Made by a program: the position numbers and the translations under genes
In this document: piece after piece, positions 1 through 64,000 of the stretch
How the letters are laid out: each line of letters begins with the position of its first letter
How positions within the stretch are numbered: position 1 is the first letter of the stretch
The notes under the pieces: generated by a model
What the model saw: the letters and a program-made list of their open reading frames with translations, nothing else
Databases searched by the model: none
What the model was told of the DNA's origin: nothing
Assembly (NCBI RefSeq): GCF_002157685.2
Contig: NZ_AP026738.1
Coordinates: forward strand, 2,480,001-2,544,000
Source of the DNA: Comamonas thiooxydans
Lineage (GTDB): Bacteria > Pseudomonadota > Gammaproteobacteria > Burkholderiales > Burkholderiaceae_C
DNA: 64,000 bases
Reading direction: 5' to 3'

Positions 1-686
1 TTTTCAATCAGAAATTGCGAGGCTTCGCGTGGCGAGAGTCCGTCAAGTACGGTGCCCAGCTCCTGTGCGGTGAAGTAATGCCACAAGCCGTCCGAGCAGG
101 CCATCAAGCTGTCGCCCGGCAGCAGTTTTTCAATCATGTGGTGGCTCATGGGCGGCGGCGGCTCGGCTCCCAGGCAGCCCAGCAAGATGTTGGACTGTGG
201 GTGATGCTGAGCCTCGGTTTCGGTGAGCTCGCCGCGGTCGACCAGTGCCTGTACATAGGAGTGATCGAGCGAACGGTGCATGAGGGAGGAGCCGCGAAAA
301 TGGTAGAGCCGTGAATCGCCGGAGTGCATGAAGTGGCAGCGACTGTCGGGCAGGACCACAAAGACCGCGATGGTGCTGTGGGGCTCCTGTTCCGCGGCTA
401 TGGCGGTAAGGCGAATGACGGTGTGAGCATCCTGCACAATGGTGCGCAGCATGCGTGTGCAGTCTTCCTTGGTGGGCTCAAAGCGCTCGAAAACCTGGCG
501 GGCCGTCAGCATGACCTGATCGGATGCCTTTCTCCCGCCGCTGCGCCCGCCCATGCCATCGGCTACCACGCCGAGAATGCAGCCCTTGGCATAGGGATGC
601 GCCATGAGCAGAACCTGGTCCTGCTGGTATTCTCGGTCACCGCGATGAATGCCGGTGGCCGCCTGAATGCGGTAGCTGGGTGACAT
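1..686 (-). CDS. PP2C-family serine/threonine protein phosphatase (partial, C-terminus beyond window)
   Basis: Reading the minus strand from the ATG at 686 gives 228 codons with no stop before the left edge, so the C-terminus is missing. The PP2C (PPM) signature runs in order: RGDREYQQD (residues 15-23), DGMGG (43-47), GDSRLY (123-128) and CSDGLW (197-202). The aspartates in these blocks are the family's metal ligands. The protein should be a soluble Mn/Mg-dependent phosphatase acting on phospho-Ser/Thr proteins, of the bacterial Stp type. No signal peptide or membrane segment is visible. It is divergent from the helicase gene at 824. A partner kinase is commonly found next to such genes but would lie outside the window, so the substrate is unknown. 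Confidence 0.9.
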   Translation of the reverse strand, partial: MSPSYRIQAATGIHRGDREYQQDQVLLMAHPYAKGCILGVVADGMGGRSGGRKASDQVMLTARQVFERFEPTKEDCTRMLRTIVQDAHTVIRLTAIAAEQEPHSTIAVFVVLPDSRCHFMHSGDSRLYHFRGSSLMHRSLDHSYVQALVDRGELTETEAQHHPQSNILLGCLGAEPPPPMSHHMIEKLLPGDSLMACSDGLWHYFTAQELGTVLDGLSPREASQFLIE

Positions 687-823
687 GAGTGTGTGCGAGT
701 GCGCTCGCAGAGCGAGATTTAACGTTGCGTTACATTTTATCGGGCAGGGGCTGGGCCTCTGGCGAATATTGGCGATCTTATGTGAGCTTGCGCTGACTTG
801 GCTTGTTGGAAGGTGAAACGGTT

Positions 824-2902
824 TTGACTCATTTGCAGGAGGCGGTCGCGCAGGTGTTTGCGCAGCAAGGTGCGCTCTCGCTGGCTGAACCCGCATTCAC
901 GCCGCGCCCAGGCCAGACCCGCATGGCGCTGGCGGTGGCTCAGGCCATAGAGGAGGGCGGGGTGCTGGTGGTGGAGGCCGGCACGGGTGTTGGCAAGACC
1001 TACGCCTATTTGGTGCCTGCTTTGCTCAGTGGTCAGCGCGTGCTGGTGTCCACGGCCACCAAGGCCCTGCAGGACCAGTTGTTTGCCCGTGATCTTCCAC
1101 GCCTGGTTCATGGTCTGGGCCTGCCTCTGCGCATGGCCAGGCTCAAGGGGCGTTCTTCCTATCTGTGTACGGAGCGGCTGGAGCGTGTGCGCCAGGGTCG
1201 TACGGCTCCTCAGGATCCGCAGGTGCTGCGCGCCGTGGCCGATGTGGAGCGCTGGGCCAGGGTCACGCGTACCGGCGATCTTGCCGAGCTGACGGCGCTG
1301 GATGAGCGCTCCCCTGTGATGCCCTTGGTGAGCTCCACCAAGGACAATTGCATGGGGTCTGACTGCCCGCACTGGCAGGGCTGCCATGTCAATCAGGCGC
1401 GTCAGCAGGCGTTGGAGGCCGACGTAGTGGTGGTCAATCATCACCTGCTGTTTGCTGACCTCGATGTGCGCGACAGCGGCATGGCTCATCTTTTGCCCAG
1501 CACCGGGGTGGTGGTGATCGATGAAGCCCATCGGCTCAACGACATCGGCGTGCAGTTTGCGGGAGAGGCTCTGTCCAGTCAGCAGTTGGTGGGGTATGCA
1601 CGTGATGTCCTTAGGCTGACGCAGGAACATGCACGCGGCATGGCTGACTGGCTGGTGCTGTGTGCCACGCTGGAGCAGGCCATGCGTGAGCTGCGCCTGC
1701 AGGCCGGCAAGCCTCCGGTCGGAGGGCGGCTTGCGTGGCAAGCGGTGACTCCGCAGGGACTGGACGCGGTGAAATGGCGTGCGGCACTGGTGCGGCTGGG
1801 GCAGAGCCTACGTGCCCTGTTGATTCCACTCTCAAGCCTGGAGGGGGCAGGGGCAGAGCTGCTGCGTCTGTATGAGCGCGGCGCAGAGTTGCTCGCGCGA
1901 CTGGCACGCTTTGCTGCTCCTGCGGATGATGAATGCGTGCGCTGGCTGGAGGTCGGGGCTCAGTATCTGCGCATGCTGGAGTCGCCGCTGTCGATTGCCC
2001 GCATCATGCAGCAGCGGCTGCTTCAGCGCTCGCTGGAGGATGCCGGCATGGACCAGGGCGAGGAGCTTGATCCTTCAAGGAAGAAGGCCTGGGTTTTCAC
2101 CTCGGCCACATTGGGAAATGACGCCCAGCTGAGCTGGTTTGTCGAGTCCTGCGGCCTGCGCGGAGCACAGGTGCTGCAGGTGGAAAGCCCGTTTGACTAC
2201 CATCGGCAAGCCGGTGTCTATGTGCCCCAGCCCTTTGTTGCGGCCGGCAGCGCACAGCACAGCCAGCAGGTCGCCCAACTGGTGCAGGATGCAGCGCAGC
2301 GCATAGGCGGCCGCACCCTGGTGCTGACTACCACCCTCAAGGCCCTGCATGCGATCAGCGCATCGCTGCGCAGCAGCCTGGGCCTGTTTGCTGATCTCGA
2401 TGTGCTGGTACAGGGCGAGGCGCCCAAGCTGGCCTTGATTCAGCGCTTTATGGCCGCCGGGGCAGTCGCCGGACGAGGAGCTGTTCTGGTGGCTTCCGCC
2501 ACTTTCTGGGAGGGGGTGGACCTGCCCGGCGACATGCTGCAGCTGGTGGTGATCGACAAGCTTCCGTTTCCGCCTCCCGATGACCCCCTGGTCGAAGCCC
2601 GTTCGCGACTGCTGGAGAGCGTGGGGCGAGGGGCGTTTCATGATTACATGCTGCCCGAGGCGGCCCTGGCCCTCAAGCAAGGGGCCGGACGTCTGATCCG
2701 CAGCGAAGCCGATCGTGGCGTGCTGGTCATCTGCGACAGCCGCTTGATGACTATGGGCTATGGAGCGGAGTTGATGTCGGCGTTGCCTCCCATGCGCGTG
2801 CTGGGCAGTCAGCCGGAGTTCGAGGCGGCGCTGGAGCAGTTGTCGGCGCAACACGCCAAGCGTGACGGCGAGCAGGCGCCGGCGCAGGATTCAGAGGCGT
2901 AG
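824..2902 (+). CDS. yoaA: ATP-dependent DNA helicase, YoaA/DinG family (XPD-like, Fe-S)
   Basis: A superfamily 2 helicase of 692 aa. Visible motifs are Walker A GTGVGKT near residue 53, STATKALQDQL (motif Ia), a four-cysteine iron-sulfur set near 115, 176, 181 and 187, the DEAH box near 233, FTSATL, and the C-terminal AGRLIRSEADRG block. The N-terminal third resembles E. coli YoaA more than DinG, including the LKGRSSYLC stretch. It probably unwinds 5'-3' during repair of replication damage. No ATG exists near the 5' end; TTG at 824 has GGAAGG just upstream, and a second TTG at 803 would add seven residues. It converges on bamD with a shared terminator between. Family confidence is high; the yoaA rather than dinG label is less certain. 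Confidence 0.88.
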   Translation: MTHLQEAVAQVFAQQGALSLAEPAFTPRPGQTRMALAVAQAIEEGGVLVVEAGTGVGKTYAYLVPALLSGQRVLVSTATKALQDQLFARDLPRLVHGLGLPLRMARLKGRSSYLCTERLERVRQGRTAPQDPQVLRAVADVERWARVTRTGDLAELTALDERSPVMPLVSSTKDNCMGSDCPHWQGCHVNQARQQALEADVVVVNHHLLFADLDVRDSGMAHLLPSTGVVVIDEAHRLNDIGVQFAGEALSSQQLVGYARDVLRLTQEHARGMADWLVLCATLEQAMRELRLQAGKPPVGGRLAWQAVTPQGLDAVKWRAALVRLGQSLRALLIPLSSLEGAGAELLRLYERGAELLARLARFAAPADDECVRWLEVGAQYLRMLESPLSIARIMQQRLLQRSLEDAGMDQGEELDPSRKKAWVFTSATLGNDAQLSWFVESCGLRGAQVLQVESPFDYHRQAGVYVPQPFVAAGSAQHSQQVAQLVQDAAQRIGGRTLVLTTTLKALHAISASLRSSLGLFADLDVLVQGEAPKLALIQRFMAAGAVAGRGAVLVASATFWEGVDLPGDMLQLVVIDKLPFPPPDDPLVEARSRLLESVGRGAFHDYMLPEAALALKQGAGRLIRSEADRGVLVICDSRLMTMGYGAELMSALPPMRVLGSQPEFEAALEQLSAQHAKRDGEQAPAQDSEA

Positions 2903-2908
2903 AAATGA

Positions 2909-2935
2909 AAAAGGATGCGCTTGACGCATCCTTTT
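2909..2935. terminator. Bidirectional rho-independent terminator between helicase gene and bamD
   Basis: An 11-bp perfect inverted repeat, AAAAGGATGCG and CGCATCCTTTT, flanks a 5-nt loop. It has A/T tails on both sides and lies between the convergent helicase gene and bamD, so it can serve both strands. Confidence 0.85.
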
Positions 2936-2958
2936 GTCCCTCGGGCGGAAAACGCTGC

Positions 2959-3750
2959 TTACCAGAGCTTCCACCAGGATTCTTTTTTCTTCTCTACGCT
3001 TTGCTCGGTGTTGGTGCCATAGCTGCTCTCCAGCACGCGCTGGGCGTCGTCACGCAGCTGAGTCATGCCCAGGGCGTCATAGGATTTGACGAGGATCACC
3101 ATGGCTTCGCGCACCGCAGGCACGTTCTGGTAGTCCTTGATGGCAGCCTGCGCACGGGCAATTGCTGCGACATAGGCGCCTCGGCTGTAGTAGTACTTGG
3201 CGACATGGACTTCGTACTGGGCCAGCGAGTTCACGATGTACTGCATGCGCTGGCGGGCATCATCGGAGTACTTGGAATCTGGAAAGCGGGTCACCAGTTC
3301 GCGGAAGGACTCAAACGAATCCTTGGCGGCTTTCTGGTCGCGCTCGGACAGATCCTGGCGGGTCAGCCAGCCAAACATGCCCAGGTTGTCATTGAAGTTG
3401 ACCAGGCCCTTGAGGTAGAGGGCGTAGTCCATGGCGGGGCTGGCAGGGTGCAGCTTGGTGAAACGGTCCAGCGTGGCCAGAGCCTGCACTTTTTCGCCGG
3501 CCTTGTACTGGGCGTAGGCTTTTTCCAGCTGGGCCTGCTGGGCCAGAGGTGTGCCGGCGGCACGACCTTCGAGCTTTTCAAACAGCGGCACGGCCTTGTC
3601 ATAGGCGCCGGAGGAAGATTCATCGCGCGCTTCGGTATAGATGCGCTCTGGTGTCCACTTGGCCGTCGGGTCGTCCTTGGTGCTGGAGCATCCCGCCAGC
3701 GTGGCGGCGATTAACACGGCAGGGACTAGAGTCAGTGAAATACGCGGCAT
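2959..3750 (-). CDS. bamD: Outer membrane assembly lipoprotein BamD (ComL)
   Basis: A 263-aa lipoprotein. A short signal peptide ends in the lipobox LAGC, so the mature protein would be acylated and anchored to the inner leaflet of the outer membrane. The rest is TPR-like: YTEARDESSSGAYDKAVPLFEKL, a proline break and further helical pairs typical of BamD. BamD joins BamA in the complex that folds beta-barrel proteins. The start was placed at the ATG at 3750, which gives a compact signal peptide; an in-frame ATG at 3774 would add eight residues. It is divergent from dnaE. Length and composition fit the beta-proteobacterial ComL family. Confidence 0.93.
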   Translation of the reverse strand: MPRISLTLVPAVLIAATLAGCSSTKDDPTAKWTPERIYTEARDESSSGAYDKAVPLFEKLEGRAAGTPLAQQAQLEKAYAQYKAGEKVQALATLDRFTKLHPASPAMDYALYLKGLVNFNDNLGMFGWLTRQDLSERDQKAAKDSFESFRELVTRFPDSKYSDDARQRMQYIVNSLAQYEVHVAKYYYSRGAYVAAIARAQAAIKDYQNVPAVREAMVILVKSYDALGMTQLRDDAQRVLESSYGTNTEQSVEKKKESWWKLW

Positions 3751-3989
3751 GGTGGACAGTTTTCTGACAATCATTAGCGGTAATAGGAGGCAGGCCCGTA
3801 GCATCTGGCGGCAAGGCGCAAACCTACACCATACACCACCAGGCCCGGACCTTCCTGAAAAAGGATCGAAGCATTGTAATGGGCCGCTGGATCGCGCCGG
3901 CGAGTTGCTGCCGTCTTTACGCTACGTCCACAGCGAATCTAGAGGCATTGAGTCCGCAGGGACGAAGCGCTCTTCCTACAATAGCGGCC

Positions 3990-6900
3990 ATGTTTGTCCA
4001 TCTGCGCCTGCACACCGAATTCTCCGTCGTCGACGGAACCACCCGCGTCAATGCCATGATCAAGGCCGCTGCCGAAGATGGGCAGGTGGCGATGGCCATT
4101 ACCGACTTCAACAATCTGTTTGGCGGCATCAAGTTCTACCGCGAAGGCCGTGGCAAGGGCGTCAAGCCTCTGCTGGGCGCCGAGATCATGCTCGAAGGGC
4201 TGGGCGATGCGCCGCCTTCGCGGATCATCGTTCTTGTGCAGAGCAAGCAGGGCTACCACAATATTGCCGAGCTGCTGGCACGCGGCTGGACGCGCAATGT
4301 GGTGCGCGACCAGGCACAGCACAAATGGGAATGGTTGCAGGAGCTGGGCGAGGGCCTGATCGTGCTGTCCGGTGCGCAAGCCGGCCCCGTGGGCATTGCT
4401 CTCACCCGTGGAGATGAAAAAGGCGCGGCCGAGATCGCCCAGCGCCTGGCCACCATGTTCCCGCACCGCTTCTATATCGAGTTGCAGCGCGCGGGCCGCT
4501 CCGATGACGAGTCGCATGTGCTGGCGGCCGTGAAGCTGGCCAGCCGTCTGAATCTGCCGGTGGTCGCGACCCACCCGATCCAGTATGCCAAGCCCGACGA
4601 TTACGAGGCCCACGAGGCCCGCGTCTGCATCGCCGAAGGCGAGATCCTGGGCAATGCCAAGCGGGTGCGCAAGTTCACGCGCGACCAGTATTTCAAGACC
4701 GCTGCCGAAATGGAGCAGCTGTTTGCCGACATTCCGAGCGCGATCGAGAACACGGTGGAAATTGCCCGCCGCTGCAGCCTGACGCTGGAGCTGGGCAACC
4801 CGCAACTCCCCAACTTCCCCGTGCCCGATGGCATGACCATGGACGAGTTCTTCCGCCACGAGTCCTACCAGGGGCTGGAGGAGCGTCTGGTGCACCTCTA
4901 TCCCGATGCGGCCAAGCGCGACGCCCAACGTGCGCGCTATGTGGAGCGGCTGGAGTTCGAGCTGGGAACCATCATGAAGATGGGCTTTCCGGGCTACTTC
5001 CTCATCGTGTCGGACTTTATCAAGTGGGCCAAGGCCAATGGCTGCCCAGTGGGGCCGGGTCGTGGCTCGGGTGCCGGCTCGCTGGTGGCCTATGTGCTCA
5101 AGGTGACTGACCTGGACCCGCTGGAATACAACCTGCTGTTCGAGCGTTTCCTGAACCCCGAACGCGTGTCCATGCCCGACTTTGACGTGGACTTCTGTCA
5201 GCAGAACCGCGATCGCGTGATCGACTATGTCAAGGACCGCTACGGCCGTGATGCCGTCAGCCAGATCGCCACCTTCGGCACCATGGCCGCACGTGCGGCC
5301 ATCCGCGACGTGGGCCGCGTGCTGGACATGAGCTACACCTTCTGCGACGGCATCTCCAAGCTGATCCCGAACAAGCCCGGCCTGCATGTCACGCTCAAGT
5401 ACCCGCCCAATCCGCCCAAGGAAGGCGACAAATACACCTACGCCATCAAGGAGGAGCCGATTCTGGCCGAGCGCATTGAGCGCGAGGAGGACGTCAAGAC
5501 CCTGATCGAGATGGCGCAGAGCCTGGAGGGCATGACGCGAAACATCGGCATGCACGCCGGTGGCGTGGTGATTGCGCCGGGCAGGCTGGCCGATTTCTGC
5601 CCGCTCTACCAGCAGCCTGGCAGTACCTCGGCCGTGGCCATGTACGACAAGGACGACGTGGAAGCCGTGGGCCTGGTGAAGTTCGACTTCTTGGGTCTGG
5701 CCACGCTGACGATTCTGGAGATTGCGCGCGAATTCATCATGAAGCGCCACAAGGGGCAGGAGAACTTCCAGTTCGAGAACATTCCGCTGGACGACTACCC
5801 GACCTACAAGCTGTTCTCGGATGGCAAGACCGAAGCCGTCTTCCAGTTTGAATCACGCGGCATGCAGCAGATGCTCAAGGAGGCCAAGCCCTCGCGCCTG
5901 GAAGACCTGATTGCGCTGAACGCTCTTTACCGTCCCGGTCCCATGGACCTGATTCCCACCTTCATTGCCCGCAAGCACGGGCAGGAAGTCGTGGAGTATC
6001 CGCATCCGCTGGTCGAGTCGGTGCTCGCCGAAACCTACGGCATCATGGTCTACCAGGAGCAGGTGATGCAGACCGCCCAGGTGCTTGGTGGCTACTCGCT
6101 GGGCGGCGCCGACTTGCTGCGCCGGGCCATGGGCAAGAAAAAAGTCGAGGAGATGGTCAAGCACCGGGGCATCTTCCGCGAGGGCGCGGCCAAGAACGGA
6201 CTGAGCGAGGAAAAGGCCGACGAGGTCTTCGACCTGATGGAGAAGTTCGCGGGCTACGGCTTCAACAAGTCGCACGCGGCAGCGTACTCCCTGCTGGCCT
6301 ATCACACGGGCTGGCTCAAGGTGCACTACACGGCCGAGTTCTACTGCGGCAATATGACCGTGGAAATGGACAACACCGACAAGCTCAAGGTGTTGTACGA
6401 GGACGCGCTCAAGATGGGCATCACTTTCGAGATGCCCGATGTGAACCGCGGCGTGCACCGCTTCGAGCCGGTGACCGACAAGGTCATACGCTATGGCCTT
6501 GGAGCCATCAAGGGGACAGGGCAGGCGGCCATCGAAGCCATTGTGGCTGCGCGCAACGGCGAGGGCACAGGCCCCAACGGCCACGAGAAGGGGCCGTTCA
6601 AGAGCCTGTTCGACTTCTGCCTGCGTGTGGATCGCAGCCGCATCAACAAGCGGACGGTGGAAGCGCTGATCAAGGGTGGCGCCTTTGACACGATAGACAT
6701 GAACCGCGCCTCGCTGATGGCGACGCTGGACACGGCCTTCGGCTTTGCTGCCACCTCGATTGCCAACGCCGATCAGGGTGGTCTGTTCGACATGATGGGC
6801 GATGACGCGCTGGGCTCGAGCACGGCGGAGCCGCCTATGGCCGATGTGCTGCCCTGGGGCGTCAAGGAAAAGCTGACGCTGGAAAAAACGGCCATCGGCT

Positions 6901-7523
6901 TCTATCTGACAGGCCATCTGTTCGACGAGGTCGAGGCCGAAGTGCGCCGCTTCGTGCGCACCCCGATCGGCGAGATGCGTGACAGCCGCGAGCCGCAGAC
7001 CATGGCCGGCATCATCGGCGGGCTGCGCACCATCAACGGCCAGCGCGGCAAGCTCAGCATCTTCACGCTGGACGACAAATCGGCGGTGATCGAGGCCTCG
7101 GTCGACGAAAAGACCATGGCAGCTTGCGCCGAAGTGCTCAAGGAGGACGAGTTCGTCGTGGTTTCGGGCCGTCTCCAGCCCGACCGCTTCAGCGGCGGCC
7201 TGCGCATGAAGGTGCAGCAGATGTGGAGTCTGGCCGATGCACGCTGCCGTTTTGCGCGCTATCTGCAGGTCAGCGTCGGGGAGAAGATGCCCAATGTGCC
7301 GGCGCTGCTGCGCCAGTTCCCGGCCAAGGTCGAGGAAACCGAAAGCGGCAATATCAACCATGGCGTGAAGGTGCGTCTGGACCTGATATGCCGCGACGAG
7401 CGCGGCTCGGCCAGTTGCGAGCTGGCGCTGGGCGAGAGCAGCCGCTTCTATCCGTCGGATGCCGCACTGGCCGCCTGGTATGGCTCGGCGGCTGCGGGTC
7501 AGGTCAAAGTGGTTTATGAATAA
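3990..7523 (+). CDS. dnaE: DNA polymerase III subunit alpha
   Basis: The catalytic subunit of the replicative polymerase, 1177 aa, full length for the DnaE1 type. It opens with the PHP domain (MFVHLRLHTEFSVVDG). The palm carries GPGRGSGAGSLVAY and PDFDVDF, whose D397 and D399 correspond to the E. coli catalytic pair. The fingers include ALYRPGPM, followed by helix-hairpin-helix motifs and an OB fold near residue 1010 (GIIGGLRTINGQRGK). The open frame extends upstream to 3879, but ATG 3990 matches the conserved N-terminus. A second, error-prone DnaE is normally encoded with imuA/imuB in this group; the probable imuA start at 63.8 kb suggests such an operon lies just beyond the window. Confidence 0.97.
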   Translation: MFVHLRLHTEFSVVDGTTRVNAMIKAAAEDGQVAMAITDFNNLFGGIKFYREGRGKGVKPLLGAEIMLEGLGDAPPSRIIVLVQSKQGYHNIAELLARGWTRNVVRDQAQHKWEWLQELGEGLIVLSGAQAGPVGIALTRGDEKGAAEIAQRLATMFPHRFYIELQRAGRSDDESHVLAAVKLASRLNLPVVATHPIQYAKPDDYEAHEARVCIAEGEILGNAKRVRKFTRDQYFKTAAEMEQLFADIPSAIENTVEIARRCSLTLELGNPQLPNFPVPDGMTMDEFFRHESYQGLEERLVHLYPDAAKRDAQRARYVERLEFELGTIMKMGFPGYFLIVSDFIKWAKANGCPVGPGRGSGAGSLVAYVLKVTDLDPLEYNLLFERFLNPERVSMPDFDVDFCQQNRDRVIDYVKDRYGRDAVSQIATFGTMAARAAIRDVGRVLDMSYTFCDGISKLIPNKPGLHVTLKYPPNPPKEGDKYTYAIKEEPILAERIEREEDVKTLIEMAQSLEGMTRNIGMHAGGVVIAPGRLADFCPLYQQPGSTSAVAMYDKDDVEAVGLVKFDFLGLATLTILEIAREFIMKRHKGQENFQFENIPLDDYPTYKLFSDGKTEAVFQFESRGMQQMLKEAKPSRLEDLIALNALYRPGPMDLIPTFIARKHGQEVVEYPHPLVESVLAETYGIMVYQEQVMQTAQVLGGYSLGGADLLRRAMGKKKVEEMVKHRGIFREGAAKNGLSEEKADEVFDLMEKFAGYGFNKSHAAAYSLLAYHTGWLKVHYTAEFYCGNMTVEMDNTDKLKVLYEDALKMGITFEMPDVNRGVHRFEPVTDKVIRYGLGAIKGTGQAAIEAIVAARNGEGTGPNGHEKGPFKSLFDFCLRVDRSRINKRTVEALIKGGAFDTIDMNRASLMATLDTAFGFAATSIANADQGGLFDMMGDDALGSSTAEPPMADVLPWGVKEKLTLEKTAIGFYLTGHLFDEVEAEVRRFVRTPIGEMRDSREPQTMAGIIGGLRTINGQRGKLSIFTLDDKSAVIEASVDEKTMAACAEVLKEDEFVVVSGRLQPDRFSGGLRMKVQQMWSLADARCRFARYLQVSVGEKMPNVPALLRQFPAKVEETESGNINHGVKVRLDLICRDERGSASCELALGESSRFYPSDAALAAWYGSAAAGQVKVVYE

Positions 7524-7731
7524 AAAGCATGGGCTGCCTTTTCGAGCTGCTTGCACTCGAATGCCGGATAGGAGCCTGAATTTTTGATAGCGCAGAGCGC
7601 TTGCTGGTTAAGGGATTTCCATGGATTTCCCTTGGTTTTGCCAAATTTGCTTCCGGCCGCCTTGAAATCCCTAACAATGCTATGCATATGCCAGCGCAAA
7701 AACATTGCAACGGCTCGCTAGAATGGATTTC

Positions 7732-8088
7732 ATGGCTACCCAACTCCCATCAATTCCCCCGGTCTCGCCAGCGATCAGAACGCCTGACGATGGAGATTCC
7801 TTGGTGCTTGAACGGCGCCGCCAGCGGCTGCAGCCGCCACGCATGTATCAGGTGGTGATGCTCAATGACGACTTCACGCCCATGGAGTTCGTGATTGCCG
7901 TGCTGCAGGAGCTGTTCGGCAAGGACCGCGAATCGGCCACGCAGATCATGCTCAAGATTCATTTGGACGGCCGTGGTGTCTGCGGCGTCTACAGCCAGGA
8001 TGTGGCGGCGACAAAAGTCGAGCAGGTGCTGCAGGCGGCCCAGAAAGCGGGTCATCCGCTGCAGGCCACATTCGAGCCTGTTGAATAA
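7732..8088 (+). CDS. clpS: ATP-dependent Clp protease adaptor ClpS
   Basis: A 118-aa protein with the ClpS core: [24 protein letters not shown], then [21 protein letters not shown]. The N-degron pocket residues of the family (the [10 protein letters not shown] stretch) are intact. ClpS hands N-end-rule substrates to ClpA and blocks ClpA self-degradation. The gene lies 62 nt upstream of clpA on the same strand, the usual pairing. The ATG at 7732 was chosen; an in-frame ATG at 7723 is equally possible because neither has a strong Shine-Dalgarno sequence. The 208 nt before it contain only a degenerate AGCTG/AGCGCTTG-type intergenic element. Confidence 0.95.
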
Positions 8089-8150
8089 GCGCAGTCCGCC
8101 CTCAGATTAGTTAGCAGAGAGTCAACCAAGCAAGCCGAAAGGAGTCGCAC

Positions 8151-10475
<2,325 letters not shown>

Positions 10476-10527
10476 GGCGGACTGATGCAGGCTTTCGCCG
10501 GCGTCCATAAAGGGCGCTGAAAACAGA

Positions 10528-10558
10528 AACCGGCAGTGGAGACACTGCCGGTTTTTTT
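10528..10558 (+). terminator. Rho-independent terminator after clpA
   Basis: An 11-bp perfect stem AACCGGCAGTG/CACTGCCGGTT with a GAGA tetraloop, followed by a run of seven T. It lies about 50 nt after the clpA stop. Confidence 0.92.
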
Positions 10559-10648
10559 ATGGCCCGCTTCGCCCGGTTTTTGCTCTTGTCTTTGGTCCTG
10601 CAGCCCGCGATAGGGCCGCGCATGAAAGCCCCGGGCAGAGTGGTCTGA

Positions 10649-10900
10649 TCAATCGCGCAGGTACAGCAGCAACATGAAGATCGGCGTGCCGATCAGAACG
10701 CCGATGATGCAGAACAAGGGGGCGTAAACCAGCAGGCTTATTTCCAGGGTGCGCATGCATCCCGAGAGGCTCTCATGCAGGCAGCTGACCCCGTCGGGCG
10801 GCAGAAAGATGCTGTGAAACGGCAGGAAAAGCGCCGCCACGGCGAGGCTGGCAAGCAGTGCCAGAAAGACGGAGAGAACAAGTCGGCCCAGGATTTTCAT
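10649..10900 (-). CDS. Small inner-membrane protein of unknown function
   Basis: An 83-aa protein not recognised as a named family. It starts with a basic residue pair and a long hydrophobic helix (LVLSVFLALLASLAVAALF), then a short loop with two cysteines (SCLHESLSGC), then a second hydrophobic stretch (LLVYAPLFCIIGVLIGTPIFMLLL). This predicts a two-helix inner-membrane protein with the cysteine loop on the periplasmic side. ATG 10900 was chosen; an ATG three codons upstream (10909) and a longer frame to 10969 also exist. Downstream of the other small membrane gene at 10980, it may belong to the same transcript. Confidence 0.6.
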   Translation of the reverse strand: MKILGRLVLSVFLALLASLAVAALFLPFHSIFLPPDGVSCLHESLSGCMRTLEISLLVYAPLFCIIGVLIGTPIFMLLLYLRD

Positions 10901-10979
10901 GATGTGCATCTCTGCCGCAACTATAGATGGTGGAGCCATGAATGCCGGGTTGCGGCGGGAAAACGGCACGGATGCCTGC

Positions 10980-11411
10980 CTAAGGCTTGTTGCCCCTGAT
11001 ACCGCGCGCGGCCAGGCTGATGAGATTGAGCACGGCGACGACGATGCCCTTGCTCAGCGGCAGCAAGGCGAAGAACAGAAAGAAGAGGTGGTTGGCCTGC
11101 CACCGCGGCATTGTGCGCAGATGTGCGAGCCAGCTTTGAGCATGGCCGCCGGCCACGGCGGTCGCAATGGCGGCGGCAAGCAGGGCCAGGAGCGTGACGG
11201 CCAGGGCCTTGGCACGCTTGGATGCGCGCTCGAAGGAGAGCGTGACGGGACGGATCAGACAGCAGCCAAAGACCAGGGCGCAGAGAAAAGGCACCAGGTC
11301 CACGGCTTCGCCGCGCACGAGCCAAGGCAGGGCTATCGCATAGGACAGAACCAGCAGGCCGAGGCCGGTGGCTCCTATGAGTCGGGGTTGCCGCTGTTGC
11401 TGCTGCTTCAT
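10980..11411 (-). CDS. Hypothetical membrane protein
   Basis: A 143-aa protein of no recognised family. After a basic, glutamine-rich N-terminus (MKQQQQRQPR) come hydrophobic stretches near residues 12-30, 40-55, 68-88 and 106-130, predicting about four membrane helices. The C-terminus is short and basic (RGIRGNKP). It is on the minus strand, 79 nt upstream of the smaller membrane gene, so the two could be co-transcribed. Nothing in the sequence indicates a substrate or partner. Confidence 0.65.
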   Translation of the reverse strand: MKQQQQRQPRLIGATGLGLLVLSYAIALPWLVRGEAVDLVPFLCALVFGCCLIRPVTLSFERASKRAKALAVTLLALLAAAIATAVAGGHAQSWLAHLRTMPRWQANHLFFLFFALLPLSKGIVVAVLNLISLAARGIRGNKP

Positions 11412-11460
11412 GGACGTCTGCCGGTGCGCTGGAACGAGGCCGCGAAACTAATGAAAAAAG

Positions 11461-11550
11461 GAGCTGTTATCGCTTGATGCATGACGATTTCAGATACTTT
11501 TGTATTTGAAAGGCAATGCCGAAAAGCGGCACCAGCTATCAACATTGTTG
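11461..11550. repeat. 90-nt intergenic element with conserved ends (copy 1)
   Basis: An imperfect palindrome of 90 nt. It shares its ends and exact length with the element at 53528-53617: both begin GAGCTG-N4-CGCTTG and finish AAAGCGG-N4-AGCTAT-N6-TGTTG, while the centres differ. The stretch ACGATTTCAGATA (11484-11496) recurs at 22478-22490. It lies between the 3' end of regA and the 5' end of an unknown membrane gene. It looks like a small non-autonomous or REP-like element family. Confidence 0.6.
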
Positions 11551-11567
11551 CTTGAGTCTGACGTCAG

Positions 11568-12104
11568 TCACTTGACCTGGCGCTTTTCCAGCTTGCGCGC
11601 CAGAGTGCGCCGGTGCATGCCCAGGCGGCGTGCGGCCTCGGAGATGTTGAAGCCGGACTCGGCCAGGGTCTCGTGAATATGCTCCCATTCCAGCGTCTTG
11701 ATGGAGGTGGTCTGGCTGCTGACTTCCACGTCGGTGCGGCCCTCGACCCGCCCGAAGGCGGCTTCGATGTCGTCGGTATTCGAGGGCTTGGCCAGGTAGT
11801 GGCAGGCGCCGAGCTTGACGGCTTCAACCGCCGTGGCAATGCTGGCGTAGCCGGTGAGAACGACGATGAGCGCATCGGGGTTGTGCAGATGCAGCATCTG
11901 CACGCAGTTCAGGCCCGAGGCATTGCCGGCCAGCTTCAGGTCCATGACCGCATATTGCGGCCGGTGCTGGGTCAGCAGCAGCTGCACTTCCTCGCCGCTG
12001 GTGGCATGCAGCACACGGTAGCCCCGGCGCTCGAACGAGCGCTTGAGGGTGCGTGCAAATGCCGCGTCATCTTCAACCAGCAGCAGTAAACGGTCTTCTT
12101 CCAT
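11568..12104 (-). CDS. regA: Response regulator RegA/PrrA/RoxR family
   Basis: A 178-aa redox response regulator. The receiver domain (residues 6-120) has the acidic pair EDD, phospho-acceptor D55 in YAVMDLKL, the T in VLTGYAS and K in LAKPS. A short linker leads to a Fis-type helix-turn-helix (ISEAARRLGMHRRTLARKL) at the C-terminus, the RegA layout. It follows regB by 15 nt and must be its partner. RegA-type regulators control terminal oxidases and other redox functions; the cyo operon lies directly upstream on the same strand. ATG 12104 was chosen over a GTG at 12113. Confidence 0.92.
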   Translation of the reverse strand: MEEDRLLLLVEDDAAFARTLKRSFERRGYRVLHATSGEEVQLLLTQHRPQYAVMDLKLAGNASGLNCVQMLHLHNPDALIVVLTGYASIATAVEAVKLGACHYLAKPSNTDDIEAAFGRVEGRTDVEVSSQTTSIKTLEWEHIHETLAESGFNISEAARRLGMHRRTLARKLEKRQVK

Positions 12105-12119
12105 GCAAACCACAATGTC

Positions 12120-13451
12120 TTAAATCGCGAGAGCGGACTGGGGCAGGCTGACCTCCACCAGAGCGCCTCCGCCTTGCTGAGCCGGCAGATTGCCGGCATG
12201 AACGCGGCCGCCCAGGGCGCGGGCCACGTTGGTCACCAGAAACAGGCCCAGGCCGCGACCGGGGCGCTCCTGTTTGGTGGAGACATGGCACTGGCCCAGT
12301 TGCTGCAGCACGGCGGCATCGAAGCCCGGACCGTGGTCGCGCACCTGGATGCGTATCTGGTCGTGATCGCTGCTCAGGGTCAGTTCCACCCAGTCGGGCG
12401 AGGCTTCGAGGGCATTGTCCAGCAAATTGCAAATCATTTGCTGCAATGCAGTATCCGAGAGCATGGCGAAGTCCTTCACGCCCTGCTGGTGCAGTGCGAA
12501 GTGCTGCAGGCTGTTATGGGTCTGCCAGTGGCTGACCACGCCTTGCACAAAGCTCGCAAAGGTGGTGCTTTCCGTGCCTTCGGCCCGGGTCTCGCCGGCG
12601 GACAGCAGCACGCCCGAGACGATGGACTTGCAGCGCAGCAGCTGGCGCTGCATTTCCTGCAGGTCCTCGCGCAGATCCTCGTCCTGCATGAGGGCCGGCA
12701 TATGCTGCCAGTCGCCCAGGATTACGGACATGGTGGCCATAGGTGTGCCCAGTTCGTGGGCTGCGCCGGTGGCCAGCAGGCCCAGGCGCACGATATGTTC
12801 TTCCTCGCTGGCGCGCTGGCGCATATTGGAGATGCGCTTGTCGCGGCGGCGCGTGTTCTCGACGATGCGGGTCAGAAAGACGATGGTCAGGATGCTGGTC
12901 AGCGCAAAGCTGATGAGCACGCCCACGACGTAGAGGCTGGGCAGGCCTTCCTGGCTGACGAACTGCACATGCAGGGGCTGGTGAAACAGGGTCAGGCCCA
13001 TGACGCCGACAAAGGAGGCCGCGACCACACACCAGGTGTAATGGGCGGGCAGCAGCACGGCGCTCAGAATGCCCTGCAGCAGATACAGATAGATGAAGGG
13101 GTTGCTGGCACCGCCGCTCAGGTACAGCTGAATGGTCAGGGCCAGCACATCGGCCAGCAGCGCATAGAAGACGCTGCGCGAGGTCACGGGGCGGTGCAGG
13201 CCCTGGCTCCAGTAGATATAGGCCAGGTTGGTGGCCACCAGGGCCACCAGCACCAGCGCCATGGGCAGCAGGGGCAGGGCAATCTGAAAGCCGTAGTGCA
13301 CCAGCGAGATGGTGACGACCTGGCCGACCACGGCAATCCAGCGCAACTGAATCAGCAGTTGCATGTTCTGCCGCTCGGTCAGGCGCTGTACGCGAAACAG
13401 GGAATCGGAAATTTGGCTCACCGCGCAATTGTCACCGAGCGGGGCTGCCAC
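12120..13451 (-). CDS. regB: Redox sensor histidine kinase RegB/PrrB/RoxS family
   Basis: About 443 aa, with six hydrophobic segments in the N-terminal half. It contains the RegB quinone-site heptapeptide GGASNPF (about residues 113-119) and the H-box GAAHELGTPMA with the phospho-accepting histidine near 232. ATPase motifs are NLLDNALEA, DHGPGF and GRGLGLFL. The kinase senses quinone-pool redox state in the membrane and phosphorylates RegA. The start is uncertain: the frame is open to 13613, but a terminator at 13502-13529 implies transcription begins after it. GTG 13451 (AGAGGCG upstream) or GTG 13421 are the best options. No cysteine lies between the last membrane segment and the H-box, unlike the redox-active Cys of Rhodobacter RegB. 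Confidence 0.9.
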   Translation of the reverse strand: MAAPLGDNCAVSQISDSLFRVQRLTERQNMQLLIQLRWIAVVGQVVTISLVHYGFQIALPLLPMALVLVALVATNLAYIYWSQGLHRPVTSRSVFYALLADVLALTIQLYLSGGASNPFIYLYLLQGILSAVLLPAHYTWCVVAASFVGVMGLTLFHQPLHVQFVSQEGLPSLYVVGVLISFALTSILTIVFLTRIVENTRRRDKRISNMRQRASEEEHIVRLGLLATGAAHELGTPMATMSVILGDWQHMPALMQDEDLREDLQEMQRQLLRCKSIVSGVLLSAGETRAEGTESTTFASFVQGVVSHWQTHNSLQHFALHQQGVKDFAMLSDTALQQMICNLLDNALEASPDWVELTLSSDHDQIRIQVRDHGPGFDAAVLQQLGQCHVSTKQERPGRGLGLFLVTNVARALGGRVHAGNLPAQQGGGALVEVSLPQSALAI

Positions 13452-13501
13452 GGACGCCTCTGGGGCTATGCCTTGCTGATGTAGGGCTGTCTGCAGGGGC
13501 C

Positions 13502-13529
13502 GAAAAAAAGCGCTCCGGGGAGCGCTTTT
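13502..13529 (-). terminator. Rho-independent terminator after the cyoABCD-SURF1 operon
   Basis: On the minus strand AAAAGCGCT and AGCGCTTTT pair around a 6-nt loop and run into seven T. It lies about 10 nt past the SURF1 stop, closing the oxidase operon and separating it from regB. Confidence 0.88.
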
Positions 13530-13539
13530 CAGGGGGGCA

Positions 13540-14322
13540 TCAGCTTGCGGCAACTGCCTTGTCATGCCGGCGTACCAGCCAGGCCGCTCCCAGCACCATG
13601 ATGGCCAGCCCATACCAGGTCAGTGCATAGACCAGATGGCTGTTCGGGAAGCGGATGACCGTCATGCCAGGGCGCAGGGCTTCGGTACCAGCCTCTGTCC
13701 GGGCATAGGCCGGGTTGCTGGCGGGTACGCCCTGGTCTATGAAGTAGGGGGCGGGCCTGCTCAGACCCTGGGCCTGGGCAATGGCGGCGACATCGCGCGA
13801 GTACCACTGGTCGTTGGCGGGATCGTTCTTGCGCAGGAAGCCGCCGCCGGGCTCGCTCATGCGCATCAGGCCGATGACGGTGACGGTCTCGGCGGATGGC
13901 CCGGCTTCGGCAATCTGCTTGAGCCATTGGCCGCGCAGCTTCTCGGGCGTGAAGCCGCGGTTGACCAGTACCTGTGTGCCATCGCTCAGCTGCAGCGGCG
14001 TCATGAGCCAGAAGCCCGCGCCGGCCTCGGTCAAGGCCTTGGCCAGCACGCTTTGCCTGTCCAGCCATTGGCCCTGTGCCTTGACGGGCAGGTACTCGTG
14101 GCTGGCCGCATTGATCTGCGGCCACTGGCCGGGCTCGGGAACCGCTACGGGGGCGCTGTGCACGCGCTGCTCGACGCGCTCGATGAGATCGAGCTTCCAG
14201 GCGCGACGCTGCACCTGCCAGGTGCCCAGAGCCATGAACCCTAAAAACAAGGCGATGCCCACAAACGCGAGCATCGCCTTGGCGAAGGGAGAGCGCTGCC
14301 GCGCAGCGCTCTGATTCTTCAT
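13540..14322 (-). CDS. SURF1 family cytochrome oxidase biogenesis protein
   Basis: A 260-aa inner-membrane protein with one helix near each end (AMLAFVGIALFLGFMALGTWQ and LVYALTWYGLAIMVLGAAWLV). The SURF1 signatures are GTWQVQRRAWKLDLI, VNRGF and the QWYSRDV and PYFID blocks. SURF1 proteins assist heme a insertion into heme-copper oxidase subunit I. The gene is the last of the cyo operon; ATG 14322 starts 9 nt past the cyoD stop, while a TTG at 14334 would overlap it. Its place in a quinol oxidase operon that lacks a visible heme O synthase gene recalls the Paracoccus ba3 quinol oxidase operon with its own SURF1, but the heme type here is inference. Confidence 0.92.
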   Translation of the reverse strand: MKNQSAARQRSPFAKAMLAFVGIALFLGFMALGTWQVQRRAWKLDLIERVEQRVHSAPVAVPEPGQWPQINAASHEYLPVKAQGQWLDRQSVLAKALTEAGAGFWLMTPLQLSDGTQVLVNRGFTPEKLRGQWLKQIAEAGPSAETVTVIGLMRMSEPGGGFLRKNDPANDQWYSRDVAAIAQAQGLSRPAPYFIDQGVPASNPAYARTEAGTEALRPGMTVIRFPNSHLVYALTWYGLAIMVLGAAWLVRRHDKAVAAS

Positions 14323-14330
14323 GAGGTCAG

Positions 14331-14756
14331 TCAAGGTGTGACAGCTGCGGGAGCCGTGTGACCTGCGTGATCTGCATGGCCTGCAGCCTGGTGCATTTCA
14401 TGACCGGGCATCATGTTGGTGTTCATGTGGAACATGACCCAAAGCGTGCCGGAGATGGCAATCGCCAGGAAGATCACCGTGAAGATGGTGGACAGCATGG
14501 TCCAGCCGCCCTGGATCTTGCCGTTCATGTGCAGGAAGTACACCATGTGCACGAGCACCTGGATCACCGCGAACAGGCCCAGCACGGCCACAGCCGTGGT
14601 GCGGTCGGTGATGATGTTGTTCATGACCAGGTAGAAGGGGATGGCGGTCAGGATGACGGCCAGGATGAAGCCCTTCACATAGTCGCCCATGGTGACGTGC
14701 AGGTCGTCGTGATCGTGGTGATCGTCATGACCGGCGTGGATATCGTGTGCGCTCAT
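14331..14756 (-). CDS. cyoD: Cytochrome o ubiquinol oxidase subunit IV
   Basis: A 141-aa subunit with three membrane helices (GFILAVILTAIPFYLV, AVAVLGLFAVIQVLVHMVYF, STIFTVIFLAIAISGTLWVM). The core YFLHMNGKIQGGW matches the family. Both ends are histidine-rich (HAGHDDHHDHDDLH and a C-terminal tail with several GH pairs), longer than in E. coli CyoD, which may bind metal or simply be lineage-specific. Its ATG abuts the cyoC stop (TAAATG), indicating translational coupling. Confidence 0.95.
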   Translation of the reverse strand: MSAHDIHAGHDDHHDHDDLHVTMGDYVKGFILAVILTAIPFYLVMNNIITDRTTAVAVLGLFAVIQVLVHMVYFLHMNGKIQGGWTMLSTIFTVIFLAIAISGTLWVMFHMNTNMMPGHEMHQAAGHADHAGHTAPAAVTP

Positions 14757-15389
14757 TTACAGCACCCCCATCAGATACACAAAGGTGAACACACCGATCC
14801 AGACCACGTCCAAGAAGTGCCAGAACATGGACAGGCAGTTGATACGGCGCACGTTCTCGTTGATCAGGCCGTGCTTCTTGATCTGGATCATCAGGGTGAT
14901 CAGCCAGACCAGACCGAAGGTCACGTGGATACCGTGGGTGCCCACCAGCGTGAAGAAGGACGACAGGAAGGCGCTGCTCTGAGGCGTCGCACCTTGATGG
15001 ATCAGGTGGTGGAACTCATAGAGTTCCACGGCCAAGAAGGCTGCGCCCAGCAGGCCGGTGACGGCCAGCCACAGCAGCGTGCCGTTCACGTTCTTCTTCT
15101 GCTTTTGCAGCATGGCAAAGCCGAAGGTGATGGACGACATCAGCAGGAAGGCCGTGTTGACCGCGACCAGCGACAGGTCGAACAGATCCTTGCCCGAGGG
15201 GCCGCCTGCATAGCTGCGGCCCAGCACGCCATAGGTGGCGAACAGTGCGGCAAAGATCAGGCAGTCGCTCATCAGGTAGAGCCAGAAGCCCAGCGAGGTG
15301 CCGTTTTCCGGATGGGGCTCGTGCGCGAGGTGGTACTCGCGAGTAGCCAGGGCGGCTGCGCCGCCAGCGTTGATATGTGTATTAGACAT
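14757..15389 (-). CDS. cyoC: Cytochrome o ubiquinol oxidase subunit III
   Basis: A 210-aa heme-copper oxidase subunit III with five predicted helices. Family blocks include [50 protein letters not shown] and [19 protein letters not shown]. It is part of the membrane quinol oxidase that reduces oxygen. The start at 15389 overlaps the cyoB stop by 8 nt. The frame is open to 15461, but those codons lie within cyoB and do not resemble the family N-terminus. Confidence 0.96.
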
Positions 15390-17388
15390 GGGCTGCTGCA
15401 AGCTGCTTGGTACGTGCTTCTTCCGATGTGGCCACTTCGGCCGCAGGGATGTAGTAGTCACGCTTGTAGTTGAAGGTATGAATGATCGAGGCCAGGATGG
15501 TCGCGGCGAACGAAGCGATCACCAGAGGCCACATGTGCCAGATCAGAGCAAAGCCCAGAACGGTGGACAGGCCGGCAATCACCACGCCAGCGCCGGTATT
15601 GGCGGGCATGTGGATGGGCTCGAAGCCGCTCAGCGGACGCTGATAGCCATGCTTCTTCATGTCGGTCCAGGCGTCGATGTCGTGCACCACGGGGGTGAAG
15701 GCGAAGTTGTACTGGGGAGGGGGCGAAGAAGTGGCCCATTCCAGTGTGCGGCCTTCCCATGGGTCGCCGGTCACGTCACGCAGCTCGTCGCGCTTCCAGA
15801 TGGACACGGCCAGCTGGATGAAGAAGCAGCCGATACCGGCAGCGATCAGGGCAGCACCGCAGGCAGCGATGATGAACCAGATCTGCAGCGAAGGATCGTC
15901 AAAGTGGTTGGCACGGCGGGTCACGCCCATCAGACCCAGGATGTACAGGGGAGTGAAGGCAACCCAGAAGCCGACCAGCCAGAACCAGAACGAAGCCTTG
16001 CCCCAGAACTCGTTGAGTCGGAAGCCGAAAGCCTTGGGGAACCAGTAGTTGATGCCGGCAAACACGGCAAACACCACGCCGCCGATGATCACGTTGTGGA
16101 AGTGGGCGATCAGGAACAGCGAGTTGTGCAGCACGAAGTCTGCGGGAGGCACGGCCAGCAGCACGCCGGTCATGCCGCCGATGGCGAAGGTGACCATGAA
16201 GCCAACCGTCCACAGCATGGGCACCGAGAAGCGGATGCGACCGCGGTACATGGTGAACAGCCAGTTGAAGATCTTCGCGCCCGTGGGGATGGAGATGATC
16301 ATCGTGGTGATACCGAAGAAGGTATTCACGCTGGCACCCGAGCCCATGGTGAAGAAGTGGTGCAGCCACACCAGGTAGGACAGGATGGTGATACACACGG
16401 TGGCGTAGACCATCGAGGTGTAGCCGAACAGGCGCTTGCGGCTGAACGTTGCCACGATTTCGGAGAACACGCCGAAGCAGGGCAGGATCAGGATGTAGAC
16501 CTCGGGGTGGCCCCAGATCCAGATCAGGTTCACGTACAGCATGGGGTTGCCGCCCAGCTCGTTCGTGAAGAAGTTGGTGCCGACGTAGCGGTCCAGCGAC
16601 ATCAGCACCAGGGCTGCGGTCAGCACGGGGAAGGAGGCCACGATCAGGGCGTTGGTGCACAGGGCAGTCCAGGTGAAGACGGGCATCTTCATCAGGTTCA
16701 TGCCGGGAGCGCGCATCTTGATGATGGTCACGATCAGGTTGATACCTGACAAGGTCGTGCCCACACCGGCGACCTGCAGGCCCCAGATGTAGTAGTCAAG
16801 ACCCGTGCTGCCGCTCTGATGCCCCAGATTGGACAGAGCCAGCCAGCCGGAGGTGGAGAACTCGCCCAGGAACAGGGAGATCATCACCAGCACGGCGCCG
16901 CCGGTGGTCATCCAGAAGCTGAAGTTGTTCAGGAACGGGAAGGACACGTCACGTGCGCCGATCTGCAGAGGAACCAGGTAGTTCATCAGGCCGGTCACGA
17001 AGGGCATCGCCACGAAGAAGATCATGATCACGCCGTGGGCCGTGAAGATCTGGTCGTAGTGGTGAGGAGGCAGGTAGCCCATGTTGTCGCCGAAGGCCAT
17101 GGACTGCTGCAGACGCATCATCACGGCATCGGCAAAGCCGCGCAGGAACATGACCAGACCGAGGATCATGTACATGATGCCGATCTTCTTGTGGTCGATG
17201 GAGGTGATCCAGTCGTTCCACAGCGGAGCCCAGAGGCGGAACTTGGTGATGCCGCCGACCACGACGAGGCCGCCAAGCACCACGGCAATAAAGGTCAAGA
17301 GCACGATGGGCTCATGCGTCATGGGAATCTGGTCCCATGTGATACGGCCCAACAGCCAGTGGGAGGCCGGGGTTGTTGTTTCAGACAT
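15382..17388 (-). CDS. cyoB: Cytochrome o ubiquinol oxidase subunit I
   Basis: A 668-aa catalytic subunit with about 15 membrane helices. Heme and copper ligands are visible: [11 protein letters not shown] (low-spin heme), [12 protein letters not shown] (CuB histidine cross-linked to tyrosine), WLHHFFTMG (CuB histidine pair) and [11 protein letters not shown] (heme ligands). It reduces oxygen at the heme/CuB site and pumps protons. It lies between cyoA and cyoC; the gap to cyoA is 62 nt. The cyo naming follows sequence family. Whether the binuclear heme is o or a cannot be read from the sequence. Confidence 0.97.
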
Positions 17389-17450
17389 GTTGAGTCTCTT
17401 CTGTCGTATTGGAGCGGCTGAGCGGTGAGCGCATCCGCACCGTGAACTAC

Positions 17451-18506
17451 TTATTGCTGTGCGACAGCTCCGGAGGCGGCGACTTCGTCGAGCAGGGCGA
17501 CAACGCGGTCAGCGTCTTTGGAAGTGCAGACATCCAGGGGCAGGGTCACGCTGGAGGTCTTGCTGTGGTGTGCAGGTGGCTTGCCGCCGGCGGCGTCGAT
17601 GGCCATCATTTCGTTCATGCACATCTTGCCGTCTTCCACGCAGCGGTTGAGGACCTTGTGGTACAGGCCTTCGTCCACGCTGGCGAAGCGTTCAACGGGG
17701 TTGCGCTCGCTGGGCTTGGCCAGATCGATATAGGCATCGCGTGTCAGAGCCTTGCCTTCGGTCTTGGCCTTGGCAACCCACTGATCAAACTGCTCGTTTT
17801 CCAGGCCGTGGAACTTGAAGGTCATGCCTGCAAAACCAGCGCCGCTGTAGTGGGAGGACTTGCCGCCATAGACACCGGGCTTGTTGATCACGGCGTTCAG
17901 CTCGGTCTGCATGCCGGGCATGGTGTAGATCATGCCGGCCAGATCAGGAACGTAGAACGCGTTCATGGTGTGGGTGGAGGTCAGCTTGAAGTGGATGGGG
18001 CGATCCACCGGGGCAGCCACTTCGTTGACGGTGGCAATGCCTTGCTCCGGGTAGAAGAACAGCCATTTCCAGTCCAGAGACACGACCTGGATCTCCAGAG
18101 GCTTGACGTTGGGGTCCAGAGCCTTGGTGGCGGAGATGCGGTCCAGGGGACGATAGGGGTCGAGCTTGTGGGTGCTGATCCAGGTAATGGCGCCCAAAGC
18201 GATGATGATGAGCAGGGGAACCGTCCAGATCACCAGCTCCAGCGCAGTGGAGTGGTGCCATTCGGGGTCGTACTTGGCTTCGGTGTTGGACTGGCGGTAT
18301 TTCCAGGCAAACAGCAGCGTCAAAAAGATGACGGGGACGATGATGAGCAGCATCAGCAAAGTGGCCGTAATGACCAGATCGCCTTGCTGCTTGGCGACAT
18401 CGCCAGCTGGGTTGAGGACGACGGCCTTGCTGCAACCTGCGAGGGTTGCGGTCAAAGCGGCCGCTGAGAGCCACGCGGGCCCACGGATTTCCTTGATTTT
18501 TAACAT
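17451..18506 (-). CDS. cyoA: Cytochrome o ubiquinol oxidase subunit II
   Basis: A 351-aa lipoprotein: signal peptide ending LAGCSK, two membrane helices ([38 protein letters not shown]), then a periplasmic cupredoxin fold ([20 protein letters not shown]). The CuA ligands of cytochrome c oxidases are missing, as expected for a quinol oxidase. The C-terminal extension contains [14 protein letters not shown] and a late cysteine (LDVCTSK). It is the first gene of the five-gene operon and is divergent from an MFS transporter gene. The intergenic region holds a candidate operator at 18585-18608. Confidence 0.96.
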
Positions 18507-18584
18507 GCTTTGGGCGTGACAAAGTCGCGCTTAGGTGTAAACGCGGATTACTGGATCTCGGCAAATGTAATACCAAACAGGGGC

Positions 18585-18608
18585 TTGTCCATTGGACATT
18601 TTGTCCAA
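18585..18608. promoter_or_regulatory. Candidate operator between cyoA and MFS transporter gene
   Basis: Three TGTCCA half-sites are packed together: TTGTCCA, TTGGACA and TGTCCAA. The last two form a perfect 7-bp inverted repeat with a TTT spacer (18592-18608). It is the only strong symmetry in the 338-nt divergent region 18507-18844, where no gene is seen. The binding protein and which gene is controlled are unknown. Confidence 0.5.
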
Positions 18609-18844
18609 GGTCAACAGTTCGGGATCGGAAATGCGCTATGCGACAAGGGTTTAGCGGCTTTGGCGTGTGGACAAACTTTGAGCTGACAGGGCTTGAAATT
18701 GTCAAATCAGCCCTCAGAAACGGGGCCTGCACAGGGCTGGGCTGACAGTGTTCAGGGCAAAAACTCTATTGCAGCTGCACATGCTTGGGCGTAGAACGGA
18801 AAGCGTCCCCGGGACTGAAAAGTAAGACAAGGAGTTGTACCTTT

Positions 18845-20185
18845 ATGACAAGCATGAACCCGTCCGTTGGTCTTACTCAGCAAGACTATGAGAACTCGGA
18901 AACCCTGGCCTATGCGGATACCGACGAGGATGTGACCCCTGGCGAGATTGCCGTGGGGGTGATCATCGGGCGCTCTTCCGAGTACTTTGACTTCTTCGTG
19001 TTCGGCATCGCCTGCGTGCTGGTGTTTCCCTCGCTGCTGTTTCCCTATCTATCCAAGCTCGACGGCACGCTGGCCGCGTTTGCCATCTTCTCGCTGGCCT
19101 TTGTGGCCCGCCCCGTGGGCACGGCGCTTTCCATGGCCGTGCAGCGCCGCTGGGGTCGTGCCACCAAGCTGACTCTGGCGCTGCTATTGCTGGGCGTGTG
19201 CACGGTGGGCATGACCTTTTTGCCCAGCTTTGAGACAGCCGGCATGAAGGCCGTCTGGGCGCTGGTGATCCTGCGCATCGGCCAGGGCCTGGCGCTGGGT
19301 GGTTCCTGGGACGGCTTGCCTTCGCTGCTGGCCATGTCGGCGCCGCCGAACAAGCGCGGCTGGTACTCGATGATCGGCCAGCTCGGGGCGCCGCTGGGAT
19401 TCATCATTGCGGCAGCGCTGTTTGCCTATCTGTACTCCAGCCTGACGGCCGACGAGTTCATGAGCTATGGCTGGCGCTACCCCTTCTGCGTGGCCTTCGC
19501 CATCAACGTGGTGGCGCTGTTTGCGCGCCTGCGTCTGGTCGTGGGTCAGTCCTATACCCAGCTTCTGCAGGAGCGTGAGCTGGAGCCCATCAGCGTGACC
19601 AGTCTCATGGCCAACGAAGGCCGCAATGTGATGATCGGTGCTTTTGCCGCGCTGGCCAGCTTTGCGCTGTTCCATCTGGTGACCGTGTTCCCGCTGTCCT
19701 GGATTTCCATGTACTCCGACCAGTCCATGACGGAAGTGCTGGTGGTGCAGATCATCGGTGCACTCCTGGCGGGCGCGGCCATCATGCTCTCGGGCTGGCT
19801 GGCGGACCGAGTGGGGCGTCGCAACACCCTGGGCACCATGGCCTGCCTGATCGGCATCTTCAGCTTCCTGGCGCCCTGGTTGCTGGGCAGCGGCAGCACC
19901 GGCAACAATGTGTTCATCCTGGTGGGCTTTGTGCTGCTGGGCCTATCCTACGGCCAGGCATCGGGCACGGTGACTTCCAACTTCTCGTCGCGCTACCGTT
20001 ACACCGGTGCAGCCCTGTCCACGGACATGGCCTGGCTCATCGGTGCGGCGTTTGCGCCTCTGGTGGCCTTGGGTGTCTCGGCAAAATTCGGTCTGGTGGC
20101 TCTGGGTATCTATCTGCTGTCGGGCGCCTTGTGCACGCTGGCGGCACTGGGCATCAACCGTGCCATCGAGGCGCGCGACCAATAA
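18845..20185 (+). CDS. MFS transporter, metabolite:H+ symporter (MHS)-like
   Basis: A 446-aa permease with about 12 helices. The start of helix 1, GRSSEYFDFFVFGIACVLVFP, is typical of the MHS branch (ProP, ShiA, citrate carriers), as are RRWGRATKL in loop 2-3 and ADRVGRRNT in loop 8-9. It would import a small organic solute with protons across the inner membrane; the substrate cannot be read. ATG 18845 follows AAGGAG at about 11 nt. A terminator closes it as a single-gene transcript. It is divergent from cyoA with a shared 338-nt regulatory region. Confidence 0.88.
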   Translation: MTSMNPSVGLTQQDYENSETLAYADTDEDVTPGEIAVGVIIGRSSEYFDFFVFGIACVLVFPSLLFPYLSKLDGTLAAFAIFSLAFVARPVGTALSMAVQRRWGRATKLTLALLLLGVCTVGMTFLPSFETAGMKAVWALVILRIGQGLALGGSWDGLPSLLAMSAPPNKRGWYSMIGQLGAPLGFIIAAALFAYLYSSLTADEFMSYGWRYPFCVAFAINVVALFARLRLVVGQSYTQLLQERELEPISVTSLMANEGRNVMIGAFAALASFALFHLVTVFPLSWISMYSDQSMTEVLVVQIIGALLAGAAIMLSGWLADRVGRRNTLGTMACLIGIFSFLAPWLLGSGSTGNNVFILVGFVLLGLSYGQASGTVTSNFSSRYRYTGAALSTDMAWLIGAAFAPLVALGVSAKFGLVALGIYLLSGALCTLAALGINRAIEARDQ

Positions 20186-20207
20186 GAAGTCAGTGAACTT
20201 CCCTGCA

Positions 20208-20237
20208 AAACGCCCGGTGCTTGCATCGGGCGTTTTT
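20208..20237 (+). terminator. Rho-independent terminator after MFS gene
   Basis: AAACGCCCG pairs with CGGGCGTTT around a 10-nt loop, with T residues following, about 22 nt past the MFS stop. Confidence 0.87.
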
Positions 20238-20255
20238 CTTGATGCCAGAGGACAT

Positions 20256-20284
20256 GAAAAAGCCGCCTGCAAGAGGCGGCTTCT
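20256..20284 (-). terminator. Rho-independent terminator after Bug/TctC gene
   Basis: On the minus strand AAGCCGCCT and AGGCGGCTT pair around CTTGC and run into T residues, about 20 nt past the stop at 20303. Confidence 0.85.
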
Positions 20285-20302
20285 TATCGATTGGAAGACG
20301 GA

Positions 20303-21301
20303 TCAGTCCAGAGCCAGGCCGGCCTTCTTGATCACCTCGCCAAAGCGCTTGCTCTCGGAGGCCATGAAGGCCTTGAATTCAGCGGGTGTGGGGTTGAAGG
20401 ACTCGTAGCCGAAGGCGGCGAACTTTTCCTTCACGTCCTGGCCGGTCAGCGCCTGGCGGACGTCGGTGCGGATCTTCTCGACCACGGCAGCAGGGGTGCC
20501 GGGGCGCACGGCCAGGGCGTTCCAGCCGATGGCTGCGAAATCCTTGGGGCCGCCCGATTCGGACACTGTCGGTACGTTCTCGAAGCCGGCAATGCGGTTG
20601 GGAGCAGCCACCGCCAGGAAGCGCAGCTTGCCGCCACGCACCAGAGGACCTGCAGTGCCCAGAGAGCCCAGGGCAAAGGTCAGCTCGCCGTTGGCGACAC
20701 CCTGGTACAGCTGGCTGGTTTCCTTGTAGATCACGTGCTCCATCTTGGTGCCGGTCTGGTTTTCCAGCAGCGCCGAGCCCAGGTGCACGGGGTTGCCCAC
20801 GGACCAGGAGCCGTAGTTCAGCTTGCCGGGATGCGCCTTGGCATCGGCGATCAGGTCGCCGATGGTCTTGTAGGGGCTGTTGACGGGAACGCAGACAAAG
20901 AAGTAGTTGCGGAACAAGGGCATCAGGATGTCGAAGTCCTTGTTCAGGTCGTAGGGCAGCTTCTTGAACAGGTGGGGGTAGGCCGCGATGTGGACGTTGT
21001 CCAGCTGGATCATGTCCGTGCCGTCGGTCGCGCCGCGCTTGAATTCGTTGATGGCGATGAAGCCGTTGCCGCCGGGACGGTTTTCCACCACCACGGGCTG
21101 GCCCCAGGCGCGGCCCAGCTTGTCGGCCACCAGGCGCGAAATGCCATCGGGACCGCCGCCTACGGGGAAGGGGTTGATGATGCGCGAGGACTTGGTGGGC
21201 CACTTGTCGCTCTGGGCGAAAGAGGGGGCTGCCACGGCTGCGGCAATGGCGCCGAGTGCGAATGCAGCTTGGCGACGGCTCATATTGAGCTTATGGGTCA
21301 T
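20303..21301 (-). CDS. Tripartite tricarboxylate transporter substrate-binding protein (Bug/TctC family)
   Basis: A 332-aa periplasmic protein. The signal peptide carries twin arginines (MSRRQAAFALGAIAAAVAAPSFA), so Tat export is possible. The Bug-family ligand region is present: INPFPVGGGPDGISRLVADKL, VVENRPGGNG and the GTAGPLVRGGKLRFLAV block. Bug proteins bind small carboxylates, amides or aromatic acids; most are orphans without TctAB genes beside them, as here. A good AGGGAGA precedes the ATG. It is divergent from a LysR regulator, its likely controller. The ligand is unknown. Confidence 0.9.
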   Translation of the reverse strand: MTHKLNMSRRQAAFALGAIAAAVAAPSFAQSDKWPTKSSRIINPFPVGGGPDGISRLVADKLGRAWGQPVVVENRPGGNGFIAINEFKRGATDGTDMIQLDNVHIAAYPHLFKKLPYDLNKDFDILMPLFRNYFFVCVPVNSPYKTIGDLIADAKAHPGKLNYGSWSVGNPVHLGSALLENQTGTKMEHVIYKETSQLYQGVANGELTFALGSLGTAGPLVRGGKLRFLAVAAPNRIAGFENVPTVSESGGPKDFAAIGWNALAVRPGTPAAVVEKIRTDVRQALTGQDVKEKFAAFGYESFNPTPAEFKAFMASESKRFGEVIKKAGLALD

Positions 21302-21489
21302 TTTGTCTCCCTGGAAGGATGTCGATGATGAATTGCGTGTGGACCACGCATTGTTGATATCGTCGGCTGTTATTTTTAGATATTCAGGCCCAGTTAATTA
21401 CATTGTGTCACTTGGGTCATAAACACCTAGGTCTAGCTGAGGCTAGCAGCTATAGCAAAATAGCATAGCTTGTTTTGAAAGGTGTGAGC

Positions 21490-22401
21490 ATGAATCTGCA
21501 GCAGATAGAGACCTTTGTTCGGGTGGCCGAAGTGGGGAGCTTCAGCAAGGCTGCGGTACTGCTGGACACCGCCCAGCCGGCGCTCAGTCGTCAGGTGCGT
21601 GCCCTTGAAACTGAGTTGCGCGAGACCTTGCTGATCCGCACCGGGCGCGGCGTGACGCTGACCGATGCGGGGCGCCGCCTGCTCGAGCATGGTCACGCCA
21701 TCATGCAGCGCGTGGCCATGGCCAAGGAAGACCTGGGCAGTCAGCGCGACGAGCCCGTGGGACGTATCACGGTCGGCCTGCCGCCAAGCCTGGCGCGGCG
21801 CCTGACCCTGCCCCTGATCGACGGCTTCAGCCGCGAGATGCCCAAGGCCAGGTTGGCGGTGGTCGAAGGTTTCTCCATGAATATCTCGGAGTGGCTGACT
21901 TCGGGGCGCATGGATCTGGGCCTGGTCTACACGCCGGAGCCGCATCCGCAGATCGAGGTCTCGCCCGTGCTCGAAGAGCGCCTGTGCCTGATCGGCCCGG
22001 CCAGCACGCTGGCAGGCCGCACCAGCATCCCGTTCGAGCATCTGGCCGAGTTCCCGCTGATCATGCCTCAGCACGGGCAGATTTTCCGCAAGCTGATGGA
22101 GGCGCAGGCCACGCTGTCCCAGGTCAAGCTCAATGTGGTCTGGGAGGTTTCCAGCGTGCCCGCCATTCTGGATCTGGTGCGCGGCGGCTATGGCTATGCG
22201 GCGCTGACCGATAGCGCCATGCACAGTCATGCCACGGATGCCGCGCTGGTGGAGGTGCCCATCAAGTCGCCGCATATCGTCAGCACCTTGTGCCTGGTGC
22301 AGCCCGCCAAAAAGAAGTCCACGCCACTGATGCGCCGCACGGCCGAGCTGCTGCGCCGCCTCAGCATGCAGGTCTGCTCGGTGGAAAGCGGTCATATCTG
22401 A
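21490..22401 (+). CDS. LysR-family transcriptional regulator
   Basis: A 303-aa regulator. The N-terminal winged helix (MNLQQIETFVRVAEVGSFSK, then AQPALSRQVRALE) is followed by the two-lobed effector domain from about residue 90 (GRITVGLPPSLARRLTLPLI). It resembles the Nac/Cbl-like branch in its early effector-domain residues. It is divergent from the Bug/TctC gene at 20303-21301, the standard layout for a LysR regulator and its target. ATG 21490 follows AAAGGTG; the frame could be read from TTG 21475 but without a ribosome site. The inducer is unknown. Confidence 0.9.
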   Translation: MNLQQIETFVRVAEVGSFSKAAVLLDTAQPALSRQVRALETELRETLLIRTGRGVTLTDAGRRLLEHGHAIMQRVAMAKEDLGSQRDEPVGRITVGLPPSLARRLTLPLIDGFSREMPKARLAVVEGFSMNISEWLTSGRMDLGLVYTPEPHPQIEVSPVLEERLCLIGPASTLAGRTSIPFEHLAEFPLIMPQHGQIFRKLMEAQATLSQVKLNVVWEVSSVPAILDLVRGGYGYAALTDSAMHSHATDAALVEVPIKSPHIVSTLCLVQPAKKKSTPLMRRTAELLRRLSMQVCSVESGHI

Positions 22402-22479
22402 GCACGGCGCCTGCACCAGTACCTTGCGGCCGATAGTTAACGCTCCTGTTAGGGGAGCTTGTTGTGCTGATTGAATAAC

Positions 22480-22507
22480 GATTTCAGATATATATCTATC
22501 TGAAATC
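22480..22507. repeat. Perfect 11-bp inverted repeat in lysR-iclR intergenic region
   Basis: GATTTCAGATA and TATCTGAAATC flank a 6-nt loop between the convergent LysR gene and pobR. The stretch ACGATTTCAGATA also occurs in the 90-nt element at 11461. Flanking AGCTTG and CAAGCGC motifs suggest a wider element of about 90 nt. It could act as a terminator hairpin, though it lacks a clear T-run. Confidence 0.5.
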
Positions 22508-22546
22508 AATTGATAACAAGCGCAATAAGCTTCTGAACTGATAGCG

Positions 22547-23335
22547 TCAAAGTTGGGGGCGCAAGGTTCTGGCGGCCTCCTGCAGCAGCGGCAGTATTTC
22601 CTGCTGCATGGTTTGCGGGCTCATGCGCTTGGCCGATGTCACCACATTCAGTGCTGCCACGGTGCGCCCGCGCATATTGCGCAGCGGCACGGCCACGGCC
22701 TGAATGGCCAGTTCATGCTCTTCGAGCGCCATGCAGTAGTCGAGGCGGCGCACCTCGTCGAGCAAGGCCTTCAGCGCCGCACCATCGGAGACGGTGTGCG
22801 CCGTCAGCTTGGGCAGGTCATAGGTGGCCAGCCAGTCGTCGAGCTCCGAGCTCGAGAGCGAGGCCAGCAGCACCCGGCCCGTGGACGTGGCGTGCGCCGG
22901 CAGGCGCGTGCCCAGGTGCAGTCCGTGGGCCATCAGCCGTTCGCCTTTTTCATGCACGGCGCTGCGCGCGACGATGACGACTTCGCGGCCCTCGCGCACC
23001 ACGCAGGAGTAGGAGAGTCCGGTCTGCGCTGCCAGTCTGTGCAGCACGGGCTGCACGATGCGAGGCAGCCGCGCCGAGGCCAGATAGCTGCCCGACAGGC
23101 GCAGCACCTTGGGGGCCAGCCAGAAATAGCTGCCGTCGGATTCCAGATAGCCGAGATAGGCCAGGGTGAGCAGATGGCGCCTGGCGGCAGCGCGCGTGAT
23201 GCCTGCGCGCTCGGCGGCCATGGTGGCATTCAGGCGCTGGCGCTCGGTGTCGAAGCTCTCCAGTACGGCCAGGCCCTTGGCCAGGCCGGCAATGAAGTCC
23301 GCCGCAGCGATGGTAGGGGTGCCGGGTTCACTCAT
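22547..23335 (-). CDS. pobR: IclR-family transcriptional regulator, probable PobR
   Basis: A 262-aa regulator with an N-terminal IclR winged helix (residues 14-75, including ITRAAARRHLLTLAYLGYLE) and a C-terminal GAF-like effector domain (VVREGREVVIVARS and HLGTRLPAHATSTGRVLLA). The sequence groups with PcaU/PobR/PcaR, activators that respond to protocatechuate or 4-hydroxybenzoate. It is divergent from pobA across 180 nt that contain three half-sites arranged like the PcaU/PobR operators of Acinetobacter. It most likely activates pobA in response to 4-hydroxybenzoate. The name rests on this context. Confidence 0.88.
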   Translation of the reverse strand: MSEPGTPTIAAADFIAGLAKGLAVLESFDTERQRLNATMAAERAGITRAAARRHLLTLAYLGYLESDGSYFWLAPKVLRLSGSYLASARLPRIVQPVLHRLAAQTGLSYSCVVREGREVVIVARSAVHEKGERLMAHGLHLGTRLPAHATSTGRVLLASLSSSELDDWLATYDLPKLTAHTVSDGAALKALLDEVRRLDYCMALEEHELAIQAVAVPLRNMRGRTVAALNVVTSAKRMSPQTMQQEILPLLQEAARTLRPQL

Positions 23336-23356
23336 GCTCGGCTCCGTGGTTCTTGT

Positions 23357-23397
23357 TTTGCGCGATCATCGTTCTCATTGTGCGATTATCGCGCAAA
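23357..23397. promoter_or_regulatory. Three-half-site operator between pobR and pobA
   Basis: Half-site 1 is TTTGCGCGAT (23357-23366). Half-sites 2 and 3, TTGTGCGAT (23378-23386) and ATCGCGCAA (23388-23396), form a near-perfect palindrome. Half-site 1 is in direct orientation to half-site 2, 11 nt away. This matches the known pattern for PcaU/PobR: a palindrome plus a third repeat about one helical turn off. Confidence 0.75.
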
Positions 23398-23500
23398 CAT
23401 CGATTCTCTCCTTTATCTTGATGCAGCACAAAACTTAGTCTTGCTGCACAGCGCAATCGGTGTCGTCAAGCGCGCCGAGCGACAGGTTTTTGAGCCATAA

Positions 23501-24691
<1,191 letters not shown>

Positions 24692-24885
24692 GCCTGCGAA
24701 CTGATCGCTCTCGTCACTATCGTGATGATGCCTGGTACCTTCTTGGCGCCAGGCTGTCTGCCTGCATCGCTGTGTGCGATGCAGGCATTTTTTCATCCAT
24801 GCAATTTGGTTGATGCTGCCTTGCGTAAATTTTGATGCCGAGCCACAAGCCAGCGGGGCCTGCGAGGAGTAAGCTTGCCGACCTT

Positions 24886-25665
24886 ATGGCGCACATCATG
24901 TTTTCCCCTCCCTATATTGCCGCTGCCGAGGCAGCCCAGTCCTTGCGCACGCGCGGCTATGCCGTGCTGCAGCCCGAGGACTTCGCCCAGTGGATGGGCC
25001 TGAGCGTGAGCGATCTGCATGTCATGGATGCGGATTGGCAGGGCCTGCCGCCCGATGCCTTCCTCAAGGATGGCGGCCGCTATCGCCGCCGCCGTCATTC
25101 CTGTTTTGTCAGCGAAGGCGATCAGGTGCAGCAGGTGCCCCACCGCGCCCACTGGCAGCCCGTGGAATACAACGCGCTGCATGGCGGCATGCAGCGCATG
25201 TTCGAGCCCATGCTGGACAGCACGACGACGAGCGCGGCATGGCTGGAGATGATCAATGCTCTGGGGCAACTGGCCGATCAGGTGTTCTGCACCGACGAGC
25301 GGCATGAGCGCTGGTTTGTCGAGGCGCACCAGTTCCGCATCGACACCACGGACGGCATCGGACGGCCCACGCCCGAGGGCGCGCACCGCGACGGCGTCGA
25401 TCTGGTCGCCGTGCTGCTGGTGGGGCGCAAGGGCGTCAAAGGGGGCGAGACCCGGGTGTTCGAAGCGACCGGCCCCAATGGCCAGCGCTTCACGCTGACC
25501 GAGCCCTGGTCCGTGATGCTGCTCGACGACGCGCGCATGATTCATGAAACCACGCCGATTCAGCCCGCCGAGCCTGGGGGCGTGCGCGACACGCTGGTGC
25601 TGACCTATCGCCGCGGCAACTTCCAGGGTGCCGAGCTCCAGCAGCAGCAGGGTCAGGCTGCTTGA
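24886..25665 (+). CDS. 2-oxoglutarate/Fe(II)-dependent dioxygenase family protein
   Basis: A 259-aa protein with the facial-triad pattern HRDG (H and D ligands, GAHRDGVDLVAVLLVGR) and a distal H in DARMIHETTPI, followed by RDTLVLTYRR whose arginine would bind 2-oxoglutarate. It resembles the 2OG-Fe dioxygenase family that includes free-amino-acid hydroxylases, so a free amino acid substrate is possible but unproven. The start is uncertain: ATG 24886 has GAGGAG about 17 nt upstream, ATG 24898 and TTG 24832 are alternatives. It follows pobA by 194 nt with no obvious terminator, so read-through is possible. Confidence 0.75.
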   Translation: MAHIMFSPPYIAAAEAAQSLRTRGYAVLQPEDFAQWMGLSVSDLHVMDADWQGLPPDAFLKDGGRYRRRRHSCFVSEGDQVQQVPHRAHWQPVEYNALHGGMQRMFEPMLDSTTTSAAWLEMINALGQLADQVFCTDERHERWFVEAHQFRIDTTDGIGRPTPEGAHRDGVDLVAVLLVGRKGVKGGETRVFEATGPNGQRFTLTEPWSVMLLDDARMIHETTPIQPAEPGGVRDTLVLTYRRGNFQGAELQQQQGQAA

Positions 25666-25826
25666 TTGAGCCGGAGGGCTTTGTTCGGAAAATTTGGGCA
25701 AAACTGTAACGTGCTCAATACGTCAAAGTGACGGCCTCAACACTGCATGATGCAGGCTTGTCGCGGCGAAGCTTTCGCCTCTTCGAGTCTTCCCTGCATC
25801 CAACAAGCCAGATCAGCTGGCCAACG

Positions 25827-25852
25827 CCACGCCTAGCAGAGCGTGGTTTTTT
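25827..25852 (+). terminator. Terminator-like hairpin abutting a start codon
   Basis: CCACGC and GCGTGG pair around an 8-nt loop and run into six T, ending 2 nt before the ATG at 25855. It may end transcription from the dioxygenase gene or act as an attenuator of the lipoprotein gene. Confidence 0.65.
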
Positions 25853-25854
25853 AT

Positions 25855-26328
25855 ATGAATCGCTTTTACGCCCTTAGTATTTCAGTGCTGACCGCTCTTG
25901 TCACCGTAGCGGCCTGCAAGCCTTCGCAAGACCGTCCGGCGCAGGCGGCCTACACCAAGGAGCCCACGATCTACTTTCGCAATGGCCTTGAGATTACCCT
26001 CGGCGATACCTCGGTACCGATTCACGGCGTGGAGGAGTGCCCTTATGGTCTGGCCGCGCCGGCCGGGGCCGTGGTCGAGCTCAATGATGCCAAGTGCATT
26101 CGACTCTCGGACGATACCGAGCAGATCGTCGTGATGCTGGACATGCCGGGCGGCATCGTCCAGGAGGAATGGACCGTGCGTCGCGATGCGCCCAGCAAAC
26201 CCCATGAGCCAGCCTTCAAAAATGTATCCCTGCTGCGCCCAGACGGCACGCGCATCAGGATCACCGACAAGTCCGACACTTTGCTGGAAAAGTGCTACGA
26301 ATACCAGACGGCCCATGTCTGTATCTGA
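25855..26328 (+). CDS. Small lipoprotein of unknown function
   Basis: A 157-aa protein with a convincing lipoprotein signal: MNRFYALSISVLTALVTVAAC, with cleavage before C21. The mature part has cysteines in EECPYG, DAKCIRL, EKCYEY and HVCI, which could form two disulfides in the periplasm, and alternates beta-strand-like stretches. No family is recognised. The start lies directly after a terminator-like hairpin and has no Shine-Dalgarno sequence; the only upstream alternative (GTG 25843) sits inside the hairpin. Translation initiation is therefore odd. It is probably a stand-alone gene. Confidence 0.65.
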   Translation: MNRFYALSISVLTALVTVAACKPSQDRPAQAAYTKEPTIYFRNGLEITLGDTSVPIHGVEECPYGLAAPAGAVVELNDAKCIRLSDDTEQIVVMLDMPGGIVQEEWTVRRDAPSKPHEPAFKNVSLLRPDGTRIRITDKSDTLLEKCYEYQTAHVCI

Positions 26329-26479
26329 GCCAGACCTCAGCCAGCGTGAACTTCAGGGTTGATTCATGTCAACACGCTGAGGCATGATGAAGGCAGACTC
26401 AACGCTATTTCAAGAGCGGCATCTGCCCCGGGCCTCTGGCTTGAGGTCCTTGTCGCCTGCAACCTGAAAGGAGAAACAT

Positions 26480-26923
26480 ATGTCCATGTTCAATCACATT
26501 CTGGTTCCGGTCGACGGCTCCAAGCCCTCCATGCTGGCGGCGCACAAGGCCGCGGAGCTTTCCAAGGTCTTCGGCAGCGCCGTGACGGCGGTGTATGTGG
26601 TCGATCCCTATCCTTTCACCGGCGTGGGCGCCGACTTTGCCTATGGCCAGTCACAGTATCTGAGCGCGGCCACCGCCGAAGCCAACACCGCCCTGGATGC
26701 GGTCAAGGCCATCATGGATGAGGCGGGCGTGCCCGTGAAGACGCTGGTGGGCGAGGGCCATGCCGTGCATGAAGGCATTGTGCGCACCATGGAAAGCGTG
26801 GGTGCCGATCTCGTCGTCATGGGCTCGCAGGGGCGACGTGGCCTTGAGAAGCTGATGCTGGGCAGCGTCACCCAGCGCGTGCTTGGCGCCGTGCGCGTGC
26901 CGGTGCTGGTCGTGCGCGAGTGA
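26480..26923 (+). CDS. Universal stress protein, UspA family
   Basis: A 147-aa single-domain USP. The N-terminal strand HILVPVDGSKPS and the C-terminal ATP-binding pattern GSQGRRGLEKLMLGSVTQRV (G-x2-G-x9-GS) are intact, so it is likely of the ATP-binding class. These cytoplasmic proteins support survival in stasis or stress. A strong GAAAGGAG precedes the ATG, and a terminator follows, so it is a single-gene transcript. The partner is unknown. Confidence 0.93.
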   Translation: MSMFNHILVPVDGSKPSMLAAHKAAELSKVFGSAVTAVYVVDPYPFTGVGADFAYGQSQYLSAATAEANTALDAVKAIMDEAGVPVKTLVGEGHAVHEGIVRTMESVGADLVVMGSQGRRGLEKLMLGSVTQRVLGAVRVPVLVVRE

Positions 26924-26947
26924 GCGTCAGGCGGCTGCCCACGAAGC

Positions 26948-26973
26948 AACGGCTCCTCAGGGAGCCGTTTTTC
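26948..26973 (+). terminator. Rho-independent terminator after uspA-family gene
   Basis: AACGGCTCC and GGAGCCGTT pair perfectly around TCAG, followed by T residues, about 24 nt past the stop. It may also serve the convergent hemerythrin gene. Confidence 0.88.
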
Positions 26974-26989
26974 TTGTGAGCAAGGGTGC

Positions 26990-27505
26990 TCAGCGATTGA
27001 GCAGTCGGGCCAGCCAGCCTTTCTTCTTCTGCTGCAATTCCAACTCCTGCAGCACTTCCGCTTTGAGTCGTTCTTTTTCTGCCGTGTGTCCGCTCTCTTT
27101 GGACATCATGCGCAGATAGACCTTGGCCGAGTCCACATAGCCATGGTCTTCGTTGCGGATGTGGTTGAACAGCCAGCGCGAGAGCATGCCATGCAGTTCG
27201 GCGGCCACATCCTCGCCCGCATCGAAGCGGGTCTGCATCTCGATCACGCGGCGCGTGAACAGCTCGTGCACTTTTTTGTGCGGCCCGGCGAACATGTAGC
27301 CGGCGCTCTCGATCAGGCTTTCCTCGAAGACGAAGTGCGAGACGGTGTAGTCGATCATCTCCCCGATGACATCGCCCAGACCTTCGCGGTCGGGCGAGCT
27401 GCGCAATTCGTAGAGCCGGTTGATGTAATCGACGATACGGCGGTGCTGCCGGTCGATCTCCGCAATCCCGGTGTCCAGCTCGGGGACCCAGACCAGCAAT
27501 GCCAT
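26990..27505 (-). CDS. Bacteriohemerythrin-like protein
   Basis: A 171-aa hemerythrin domain with a short C-terminal tail. The di-iron ligand pattern is visible: W-x-P-ELDTGIAEIDRQH (first H), the H and E of VSHFVFEESLIE, the histidines of GPHKKVHELF, and HIRNEDHGYVD. Such proteins bind oxygen reversibly and may store, deliver or sense it. Residues 135-171 form a charged helix rich in K, E and Q, possibly a coiled coil. ATG 27505 has GGAGAA upstream; the frame extends to 27718 but without family resemblance. It is a single-gene unit. Confidence 0.9.
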   Translation of the reverse strand: MALLVWVPELDTGIAEIDRQHRRIVDYINRLYELRSSPDREGLGDVIGEMIDYTVSHFVFEESLIESAGYMFAGPHKKVHELFTRRVIEMQTRFDAGEDVAAELHGMLSRWLFNHIRNEDHGYVDSAKVYLRMMSKESGHTAEKERLKAEVLQELELQQKKKGWLARLLNR

Positions 27506-27632
27506 GATGTTCTCCAGAAATTCAAGGGTTTCCGGAGAAGTATTCACGAGCCTGTCATATGCCGCATTGATGCAGATCAGGCCTATCCGCGCCAGGCAGG
27601 GCGGCGCGAATCCTGCGCGCCGCGTCGGGATG

Positions 27633-28616
27633 TCACTCGATCTTGGCGCCCGAGGATTCGACGACCTGTTTGGACTGCTTGAAGTCGGCCTGGAACATCT
27701 TGTCGAAGTTGGCGACACTCATGGACTGGGGCTCGGCGCCCTGGGTCAGAATGGCCTCGCGCACCTCGGGCATGGCCAGCAGCTTGTTCACTTCGACATT
27801 GACCTTGGTCACGATGGACGAGGGCGTGCCCTTGGGCATGAACAGGCCGTACCAGGTACTCACATCAAAGCCCTTGAGACCGGATTCGGCCAGTGTTGGG
27901 GTGTCTGGCAGCGAGGACGAGCGCTTTGCCGAGGTCACGGCGATGGCGCGCAGCTTGCCGGCCTTGATCTGGGCTATGGCCGAGGGTACGGAGGACACCA
28001 GCAGATCCACATTGCCGGCCAGTGCATCCATCATCGCGGGGTTGGAGCCTTTGTAGGGCACGTGAGTCAGATGAATGTCCGAGGCCTTTTCCAGCATCAC
28101 GCCGGCCAGGTGGATGCTGGTGCCGTTGCCGGGCGAGCCGTAGGTGATCTTGGACGGATTCTTCTTGGCTGCAGCCACCACGTCGGCCAGCGTCTTGTAC
28201 GGCGAGTTGGCGGCCGTGGCGATCACGATGGGGGTGTAGGCCACGTGAGCCACGGGGGTCAGATCCTTGCTGGGGTTCCAGGGCAGGTTCTTGTAGAGGT
28301 AGGGGCCAAGGACCACATTGTCCTTCTGGCCCATCACCATGTCATAGCCCGTGGGCGCCGCTTTCACCGCTTCGGTGATGCCGATGGTGCCGCCTGCACC
28401 CGCACGGTTGTCGGGCACCACGGTCCACTTGCTGACTTCGGTGAGCTTGTTGGCAATCACGCGCGAGAGGATGTCGGTGCCGCCGCCTGGCGGGAACGGC
28501 ACGATCATGCGCACGGGCTTGTTGGGGTAGTCGGCAGCGGGGTCTTGTGCAGCGGCTGAAAAGCTCAGGCCCGCGCTTGCGATCACGGCTGTGCTGATGA
28601 GAATTTGGCGAATCAT
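27633..28616 (-). CDS. Bug/TctC-family tripartite tricarboxylate transporter substrate-binding protein
   Basis: A 327-aa periplasmic binding protein with a Sec signal peptide (MIRQILISTAVIASAGLSFSAAAQ). Bug hallmarks are YPNKPVRMIVPFPPGGGTDILSR, VVPDNRAGAGGTIG and the GSPGNGTSIHLAG and VPYKGSNPA blocks. It is an orphan binding protein: no TctA/TctB genes flank it. The ligand is probably a carboxylate or related anion but cannot be read. It differs clearly from the other Bug protein at 20.3 kb, so the two are not recent duplicates. GGAG lies upstream of ATG 28616; an in-frame extension to 28718 is less likely. Confidence 0.9.
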   Translation of the reverse strand: MIRQILISTAVIASAGLSFSAAAQDPAADYPNKPVRMIVPFPPGGGTDILSRVIANKLTEVSKWTVVPDNRAGAGGTIGITEAVKAAPTGYDMVMGQKDNVVLGPYLYKNLPWNPSKDLTPVAHVAYTPIVIATAANSPYKTLADVVAAAKKNPSKITYGSPGNGTSIHLAGVMLEKASDIHLTHVPYKGSNPAMMDALAGNVDLLVSSVPSAIAQIKAGKLRAIAVTSAKRSSSLPDTPTLAESGLKGFDVSTWYGLFMPKGTPSSIVTKVNVEVNKLLAMPEVREAILTQGAEPQSMSVANFDKMFQADFKQSKQVVESSGAKIE

Positions 28617-29139
28617 GAAAAAGAAGCTCCAGAGACGAACGGGGGAGCGCTGGCCCGCAAACAAGGGCGGCGCAGTCGCGGCTGGTACCTGAGCCTTGAG
28701 CTCGGCAGCCAGAGTCACGGAAGGTGGGCTTTTCGATGATCGGGGACGGTGGTTCCGCCATCAATGGGTATTTGTCTTTACCGGGGAGCGCGAGCCATGC
28801 CGTACGGACATGATCGCCATCCGCACGCGCTGCACGACAGGGTTGCTGCCGTTGCTAGCACGGAGGCAGCGTACCGATCGGGTGTCGCTGCCTATGTGGC
28901 CCACGGGTGCGGATTGTGGTTCTGCGCACAGCCACGGAGGCTGCTGCAGACCAGTGGAAACATTCTGCCACGCATGAAAGACTTGCCAGGGCTTGGTTCG
29001 AGAATAGGCCGTGCCTGTTCCCAGATTTTTTGCTTGGTCTGGTAGTTCACGGCAACAAGAGCTGCGGGCGCCTTTAGCCATTGGTTTGGATAAGGCGGTT
29101 GCAGCCATGTTTTGGCGTCCAACCGCTCCGAGTGCGATC
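28617..29139. other. 523-nt stretch without a convincing gene
   Basis: Open frames here (such as 28749-29045 plus and 28892-29143 minus) have no Shine-Dalgarno support, no family resemblance and residue usage unlike neighbouring proteins. The region must hold the promoter of the Bug/TctC gene. I see no tRNA, strong hairpin or recognisable repeat. Confidence 0.5.
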
Positions 29140-29895
29140 TCAAGCCTGGCGTACGTCGGCAACCACCTGGTCGCCGAAGTCCGGCCGTGCCAGCCAGGCC
29201 AGCACGCGGGCTGCGGCGTCATCGGCCGAGGTCAGCTGCCCGCTGCCGTGCAGAGCGGCAAAACGGCCCACATCAGGGAAGTCGGTTGAAGCTGCGCTGC
29301 GCAGTTGCACCTGCATATCGGTGTCGATGACGCCTGGCGCCAGAGACACGATGCGTGCACCGTTGGGCTTGGCCGCCTCTTCCAGCGCCACGCAGCTGCT
29401 GAACTGGTCCATGCCGGCCTTGGCCGTGCAATAGCTGGCTTGCGAGGCCATGGCGCGCCGGCCCAGGCCCGAGGAAATATTGAGCACCTTGCGGGGAATC
29501 TGCCAGCTCTCGGTTGCACCGAGAAAGGCTCCGGTCAGGGCCATGGGAGCTTCAAGACCCACGCGCAGGGCATTGATCATGTCGGTTGAAGGCACCTGGG
29601 ACAGCGGCGCAATCTGCGGGATGACGCCCGCATTGTTGATCAGGGTGATGCTGGCCCATTCACGGGGATCTATCGTGCCCAGCCAGGTCGCCAGGCGCTG
29701 CGCAGCAGCAGCGCTCTGTGCCAGGTCCTGCTCCCATTGCAAGAGCTGTGCAGGCTTGCTGGCGCTGGAGGCCAGGGCGGCGCTGGTCTTGCGGGCAATG
29801 CTCAGCAACTGATGGCCTTGCTGCAGCAGCTGCTGTCCCATGGACAGGCCCATGCCGCGAGAGCCACCGGTCAGAATCGTTAAATGCTTTGTCAT
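29140..29895 (-). CDS. Short-chain dehydrogenase/reductase (SDR)
   Basis: A 251-aa classical SDR. The cofactor motif TGGSRGMG lies at residues 9-16, NNAG near 85, and the catalytic S and YxxxK are in LNISSGLGRRAMASQASYCTAK. The tail PGVIDTDMQ is typical. It is similar in outline to sepiapterin-reductase-like SDRs, but the substrate is unknown. ATG 29895 gives the standard N-terminus; ATG 29904 adds three residues. It lies downstream of the liv operon on the same strand, behind a possible terminator. Confidence 0.9.
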   Translation of the reverse strand: MTKHLTILTGGSRGMGLSMGQQLLQQGHQLLSIARKTSAALASSASKPAQLLQWEQDLAQSAAAAQRLATWLGTIDPREWASITLINNAGVIPQIAPLSQVPSTDMINALRVGLEAPMALTGAFLGATESWQIPRKVLNISSGLGRRAMASQASYCTAKAGMDQFSSCVALEEAAKPNGARIVSLAPGVIDTDMQVQLRSAASTDFPDVGRFAALHGSGQLTSADDAAARVLAWLARPDFGDQVVADVRQA

Positions 29896-29935
29896 GCGAA
29901 GCATCTTACGGTTGATTGAAGGCAGAAAAGAGCAA

Positions 29936-29963
29936 GCCCCGCAAGACTTGCGTCCGGCGGGGC
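29936..29963 (-). terminator. Possible terminator after livF
   Basis: GCCCCGC and GCGGGGC pair around a 14-nt loop; the minus-strand sequence then continues TTGCTCTTTTC, a weak T-rich tail. It lies about 35 nt past the livF stop. Confidence 0.45.
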
Positions 29964-29996
29964 CTGGCGATGACCTCAGATGAGGTCGGTAAGCTG

Positions 29997-30710
29997 TCAA
30001 TGACCCAGATAGGCCTTGCGCACCTCGTCATTGCTCAGCAGGTTGACACCGCTGTCCTCCAGCACCACCTTGCCGGTTTCCAGCACATAGCCTCGGTCGG
30101 CAATCTGCAGGGCGCGATTGGCATTCTGCTCGACCAGGAACACCGTCACACCCGCTGCGCGGATGGTCTGGATGATCTCGAAGATCTGCGCAATGATGAG
30201 CGGCGCCAGGCCCAGTGTGGGTTCGTCCAGAAGCAGCAGGCGCGGCTTGCTCATCAGCGCGCGGCCTATGGCCAGCATCTGCTGCTCGCCGCCGGACATG
30301 GTGCCCGAGCGTTGCGCTGCGCGCTCCTTCAAGCGAGGAAAGAGCTTGAACACATGCTCGACGCCGTCAGCGATTTCGGCCTTGTTCAGGAAAAAGCCGC
30401 CCATCTGCAGGTTCTCGGTCACCGTCAGGTCCTTGAAGACACGACGGCCTTCGGGCGAGACGGCAATGCCGCGGCGCATGATGTGATGAGTGGACATCTG
30501 GGTGATGTCCTCGCCCTCGAACAGAATGCGCCCGCCGCTGGCACGAGGGTTGCCGCAGACCGTCATCAGAAGCGATGTCTTGCCAGCACCATTGCTGCCG
30601 ATGAGTGTGACGATCTCGCCCTGATCGACATGCAGGCTGACATGATTGACCGCGCAGATCGCGCCGTAATGGGTGGAGACCTGCTCCAGTTGCAACATAT
30701 GCTGGCTCAT
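29997..30710 (-). CDS. livF: Branched-chain amino acid ABC transporter ATP-binding protein LivF
   Basis: A 237-aa ABC ATPase: Walker A GSNGAGKTS, the LivF-type signature SGGEQQMLAIGRAL, Walker B LLLLDEPTLGLAP and the H-region VEQNA. LivF pairs with LivG on the cytoplasmic face of the LivHM channel. Its start overlaps the livG stop (TGATG), showing tight translational coupling. It is the last gene of livKHMGF. Confidence 0.95.
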   Translation of the reverse strand: MSQHMLQLEQVSTHYGAICAVNHVSLHVDQGEIVTLIGSNGAGKTSLLMTVCGNPRASGGRILFEGEDITQMSTHHIMRRGIAVSPEGRRVFKDLTVTENLQMGGFFLNKAEIADGVEHVFKLFPRLKERAAQRSGTMSGGEQQMLAIGRALMSKPRLLLLDEPTLGLAPLIIAQIFEIIQTIRAAGVTVFLVEQNANRALQIADRGYVLETGKVVLEDSGVNLLSNDEVRKAYLGH

Positions 30711-31477
30711 CAGGCCTCTCCCAGATAGGCCTTGATGACCCGTTCATCATTGCGAATCGCCTCGGGCAGGCCCATGGCGATGGGCTTGCCGTATTCCATG
30801 ACCAGAATGCGCTCGGACACTCCCATGACCAGACCCATATCGTGCTCGATCAGCAGCACGGCCACGCCGTACTGTTTGCGCAGATCGTCGATCAGATGCT
30901 GCAGGTCTTTCTTCTCCTGCGGGTTCAGGCCGGCGGCGGGCTCGTCCAGCATCAGCACGCGAGGCTTGGTGATCATGCAGCGCGCAATCTCCAGCCGGCG
31001 CTGGTGACCATAGGCCAGATTGCCTGCCTCGCGGTTGGCAAACTGGCGCAGGCCCATCACGTCCAGCCATTGGAGCGCGTTGTCGATCTTTTCCTGTTCG
31101 GCACGACGATAGCCTGGCGTGTTGAACAGGCCGCCGAGCAGCGTGGCACGCGACTGGCGATGCTGTGCGACCAGCAGGTTTTCCAGCGCCGTCATGCTCT
31201 TGAACAGGCGCACGTTCTGGAATGTGCGCACCACACCGTGGTTGGCGACCTGGTGGCTGCTGTGGCCTGCAATGCTCTGGCCGTCCAGAACGACCGAGCC
31301 GCCCGAGGGCTGGTAGAAACCGCTGATGCAGTTGAATACCGTGGTCTTGCCCGCGCCGTTGGGGCCGATGATGGCAAACACTTCCTGAGGGCGTACGTTA
31401 AAGCCCACGTTGTCCACGGCCAGCAGGCCGCCGAAGCGCATGCACAGGTCTTTGACTTCCAGCAAATACTCGCTCAT
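30710..31477 (-). CDS. livG: Branched-chain amino acid ABC transporter ATP-binding protein LivG
   Basis: A 255-aa ABC ATPase with Walker A GPNGAGKTT, signature AYGHQRRLEIARCM (a LivG-type variant of LSGGQ), Walker B VLMLDEPAAGLNP and H-loop EHDMG. It forms the heterodimeric ATPase with LivF. The gap to livM is 55 nt, larger than other junctions in the operon. Confidence 0.95.
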   Translation of the reverse strand: MSEYLLEVKDLCMRFGGLLAVDNVGFNVRPQEVFAIIGPNGAGKTTVFNCISGFYQPSGGSVVLDGQSIAGHSSHQVANHGVVRTFQNVRLFKSMTALENLLVAQHRQSRATLLGGLFNTPGYRRAEQEKIDNALQWLDVMGLRQFANREAGNLAYGHQRRLEIARCMITKPRVLMLDEPAAGLNPQEKKDLQHLIDDLRKQYGVAVLLIEHDMGLVMGVSERILVMEYGKPIAMGLPEAIRNDERVIKAYLGEA

Positions 31478-31532
31478 GCGCTTGCCCTGCCTGTGGTTGT
31501 AGTTATTGAAATAATAGCGTTCAGGTGCAGCT

Positions 31533-32771
31533 TCATGACTTCACCTCCACCTGGTGTCGCTTCATGGGCAGCAGGCCCTGGGGGCGCCAGACCATCATCA
31601 AAATCATGACCAGACCGAAGATCAGCATGCGGTATTCGGAGAACTCGCGTGCCAGCTCGGGCAGCACGGTCAGGATGATGGCGGCCACGATCACGCCCAG
31701 CTGAGAACCCATGCCACCCAGCACCACGATGGCCAGAATCAGGGCCGACTCGATGAAGGTGAAGGACTCGGGATTGACGATACCCTGGCGGGCGGCGAAG
31801 AAAGCGCCGCCGAAACCCGCGAACATGGCGCCCAGCGTGAAGGCCGAGAGCTTGATCTTCATGGGGTTGAGGCCCAGCGAACGGCAGGCGATTTCATCCT
31901 CGCGCAGCGCTTCCCAGGCGCGGCCTATGGGCATGCGGATCAGGCGGTTGCTGATGAACAGCGTCACCATGGCCAGCAGCAGGGCCATCAGATAGACGAA
32001 GATCACCATGTGCATGGAGTTGAACTCCAGACCGAAGAACTGATGAAAGGTCGTGCCGTCCTCGGTCAAGGGCGTGCGGGTCATGGGCAGGCCCAGCACC
32101 GTAGGCTTGGGAATGCTGGAGATGCCGTCGGGGCCGCCCGTGAAGCTGGTCAGATTGGTCAGCAGCAGGCGGATGATCTCACCGAAACCCAGCGTCACGA
32201 TGGCCAGATAGTCACCGCGCAGGCGCAGCACGGGAAAGCCCAGCACGAAGCCGAACAGGGCCGAGGCTGCGCCGGCGAGCGGCAGCGCTTCCCAGAACGT
32301 CCAGCCAGCCCAGTGGAACAGCAGCGCATAGGTGTAGGCGCCCACGGCATAGAAGCCCACAAAGCCCAGGTCCAGCAGGCCGGCAAAGCCGACCACAACG
32401 TTCAGACCCAGGCCCAGCATGACGTAAATCATGGCCAGAGTCGCGATGTCGACGGCATTGCGGCCCGCGAAGAAGGGCCAGGAGGCGGCCATCATCAGCA
32501 CCACAAAGATGACGACGTTGCGTGTGCCCGATTTCATCTGCGGGACTGCCGGCAGATTGACCTTGGGCAGCTTGCCGGCGAGCAGGGGCTTGAGCATCTG
32601 CACGACGAAGATGGCAAGGCAAGCCCAGCCGGTCATGCTCCAGTCAGGGGTGATGATGGTGCGCACGCCGGCGCGCTCTAGGTGCAGGCTGAAGATGGGG
32701 GTGACGACGATGGCCGTCATCACGGTGGCGATCAGCGCATCGCGCAAAGCGGCGGAAAAGCTGTACTTCAT
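31533..32771 (-). CDS. livM: Branched-chain amino acid ABC transporter permease LivM
   Basis: A 412-aa permease with about ten hydrophobic helices. The family core is clear: [38 protein letters not shown], and the ATPase-coupling loop [20 protein letters not shown] near residues 290-310. The extended N-terminal part before residue 100 is common in this family. It overlaps the livH stop by TGATG coupling. It forms the inner-membrane channel with LivH. Confidence 0.95.
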
Positions 32772-33694
32772 CAGACCTTCTCCACTTCAGGTTTGCCCAG
32801 CAGGCCCGAGGGGCGGAACATCAATATGGTCACCAGCAGGCCGAAAGCCACGATGTCCTTGTATTCCGACGAGATGTAGGCGGCGGCAAGGGTCTCGGCT
32901 ACGCCCAGAATCACACCGCCCAGCATGGCGCCGGGGATGGAGCCTATGCCGCCCAGCACGGCGGCCGTAAAGGCCTTGATGCCGGCAAGGAAGCCGATGA
33001 AGGGATTGAGCTTGCCCACAGCCAGCGCAATCAGCACGCCCCCCACGGCTGCCAGCACGGCACCCAGTACAAAGGTGAAGGAGATGACCTTGTTGGTATC
33101 TATGCCCAACAGATTGGCCATGTGCATATCCTGAGCGCAGGCGCGCGAGGCACGGCCCATGCGCGAATGCTTGATGTACATGGTCAGTGCAATCATCAGC
33201 ACCACGGTCACCGCGATGATGAGCACGCGGGTATAGGGGATGAAGACTTCGAAATTGCCCATGTGGAAATTGATGGCGCCCGGCAGCAGCGAAGGCACGG
33301 CCATATCGCGCGCGCCCTGGCCCAGAGCCACCCAGTTCTGCAGGAATATGGACATGCCGATGGCCGAGATCAGTGCTACCAGACGCGGGCTCTGGCGCAC
33401 GGGCTTGTAGGCCACCTGTTCGACAACCAGGCCATAGACGCCGGTTACGAATACGGCCACCACCAGCATCAGGCCGATGATGGCCCATATGGGTAGACCG
33501 CTTTGCGTGCCAATCGCCGAAAGCGTCACGAGGCCTATGTAGGCCCCGATCATATAGATGTCACCGTGTGCGAAATTGATCATGCCGATGATGCCGTAGA
33601 CCATGGTGTAGCCAATGGCGATCAGGGCGTAAATGGCTCCGAGTGAGAGCCCGTTGAATAGCTGTTGTATCAGCTGGGGGAGAAAGTCTGACAT
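32771..33694 (-). CDS. livH: Branched-chain amino acid ABC transporter permease LivH
   Basis: A 307-aa permease with the LivH start [35 protein letters not shown] and coupling loop [23 protein letters not shown]. About eight membrane helices are predicted. ATG 33694 matches the family N-terminus; the frame extends to 33745 through the hairpin region. It is the second gene of the operon, separated from livK by a strong intercistronic hairpin. Confidence 0.95.
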
Positions 33695-33744
33695 GTAACG
33701 CCACCCTTGAAACAGGAAAAGGCCCGAGGGCCAGATAACAAACA

Positions 33745-33777
33745 TCCGGAGGCATGGCCCCTGCCATTGCCTCCGGA
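33745..33777 (-). promoter_or_regulatory. Intercistronic hairpin between livK and livH
   Basis: On the minus strand TCCGGAGGCAATGGC pairs with GCCATGCCTCCGGA (one bulged A) around a short loop, without a T-run. It follows the livK stop and precedes livH. Such hairpins commonly protect or attenuate the message so that more binding protein than channel is made. Confidence 0.6.
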
Positions 33778-33790
33778 GAGAGTGGTGGAA

Positions 33791-34912
33791 TTACTTGGCG
33801 AGCGATTTGCTGCCGTCCTTGTGCCACTGGAAGACCTGGAAATCGAAGGAGTTCAGGTCACCCTGCTTGTTCCAGGACACAGGGCCCAGCACGGTGTCCA
33901 CGCCCGTGGTCTTGTGCATCCAGTCGGCCACCTTGGCGGGGCTGTCGCCAGCGGCCTTGATGGCGGCCAGCAGAGACTGGGTGGCGGCAAACGAGGTCAG
34001 CTGGAAGGCGCCCGAAGCATTGCGCTTCTTGTCCTGGAAGGCCTTGACCACGGCGGCGTTCTTGGGATTGGCAGCAAAGTCGGCGGGCAGGGTTACCAGC
34101 ATGCCTTCGACGGCAGGGCCGGCAATGGCATTGACTTCAGGGTTGCCCACGCCTTCAGGACCCATCATCTTGACCTTCAGACCTTGCTCGGCAGCCTGAC
34201 GCAGCAGCAGACCCATTTCGGGGTGGTAGCCGCCGTAGTAGACAAAGTCCACGCCTGCGCCCTTGAGCTTGGTGATGACGGCGGAGTAGTCGCTGTCGCC
34301 TGCGTTGATGCCCTCAAACAGTGCCACGTCGATCTTGGCCTTCTTCAGGTCGTCACGCACGGAAGAGGCAATGCCCTGGCCGTAAGACTGCTTGTCGTGC
34401 AGCACGGCAACCTTTTTGGGCTTGAGCTTCTCGGCAATGAACTTGGCGGCTGCCGGGCCCTGCTGGTCGTCACGGCCAATGGTGCGGAAGATGAAGTGGT
34501 AGTTCTTGCCGTCGGTCAGAGCGGGCGAGGTGGCAGAAGGAGTGACGACAACCACGCCTTCGTTGTTGTAGATGGGCGCTGCGGCAATCGAGGCACCCGA
34601 GCAGACGGGGCCGACCACATAGCCGATCTTGCTGTTGACCACGCGGTTGGCGGCGACGGGGCCTTGCTTGGGTTCGCAGGCATCGTCCACGGGTACCAGC
34701 TCGATCTTCTTGCCATTGACACCGCCAGCGGCATTGGCCATTTCAACGGCGGTGGTGGCGCCTTCCTTGACCATGTCGCCGTACTGGGTCAGCGCACCGG
34801 TGGTCGGAATGACCAGGGCGATCTTGATTTGGGCATGCGCGGTGGAGACCAGGGCGGCACCAGCCAGGCCCAGGGCAGCAACAACGGTTTGCATGCGGAA
34901 CGGAATGCTCAT
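33791..34912 (-). CDS. livK: Branched-chain amino acid ABC transporter substrate-binding protein
   Basis: A 373-aa periplasmic protein with a Sec signal (MSIPFRMQTVVAALGLAGAALVSTAHA). The mature domain has the Leu/Ile/Val-binding layout: IKIALVIPTTGALTQYGDMVKEGA, a CEPKQGPVAANRVV block with a disulfide partner in GPVCSGASIAA, and FRTIGRDDQQG. It captures branched-chain or related amino acids for LivHMGF. A strong AAGGAAG lies before the ATG. It is the first gene of the operon. Confidence 0.95.
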   Translation of the reverse strand: MSIPFRMQTVVAALGLAGAALVSTAHAQIKIALVIPTTGALTQYGDMVKEGATTAVEMANAAGGVNGKKIELVPVDDACEPKQGPVAANRVVNSKIGYVVGPVCSGASIAAAPIYNNEGVVVVTPSATSPALTDGKNYHFIFRTIGRDDQQGPAAAKFIAEKLKPKKVAVLHDKQSYGQGIASSVRDDLKKAKIDVALFEGINAGDSDYSAVITKLKGAGVDFVYYGGYHPEMGLLLRQAAEQGLKVKMMGPEGVGNPEVNAIAGPAVEGMLVTLPADFAANPKNAAVVKAFQDKKRNASGAFQLTSFAATQSLLAAIKAAGDSPAKVADWMHKTTGVDTVLGPVSWNKQGDLNSFDFQVFQWHKDGSKSLAK

Positions 34913-35262
34913 GAGGACTTCCTTAATCTCGAGAGATGTTCGAAAAGCGCGATTGCTGCCATAGCAGTTCGCGCAAAGAAGCTCAGATTAATCGAGTGGT
35001 CAACGAAGGCAACAGGGTATGCAGGGGCTGGTGCAGGCTTTCGGTTTTTGCTATGTCGTGCATAGCAGCTAGTACGCAAGGGCTATGGCGTGGCCTGTGT
35101 TTGTGATGTATATGCACAGTCCATGCCTGAACTGTGGGCAAGTGTCTGCATCAGCGGTCTTTTTGTGCAGACTCCTGTCCTGCCCCGGCGCAGTTCTGAA
35201 GGGTTTTCTGTTGCGGCTTGGCAACTTTGAGAGCTTGACGGCTGCTGCCGATTTGAGGGGGA
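34913..35262. other. 350-nt region upstream of livK
   Basis: No credible gene is present: the short frames lack ribosome sites and family resemblance. It must contain the livK promoter and the 3' region after rluA on the minus strand. No strong hairpin or repeat was identified, apart from AGCAGCTA/AGCTGC fragments near 35060 and 35286. Confidence 0.4.
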
Positions 35263-35925
35263 TTAAAAAAGTGGATCGCTTTTTAGCTGCAGCAGTCCGC
35301 CGGTGACCGGGTGCACCAGCTCCAGTGCTGCCGCATGCAGCAACAGGCGCGGGCTGGCGCAGGCCACTGCTTCGCTGGCATATAGCGCATCGCCCAGCAT
35401 GGGGTGGCCTATGGCCGCCATATGCAGGCGCAATTGATGGGTGCGGCCCGTCAGCGGGCTCAGCAAAACCCGGGTGCGGGGTATTCCTGGTTGAGCGGTG
35501 TGCTCGATCACCCGCCACAGCGTCTGGCTGCTTTTGCCGGTTTCGTGGTTGATGACACGCAGCGGCCGACGCTCCCAGTCGGCCGCAATCGGCAGGTCTA
35601 TCAGTTGCCAGCCCCTGGCATCAGCTGCTTTGCTGTGCGCCTGCAACTCACCGGCCACTACGGCGATATAGCGCTTGTCGACCTTGCGTTCGGCAAAGGC
35701 CTGGCTGAGCTGGCGTTGGACGGCCGGATTGCGAGCCATGACGACCAGACCCGATGTGGCCTGATCGAGCCGGTGCACGACCAGTGCATTGCCGAAATGC
35801 TGGAGGGCACGCAGGCTCAGGCAGTCTTGCTTGTCGGGGCCGCGACCGGGCACGCACAGCAGGCCCGATGGCTTGTCAAGCACCAGCAGGTGCTCGTCTT
35901 CATACACACAGTTCAACGCACTCAT
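35263..35925 (-). CDS. rluA: RluA-family pseudouridine synthase
   Basis: A 220-aa pseudouridine synthase with catalytic aspartate in HRLDQATSG (near residue 54) and conserved KPSGLLCVPGRG, DKRYIAVVAG, SPLTGRTHQLRLHMAAIGHPMLGD and SPRLLLHA. No S4 domain is present, as in E. coli RluA, which modifies 23S rRNA U746 and tRNA U32. The YEDEHLLVLDKPSGLL start also matches RluA better than RluC/D. Its start lies 20 nt after the hybrid kinase stop, so the two are probably co-transcribed despite unrelated roles. Confidence 0.9.
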   Translation of the reverse strand: MSALNCVYEDEHLLVLDKPSGLLCVPGRGPDKQDCLSLRALQHFGNALVVHRLDQATSGLVVMARNPAVQRQLSQAFAERKVDKRYIAVVAGELQAHSKAADARGWQLIDLPIAADWERRPLRVINHETGKSSQTLWRVIEHTAQPGIPRTRVLLSPLTGRTHQLRLHMAAIGHPMLGDALYASEAVACASPRLLLHAAALELVHPVTGGLLQLKSDPLF

Positions 35926-35945
35926 TCAAACAGCTATCGATTGTT

Positions 35946-38126
35946 TCAGGGGTTGAGCAGTTCATGCACAGTGGCGCAGAACTCCTGCACATCGTTGGGC
36001 TTGTGGATCAAGGCTCTGGCTCCGGCTGCAATCGCAGCCTGCTCGATTTCGGCCGTCACATAGCCGGAAGCCAGTGCAACCGGCAGTTGAGGGTTGATCT
36101 GCAGGGCCTGTCTGAGCAGGTCCAGGCCGCTGAAGCCGGGCATGTTGTAGTCGGTGACTATGAGGTCAAAACGCTGTGGCTCCTCATGCAGCGCGGCCAT
36201 GGCCTCATGAGGATCGGTAAAGCCCGAGACTTCATAGCCGCGACGGCGCAGCAGGCGCTGAAACAGAAAGACCAGAGCCTGATCGTCGTCCACATACATG
36301 ACATGGCTGGAGCGCGTGGCCAGGACAGGTTCGGGCAGCGGGGCTTCGGGCTTGTCCATGCGCATGGGCGGCAGCGTAGAGTGACTGGAAGTCGGGTCGC
36401 TGAGAGGAAAGTACAGCGTGAAGCAACTGCCCTGGCCCAGTTCGCTGTGCACATCGACAGCGCCGCCATGTGTGCGCATCACGCCATGTACGACCGAGAG
36501 GCCCAGGCCTGTGCCCTGGCCGACCGGTTTGGTGGTGAAAAAAGGCTCGAAGATGCGTCGCTGAGTCACGACGTCCATGCCGGGGCCAGAGTCCTGCACC
36601 ATAAAGACCAGGTATTCGGCCACGGCCAGACCCAGGCGTTCGCATTGGTAGCTGTCGGGAGCAATGCGCATGGCCCGCATCTGGATGATGCCGCGCTGAC
36701 TGCCAATGGCCTGCATGGCGTTGTTGCAGAGATTGAACAGCGCCTGTTCCACCTGAGTGGGGTCGGCCAGCAGCGGCGGCAGATCGTTGGACTCCTGCAC
36801 CTGCAGCTCTATGGAGGGAGGCAGAGTCACGCGCAGCAGGCGAGCCGTGTCGGACATGACTTCCTGCACCTGAACCGGACGGCGTTCGGGCAGGTCATTG
36901 CGGCTGAAGGTCAGAATCTGGCGCACCAGATCGCGGGCGCGGCGACCGGCTTTTTCGATCTCGCGCAGGCTTTCCATGGCAGCCGGGTTGCTGGAGCTAT
37001 CGGCCTTGGCCAGCTCCACATTACCCAGGATTGCGCCCACGATGTTGTTGAAGTCGTGGGCAATCCCGCCGGCCATGGTGCCTACGGCCTGCATCTTGTG
37101 GGATTCGCGCAGCTGGGTTTCCAGCGCATTGCGCTGGGCTTCGGCGCGATTGCGGCTGGTCAGGTCGCGCGCAAAGATGGTGGTGGTGTCGCCGCTGCTG
37201 TGGTGCTCGAAGGAGACGCTGATTTCCATGGGAATCTCACGCCCCGACAAGGTCAGACCCGTCATCTCGCCCAGCACGGCCTGTGTGGTCAGCGAGGAAA
37301 AAGCCAGTGCCCGAGCGGCATCGGGTAAAAAGCGCTCCAGCGGGCTGCCCAGGGCATCCTGAGGCGAGCACAGAAACAGGGCTGCCGCCGTGGGGTTGAA
37401 GACAGTGATGCGCTGGTGCTGATCGACGCAGATGATGGCGTCCAGCGCGGAGTTGATGACCGACTCCAGCCGTCTCTCGCTGGCATAGAGCTGCTGGTTG
37501 CGCTCTTGCAGCGCCTTGCGCTCGGCAAGCAGCGGGCCCTGGTTGACAACGGCACACAAATACTGCCAGGTGGCCGGGCCGTTTTGCTGGGGCACGACCA
37601 CGCCGGCCACATGCAGGTCGCCGCAGAGCTCGAATTCTTCGGTGATCTGGAACAGAACCTCGTGCACCTCGGCGCGTCCCATCGCCTTGGCCTGCTCGAA
37701 GGCCGTAGTCACGCGCTCTGCGTCGTTGACATGCACAAAGGGCTTGAAGTTGATCAGCAGCCGGTCTTTTTCGGTGGGCTGAAATGCGCGGTGAGCCATG
37801 GCATTGGCCTGGACCACCATATCGTATTCATCAACCACCAGCAGCGGCAGCGGAATGCTTGCAAACAGCGTTTCAAACCGCTCCGATGCGCTCTCGGCCA
37901 CGGCCTGGCTGTAATTGAGCACCTCGTTTTGCAGCTCCAGCTCGTGCTGGTAGTTGCGCAACTCCGCCACCAGGGCCTGCAGCGGGTCTTCATCTTCCGG
38001 TACCAATGGCTGGGTGTTGGCGCTCAGGCCTAGCGGCGCAGCACCGGGGGCCAGCAGGGCATGCAGAGGCAGGCCGCCATCAATGACTGGCAGCAAGGGA
38101 GGAGGAGTGGGTTCAGAGGAGCTCAT
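35946..38126 (-). CDS. Soluble PAS-containing hybrid histidine kinase
   Basis: A 726-aa protein without membrane segments or signal peptide. After a proline-rich start and a coiled-coil (LRNYQHELELQNEVLNYSQ), there are two PAS domains (FASIPLPLLVVDEYDMVVQA and INSALDAIICVDQHQRITVF). The kinase core has phospho-accepting H357 in GGIAHDFNNI, NLCNNAMQAI, DSGPGMD and GTGLGLSVV. A C-terminal receiver follows with phospho-acceptor D659 in IVTDYNMPG. It would sense a cytoplasmic cue and pass phosphate internally; no output domain or cognate regulator gene is adjacent. ATG 38126 was chosen; the frame continues upstream to 38405. Confidence 0.9.
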   Translation of the reverse strand: MSSSEPTPPPLLPVIDGGLPLHALLAPGAAPLGLSANTQPLVPEDEDPLQALVAELRNYQHELELQNEVLNYSQAVAESASERFETLFASIPLPLLVVDEYDMVVQANAMAHRAFQPTEKDRLLINFKPFVHVNDAERVTTAFEQAKAMGRAEVHEVLFQITEEFELCGDLHVAGVVVPQQNGPATWQYLCAVVNQGPLLAERKALQERNQQLYASERRLESVINSALDAIICVDQHQRITVFNPTAAALFLCSPQDALGSPLERFLPDAARALAFSSLTTQAVLGEMTGLTLSGREIPMEISVSFEHHSSGDTTTIFARDLTSRNRAEAQRNALETQLRESHKMQAVGTMAGGIAHDFNNIVGAILGNVELAKADSSSNPAAMESLREIEKAGRRARDLVRQILTFSRNDLPERRPVQVQEVMSDTARLLRVTLPPSIELQVQESNDLPPLLADPTQVEQALFNLCNNAMQAIGSQRGIIQMRAMRIAPDSYQCERLGLAVAEYLVFMVQDSGPGMDVVTQRRIFEPFFTTKPVGQGTGLGLSVVHGVMRTHGGAVDVHSELGQGSCFTLYFPLSDPTSSHSTLPPMRMDKPEAPLPEPVLATRSSHVMYVDDDQALVFLFQRLLRRRGYEVSGFTDPHEAMAALHEEPQRFDLIVTDYNMPGFSGLDLLRQALQINPQLPVALASGYVTAEIEQAAIAAGARALIHKPNDVQEFCATVHELLNP

Positions 38127-38318
38127 GAGACAGGCAGAAGACCTCGGCAGTGTAAGCCGGTCCCTGCATCTGCCCTTGAAAAAGGCGGGCAGGCAACCGG
38201 TATTCAGGCAACTCGATGCTCGGTTTGGCAGCAGCAATGCCGGTTGCATTGAAGTCGTGAATGCATTCACTGCCGGCGAACAGCAACGGGCTGGCTGGTG
38301 TTCGACATTGATTGAGCA

Positions 38319-38349
38319 TAAAAAAGCCAGTGCGGCAGAGCGCACTGGC
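38319..38349 (-). terminator. Rho-independent terminator after gcvP
   Basis: On the minus strand GCCAGTGCG and CGCACTGGC pair perfectly around a 6-nt loop, followed by six T, about 20 nt past the gcvP stop. It closes the glycine cleavage operon. Confidence 0.92.
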
Positions 38350-38368
38350 ATGGGGGAGACCCTGGCGA

Positions 38369-41272
38369 TCAGTCTTCGTAAGCGTCCATGGGCACGCAGC
38401 TGCAAAACAGATTGCGGTCACCATAGACGTTGTCCACGCGGCCCACGGGGCTCCAGTATTTGGCGCGGCGCAGGGCAGGCACGGGATAGGCGGCGGTTTC
38501 GCGGCTGTAGCCATGCTGCCAGTCTGCGGCCAGCAAGGCCTCTGCCGTATGGGGGGCGTTCTTGAGCGGGTTGTCATCCCTGGGCAGTCTGCCGGCCTCC
38601 ACTTCGGCAATCTCGGCGCGGATGGCGATCATGGCTTCGATGAAGCGGTTCAGCTCAGACAGGCTTTCACTCTCGGTCGGCTCCACCATCAGCGTGTTGG
38701 GCACGGGAAAGGACAGCGTCGGTGCGTGGAAGCCGTAGTCGATCAGGCGCTTGGCCACATCCTCGGCCATCACGCCGCAGCTGTCCTTGAAGTGGCGCAG
38801 ATCCACAATGCACTCATGGGCCACGTGACCATACTCGCCCGCATAGAGAGTGGGGAAGTGGTCCTTGAGGCGTGCGCTGATGTAGTTGGCGTTGAGGATG
38901 GCGGTCTCGGTCGCCAGTTTCAGGCCCGGCTCGCCCATCATGCGGATATACATCCAGCTGATAGGCAGCACGGCAGCATTGCCCAAAGGCGCTGCACTCA
39001 CGGCCCCCACCTGACGGACATCGCCTGCCGTGGCATGCCCTGGCAGAAAGGGCACCAGATCCTCGACCACGCACACGGGGCCGACGCCGGGGCCGCCGCC
39101 GCCATGAGGAATGCAGAAGGTCTTGTGCAGGTTCAGATGACTGACATCGCCGCCGAATTCGCCGGGCGCGGCAAGACCTACCAGGGCGTTCATATTGGCA
39201 CCGTCCACATAGACGCGGCCGCCATGGCTGTGCACCAGCTCGCACAGCTCCTTGACCTGGGTCTCGAACACGCCGTGCGTGCTGGGGTAGGTGATCATGA
39301 TGCAGGCCAGATTGGCGCTGTGCTTCTCGCAGGCCAGCTTCAGATCCCCCATGTCCACGTTGCCGTTGTCATCGCACTTGGTGACCACGACCTGAAGGCC
39401 CACCATTTGCGCGCTGGCTGGGTTGGTGCCGTGGGCGCTACTGGGAATCAGGCAGATATTGCGGTGCGCCTCGCCGCGTGATTCATGGAAGGCCTTGATG
39501 GCCAGCAGACCTGCATATTCGCCCTGGCTGCCTGCATTGGGCTGCAGGCTGATGCCCGCGTAGCCCGTGGCCTGGCACAGCCAGTCGCGCAGTTGCTGGT
39601 CCAGCTCGGCATAGCCTTGCAGCTGGTTGGCGGGCGCAAACGGGTGGATGTCGGCGAACGCTGGCCAGGTGATGGGAATCATCTCGCTGGTGGCATTGAG
39701 CTTCATGGTGCAACTGCCCAGCGGGATCATGCTGCGGTCCAGGGCCAGGTCCTTGTCGCTGAGGCTGCGGATATAGCGCAGCATCGCGGTTTCGGAGTGG
39801 TGGGTGTTGAAGACCGGGTGGGTCAGATAGGCCGTGCTGCGCTGCAGGGATTCGGGGATCAGCGAGGTCGGGCCTTCGTCCATGGCTTCGATGGAGGGCA
39901 GAGCCTGCCCCTCCTGGGCAAAGATGCTCCAGAGCAGCTCGACATCGGCCCGGGTCGTGGTTTCGTCCAGGCTGATGCAGAGATATTCATCCCAGGCCTT
40001 GCGCAGATTGACGCCTCGGGACACGGCGCGAGCCGCCAGGGCATCGGTCGCCTCCCGGGTATGCAGGCTCAGCGTGTCGAAGGCCGTGTCATGGTGATGG
40101 GCGCTGAAGCCCAGCTGGGCCAGGCCCCGGCTCAGGATCGCGGTGAAGCGTGCCACACGCTGGGCAATGCGCCTCAGCCCCTGGGGGCCGTGGTAGACGG
40201 CATACATGCTGGCAATCACGGCCGGCAGGACCTGGGCCGTACAGATATTGGATGTCGCTTTCTCGCGACGGATATGCTGCTCGCGTGTCTGCAGAGCGAG
40301 GCGGTAGGCGGGCTTGCCATGCGCATCGACGCTGACACCCACCAGACGGCCGGGAAGGCTGCGCTTGTATTCGTCGCGGCAGGCCATAAAGGCCGCGTGC
40401 GGGCCGCCTGCGCCCATGGGCATGCCGAAGCGCTGGCTGTTGCCCACGACAATATCGGCATCCCATTCGCCGGGCGGTGTCAGCAGGGTCAGGGCCAGGA
40501 GGTCGGTCGCCACGATGGCGGCGGCCTGCTTGGCATGAATGGCTTGCACATCGGCCTTCCAGTCCACAATCCAGCCGCTGGATGCAGGGTACTGGATGAC
40601 GGCGGCAAACAGATCGCCTGCCAGGGCAGCTTCCCATTCCTGCTGGCTGTTGGCGATCACCACTTCGATGCCGATCGGCCGGGCGCGGGTCTGGATGACT
40701 TCAATCGTCTGCGGGTGCAGATCGCCGGCCAGCACGATGCGATGGCTTCTGGATTTGACTGAGCGCCTGGCCAGCGTCATGGCCTCGGCGGCAGCCGTGG
40801 CCTCGTCCAGCATCGAGGCATTGGCGATAGGCATTCCGGTCAGGTCGGTCACCATGGTCTGGAAGTTGACCAGTGCCTCCATGCGGCCTTGCGAAATCTC
40901 TGCCTGATAGGGGGTGTAGGCCGTGTACCAGGCGGGATTCTCGAGGATGTTGCGCAGGATGACGCCCGGCGTGTGCGTGCCGTAGTAGCCCTGGCCGATA
41001 AAGCTCTTGAGAACTTGGTTCTTGCTGGCGATGGCCTTGAGTTCGGCTAGCGCCGCAGCTTCGGTAATTGGCGCTGGAAGATCCATGGGCCTGGCGCGAG
41101 CGATGGAGTCGGGCATCACATCGCGAATCAAGGCTTCCAGCGAGGGCTTGCCGATGGCGGCCAGCATTTTTTGCTGCTCATCGGCGTCCGGGCCTATATG
41201 ACGGGGGATGAATTCGTGGCTGTTTTCCAGCGCTTCCAGGGAAGCAACGGGGGCGGGAGGCGACATCAGCAT
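38369..41272 (-). CDS. gcvP: Glycine dehydrogenase (decarboxylating), glycine cleavage P-protein
   Basis: A 967-aa full-length fused P-protein. The N-terminal half starts [21 protein letters not shown]. The PLP lysine is K717 in [18 protein letters not shown], with [11 protein letters not shown] and the glycine-rich loop after it. It decarboxylates glycine and transfers the aminomethyl group to lipoyl-GcvH. It is the last gene of the operon driven from the riboswitch upstream of gcvT. Two in-frame starts (41272 and 41266) are equally plausible, neither with a strong ribosome site. Confidence 0.97.
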
Positions 41273-41362
41273 GGGAGGGACCTATTCTCAAATACTGTGA
41301 CTGACGGTTTGCATGCCAGGCATGCGTGAATGCTGTATGCCTGCAGGCATACAGCCGGTGCT

Positions 41363-41914
41363 TCAAGCAGCGCTGGCCTGTTCCAGCGCGGTGTTCATCA
41401 GGGCCAGGCGTTCGCTTTCCTGGTCGGCATATTCCCAATCGGGATATTTGCTGCGTGCCACGGTGTTCAGCCACTGCTGGCAGGCCAGGGCAAGCAGGGC
41501 CTGCTTGTGCAGATCGGCATCGATGCTGCCCGTGATCTTGAGCTGACCAAAGGCGGTGGCCACGTGGGCGCGGCAGACCGAGCGCAGATAGCTCTGGTTC
41601 ATGTCGTCGCTGGTCAGCCATTGGGCCTTGGCCGCATCGTCATGAGTGAGCATGTCCTCGGGCACGGGCAGATCCCAGTCGCTCAGTTGCTGGCGCAGGA
41701 AGCGCAGGGTCTTGGCGGGCTTGCCGCCTGCCTGCTCCTGGTACCACTCTTCAAGTGCGGCCAGTGTGTCGCTGCCGTCATCGTTGCCGAAGGGGCTGAA
41801 GTCGTCACCGCAGTCGTAATAGAAGTCCTGGGTTGCGACGCGCACAAAGGCCGGGTGGCTGGTCTCGCGGGCGAGACCGACTTCCGGATCGTCGAAATAC
41901 TGGATGGTGCTCAT
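41363..41914 (-). CDS. Protein of unknown function within the gcv operon
   Basis: A 183-aa soluble, acidic protein placed between gcvH and gcvP on the same strand, with 47 nt before it and 90 nt after. Notable stretches are QDFYYDCGDDFSPFGNDDG near residue 30 and DTLAALEEWYQE; the rest is mostly helical. It may belong to the group loosely named after the E. coli molybdate metabolism regulator MolR, but I am not certain. No metal or nucleotide motif is obvious. Co-transcription with gcvTHP suggests some link to glycine or one-carbon metabolism, or mere passenger status. Confidence 0.75.
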   Translation of the reverse strand: MSTIQYFDDPEVGLARETSHPAFVRVATQDFYYDCGDDFSPFGNDDGSDTLAALEEWYQEQAGGKPAKTLRFLRQQLSDWDLPVPEDMLTHDDAAKAQWLTSDDMNQSYLRSVCRAHVATAFGQLKITGSIDADLHKQALLALACQQWLNTVARSKYPDWEYADQESERLALMNTALEQASAA

Positions 41915-41961
41915 GGCTGCATGCAAAAACGGCCTTCGCAATGCGATGGCCGTTGATACGC

Positions 41962-42336
41962 TTAGTTGTCCTTGGCGAAGTCGTTGTAGGCGGTCTCTTC
42001 CATCAGACCTTCGAGCTCGCCCACATTGCTCATCTTGACCTTGAAGAACCAGCCAGCGGCCAGCGGGTCGCTGTTGGCGAGCGACGGGTCATCGCGCAGG
42101 GCTTCGTTGACTTCGACGATCTCGCCGGTCACGGGCATGTAGACATCGGCGGCGGCCTTGACGGACTCGACCACGCCCGCGACATCGCCGGCCTTGAAGG
42201 TGGAGCCCACGGCAGGCAGGTCCACAAACACCACATCGCCCAGCGCATCCTGTGCGTGTACGGTGATGCCGACGATGGCGGCATTGGTGTCAGCGGCGTT
42301 GATCCACTCGTGTTCTTTGGAATACTTGATGCTCAT
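41962..42336 (-). CDS. gcvH: Glycine cleavage system H protein
   Basis: A 124-aa lipoyl carrier. The lipoylated lysine is K60 in GVVESVKAAADVY, flanked by the standard YSKEHEWI start and NSDPLAAGWFFKVK. It shuttles the aminomethyl group between GcvP, GcvT and the lipoamide dehydrogenase. GGAG lies 10 nt before the ATG. It follows gcvT by 122 nt. Confidence 0.97.
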   Translation of the reverse strand: MSIKYSKEHEWINAADTNAAIVGITVHAQDALGDVVFVDLPAVGSTFKAGDVAGVVESVKAAADVYMPVTGEIVEVNEALRDDPSLANSDPLAAGWFFKVKMSNVGELEGLMEETAYNDFAKDN

Positions 42337-42458
42337 GAAAAGCTCCAGATGGGGGATTCAGGGGAATCGGGTGTTGTTTGAGAAAGGTCCAGCTCGCACT
42401 TTAGCGGTGTTCTGGCCGCTGTTTGGCAAACTGGCCCGTCTCATGCGCGGCGGCAGAC

Positions 42459-43595
42459 CTAGCCGCGGTAGTAGCGGGTGGGAACGAAGGGCGTGGCGAC
42501 TACCTTCATGGGCACGGGCTTGCCGCGCACCATGGCGAAGATTTCCGTATTGATGGCTGCGTAGTCGGGCTCGACATAGGCCAGTGCCACAGGCTGGTTG
42601 AGCGTGGGGCTGAGCAGGCCGCTGGTGATGTGGCCGATATGCTGTCCGTCCATGTTTTCCAGCACGGCGGGCTCGCGCACGGGAATGCGCTCCAGCGCGA
42701 TCAGGCCCACGCGCTTGCGGCGCAGCGACTGCGGGTTCTGCAATTGCTCCAGAACGATGGCCGCACCAGGGAAACCGCCCTCGCGCTCGCCGCCGGTGCG
42801 GCGCACCTTCTGCATGGCCCAGTTCAGCGCGGCTTCCACCGGGGTGGTGCTGGTGTCGATGTCGTTGCCGTACAGGCAAAGTCCGGCTTCAAGGCGCAGC
42901 GAGTTGCGCGCGCCCAGACCGATGGGCGCCACCTCGGGCTGGGCCAGCAGAACTTCGGCAAAGGCTTCGGCAGCGTCGCCGGGCAGGGAGATTTCAAAAC
43001 CGTCCTCGCCCGTATAGCCGCTGCGCGTGATGTAGAGCGCATGGCCTTGCCAGTCGAAGTGGTTGCCGGTCATGAAGACCAGTTGCGTCACGGCAGGAAT
43101 CAGGCGTGAGAGTGCCGCAGCGGCTTGCGGGCCTTGCAGGGCCAGCAGGGCGCGCTCGGGCAGAGGAATGACCTCGCAGCGGCTACCGATGCGGCTCTGG
43201 ATATGGGCGATATCGGCCTCTTTGCAGGCGCCATTGACGATGAGGAACAGATCTTCGCCGCGGTTGACGAACATCAGGTCGTCCAGAATGCCGCCTTGCT
43301 CATCGAGCAGCAGGCCGTAACGCTGTTTGTGCAGGCCCAAGTCCATGACATCGACGGGCATCAGCGATTCGAGCGCGGCGGCGGCATCGGGGCCGCGCAA
43401 CAGCAACTGGCCCATGTGCGAGACATCGAACAGGCCGGCGGCCTTGCGCGTGTGCAGATGCTCGGCCATCAGGCCTTGAGGGTATTGCACGGGCATGGAG
43501 TAGCCGGCAAACGGCACCATGCGGGCACCCAGTTTCTGGTGCAGGGCAAACAGCGGTGTGGAACGCAGATCGGAAGAGGTGTCAGCAGCAGTCAC
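42459..43595 (-). CDS. gcvT: Glycine cleavage system T protein (aminomethyltransferase)
   Basis: A 378-aa folate-dependent aminomethyltransferase. Visible blocks: GARMVPFAGYSMPVQYP, HTRKAAGLFDVSHMGQ, RSGYTGEDGFEI and EAALNWAMQKVRR, as in the family. It releases ammonia and loads methylene-tetrahydrofolate. There is no ATG start: GTG 43595 has GGAG at 9 nt spacing, whereas the upstream TTG 43601 is only 3 nt from it, so GTG is preferred. It is the first gene after the glycine riboswitch. Confidence 0.96.
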   Translation of the reverse strand: MTAADTSSDLRSTPLFALHQKLGARMVPFAGYSMPVQYPQGLMAEHLHTRKAAGLFDVSHMGQLLLRGPDAAAALESLMPVDVMDLGLHKQRYGLLLDEQGGILDDLMFVNRGEDLFLIVNGACKEADIAHIQSRIGSRCEVIPLPERALLALQGPQAAAALSRLIPAVTQLVFMTGNHFDWQGHALYITRSGYTGEDGFEISLPGDAAEAFAEVLLAQPEVAPIGLGARNSLRLEAGLCLYGNDIDTSTTPVEAALNWAMQKVRRTGGEREGGFPGAAIVLEQLQNPQSLRRKRVGLIALERIPVREPAVLENMDGQHIGHITSGLLSPTLNQPVALAYVEPDYAAINTEIFAMVRGKPVPMKVVATPFVPTRYYRG

Positions 43596-43630
43596 AGGCA
43601 AGCGCTCCGGTGGTCAAACCAAAATGAGTG

Positions 43631-43657
43631 GCCATGCATGGCTGGGCCATGCGTGGC
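43631..43657 (-). promoter_or_regulatory. Hairpin between glycine riboswitch and gcvT (possible expression platform)
   Basis: GCCACGCATGGC and GCCATGCATGGC pair over 12 positions (one wobble) with a 3-nt loop, just after the second aptamer and about 35 nt before the gcvT start. No strong T-run follows, so it could control translation or be a weak terminator. Confidence 0.5.
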
Positions 43658-43670
43658 GGGCTTGCCCTGC

Positions 43671-43908
43671 TGTCCGCTTTACCTGAGAGATTCACTGCCC
43701 GCATTGCATAGGGCAGCTTGCTCCTTCGGTGGATGCCGGTGCACATACGAAATGACAGCCTGCATCTCTCTCCAGCAAGGGACGCTGCAGGTTTGCACAC
43801 CTTGCAGCGCTTGTCAGTCCTTTTGCCTGAGCGTTTTGACACCGGGTTGGGGGTCTGCGCCTTCGGCGGTGCAAGGCAGCTTCAAGCTGCAGGCACTCTC
43901 TCCTGACG
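43671..43908 (-). ncRNA. Tandem glycine riboswitch upstream of gcvT
   Basis: Two glycine aptamers in series on the minus strand. Aptamer 1 begins CAGGAGAGAGTGCC, has CCGCCGAAGGCGCA, and ends CTCAGGCAAAAGGACTGAC. A short linker leads to aptamer 2: GCTGGAGAGAG, CCACCGAAGGAGCAAG and CTCTCAGGTAAAGCGGACAG. These are the GGAGAGA, CCGAAGG and CTCAGG-AAA-GGAC cores of the class. Its position fits glycine-induced expression of gcvTHP. Confidence 0.95.
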
Positions 43909-44003
43909 ATGGCGATTCTAGCGGTGGGCAAGGGGCTTGCACCACCGCAATTAATGGATTTTGGGGTTTTCGAGCACAGATCGTTGGAATTGAGCTTGCG
44001 GCC

Positions 44004-44537
44004 TCACTGCGGTTCTGTGTTCATGGCGGGCGTTCGAGGAACATCGATCTCCTGGCGCGGAAACACCAGTTGGTAGGGCTGCTCGAAGCAGGCCGTCACG
44101 GCCTGGCCCTGGCGCATGCCGGGCTTGAACTTCCAGCGTTCGAGCGAGCGCATGATGGACTTCACGATGCGGGGATCGGTATCGGCGGGCTGATAGGCCA
44201 CACGGCCGAGCTGACCCTGAGCCGTGACTTCCAGACGGAAGACCACCGTGGTCTCCAGCCCGTTTGGAAACCAGTGGGCGCTGATGAAAGGCGTGGTGTG
44301 GCGGCGTGGTCGGGGTTGCTGATCGAGCTGGGCGGGAGGTGTGCAATCTGCATTGATCCAGGCCGGCCAATTTCCGGTTTGGCCGCTGGAAGCCGAGGCG
44401 GAGTCAGCCTGGGGCTGGGGAGTGATGTCGGCCGCCTTAGGCGCCATGGCAGGGTTGCCGGCGCAGGCACTGAGCAGCAGTGCTCCCAAGACGGCCGCGT
44501 ATGCAGCAAGACAGCGTGAGTGGCGTGAAATATCCAT
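44004..44537 (-). CDS. Lipoprotein with TonB C-terminal-like domain
   Basis: A 177-aa protein. The N-terminus is a lipoprotein signal (LAAYAAVLGALLLSACAG) with cleavage before the cysteine. A short variable linker is followed by a TonB-type C-terminal fold: FPNGLETTVVFRLEVTAQGQLGRVAYQ, then RIVKSIMRSLERWKFKPGMRQGQAV. It lacks the long Pro-rich spacer of true TonB and would be lipid-anchored rather than a membrane-spanning energy transducer. Function unknown. ATG 44537 was chosen; ATG 44555 and a frame to 44642 are alternatives. It is divergent from the cupin gene and beyond the gcv riboswitch. Confidence 0.75.
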   Translation of the reverse strand: MDISRHSRCLAAYAAVLGALLLSACAGNPAMAPKAADITPQPQADSASASSGQTGNWPAWINADCTPPAQLDQQPRPRRHTTPFISAHWFPNGLETTVVFRLEVTAQGQLGRVAYQPADTDPRIVKSIMRSLERWKFKPGMRQGQAVTACFEQPYQLVFPRQEIDVPRTPAMNTEPQ

Positions 44538-44730
44538 GGCGGCATTCTCGGCCATCCCCAGTCGATTTCGGCAGACCTGGTGGAGTCGGTCGTTCAGCCA
44601 GGGCCGGGCTGCCTTGCTCCAGAGCTTGTCCTGCAGGGTCAAACATCATGTCCGGCTGGGGCTAAACAGAATTTTTCCCATGGATAGGATTATGACGTTC
44701 GTCAAGAACTGTTTATTCAAGGAGAGACAA

Positions 44731-45264
44731 ATGCCCGAAAAAGCCACGAATGAATTCTGGAAATATCTGAAGCCGATCTCTGAATGTTTTCAGCCTGATG
44801 CGCAGCCGGAGGTTTATATTCAGAACGCTCCCACGGAGGATGAGCGTTATTATGTCCCATTCTCTGAAACCGTTTCCTCCCGTCCCCTCTGGATTTCTCC
44901 ATCACAAAACAAATGGTGCGATATTCTGATGGCGAAGGAGGCCGGTCTGGTGAACCGTCATTACCATCCGCACGAAGTGTTTGCCTACACGATTTCGGGG
45001 AAGTGGGGCTATCTGGAACATGACTGGACAGCCCGTGCCGGTGATTTTGTCTACGAGACTCCCGGAGAAGGCCATACCCTGGTGGCCTATGAACATGAGC
45101 AACCCATGCGTGCGTTCTTCATCGTCAAGGGACCGCTGATCTGGCTCGATGATGACGGAAAGCCAGACGGATATTTCGATGTTCACAGCTACATAGAACT
45201 ATGCCGAAAGCATTATGAAAAAGTCGGCATAGGTGCAGATTATGTGGACACGCTGTTTCGATAG
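44731..45264 (+). CDS. 2,4'-dihydroxyacetophenone dioxygenase-family cupin
   Basis: A 177-aa single cupin. H77 and H79 in NRHYHPHEVFAYTI and H115 in PGEGHTLVAY match the three iron-ligand histidines of 2,4'-dihydroxyacetophenone dioxygenase (His76, His78, His114 there). Length and the FSETVSSRPLWISPSQNKW and FIVKGPLIWLDD blocks fit that family. The enzyme splits 2,4'-dihydroxyacetophenone with oxygen into 4-hydroxybenzoate and formate. AAGGAGAG precedes the ATG. It is followed by an MFS permease and a diol-type dehydrogenase on the same strand. A relative acting on another alpha-hydroxyketone cannot be excluded. Confidence 0.82.
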   Translation: MPEKATNEFWKYLKPISECFQPDAQPEVYIQNAPTEDERYYVPFSETVSSRPLWISPSQNKWCDILMAKEAGLVNRHYHPHEVFAYTISGKWGYLEHDWTARAGDFVYETPGEGHTLVAYEHEQPMRAFFIVKGPLIWLDDDGKPDGYFDVHSYIELCRKHYEKVGIGADYVDTLFR

Positions 45265-45342
45265 TCATTTGAAAAGCCATCAATGAAAGGCGGGACTTCC
45301 TGAAGAATGAAATAGCCCGCCAAAGACGGAATGGAGAGAGAC

Positions 45343-46608
45343 ATGAAAAATCAAGATGAAACCCTCAGGAGCGGGTGGATGAGCTATGAGAACAAGCTGC
45401 TGCTCATTCTGTTTTTTACTTTCGGGATTGTTTTTTTTGACCGGCTGGCATTGTCGTTCTTATTTCCCTTTGTCTCCAAGGAACTGGATCTGAACAATGC
45501 CCAGCTGGGCATGCTGTCGTCCATTCTGGCATTGGCATGGGCGGCTTCTGGTGCATTCTTCGGGGCCTATACAGACCGCAAGGGCGGACGCAAAACGGTG
45601 CTGATTCTTTCGGTGCTGATGTTCTCTCTGTGCTCGGCCTTGTCGGGTCTGGTGGGCGGTTTTGTCGGCCTGCTGTTGTTGCGAGCGCTGATGGGCCTTG
45701 CCGAAGGGCCGGTGCTGCCGCTGTCGCAGACACTGATGGTCGAAGCCTCCACGCCGAGTCGTCGCGGCCTCAACATGGGCTTGCTGCAGGGCTCGTCTGC
45801 GGGCTTGCTGGGCGCCGTGATCGCACCGCCGGTGATTGTTGCGTTGGCCGTGGCCTATGGCTGGCGCACGGCGTTCTACCTGACCTGTGTTCCCGGGCTG
45901 ATTGCCGCCGGGCTCATCTGGCTTCATGTGAAAAACACGGATGGCAGGCGTGCGGATGAGCTCGCTGGAGCCCTGCAGACAGGCTCGCGCTGGGCTCTGC
46001 TGCGTGAACGCAATATCTGGTTGAGCGTGCTGATCAGCTGTGTTTTCATGGCCTGGTTTGTGATCATCATCTCCTTTGCGCCGACCTATCTGGTCAATGC
46101 CAAGGGCTTCGGGCCGGGCACGATGAGTGCTGTCATGAGTTGCATGGGTGTGGCCTGGGTCATCTGGGGCTTTGCCGTGCCCGCCATTTCGGACCATATC
46201 GGTCGCCGTCCGGCACTGATCTTTTTCTCCTTTGTGGCGGCTTGCTGTCCTCTGGCCTTTCTGTATGCGCAATCGCCGGTGGTGATGGGCGGCTTGCTGC
46301 TGCTGACCTATACCGGCCTGGGCTGCTTCACGCTCTTCATGGCCACGATTCCGGCCGAGACCGTTCCGCGAGCGGCCATGGCCACTGCATTGGGGATGAT
46401 CATGGGTTTTGGCGAGTTGATCGGCGGTTTCATCGCTCCGACCCTGGCCGGGGTAGCAGCCGACCGGTGGGGACTTGATGTGGTGATGTGGGTGGCAGCT
46501 GCAGGAGCCTTGCTTGCCGGTTTGCTTTCCCTGGGACTGATTGAGACAGCGCCCAGGCGCGTTGACGACAGGCGGCCGGCTGCAGCATTGAAGGAGTCGC
46601 AGGCATGA
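45343..46608 (+). CDS. MFS transporter in the aryl-ketone catabolic cluster
   Basis: A 421-aa permease with 12 predicted helices. The N-terminal half shows FDRLALSFLFPFVSKELDL and the loop 2-3 motif GAYTDRKGGRKTV; the C-terminal half has SDHIGRRPAL. It fits the organic acid/aromatic branch of the MFS. It starts 78 nt after the cupin gene and its stop overlaps the dehydrogenase start by 4 nt (ATGA), so all three are co-transcribed. It likely imports the aromatic growth substrate. ATG 45343 has GGAGAG upstream; ATG 45331 is four codons earlier. Confidence 0.88.
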   Translation: MKNQDETLRSGWMSYENKLLLILFFTFGIVFFDRLALSFLFPFVSKELDLNNAQLGMLSSILALAWAASGAFFGAYTDRKGGRKTVLILSVLMFSLCSALSGLVGGFVGLLLLRALMGLAEGPVLPLSQTLMVEASTPSRRGLNMGLLQGSSAGLLGAVIAPPVIVALAVAYGWRTAFYLTCVPGLIAAGLIWLHVKNTDGRRADELAGALQTGSRWALLRERNIWLSVLISCVFMAWFVIIISFAPTYLVNAKGFGPGTMSAVMSCMGVAWVIWGFAVPAISDHIGRRPALIFFSFVAACCPLAFLYAQSPVVMGGLLLLTYTGLGCFTLFMATIPAETVPRAAMATALGMIMGFGELIGGFIAPTLAGVAADRWGLDVVMWVAAAGALLAGLLSLGLIETAPRRVDDRRPAAALKESQA

Positions 46609-47705
46609 AGGCTCTGAAATGGTATGGCGCCCGCGATCTGCGCCTGGAAATCATCGAACGCCGGCCCTTGAAGGCCGCAGAAATCCGTATCGAGGTCGCG
46701 TACTGCGGGATCTGCGGCAGCGATATGCACGAGTATCTGCATGGACCTGACTCTATACCGGTCGAGGTCCCGCATCCCTTGTCCCACAGTGTCGCACCCA
46801 TAGTCATCGGCCACGAGTTCTGTGGCACGGTGGTGGAGGTGGCTGCGGATGTCACAGGGCTGCATATCGGAGACAGAGTCGCCGTGGAGCCGGAGTACCG
46901 CTGCGGCCAGTGCAGCTATTGCTGCGCAGGGCGATACAACCTGTGCGAATCCATGGGCTTTGTGGGGCTCATGGGAGACGGCGGAATGGCAGAGGAAGCT
47001 GTGATTCCCGCTTATATGGCACATGTGCTTCCCCCGTCCTTGAGCTTCAGGCAAGCGGCGGTGGCCGAGCCCGCAGCAGTGGCATTGCATGCTGTGCGCC
47101 AAAGTGCACTGCGCCCTGGCGACGCCTGCGTCATCTTCGGCATGGGGGCCATTGGTCTGCTGCTGGTGATGATGGCCAAGCACCATGAAGCGGGCCGCGT
47201 TATTGCCGTCGACGTCGATGCCCGGCGCCTGCGCCTGGCGCGCGAGCTCGGTGCCTGCGACACGCTCGATGCCAGACAGGGCGATGTCGTGCAGCAAGTG
47301 CGTGAACTCACAGGCGGGCAGGGCGTGCCGGTATCGTTCGAAGCCGTGGGTCGCCCGGAAACCTTGAGAGGGGCGCTTGGCGTACTGAGCAAGGGCGGCG
47401 AAGCCGTGCTGCTGGGGCTCATGCCCGAGGCGAGCATCGATACCTTCGATCTGGTCAACCGCGAGCTGCGCATTACCTCCAGCGTGGGCTATCGGGGCCT
47501 GTATCCGGAGCTGCTGGCGCTGATGGCTTCCGGGGTTGTGGATGCCGGGCGTATCGTGACCCATACCGTTAGTCTGGATGCCGCCATACAGGACGGTTTC
47601 GAGCGACTGGCATCTGCCGGGGATGCTATCAAGGTGCTGGTTCAGCCGCAGCCGGATGCCATTGTCCGGTGCGCCCGTCCCCACGCTTTTTCCCACAGCT
47701 CCTGA
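46605..47705 (+). CDS. Zinc-dependent alcohol dehydrogenase, 2,3-butanediol dehydrogenase-like
   Basis: A 366-aa medium-chain dehydrogenase. Catalytic zinc ligands are in YCGICGSDMHEYLHGP and GHEFCGTVVEV; the structural zinc cysteines are CGQCSYCCAGRYNLC; the NAD motif is GMGAIGLLLVMMA. The insertion after GSDMHEY and the SMGFVGLMGDGGMAE block resemble (R,R)-butanediol dehydrogenases, which oxidise vicinal diols to alpha-hydroxyketones. In this cluster it could oxidise a 4-hydroxyphenyl glycol to 2,4'-dihydroxyacetophenone, the cupin's substrate; that is inference. Last gene of the operon. Confidence 0.9.
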   Translation: MKALKWYGARDLRLEIIERRPLKAAEIRIEVAYCGICGSDMHEYLHGPDSIPVEVPHPLSHSVAPIVIGHEFCGTVVEVAADVTGLHIGDRVAVEPEYRCGQCSYCCAGRYNLCESMGFVGLMGDGGMAEEAVIPAYMAHVLPPSLSFRQAAVAEPAAVALHAVRQSALRPGDACVIFGMGAIGLLLVMMAKHHEAGRVIAVDVDARRLRLARELGACDTLDARQGDVVQQVRELTGGQGVPVSFEAVGRPETLRGALGVLSKGGEAVLLGLMPEASIDTFDLVNRELRITSSVGYRGLYPELLALMASGVVDAGRIVTHTVSLDAAIQDGFERLASAGDAIKVLVQPQPDAIVRCARPHAFSHSS

Positions 47706-47733
47706 GCCTTGCTGGCGCCTGCCGCTTCTGCCG

Positions 47734-48714
47734 CTAAGTCATGGCACGTAGCTGACCGTGCTGCGCACGCATCTGTGTGGGCGTCATGCCATGGTGTGAG
47801 CGGAACCTGCGTGCAAAGTGGGCCTGGCTGGCAAAGCCGCAGCGGTAGGCGATTTCGGCAATGCTGTAGCGCTCCAGCGCAGTCTGACGCAATTCCATGG
47901 CTGCACGTTCCAGGCGGCGCACGAGAATCAGCTCGGTCACGCTGTGTCCCTCGGCCTGCAACAGCCGGTTCAGGTGCCTCAGGGAGACACCTGAGGCGGA
48001 AGCGACTTCGCTCGCATCCAGCGAGTGGCGGTGCAGGTGTTGGTCGATATGGGCGCGCGCGGCCAGCAGGTGGGAGGTGCGTAGTGCACTGATTCCTGCT
48101 GCTTCTCCAGCCAGCATGGTGCGCAGCAGGTCACAGGCCTCGAACTGCATGCGATCCTGGTCCACCCCTTCGGGGTGGGCCATGGCATTGCCTACCAGCT
48201 TCTGGAACGCGTGATTGAGCACGCGTCCGCTGCCCGTCGCCCCCGACACACAGATCGGGCCGGGAAGTTGCGCACGGCTGCAGTTGCGGTAGAACCAGTC
48301 GGCAGGCGTATCCACGAGGAATTGGTGCATCTGGTGGGTGAAGCCGAACAGATAGGCATGCCGGGTGTCATAGATCACCAGGTCGCCCGGAGCGAGATGG
48401 ATGCAGCTGTGTTCCTGATAGAAGAAGGCACCGCTGCTGAGCACCAGTGAGACGAAAACCGACTCCTTGGGATGCTGGCGCACCAGCTGTGGCGTGCGCT
48501 CGATGACATGGGCATTGCCGTCTATGTCTGCCAGGGCCAGCTGGCCCAAGCGCATATTGCTCTGCCGCGCGTTCAGACCTTCGTCGGCGTAGGATGAGCA
48601 GCGCAATCCGACCAGAAAAGAAGCGTTGTAGGCTTCCCATTGGTCCAGGCGCTGGCTGGCGGGAAAGGCATCCGTAGCGATCCGGTTCACCGCACATGGC
48701 GCAAGCGAGGGCAT
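47734..48714 (-). CDS. AraC-family transcriptional regulator
   Basis: A 326-aa regulator. Residues 1-200 form an AraC-binding-like domain of the FeaR/cupin type (GDLVIYDTRHAYLFGF). The C-terminal 100 residues hold two helix-turn-helix units: DASEVASASGVSLRHLNRLL and SIAEIAYRCGFASQAHFARRFR. AAGGAG precedes the ATG. It is convergent with the dehydrogenase, 28 nt apart, and is the likely activator of the cupin-MFS-dehydrogenase operon, perhaps acting in the 193-nt region before the cupin gene. Target assignment is from context only. Confidence 0.9.
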   Translation of the reverse strand: MPSLAPCAVNRIATDAFPASQRLDQWEAYNASFLVGLRCSSYADEGLNARQSNMRLGQLALADIDGNAHVIERTPQLVRQHPKESVFVSLVLSSGAFFYQEHSCIHLAPGDLVIYDTRHAYLFGFTHQMHQFLVDTPADWFYRNCSRAQLPGPICVSGATGSGRVLNHAFQKLVGNAMAHPEGVDQDRMQFEACDLLRTMLAGEAAGISALRTSHLLAARAHIDQHLHRHSLDASEVASASGVSLRHLNRLLQAEGHSVTELILVRRLERAAMELRQTALERYSIAEIAYRCGFASQAHFARRFRSHHGMTPTQMRAQHGQLRAMT

Positions 48715-48871
48715 GGGGGTCTCCTTGGCAGGTTCTTATAGTGTGTGCCGACCAAGTGGAGCCAGTGGATGTCGGCAGTGCCGAGCAGACTCTAACATGC
48801 CATGTTTGCGCCTCGCTCCGTGAAGTTACGGGGGTGCAAGTCGCAAATCATGGTCGCAACGCCTGCGTACA

Positions 48872-50080
48872 TCAAGGCTGAGGGCGCGAATCCAGCCGCT
48901 TTGCTTTGCCGGCTGAAGAAGGGGAGTCCGCATCCGCTTTCATATCGGCGCAGGCCCGCCACCAGGCCGAGCCCGCATGCGGAGCGCCCAGGTCCAGGCG
49001 CTCGCCCATCATGGGGGTTGCGATCTCTATGCCGTGCCGCCTGCCCAGACTCACGATCTGCTCGAAGGGGTCCCACCAGGCATGCATGGCGAGGTTGAAA
49101 GTGCCGTTGTGTATGGGCAGCAGCCATTGGCCGCCGAGATCCCGGTGGGCCTGCACGGTCTGCGCCGGATGCATATGGACATAGGGCCAGTGGGCGTCGT
49201 AGGCGCCGGTCTCCATCAGCGTGACATCGAAGGGGCCGAAGTGCCTGCCGATTTCGGCAAAACCGTCGAAGTAGCCGCCATCGCCGCTGAAGAAGACGCG
49301 CAGCGGCCTGTCGGCCTGGCGATCTTCTATGGTCCAGGAGGCCCAGAGCGTACGGTTGCCGTCGCGCAGGCTGCGTCCCGAGAAATGCTGGGCCGGTGTG
49401 GCCGTGAAACGCAGGCCGTCGACCTCGCTGCCCTGCCACCAGTCGTGCTGCACGATCTTGTCGGCCGGCACGCCCCAGGCCGCCAGTCTGTCTCCCACTC
49501 CCAAAGGGCAGAGAAAAATGTCCACCTTGGGCGCGAGCACGCGAATGGTGGCGCGGTCCAGGTGATCGTAGTGATCGTGCGAGAGCAGCACGCCGCGCAA
49601 GGCAGGCAACTCGTCCAGGGCAATCGGCGGGGCATGAAAGCGCTTGGGGCCGGCGAACGACAGTGGGGAGGCTCGCTCGGAAAACACGGGATCCGTCAGC
49701 CACCAGCCGCCGCGCAGCTTCATCAGCAAGGTCGAATGGCCCAGGCGATAGAGGCTGCGCTCGGGCGCGAGGTTCAGCTCGGCCGCGCTCAGCGGCAGAA
49801 CGGGCAGTGCCTTGCCCGGCTCGGAATCGGCCGGCTTGTTGAAGAAGAACTTCCATAGCGTCCCGGCATCGGGCTTGGGGCTGTTGGCCGGACGTGGATG
49901 CGTGTTGCGAAAGCGCCCGCCCGAGTACTGAGGCGAGTCCTCATAGTCGGCGATGAGGGTGGAGAGGCTTGGTTTGCTAAACAAGATCGGGCGCCTGAGT
50001 GGGACATTGGCCGCAGTTTGGGACGGTTTGCAGCGCTGCAAGAGCCGATTTGCAAGAGGCCGTATCGCCGGGGCGGCCAT
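48872..50080 (-). CDS. Metallo-beta-lactamase-fold hydrolase (NAPE-PLD/UlaG-like)
   Basis: A 402-aa protein. The metal motif is LLSHDHYDHLD (H168, H170, D172, H173), with further ligands in ATPAQHFSGRS and FFSGDGGY and a late histidine in LLPIHNGTFNL. The arrangement resembles N-acyl-phosphatidylethanolamine phospholipase D-like hydrolases (VFSERASPLSFAGPKRFH is typical), so a phospholipid or phosphodiester substrate is possible. The N-terminus is hydrophilic and basic without a clean signal. ATG 50080 was chosen because the upstream frame runs into the divergent TPR gene. Confidence 0.88.
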   Translation of the reverse strand: MAAPAIRPLANRLLQRCKPSQTAANVPLRRPILFSKPSLSTLIADYEDSPQYSGGRFRNTHPRPANSPKPDAGTLWKFFFNKPADSEPGKALPVLPLSAAELNLAPERSLYRLGHSTLLMKLRGGWWLTDPVFSERASPLSFAGPKRFHAPPIALDELPALRGVLLSHDHYDHLDRATIRVLAPKVDIFLCPLGVGDRLAAWGVPADKIVQHDWWQGSEVDGLRFTATPAQHFSGRSLRDGNRTLWASWTIEDRQADRPLRVFFSGDGGYFDGFAEIGRHFGPFDVTLMETGAYDAHWPYVHMHPAQTVQAHRDLGGQWLLPIHNGTFNLAMHAWWDPFEQIVSLGRRHGIEIATPMMGERLDLGAPHAGSAWWRACADMKADADSPSSAGKAKRLDSRPQP

Positions 50081-50134
50081 TCCAATGATCCGATAGGGTG
50101 AGTGCGACACTCGCTGTCTGAGGAGCAAATGCAC

Positions 50135-50464
50135 ATGAATCCCATGGTTCACAATCTGGAGAGCATGCTGGCGGCCGGCAAGGACGGTGCGCTGCTGCGC
50201 TATACACTGGGCAAGGCTTATGCCGACGAGGAGCAGATGGCAGTGGCGCGCGAGCATCTGCGCAAGGCCACGGCACTGGATGCCGAATACTCCGTCGCCT
50301 GGAAGCAGCTGGGCAAGGTGGAGCTGGCGCTGGGCGATGCGCAGGCGGCGCGAGCCGCCTGGCAGCAAGGGCTGAGCTGTGCCCAGGCCAGGGGCGATGC
50401 CCAGGTCGTCAAGGAGCTGCAGGTTTTTTTGCGACGCCTGGACAAGCAGGCTACAGGCGCCTAG
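50135..50464 (+). CDS. Small TPR-repeat protein
   Basis: A 109-aa cytoplasmic protein consisting of about two to three tetratricopeptide repeats: ALLRYTLGKAYADEEQMAVAREHLRKATAL, DAEYSVAWKQLGKVELALGDAQAARAAWQQGL and a final helix. AGGAG lies 9 nt before ATG 50135; an ATG at 50129 is too close to it. It would mediate protein contacts; the partner is unknown. It is divergent from the hydrolase gene and ends at a palindromic element that probably terminates transcription. Confidence 0.82.
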   Translation: MNPMVHNLESMLAAGKDGALLRYTLGKAYADEEQMAVAREHLRKATALDAEYSVAWKQLGKVELALGDAQAARAAWQQGLSCAQARGDAQVVKELQVFLRRLDKQATGA

Positions 50465-50472
50465 CAACTATC

Positions 50473-50525
50473 AAAAAAATAGCTGGAAGCGCTTGTAGAT
50501 CAAGCGTTTCCAGCCAGTTTTTTGT
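50473..50525. terminator. Bidirectional terminator-like element (AGCGCTTG/CAAGCG family)
   Basis: CTGGAAGCGCTTG (50483-50495) pairs with CAAGCGTTTCCAG (50501-50513) around TAGAT, with A-rich and T-rich flanks. It lies between the convergent TPR gene and emrB. It shares its core with the elements at 56861 and 63554. Confidence 0.75.
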
Positions 50526-50533
50526 CAATTCCT

Positions 50534-52147
50534 TCAGTGTGCGCCGGCGGCCGCGTCGGCGGCTCCTGCGGGAGAGGCCGGGCGCTTGGTGAACCAGATC
50601 AGCACGATCAGGCTCAGGAACAGAAAGGACGATGCCAGAAAGATGTCGTCGGCGGCCCGCGTGAAGGCCTGCTGATCGATCAGCCGGTTGATCTGGGTAT
50701 AGGCCTGCTCGGCGCTCATGCCTGCGGCCTGCAGGTTTCTGACCGTGCTGGCAAACGTGCCCTGGCCCTGCACCAGCAGCTCGGTCAGATGCGCATGGTG
50801 CATGGAAGCGCGGCTTTCCCAGAGCGTGGTGGCAATCGAGGTGCCCATGGCGCCGGCCGTGATCCGCACGAAGTTGGACAGACCTGCGGCGGCAGGAATG
50901 CGGTCCGGCGTCAGTCCGCTCAGCGTGATGGTGGTCAGCGGAATGAAGAAGAAGGCCATGGCGCCCCCTTGGATCAGCGTGGGAATCAGGATGTGGGCGA
51001 AGTCGGTCTCCACGGTGAACTGCGAGCGCATCCACAGCACCATGGCAAACACGATGAAGGCAATCGTGGCCATCTTGCGCGGATCCCAGACTCCGACCTT
51101 GCGGCCCACCATGGGCGTGAGCAGGATGGCCAGCAGGCCCACCGGCGCCAGGGCCAGGCCGGCGGAGGTGGAGGTGTAGCCCATCCATTGCTGCAGCCAC
51201 AGCGGCAGCAGCACCACATTGCCGAAGAACAGGCCATAGGCGATCGACAGCGCGATCGAGCCGGCCGCGAAGTTGCGTCGCTTGAACAGGCGCAGATCGA
51301 CGACGGGATGGGCGTCGGTCAGCTCCCAGACCACGAACACGGCAAAAGCCACGACAGCGATCACCGCAAAGGCGATGATTTCATTGGAGGCAAACCAGTC
51401 CAGTTCCTTGCCCTTGTCCAGCATCAGCTGCAGCGCCGCCACCCACAGCACGAGCAGGGACAGGCCCACGGTGTCGATAGGCAGCTTGCGTGTGGGCGTT
51501 TCGCGGTTGCGGTAGATGCTCCAGGTCATGAGGGCCGAGAGCAGGCCCACGGGCACGTTGATGTAGAAGATCCAGGGCCAGGAAATATTGTCCGTGATCC
51601 AGCCGCCCAGCAGCGGCCCCACCACGGGCGCGACCAGGGTCGTCACGCCCCAGAGCGATAGCGCCACACCGGCCTTGGCGGGCGGATAGCTGGACAGCAG
51701 CAGGGTCTGCGACAGCGGGATCATGGGGCCGGCCACGGCGCCTTGCAGCACGCGGAACAGCACCAGCATCTCCAGCGAGGAGGCAAAGCCGCAGAGCCAG
51801 GAGGTCAGCACGAACAGCAGCACGCTCATGGTGAACAGGCGTACGGCGCCGAAGCGCTGGGTGAGCCAGCCCGTCAGCGGCACGGAGATGGCATTGGCCA
51901 CACCAAAGCTGGTGATGACCCAGGTGCCCTGGCTGGGGCTGACGCCCACATCGCCCGAGATGGCCGGAATGGCCACGTTGGCGATGGAGGAGTCCAGCAC
52001 GTTCATGAAGGTGGCCAGCGATAGTGCCAGCGTGCCCAGGGCGAGCTGCGCGCCCTTGAGCGGGGCGATGGCTGGCGGCATGGGGCGGGCCGCCGCAGCC
52101 GGTGGCGAGGCGCCCGCTCCGGGGTCGTCAGAGGTCGTGGAAGTCAT
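50534..52147 (-). CDS. emrB: DHA2-family multidrug efflux permease EmrB
   Basis: A 537-aa MFS protein with about 14 helices, the DHA2 count. Helix 1 carries FMNVLDSSIANVAIPAISGD with the proton-linked aspartate, motif A is GWLTQRFGAVRLF, and motif C is GPLLGGWITDNISWPWIFYINVP. It pumps hydrophobic drugs or aromatic acids through the EmrA/outer-membrane channel. Last gene of the marR-outer membrane factor-emrA-emrB operon, 15 nt after emrA. The N- and C-termini are Pro/Ala-rich and disordered. Confidence 0.94.
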   Translation of the reverse strand: MTSTTSDDPGAGASPPAAAARPMPPAIAPLKGAQLALGTLALSLATFMNVLDSSIANVAIPAISGDVGVSPSQGTWVITSFGVANAISVPLTGWLTQRFGAVRLFTMSVLLFVLTSWLCGFASSLEMLVLFRVLQGAVAGPMIPLSQTLLLSSYPPAKAGVALSLWGVTTLVAPVVGPLLGGWITDNISWPWIFYINVPVGLLSALMTWSIYRNRETPTRKLPIDTVGLSLLVLWVAALQLMLDKGKELDWFASNEIIAFAVIAVVAFAVFVVWELTDAHPVVDLRLFKRRNFAAGSIALSIAYGLFFGNVVLLPLWLQQWMGYTSTSAGLALAPVGLLAILLTPMVGRKVGVWDPRKMATIAFIVFAMVLWMRSQFTVETDFAHILIPTLIQGGAMAFFFIPLTTITLSGLTPDRIPAAAGLSNFVRITAGAMGTSIATTLWESRASMHHAHLTELLVQGQGTFASTVRNLQAAGMSAEQAYTQINRLIDQQAFTRAADDIFLASSFLFLSLIVLIWFTKRPASPAGAADAAAGAH

Positions 52148-52162
52148 GGCTGATTCCGCGTC

Positions 52163-53476
52163 TTATTGCGCAGCTTGGGCTGCGGGCTGGGCGGGCTGAG
52201 CGGCTGCGGCCGGGGCGGGCAGGTCGGCCAGCTGGGTCAGCGCAGGCAGCTTGTCGCCCGCGATGATGTGCTGGATGCGCTGCTCGGCCTGGGCCAGGCT
52301 GCCGTCATAGACGGTGGTCTGGGCCACGGGCTCGCTGCGCGGCGTGCTGGCCAGGGCCTGGCCGTCCTTGTCGCGGATATCGACCTTCACGTCCATGGAC
52401 AGGCCCACACGCAGCGGATGCTGCTTGAGCGCTTCGGATTCCAGGCTGATGCGCACGGGAACACGCTGCACCACCTTGATCCAGTTGCCGGTGGCGTTTT
52501 GCGCGGGCAGCAGCGCAAACGCCGCACCCGTGCCGGCGCCCAGGCCCACGACCTTGCCTTCGTACGTGGTCTTGTCGCCGTAGACATCGGCGGTCAGCTC
52601 CACCTTCTGGCCCATGCGCAGATCGGCCAGCTGGCTTTCCTTGAAGTTGGCATCCACCCAGAGCTTGTGCAGATCGACCACGGTCAGCAGCGGCGAGCCG
52701 GCGGCCACGCGCTGGCCCAGTTGCACGCCGCGCTTGGCCACAAAGCCGTCCACGGGCGCGATCAGCCGCGTGCGCTGCAGGGCCAGATAGGCCTCGCGCA
52801 CCTTGGCTGCGGCCGCCATGACGGCCGGGAAGTCCTCGGCCGTCGTGCCCTTGGTCTGGGCTTCGGCGGCCGTCAGCTGGGCCTTGGCAGCGCGCACGGC
52901 GGCTTCAGCGGCCGCCACGGCGTTGCTGGCGGCCGTGGCCAGGGCCTTGGCATGGTCAAACTCTTCCTTGCCCACGGCGCCGGTGGCCGTGAGCGGGCGG
53001 CGGCGCGCCACATCGTCGTTGGCCTTGGCGGCATCGGCCTTGAGGCGCAGCAGATCGGCTTCGCGCTGGGCCACCTGGGCGGCCAGCGGGGCGTTGTTGG
53101 CATACAGGGTGCGGGTCTGGCGCGCGGTCTGGGCCAGCTGCGACTCGGCCTGGGCCAGTTGCACCAGATAGTCGGCAGGGTCCAGCTGCACCAGCAACTG
53201 GCCGGCTCTGACATAGTCGGTATCGTCGGCGCCGATGCTGATCACGGTGCCGCCGACCTGGGGCGTGATCTGCACCACGTTGCCGGCCACATAGGCGTTG
53301 TCCGTGGTCTGGTAGTTGCGGGCCACCATCCAGTGCCAGCCGCCCCAGGCGATGGCGGCCACGGCGACAGCGGCCGCCACGATGGTCAGGCCCTTGCGGC
53401 GGCCCGCTGGGTTGGCACTGGGCGTAGCTGCCGCAGGAGCTTGGGGAGCGTTCTGAGTAGGCTTGGTGTCGGTCAT
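52163..53476 (-). CDS. emrA: HlyD/EmrA-family membrane fusion protein
   Basis: A 437-aa periplasmic adaptor. After an Ala/Pro-rich cytoplasmic start comes one membrane helix (GLTIVAAAVAVAAIAWGGWHW), a lipoyl-like half motif (NYQTTDNAYVAGNVVQITPQVGG), a long Ala-rich coiled coil (QLAQAESQLAQTARQTRTLY onward) and the second lipoyl half and beta-barrel (RLIAPVDGFVAKRG, VDANFKESQL). It bridges EmrB to the outer membrane factor. The 151-nt gap before it in the operon contains a 90-nt intergenic element. Confidence 0.94.
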   Translation of the reverse strand: MTDTKPTQNAPQAPAAATPSANPAGRRKGLTIVAAAVAVAAIAWGGWHWMVARNYQTTDNAYVAGNVVQITPQVGGTVISIGADDTDYVRAGQLLVQLDPADYLVQLAQAESQLAQTARQTRTLYANNAPLAAQVAQREADLLRLKADAAKANDDVARRRPLTATGAVGKEEFDHAKALATAASNAVAAAEAAVRAAKAQLTAAEAQTKGTTAEDFPAVMAAAAKVREAYLALQRTRLIAPVDGFVAKRGVQLGQRVAAGSPLLTVVDLHKLWVDANFKESQLADLRMGQKVELTADVYGDKTTYEGKVVGLGAGTGAAFALLPAQNATGNWIKVVQRVPVRISLESEALKQHPLRVGLSMDVKVDIRDKDGQALASTPRSEPVAQTTVYDGSLAQAEQRIQHIIAGDKLPALTQLADLPAPAAAAQPAQPAAQAAQ

Positions 53477-53527
53477 GATGTTGGCGCTTTGTTATCTGTG
53501 AAGCGGTTTTGCGCTATTTAAAAAGAG

Positions 53528-53617
53528 GAGCTGCTGACGCTTGTCAATCAATAAATTGAATGTATTTCTGCCTTGGATTCAATGGCAGTAAAGCGGTAGC
53601 AGCTATTGATTTTGTTG
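53528..53617. repeat. 90-nt intergenic element with conserved ends (copy 2)
   Basis: It has the same length and ends as the element at 11461-11550: GAGCTG-N4-CGCTTG at the left and AAAGCGG-N4-AGCTAT-N6-TGTTG at the right, with unlike centres. An internal CTGCC-TTGGATTCAATGGCAG pairing suggests a folded RNA. It lies inside the efflux operon, between the outer membrane factor gene and emrA, so it would be transcribed. Confidence 0.6.
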
Positions 53618-53627
53618 AGTCCGATGT

Positions 53628-55112
53628 TTATTGCACGGCAACAGCCGAGGTGTCGTCGCTCCAGCCGCCGCCCAGGGCTGCGGCCAGGGCCACACGCGTG
53701 TCCAGCTCGCGCGCCTGCAGGTCCACGGCCAGGCGGCGCTGGTTGATGAGCTGGGTTTCGGTGTTGAGCACGGTGATCTGGCTGCCCAGGCCGGCCTGAT
53801 AGCGCTGCACGGCAAAGTCATAGGCCCGCTCGGCCTTGGACAGTGACTCGGTTTGCAGCAGTTGCTGGCGCTGCAGCGATTGCACGGAGGCAATGGCATC
53901 ACCCGCCTGCTTGACGGCATCGAGCACCGCGCCGTTGTACTGGGCGATGGCGGTGTCGAGGTCGGCCTGTTTGCCGCGCAGCTGGGCGCGCAGGCGCTTG
54001 CCGTCGAAGATCGGCAGACGCAGCGCAGGCGTGATGCCCATCTGGCGCGAGCTGCCCTGCAGCAGATTGTCCAGGCCCAGCGCGTTCAGACCCACGAAGG
54101 CCGTCAGATTCACATCGGGGTAGAAGTCGGCCCTGGCGGATTCAATGCCTTGCGTGGCCGCTTCCACGCGCCAGCGCGCGGCCACCACATCGGGGCGTCG
54201 GCCCAGCAGATCCGCGCCCAGTGCCTGGGGCACGGGCTGGATGCGCAGCACCGACAGCCGGGGCGAGAGCGCATTTTGTGCATCGGGCGCCTGGGCGCAG
54301 AGCACGGCAATCGTGCGGCGCGCCAGCGTGATCTGCTCGCCGAGCATCTCGATCTGGGTTTGGGCATCGGGCATGCCGGCCTGGGCCTGGGTCAGCTCCA
54401 CCTGGCTGTCGAGGCCCGCCCGGGTGCGCTGTTCGCTCAGGCTCAGCAATGACTGGCGCTGGCCCAGCGTGCGCTCTGCCACTTCCTTCTGGGCAATCAG
54501 CCGGGCCAGGGCGATATAGCTGCGTGCCACCTGTGCGGCCAGCTGGTTGGCGGCGGCGGCGCTGTCGGCCTTGGCAGCGCGTGCCTGGCCCAGTGCGGCC
54601 TGCAGGTCCGCGCCATGCTTGCCGAAGAAGTCGGGCGACCAGGACAGGCCGGCCTGCAGATTGCCGCTGTTGTAGATATTGCCCGCAATCGGGGCGGGAA
54701 TCATGCCGTTGGCCGTGTAGCGCTGGCGTGTGGCGTCGGCGCTCAGCGTCCCGCGCACATCGCTGGCCGTGCTGCTGGCCGTGGCCAGGGCTGCGGCTTT
54801 TTCAAAGCGTGCGTTGCTGGCGGCCAGGCTGGGGCTGCCGGCCAGGGCCTGATCGATGAGTTGATTGAGCCGGGTATCGCCCAGGCTTGTCCACCATTGG
54901 GAGGAGGCGAGTGCCGTGGCATCCGCAGCGCCGAGGTTGGCGGAGTCGTTCAGGCCGACATCGGCCGAGCCCAGTCGTGCCAGCGGCTGGTGCGCCGGCC
55001 CTTGCGAGGCACAGCCTGCCAGCGCGAGCACGGCGGCCAGTGCTGCGGTTGCCAGCAGCGAACGGCCGGGGGCGCACTCGGTGGCGGGTTTGCGTGATGG
55101 TCTAGAGGTCAT
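53628..55112 (-). CDS. Outer membrane efflux lipoprotein (NodT/OprM family)
   Basis: A 494-aa TolC-like channel with a lipoprotein signal (LLATAALAAVLALAGCASQ). Two repeats of the outer membrane factor fold are visible, starting WWTSLGDTRLNQLIDQALAGSPSL and later LLGRRPDVVAARWRVEAATQGIESARADFYPDVNL, the family's classic block. It forms the outer membrane pore for EmrAB. It is preceded by marR (61 nt) and followed by emrA after the 90-nt element. Confidence 0.94.
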   Translation of the reverse strand: MTSRPSRKPATECAPGRSLLATAALAAVLALAGCASQGPAHQPLARLGSADVGLNDSANLGAADATALASSQWWTSLGDTRLNQLIDQALAGSPSLAASNARFEKAAALATASSTASDVRGTLSADATRQRYTANGMIPAPIAGNIYNSGNLQAGLSWSPDFFGKHGADLQAALGQARAAKADSAAAANQLAAQVARSYIALARLIAQKEVAERTLGQRQSLLSLSEQRTRAGLDSQVELTQAQAGMPDAQTQIEMLGEQITLARRTIAVLCAQAPDAQNALSPRLSVLRIQPVPQALGADLLGRRPDVVAARWRVEAATQGIESARADFYPDVNLTAFVGLNALGLDNLLQGSSRQMGITPALRLPIFDGKRLRAQLRGKQADLDTAIAQYNGAVLDAVKQAGDAIASVQSLQRQQLLQTESLSKAERAYDFAVQRYQAGLGSQITVLNTETQLINQRRLAVDLQARELDTRVALAAALGGGWSDDTSAVAVQ

Positions 55113-55173
55113 GGAAAAGTGCCAGTGGTTTTTATTGAAATAGGGCGGTGAAAAAAGTAGACAGCAGGCCAGC

Positions 55174-55782
55174 CTAGTCTCTGGGGTCGCGGTCTGCCTC
55201 GTTCGTTTGGATGGGGGGCTTGGCCGGCTCCTGGGTCAGGGCATCGCGCAGCGCATCGCCGTTGACCAGCATGCGCTGCAGCATGGACAGCATCAGCGTG
55301 CATTCGCTGTGGCTGAAGCCGCGCAGATGGCCGTTGAGCACCTTGGTCAGCACCTTGGGCACCTGGGTGGCGACGCTGCGTCCCTCCTCGGTGAGCACCA
55401 GATGCACCACGCGCCGGTCGGTGGTGGAGCGCTCGCGGCGCAGCAGCCCCTTGGCCTCGATGCGGTCCAGTGCGCGCGTCACCGAAGCCGGGTCCATGCC
55501 CAGGTCCTTGGCCAGCGTGCTGCTGTTTGTGTCGGCACAGATCAGCAGCTTGTACAGCGGCAGCCACTGCACATAGGTCAGTCCTTGCTCGGCCAGCTGG
55601 GCGTCGGCCAGCTGCAGGATGGAGCTGAGTACACGCCGCATGAGAAAGCCTATGCTTTTGTCCGGCGCGTAGACCCCTGCCTGGTAGAAGAAGCTGGATT
55701 CGTCCTGCGGGTCGATGATGGGGTCGGTCTGGTTTTGCAATGGCGCCACCAATATTTGCTTGATCAATGATTGAGTCGGCAA
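55174..55782 (-). CDS. MarR-family transcriptional regulator of the efflux operon
   Basis: A protein of up to 202 aa. The winged helix comprises YVQWLPLYKLLI, NSSTLAKDLGMDPASVTRALDRIEAKGLL and the wing RERSTTDRRVVHLVLTEEG. It is the first gene of the efflux operon and probably represses it. The start is unclear: TTG 55782 gives the longest form, but this codon and TTG 55767 lie within two CAATnATTG palindromes that look like its own operators, so GTG 55749 is also plausible. No start has a Shine-Dalgarno sequence. The C-terminus is acidic and disordered. Confidence 0.88.
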   Translation of the reverse strand: MPTQSLIKQILVAPLQNQTDPIIDPQDESSFFYQAGVYAPDKSIGFLMRRVLSSILQLADAQLAEQGLTYVQWLPLYKLLICADTNSSTLAKDLGMDPASVTRALDRIEAKGLLRRERSTTDRRVVHLVLTEEGRSVATQVPKVLTKVLNGHLRGFSHSECTLMLSMLQRMLVNGDALRDALTQEPAKPPIQTNEADRDPRD

Positions 55783-55788
55783 TTATTG
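55765..55788. promoter_or_regulatory. Paired CAATnATTG sites at the marR 5' end (candidate MarR operators)
   Basis: CAATGATTG (55765-55773) and CAATTATTG (55780-55788) are 9-nt palindromes 15 nt apart. They lie at the beginning of the marR gene, where autoregulation would be expected. Confidence 0.5.
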
Positions 55789-55918
55789 TGCAGCTGCAAA
55801 AAAATGTCAGCAAGGTTTTGAGTAGCGGGATATCTGGCCTTGGGATGCTTGTGTCGCTTGCTATGAAAATAAAAGCATTTTGTCCATTGTTGTTATGCGC
55901 CTGAACCTGGCACTGCCC

Positions 55919-55948
55919 CAAAAAAAAGCCCGGTCATGGAGACCGGGC
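55919..55948 (-). terminator. Rho-independent terminator after CopD-like gene
   Basis: On the minus strand GCCCGGTC and GACCGGGC pair around a 5-nt loop, then eight or more T. It is about 25 nt past the stop at 55973. Confidence 0.9.
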
Positions 55949-55972
55949 GGGGGCGGGCAGGGTAGAGGTGGC

Positions 55973-56443
55973 TCAGAGCGGCACGCGCAGCACGACCACG
56001 ATCACCAGGCCCAGGGCCAGATTGAGGGAAACCCATTTGCGGATGCTCTCCAGCGCCTTGCCGCCTGCGGGCCAGTCCTTGAGCTGCACGGCCGCATCCA
56101 GGCGCTTGAACAGTGCAAAGCGGATATGACCGAACACGGCCATCATCACCAGGCCCAGAATGCTCATCACGATCCAGTTGACCGGCATGTTGAACTGGCC
56201 GCCGGCCTGGGCGGCCATGGCGTGAATGCTGCCAATCATGCCGATGCCGGTGGCCAGCACGACGACCACCAGTACCATGACCCAGGCAAAAAAGCGCTGC
56301 AGCACGCCATGCATCAGCGTCACGCGCTCGGGCGGCTGCAGACCCTGGACGGCTGGGCGCAGAAAGAAATGCGCGAAGAACATGCCGCCCACCCAGATGA
56401 TGATGGCCAGAAGGTGCAGAAGTTTGAACAGAATGAAAAGCAT
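55973..56443 (-). CDS. CopD-family membrane protein
   Basis: A 156-aa inner-membrane protein with four predicted helices: ILFKLLHLLAIIIWVGGMFFAHF, FFAWVMVLVVVVLATGIGMIG, NWIVMSILGLVMMAVFGHI and WVSLNLALGLVIVVVL. The LLHLLAIIIWVGGMFF start is the CopD-type signature with histidine and tryptophan in helix 1. Members have been linked to copper or heme handling, but many are uncharacterised and no cop genes are nearby. ATG 56443 gives the usual family start; ATG 56470 is an alternative. Confidence 0.82.
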   Translation of the reverse strand: MLFILFKLLHLLAIIIWVGGMFFAHFFLRPAVQGLQPPERVTLMHGVLQRFFAWVMVLVVVVLATGIGMIGSIHAMAAQAGGQFNMPVNWIVMSILGLVMMAVFGHIRFALFKRLDAAVQLKDWPAGGKALESIRKWVSLNLALGLVIVVVLRVPL

Positions 56444-56597
56444 GGCTTGTGGGGCTTGATAGGGAAACATTGCAAGCCTAACGGAGATCGTCCTACGGGT
56501 GGAACACACAGGCCGAAATAGCAGGGCTTTCGCTTTGCCCAGGTCTGATTAGACTTGGCTGCAAACAACAACAGCCAACAACAGTAAAGGAGTCCTT

Positions 56598-56846
56598 ATG
56601 TCAGAACAAGCCACCGTCGTCGCTTTCAAGCAGTCTTCCGGACGGGTCGCCTTGCGTACCGGTAGCGGCCGCTTTGTGCTGGCCGAGCAGACCGATTCCA
56701 GTGCGCTGCGCGAAGGACTGAGTCTGAACGGCAATATGAGCGAGTTCGGCCCCGAGGTCTGGAGCGACGACAGCGGGCAAAACCAGTACCAAGTCTTTGT
56801 GCTGGGCTGGGATCTGTCGCAGGAAGCGGTCGAGCTGGAGATGTGA
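56598..56846 (+). CDS. Small conserved-looking hypothetical protein
   Basis: An 82-aa soluble protein with a strong AAAGGAG seven nt before its ATG, which supports it as a real gene. It is rich in short beta-like stretches (ATVVAFKQSSGRVALRTGSGRFVLAEQ), suggesting a small beta-barrel or cold-shock-like size, but no nucleic-acid-binding motif is evident. No family is recognised. It stands alone between the CopD-like gene (divergent) and katG (convergent). Confidence 0.72.
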   Translation: MSEQATVVAFKQSSGRVALRTGSGRFVLAEQTDSSALREGLSLNGNMSEFGPEVWSDDSGQNQYQVFVLGWDLSQEAVELEM

Positions 56847-56860
56847 TGTGTTGCTCATGA

Positions 56861-56907
56861 AAAAAGAGCTGCCAGCGCATGCTTGACAAGCGCTGGCAGC
56901 TCTTTTT
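56861..56907. terminator. Bidirectional terminator with perfect 17-bp stem
   Basis: AAAAAGAGCTGCCAGCG and its exact complement flank a 13-nt loop containing GCTTGACAAG. It lies between the convergent small gene and katG and can terminate both. It belongs to the AGCGC/CAAGCGCT element family. Confidence 0.92.
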
Positions 56908-56951
56908 TTAGGATTTTCCTGCAGCCGGGGCTTTCACCCCGGCGCGCCCTG

Positions 56952-59224
<2,273 letters not shown>

Positions 59225-59495
59225 AATCAATTCAACTCAATAGCTATTGGCGATTGGTTGAGATGAATTATCGGTGCGCGGCTGGCCTGAAGGGCGTGTT
59301 GTGCTATTGAAATTACTAAGCAGCGCCATAGGAAGAAATATGGGTCGAGTCTTGAGCCGACGCAAAGTCGGGTTCAGATACTTCGCAAAGTGACTGAGAC
59401 TGTGACTTTTGAGCGTATGCGAGCCTGCCTGTTTACACAAGCATGAGCCATCAAATCAGGTCGTTGACCTACCTGACCTCAGCTGTGGCAGCGGC

Positions 59496-60038
59496 TCAGC
59501 CGGCTACCAGCTTGTGCACCAGATCGGCTGCGGTGGAGGCGCCGTATTTGCGCATCAGCCGGGCGCGGTAGATTTCCACGGTGCGATGGCTGATGGCCAG
59601 TGCCTTGCCGATTTCCTTGCTGGTCATGCCTTCGAGAAGACGCGCAGCGACTTCGCGTTCGCGGCCCGTGAGCTCGGCCTTGACGGGGCGATGGGCCGAA
59701 AGGTCCTCGAAGCTCCAGATGCCCGAGGCATGGGGATCGTTGCGGTCCAGCGTGCGGCCGCTGACATGGCACCAGAACACCTCGCCATTGGCGCGCTTCA
59801 TGATGCGGTTGTCGGAATAGATGCCTGTGGTGTTGAGAATCGGGGCAATGCGCGCGCCCAGGCGCTCGTATTCGTCAACGCTGGGATAAAGCACCTGGAA
59901 TGTCTGTCCTATGAGTACTTCGCGCGATGCGTGGAACATTTCACACAATTGCCGATTACAGTCAATCATGATGCGGTTGCGCGAGATGACGAGACCTACA
60001 GGGGCGGCGTCGAACGCCAGCCGGTAATCCACAACCAT
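59496..60038 (-). CDS. Short PAS-LuxR transcriptional regulator
   Basis: A 180-aa protein: PAS domain over residues 1-115 (FDAAPVGLVISRNRIMIDCN, then MKRANGEVFWCHVSGR) and a LuxR/GerE helix-turn-helix at 118-178 (LTGREREVAARLLEGMTSKEIGKALAISHRTVEIYRARL). No receiver or autoinducer domain is present. It is divergent from scoA, with a palindrome in the 74-nt gap, so it most likely controls the CoA-transferase operon in response to a small ligand or redox signal in the PAS domain. Confidence 0.9.
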   Translation of the reverse strand: MVVDYRLAFDAAPVGLVISRNRIMIDCNRQLCEMFHASREVLIGQTFQVLYPSVDEYERLGARIAPILNTTGIYSDNRIMKRANGEVFWCHVSGRTLDRNDPHASGIWSFEDLSAHRPVKAELTGREREVAARLLEGMTSKEIGKALAISHRTVEIYRARLMRKYGASTAADLVHKLVAG

Positions 60039-60059
60039 GGTACTGCTCTTTACGAAAAA

Positions 60060-60079
60060 CTACTTACTTAAGTACGTAG
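60060..60079. promoter_or_regulatory. Palindrome between PAS-LuxR regulator and scoA
   Basis: A 20-nt near-perfect palindrome, CTACTTACTTAAGTACGTAG, with central TACTTAAGTA exact. It is 34 nt upstream of the scoA start and 21 nt from the regulator start, a fitting site for a LuxR-type dimer. Confidence 0.6.
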
Positions 60080-60112
60080 TATCGTAGCGCATCCAATTTC
60101 AAGGAGACATGT

Positions 60113-60811
60113 GTGAAAAAGCTCTACCCATCCGCAGAAGCGGCGCTGCAGGGCGTGGTGTCCGACGGGCAATTGCTGGCCGTTGGCGGCTTCGGCCTGT
60201 GCGGCATTCCCGAGGCCCTGATCGATGCGGTTTGCGCCAGCGGCGTCAAGAACCTCACGGTGGCATCCAACAACGCCGGCGTGGACGGCTTTGGTCTGGG
60301 CAAGCTGCTGGACACCCGCCAGGTCAAGAAGATGATCTCCAGCTATGTGGGCGAGAACAAGGAGTTCGAGCGCCAGTACCTGGCCGGTGAGCTGGAGCTG
60401 GAGTTCACGCCTCAGGGCACGCTGGCCGAGAAGATGCGCGCTGGCGGCGCCGGCATTCCCGCCTTCTTCACCAAGACCGGTGTGGGCACGCTGGTGGCCG
60501 AGGGCAAGGAGTTGCGCGAATTCGACGGCGAAACCTATGTGATGGAGCACGCCATCGTGGCCGATGTGTCCCTGGTCAAGGCCTGGCGCGCGGACAAGAG
60601 CGGCAATCTGCAGTTCCGCCTGACGGCGCGCAACTTCAACCCTGCGGCAGCCACCTGCGGCAAGGTCTGCGTGGTGGAGGTCGAGGAGCTGGTGGAAGTG
60701 GGCGAGATCGCTCCCGACGACATCCATCTGCCCGGCATCTATGTGCACCGCATCGTGCACAACGCCAATCCCGAAAAGCGCATCGAAAAGCGCACCGTGC
60801 GCGAAGCCTGA
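60113..60811 (+). CDS. scoA: 3-oxoacid CoA-transferase subunit A
   Basis: A 232-aa alpha subunit. The oxyanion/CoA region VGGFGLCGIPEALIDAV and NNAGVDGFGLGKLL are typical of SCOT-type enzymes. It transfers CoA from succinyl-CoA to acetoacetate or another 3-oxoacid together with ScoB. The start is GTG 60113 with AAGGAG at 6 nt; the nearby ATG at 60109 is out of frame. The substrate could also be 3-oxoadipate; sequence alone does not separate these well. Co-transcribed with the next two genes. Confidence 0.93.
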   Translation: MKKLYPSAEAALQGVVSDGQLLAVGGFGLCGIPEALIDAVCASGVKNLTVASNNAGVDGFGLGKLLDTRQVKKMISSYVGENKEFERQYLAGELELEFTPQGTLAEKMRAGGAGIPAFFTKTGVGTLVAEGKELREFDGETYVMEHAIVADVSLVKAWRADKSGNLQFRLTARNFNPAAATCGKVCVVEVEELVEVGEIAPDDIHLPGIYVHRIVHNANPEKRIEKRTVREA

Positions 60812-60814
60812 AAT

Positions 60815-61291
60815 ATGGCGGATACGTCCTATTCGCCCGAGGCTGCCGCCCAGGCCGACGTACCGGTCTTTCGTGCGCTGGCCGCGCAAGAGCTGGAGCA
60901 ACTGGAGCGCGAACGCTTGCTGGTGTGCCAGGTCGCGGCCCGCGAACTGGGGCTGGGCGACTGGAGCATGGACCGCTCGGGTCTGGCGCAGCTGCAGCCG
61001 CTGCTCGATCGCGGCCTGGTGTCGGTCGACAACCTGTTGCTGGCCCGAGGACTGGGCGTGGTGCTGGGTGACGCGCTGAGCTGCGAAATGGACGATATGG
61101 ACTGGCATATGGTGAGCGACGAATGGGGAACTGACCCCGTTGTGCGCTACCGCGAAACCAGCATCCAGGTGGGGGCTCGCGACATGGTCCTCAAACGGCT
61201 CGAAGACGGCCAGAGTGTCGATCTGCTGCACTTGCTCGATGGTGTGATTTCGCACCTGCAGCCCATGATCGACTCCGGCGACTACCAATAA
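60815..61291 (+). CDS. DUF3806-like protein between scoA and scoB
   Basis: A 158-aa soluble acidic protein. The block LGVVLGDALSCEMDDMDWHMVSDEWGTDPVVRYRETSI (near residues 80-117) fits DUF3806, whose role is unknown. It starts 3 nt after the scoA stop and ends 30 nt before scoB, so it is translated from the same message and splits the usual subunit pair. No catalytic motif or membrane segment is seen. Its position suggests a role tied to the CoA-transferase or a recent insertion into the operon. Confidence 0.82.
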   Translation: MADTSYSPEAAAQADVPVFRALAAQELEQLERERLLVCQVAARELGLGDWSMDRSGLAQLQPLLDRGLVSVDNLLLARGLGVVLGDALSCEMDDMDWHMVSDEWGTDPVVRYRETSIQVGARDMVLKRLEDGQSVDLLHLLDGVISHLQPMIDSGDYQ

Positions 61292-61321
61292 CGTCAATCA
61301 CGATTTATTCAGGAGGCTCTT

Positions 61322-61960
61322 ATGCCCTGGACCCAAGACCAGATGGCCGCGCGCGCGGCCCAAGAACTCGAAGACGGTTTCTACGTCAATCTCGGTATCG
61401 GCATTCCCACGCTGGTGGCCAACCACACGGGTGACAAGGAAGTGTGGCTGCAGTCCGAGAACGGCATGCTGGGCATCGGCCCCTTCCCGACCGAGGACCA
61501 GGTCGACGCCGACCTGATCAACGCCGGCAAGCAGACCGTGACCACGCTTCCCGGCTCGGCCATCTTCGGATCCGACCAGTCGTTTGCCATGATTCGCGGC
61601 GGCAAGATCAATCTGTCCATTCTGGGCGCCATGCAGGTGTCCGAAAAAGGCGATCTGGCCAACTGGATGATTCCCGGCAAGATGGTCAAGGGCATGGGCG
61701 GAGCGATGGACCTGGTGGCGGGCGTCAAGCGCGTCATCGTGCTCATGGAACATGTGGCCAAGAAAAAGGACGGCACGACCGACCTGAAGATCCTGCCCAG
61801 CTGCACCCTGCCGCTGACGGGTCTGGGCGTAGTGGATCGCATCATCACCGATCTGGGTGTGATGGACGTGACACCCGAAGGCCTGAAGCTGGTGGAGCTC
61901 GCCGAGGGCGTGAGCTTTGACGAGATCCAGTCCAAGACGGGTGTGACGCTGCTGAAATAA
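61322..61960 (+). CDS. scoB: 3-oxoacid CoA-transferase subunit B
   Basis: A 212-aa beta subunit. The CoA-accepting glutamate is E46 in [13 protein letters not shown], following [34 protein letters not shown] and [17 protein letters not shown] are family blocks. AGGAGG precedes the ATG. With ScoA it forms the active transferase in the cytoplasm. A terminator follows. Confidence 0.95.
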
Positions 61961-61980
61961 GCGGCGCTGCGCTCCCGGGC

Positions 61981-62008
61981 AAGAACCGCTGCGGCGGTTC
62001 TTTTTTTA
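61981..62008 (+). terminator. Rho-independent terminator after scoB
   Basis: AAGAACCGC and GCGGTTCTT pair around TGCG and run into seven T, about 20 nt after the scoB stop. Confidence 0.92.
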
Positions 62009-62156
62009 TGCTTTTTCTGCGGAATCAGCAGAATTAATAGCTGCCGGGGTTGATGGCACAAGCGATGTAAGCTGTTTTTGCTTGAATTGTGGCCCACAAA
62101 TTATTGCAATCTGCAACAATCGAGTTTGATTGAGCAGACAGAAACAGAGCGCTTTG

Positions 62157-63509
62157 ATGAGTGAGAACGCTGGTGCGCAGGGGCACGAGACCGATGTACA
62201 TTTTTTGCGCGCAGTCACCGATATGGCCGAGCATACGGAGGTCATGACAGGCGATGCAATCTATACCGACAAGGGCATGAAATTGGTGGACAAAGGCACA
62301 CGTGTTGACAGTCGTCTCTATGACCGTCTGGTCATGCACAAGCTGCGTGATCCGATCGATGCCAACCTGATCACGGGCGACCTGGTCGACGTGGCATCCC
62401 TGGTCACCCTGGCGCGTCAGCAATGCGAGCAGGTCGACCTACTGCATCGCATGGTGGCGTCCATGGGCGATATCGAGCGTCTACTGGCGCCGCTCAAGAG
62501 CTTGCTGCTGCCCCAGGCCATCGCCTTCAAGCTCACCGTCATGCGCGAGCAGCGCACCGACCTCTACCAGCACAGCCTGCAGATGACGCTGGTGGCGATC
62601 TTTCTGGCGCTCAAGAACGGCTGGACCGAGCGCGAATGCGTGCCGCTGGCCACGGCCGCGCTGCTGCACGATGTGGGCATGCTCTATATGGACCCGGTCT
62701 GGACCGACCCGGACCACCGCTTGAGCGGCGAGGAGCGCAAGCATCTGGTCGCGCATTCCGTCACCGCCATGCTGGTGGTGCGCAGCACAGAACTGTATTC
62801 GCGCGCCGTGGAAATCGCCGTGCTCGAGCACCATGAGCGCATGGATGGTTCCGGCTATCCGCGCGGCATCAAGGGCAACGCCATTTCGCCCATGGGGCAG
62901 GTGCTGCTGCTGGCCGAGGTGGTCTCGGCCTTCTTCGAGAAATTCACGGACATGCCGGGCCAGCGCCTGTCGCTCATGCTGCGCATGAACCACAAGAGCT
63001 ATCCGGCCGATCTGGTGCACCTGATTTTGCCGCTGCTCTATGACGAAATCAGTCCTGGCAAGCCACTGGCGCCGCTGCAGGCCGAGTTCTCGCACAGCAT
63101 TGCGGCCCTGGAGGCTGCGCTGCGCAAATGGAGCGAACTCCGGCGCGATTTTCCCGAGCACTGGCAGCAAATGCCCGATGCGCAGGCGGCGGTGGCCGTG
63201 GAAGCCAGTCTTGCGCAACTGCAGAAACAGCTGGCCGAAGCGGGCTCCCACCCCAGCCAGCAGCTGGATGTGCTGAGCTACCTCAAGGACGACGCCCTGG
63301 GCATGAGCGAGCTGGCCCTGGTCAACCGCGAGGCCCTGTGGCAGTTGCAGGCCATCATGAACGACTGCCTGCGCCGCTGGCCCACGCTGGGACAGGGCGG
63401 CTCCACACTGGAAGTCGCGGTGGCCGAATGGTGCGAGGCCTGCGCTCAGCTGATGCCGCAGGCAGGCCGCAGCTCGGCCATGAATGCCGACAAGCAGTCG
63501 CTCAATTGA
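62157..63509 (+). CDS. HD-GYP domain c-di-GMP phosphodiesterase-like protein
   Basis: A 450-aa soluble protein. Residues 1-110 are an unassigned N-terminal domain (DAIYTDKGMKLVDKGTRVDS). The HD-GYP core has LLHDVGM (H171, D172) and HHERMDGSGYPRG (H225 to P235), so the metal-binding residues and the GYP motif are intact. It should hydrolyse cyclic di-GMP. The C-terminal 150 residues are helical and unassigned. ATG 62157 has only a weak ribosome site; TTG 62130 is an alternative. It is a single-gene unit. Confidence 0.9.
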   Translation: MSENAGAQGHETDVHFLRAVTDMAEHTEVMTGDAIYTDKGMKLVDKGTRVDSRLYDRLVMHKLRDPIDANLITGDLVDVASLVTLARQQCEQVDLLHRMVASMGDIERLLAPLKSLLLPQAIAFKLTVMREQRTDLYQHSLQMTLVAIFLALKNGWTERECVPLATAALLHDVGMLYMDPVWTDPDHRLSGEERKHLVAHSVTAMLVVRSTELYSRAVEIAVLEHHERMDGSGYPRGIKGNAISPMGQVLLLAEVVSAFFEKFTDMPGQRLSLMLRMNHKSYPADLVHLILPLLYDEISPGKPLAPLQAEFSHSIAALEAALRKWSELRRDFPEHWQQMPDAQAAVAVEASLAQLQKQLAEAGSHPSQQLDVLSYLKDDALGMSELALVNREALWQLQAIMNDCLRRWPTLGQGGSTLEVAVAEWCEACAQLMPQAGRSSAMNADKQSLN

Positions 63510-63553
63510 GGGCATTGACTGCGAGTTTTGCCTGCGACGACGGCTGACCTCAA

Positions 63554-63607
63554 GTTTGATAGCTGCAGGCGCTTGATTGACAAGCGCTAAACCGGTATTT
63601 CTTCAAG
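63554..63607. repeat. Short AGCGCTTG/CAAGCGCT palindromic element
   Basis: GGCGCTTG and CAAGCGCT pair around ATTGA, preceded by TTTGATAGCTGC. It has the same core as the elements at 50483 and 56861, but without a T-run after the stem. It lies after the HD-GYP gene and may help terminate it. Confidence 0.6.
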
Positions 63608-63762
63608 ATTCTGTGCATCACGCCGCAGCGCGGCGTGCTTTGTCGCATCTGTGTGCGCCATCCTGAAAAAGTATTTTTGATAGCGCACAACGTCCGATAT
63701 AAAAGGGTCGGCCGTATCTGCCGCCGATATTAAGGCCTTGTTTTGCGTGAAAACTCGAATAA

Positions 63763-63778
63763 CTGTATATTTGTACAG
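63763..63778. promoter_or_regulatory. LexA (SOS) box
   Basis: CTGTATATTTGTACAG matches the CTGT-N8-ACAG SOS consensus. It is 17 nt before the ATG of the last, incomplete gene, where LexA would block initiation. Confidence 0.82.
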
Positions 63779-63795
63779 TATTCAAGAGTTTTCGC

Positions 63796-64000
63796 ATGCA
63801 CACCCAGCCTCTGACATCCTTGGTCCATCCTGGCTCACCGCCCGGCATGACGGAGTCTGTCCGGCAGCAAACAGGTGCAGAGAAGGGCGTGCGGCCGGGT
63901 CTGCCCGCTGCGAGCAGCCCGCCTTTGTCCGCCATACAGATTCCCGGTGTCTGGCGCGGCACGGACTGGCAGGCCGGCGCCGGCCCTCAGGTCTGGCCCA
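63796..64000 (+). CDS. imuA: Probable ImuA (SOS translesion synthesis accessory protein), 5' part only
   Basis: An open frame from ATG 63796 to the right edge (68 codons) without a stop. The N-terminal 45 residues are Pro/Ser-rich and uninformative; then comes PGVWRGTDWQAGAGPQVWP, resembling the xxVWR start seen in ImuA/SulA-like proteins just before their ATP-binding core. The LexA box directly upstream supports an SOS gene. If right, imuB and dnaE2 should follow outside the window. The recA-like core itself cannot be seen here. Confidence 0.55.
   Translation, partial: MHTQPLTSLVHPGSPPGMTESVRQQTGAEKGVRPGLPAASSPPLSAIQIPGVWRGTDWQAGAGPQVWP

Follow-up and report, generated by a model that had tools for sequence, protein, structure and literature searches.

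2,4'-Dihydroxyacetophenone dioxygenase (DAD; EC 1.13.11.41) of Alcaligenes sp. 4HAP is a 177 aa enzyme with a three-histidine iron site (PDB 4p9g and 5bpx), and 4-hydroxyacetophenone breakdown is described as its physiological route (PMC4219425). In the published model of DAD the phenol hydroxyl is held by Trp61 and Asp63. The window analysed here, a stretch of 64,000 nt from Comamonas thiooxydans (contig NZ_AP026738.1), encodes a cupin of the non-haem iron type at 44731..45264 on the forward strand, also of 177 aa, which phmmer matches to 4p9g with E=4.7e-98. The window cupin is identical to the crystallised Alcaligenes enzyme at 134 of 174 residues (77%) and to the solved DAD at 20 of 21 listed active-site positions, position 156 being Leu and not Met. 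The iron-ligand histidines 76, 78 and 114 in the numbering of the paper (77, 79 and 115 with Met1 counted) are all kept. Trp61 and Asp63 are also both present, and the conserved pocket lining includes, besides these two, Tyr93, Ser49, Phe43, Phe129 and Tyr153. Judged by its sequence, then, the window cupin is a DAD, and the three-histidine pattern that the earlier note had recognised in it is borne out. Whereas the Alcaligenes enzyme is known from the 4-ethylphenol/4-hydroxyacetophenone route, the window DAD gene is followed by genes for a permease and a diol-type dehydrogenase. No description of this gene set, nor of any operon pairing DAD with a diol dehydrogenase, was found in the literature searched.

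The second gene of the operon, at 45331..46608 (forward strand), encodes an MFS permease of 425 aa (MFS_1, 6.7e-48). Its top NCBIfam subfamilies are galactonate and aromatic acid/H+ symport, with all displayed matches below cut-off, and it is probably an importer of an aromatic substrate. The third gene, at 46605..47705 (forward strand), encodes a zinc dehydrogenase of 366 aa belonging to the MDR family and resembling (R,R)-butanediol dehydrogenase (BDH). There is a 66 nt gap between the DAD and MFS genes and a 4 nt overlap between the MFS and BDH genes. A gene for an AraC-type regulator of 326 aa (HTH_18 and AraC_binding_2) lies on the reverse strand at 47734..48714, convergent with the operon, and 28 nt separate its stop from that of BDH. 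The three open reading frames and that of the regulator were found in the window sequence where the earlier note had placed them, and their coordinates confirm both the overlapping operon and the convergent regulator. The co-occurrence that the note had left to be looked for in other genomes was also found: DAD, MFS and BDH genes stand in identical order in Pseudomonas, Marinobacterium, Marinomonas and Paraburkholderia. Recurrence of this order across four genera makes it unlikely that the operon arose by chance, and supports a real and conserved operon in which a diol/hydroxyketone-type dehydrogenase is the recurrent partner.

The AraC-type protein is likely to be the activator of the operon. 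Its nearest NCBIfam model is FeaR, but the score (119.8 bits) is below the equivalog cut-off (199), so it is not placed in that family. Homologues of the regulator sit upstream of DAD, in divergent orientation, in Pseudomonas and others. Alignment of the 300 nt upstream of DAD from the window and from four further genomes of the genus revealed two nearly identical blocks on the forward strand at 44638..44705 (block 1, GTCAAAC...CATGTCCGG, at 44638-44655; block 2, GATAGGATTATGACGTTCGTCAA, at 44683-44705), which may form an activator or promoter region. A sigma-70 consensus promoter was sought in the upstream region of DAD and not found.

The best PDB match of the BDH is 6ie0, a (2R,3R)-butanediol dehydrogenase of the same MDR zinc family, with similarity over the full length (residues 1-348, E=3.6e-81), and no NCBIfam equivalog scored above its cut-off. 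Family membership alone does not fix the substrate of the BDH. One report describes the reduction of 2-hydroxyacetophenone to (R)-1-phenyl-1,2-ethanediol by a (2R,3R)-BDH (PMC7046757), which is the reverse, on the phenyl analogue, of the step that we propose. An NAD+-linked Candida enzyme is described as oxidising the R form of 1-phenyl-1,2-ethanediol to the ketone (PMC3551732). We propose that the enzyme encoded at 46605..47705 is an arylglycol dehydrogenase yielding aryl hydroxyketones. Additionally, the BDH is closely tied to DAD. Among 53 genomes of the genus there is a BDH at E<=1e-70 in nine, and all nine adjoin a DAD; among 399 genomes of the family, the sole other BDH at E<=1e-85 comes directly after a DAD. 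Of the 59 DAD loci with full flanks, 21 have a BDH no more than 3.5 kb away, and none has one at 6-9.5 kb. (The search for BDH relatives found 1017, of which 120 were listed, without genomic context.)

The data lead us to favour, with a probability of about 0.57, a reading in which the operon encodes a short route that degrades the side chain of a 4-hydroxyphenyl vicinal diol, acting in the order permease, BDH and DAD. The gene set would thus probably import a phenolic diol of plant or lignin type, oxidise it to the ketone and remove the side chain. The permease would import the diol, and the BDH would oxidise the benzylic alcohol of one enantiomer of 1-(4-hydroxyphenyl)-1,2-ethanediol, probably with NAD+, to give 2,4'-dihydroxyacetophenone. 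With O2, DAD would then cut the bond between the carbonyl and hydroxymethyl carbons, releasing 4-hydroxybenzoate and formate. C6-C2 diols would thereby reach 4-hydroxybenzoate in two steps that need neither CoA nor ATP. Alternatively, the BDH could run in the opposite direction or act on a small aliphatic diol or acetoin, sharing the operon for regulation only. The name of its best characterised PDB relative, taken from 2,3-butanediol, speaks for this. We nevertheless regard it as very improbable, given that all members of the BDH group detected across the genus and family samples are linked to DAD, that SDRs adjoin DAD in many loci without a BDH, and that three loci (L052, L073 and G617) hold a DAD-BDH pair without the window-type MFS.

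The SDRs are the second kind of dehydrogenase found beside DAD. A BDH, an SDR or both lie within 3.5 kb of DAD in 68 of 80 fetched loci (BDH in 24, SDR in 48), a count that is partly circular for the SDRs because their seeds were chosen from these same loci, and in which many loci are close relatives and hence not independent. Neither dehydrogenase is present in the other 12, nor in four further genomes (G008, G036, G593 and G223). With a looser cut-off, SDRs are found at 6-9.5 kb in five of the 59 loci with full flanks. In six Comamonas loci, two of them without a BDH, the SDR gene is 3' of the operon, and the representative from locus L105 has meso-2,3-butanediol dehydrogenase as its top score, below cut-off. 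The class and family samples centred on the window genome contain few DADs (2/369 and 3/399 genomes respectively, its own included in both). In a DAD tree made by a quick method, parsimony gives 12 changes of BDH presence, but 48 of 90 inner branches are open and fewer changes are obtained from the well supported branches alone, so that the figure is a hint only. The glycol-to-hydroxyketone step suggested in the earlier note thus gains comparative support from both dehydrogenase families, while the particular glycol used and the direction in which the dehydrogenase works stay conjectural.

Transporters, regulators and dehydrogenases make up the conserved neighbours of DAD that could be named by family, along with a ThDP enzyme, an OprB porin and a handful of unrelated genes. 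These neighbours bear on the possibility that the operon serves 4-hydroxyacetophenone derived from 4-ethylphenol, an unlinked hydroxylase making 2,4'-dihydroxyacetophenone for cleavage by DAD, and the BDH acting on, for example, 1-(4-hydroxyphenyl)ethanol or being peripheral. This is the described physiological setting of DAD, yet the sole candidate hydroxylase recurring among the family-named neighbours is HpaB, in seven Pseudomonas loci; six further conserved clusters have no Pfam match and may still include a hydroxylase. Moreover, the BDH family is more typical for vicinal diols and acetoins than for simple 1-arylethanols. We therefore consider a 4-hydroxyacetophenone route unlikely.

If 4-hydroxybenzoate is the product, PobA could convert it to protocatechuate in the window genome, where two PobA genes exceed the family cut-off. 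One is outside the operon at 23516..24691 (forward strand; 697.7 bits against the TIGR02360 cut-off of 538.7), divergent from a PcaR/PcaU/PobR-family IclR regulator at 22547..23335 on the reverse strand (TIGR02431, 306 bits against 284.75). The earlier note had the operon feeding this pobA, and both pobA and its regulator are indeed 20 kb away. However, blastn of 42401-51000 against four close relatives without the operon (L135-L138) places the operon and its regulator on an accessory insert of about 4.6 kb (44369..48945), in place of which these relatives have about 265-280 bp. In four operon-free relatives (G045, G046, G049 and G050, the last with only a 42% paralogue elsewhere) pobA is about 20 kb from the MBL gene 3' of the insert site, compared with 24 kb in the window, a difference that fits the presence of the insert. 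We therefore rejected proximity as evidence, since pobA was already nearby in a backbone lacking the operon, and the proposed feeding of pobA is weakened. Additionally, pobA above the family cut-off is absent from five of 11 genus genomes with a close DAD (G019, G021, G023, G030 and G041) and so does not occur wherever the DAD operon does. In some genomes the product may therefore be something other than 4-hydroxybenzoate.

In the five pobA-less Comamonas genomes DAD is near protocatechuate 4,5-dioxygenase genes. Altogether there are six genus genomes, five of them lacking pobA, in which DAD is 5-7 kb from ligA, and in L105 a LigB was identified between the two. The real substrates might accordingly be ring-substituted glycols (3,4-dihydroxyphenylglycol or 4-hydroxy-3-methoxyphenylglycol) that DAD converts directly to protocatechuate or vanillate, making pobA irrelevant. 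The ligA-adjacent loci point this way, as does the absence from all six of a VanA_C match of at least 170 bits, the level seen in the window's group. An altered pocket was sought in the pobA-less group at the 21 listed positions and not found, the only change being Met/Leu at 156, which is also seen elsewhere; this lack of any sign of altered ring specificity, together with the two PobA genes of the window genome, makes such substrates a distinctly unlikely explanation of the operon. A vanillate route in the pobA-less group was rejected separately, all VanA_C matches there being below 100 bits.

Returning to the 4-hydroxyphenyl diol pathway, the identity of DAD, the structure of the operon and the conserved partner dehydrogenase are established at the level of sequence. 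A broader and more tentative proposal, which we hold to be possible but short of probable, is that a widespread, undescribed cleavage of arylglycol side chains is centred on DAD. Two unrelated dehydrogenase families, butanediol-type MDR and SDR, perhaps one per enantiomer and fused in one database protein, would supply the aryl hydroxyketones. The products would be passed to PobA; in Comamonas lacking pobA, 3,4-dihydroxyphenylglycol would instead feed straight into protocatechuate 4,5-cleavage. The recurrent pairing of DAD with diol-type dehydrogenases would mean that DAD finishes the breakdown of phenolic 1,2-diols derived from plants, lignin or aromatic amines. If true, the broader proposal would explain the role of DAD in most bacteria that carry it.

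Three systems can be set beside the window by their descriptions. In Novosphingobium sp. MBES04 a DAD-like gene is the first of the four-gene cluster G-II, for which a lignin-type arylpropanone and 2,4'-dihydroxyacetophenone both serve as inducers; the remaining three genes are called hypothetical there (PMC10866074). The Hpe/Acv acetovanillone pathway likewise serves the bacterial breakdown of lignin-type hydroxyphenylethanones, but with a kinase, a carboxylase and a phosphatase instead of a cupin dioxygenase (PMC13101465; PMC9618137). Finally, the substrate pair of KgBDH from Kurthia gibsonii consists of the phenyl analogues of the pair proposed for the window (PMC7046757); KgBDH is described as a biocatalyst, whereas in the samples of the genus and family the window BDH always has a DAD next to it.

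The four genes described in the earlier note are present where it placed them: the cupin gene (DAD, 44731-45264, + strand), an MFS permease gene 66 nt downstream (45331-46608, +), a butanediol-dehydrogenase-like gene (BDH, 46605-47705, +) overlapping the permease gene by 4 nt, and an AraC-type regulator gene (47734-48714, -) convergent with BDH across a stop-to-stop gap of 28 nt. The window is positions 2,480,001-2,544,000 of a one-contig genome of 5.9 Mb. The cupin had been recognized as a 2,4'-dihydroxyacetophenone dioxygenase by its three-histidine spacing, and this assignment is borne out. In a phmmer search of PDB sequences it matches two structures of that enzyme (4p9g, E=4.7e-98; 5bpx, E=1.2e-89), and 134 of 174 aligned positions carry the same residue as in the Alcaligenes enzyme. 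Section 3.4 of PMC4219425 lists 21 residues of the pocket and iron site, of which 20 are unchanged here, the exception being Met156, which is Leu. The pocket is nearly invariant among the Comamonas, Pseudomonas and alphaproteobacterial DADs compared; six paralogues (approximately 42 % identity) deviate at several positions. In the substrate model of PMC4219425, Trp61 and Asp63 bond the phenol OH, and the same paper, citing Enya et al., gives 5 % turnover for an analogue without it. Taken together, the conserved pocket, the held phenol OH and the low turnover make a 4-hydroxyphenyl hydroxyketone the very probable substrate. 4-Hydroxyphenacyl alcohol is a synonym of the DAD substrate, and that compound also features in bisphenol A pathways. 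L045, whose contig bears the label Streptomyces sp. AcH 505, has a DAD with 80 % identity, through either recent transfer or contamination.

Among 53 genomes of the genus, 17 contain DAD or a relative (E<=1e-20): 11 have DAD at 77-100 % identity, two at 69-71 %, and four have only paralogues at 41-44 %. Two Comamonas sp. loci carry DAD 95-97 % identical to that of the window. The permease gene adjoins DAD in 11 of 11 loci (the window and L101-L110). BDH (E<=1e-70) is found in nine of the 53 genomes and DAD adjoins it in every one. In a family sample of 399 genomes, with at most five candidates scored per genome, BDH (E<=1e-85) occurs in two, the window's genome and G617, and is directly linked to DAD in both; DAD (E<=1e-60) occurs in three, and in the third (G593, 62 % identity) neither BDH nor a short-chain dehydrogenase (SDR) is close to it. 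The window's genome alone has BDH (E<=1e-80) in a class sample of 369 genomes, and the other DAD genome there, G223, has no BDH or SDR near DAD.

Among the best 80 of 279 confirmed DAD loci on genome contigs, 24 have BDH (at least 45 % identity within 2.2 kb), 48 have SDR (at least 45 % within 3.5 kb), four have both and 68 have either. Of the 12 with neither, four (L029, L043, L063 and L079) stop less than 1 kb from DAD, and L018 has SDR at 4.0 kb. At the 59 loci with full flanks BDH lies within 3.5 kb in 21 cases and at 6-9.5 kb in none; the corresponding SDR counts are 36 and 0, or 36 and 5 with a looser cut-off, and are partly circular because the SDR seeds were drawn from these very loci. 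Many loci are closely related, so the counts are not independent events. BDH presence requires 12 parsimony changes on a quick, poorly resolved DAD tree, a hint that the association was not inherited as a single block. Co-occurrence in other genomes, the check proposed in the earlier note, thus strengthens the pairing of dehydrogenase and DAD, with all nine genus BDHs beside DAD and BDH and/or SDR at 68 of 80 loci.

In a second Comamonas group (G015, G019, G021, G023, G030 and G041) the operon is followed by SDR, with BDH absent in G023 and G030. The SDR representative from L105 scores highest against meso-2,3-butanediol dehydrogenase (208 bits, below the cut-off of 270). Both types occur together in Pseudomonas (L040 and L075) and Marinobacterium (L041 and L046), and they may oxidize two diol enantiomers, or two diols, to the same type of ketone ahead of DAD. 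In a database protein named Pseudomonas aeruginosa (P0048) an SDR domain is joined to a BDH that shares 91 % identity with the one in L040; the join is either natural or an artefact of sequencing. After BDH, Pseudomonas loci often have an OprB-family porin and a GMC oxidoreductase. A cluster represented by HpaB (4-hydroxyphenylacetate 3-hydroxylase) of L040, where it lies 2-4 kb upstream of DAD, is also present in Pseudomonas L031, L033, L044, L047, L048 and L055. Alphaproteobacterial loci mostly combine DAD with SDR, aldehyde dehydrogenase and a branched-chain-type ABC transporter, often with a ThDP enzyme, and not always on the same strand. Within 6 kb of DAD, at the cut-offs used, the best 80 of 279 loci have the ABC type in 45 cases, MFS in 27 and the ThDP enzyme in 23. 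The ThDP-dependent enzyme, whose representative scores above the NF006203/PRK08327 cut-off, lies approximately 1.1 kb upstream of DAD in these 23, mostly alphaproteobacterial, loci (e.g. L022 and L042).

The earlier note had the operon possibly feeding pobA (23516-24691, +), approximately 20 kb away. The distance is also approximately 20 kb in G007, G020 and G034; in G024 the two genes are on separate contigs. Four genomes without a close DAD (G045, G046, G049 and G050) have approximately 265-280 bp in place of the insert at window 44369-48945, and in them pobA is again approximately 20 kb from the gene just past the insert. The spacing therefore reflects the backbone. Additionally, five second-group genomes (G019, G021, G023, G030 and G041; DAD 77-79 %) have no TIGR02360 match above the cut-off. 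The pobA part of the interpretation is therefore reduced to PobA plausibly acting downstream of the operon in the window's genome, and the interpretation overall is partly supported. In all six second-group genomes (L105-L110), five of them without pobA, ligA is 5-7 kb from DAD; in L105 ligA and the operon have LigB, an OxRdtase_C oxidoreductase and an aldo/keto reductase between them. Two readings apply to the pobA-less genomes, another use of 4-hydroxybenzoate or a ring that arrives 3,4-dihydroxylated, and the DAD pocket comparison does not separate the two. A second PobA-family gene of the window's genome (G000:C1:2324793-2325956, 601 bits) adjoins a second LigA-family match (2324389-2324652). 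The glycine cleavage gene gcvT (42459-43601) lies just outside the insert; its proximity to the formate-releasing DAD is probably coincidence.

The AraC-type gene is convergent to the operon in the window. In 30 other tabulated loci a homologue of 33-44 % identity is located upstream of DAD; 28 of these are divergent from DAD, and those of L111 and L112 share its strand. In the second Comamonas group the gene divergent from DAD is of the LysR type, as identified in L105; L106-L110 carry relatives at 86-94 %. Two blocks upstream of DAD are nearly identical in five genomes, and a search of the DAD upstream region found no consensus sigma-70 promoter.

BDH belongs to the zinc MDR family by Pfam and PDB searches, the nearest structure being (R,R)-butanediol dehydrogenase 6ie0; an NCBIfam search reached no equivalog. 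The earlier note proposed that BDH makes the hydroxyketone from the glycol. This first step is chemically reasonable by analogy, because two enzymes act on the phenyl analogue pair: Kurthia (2R,3R)-butanediol dehydrogenase, described as reducing 2-hydroxyacetophenone to (R)-1-phenyl-1,2-ethanediol (PMC7046757), and an NAD+-linked enzyme of Candida parapsilosis, said to oxidize (R)-1-phenyl-1,2-ethanediol to the ketone (PMC3551732). The earlier note knew of no described three-gene set of this kind, and our search of largely open-access papers likewise found none for DAD-MFS-BDH. Cultures of Comamonas serinivorans are reported to contain 3,4-dihydroxyphenylglycol, and its genome a DAD gene; the glycol route proposed in that paper runs through COMT/mandelate, not DAD (PMC6307125).
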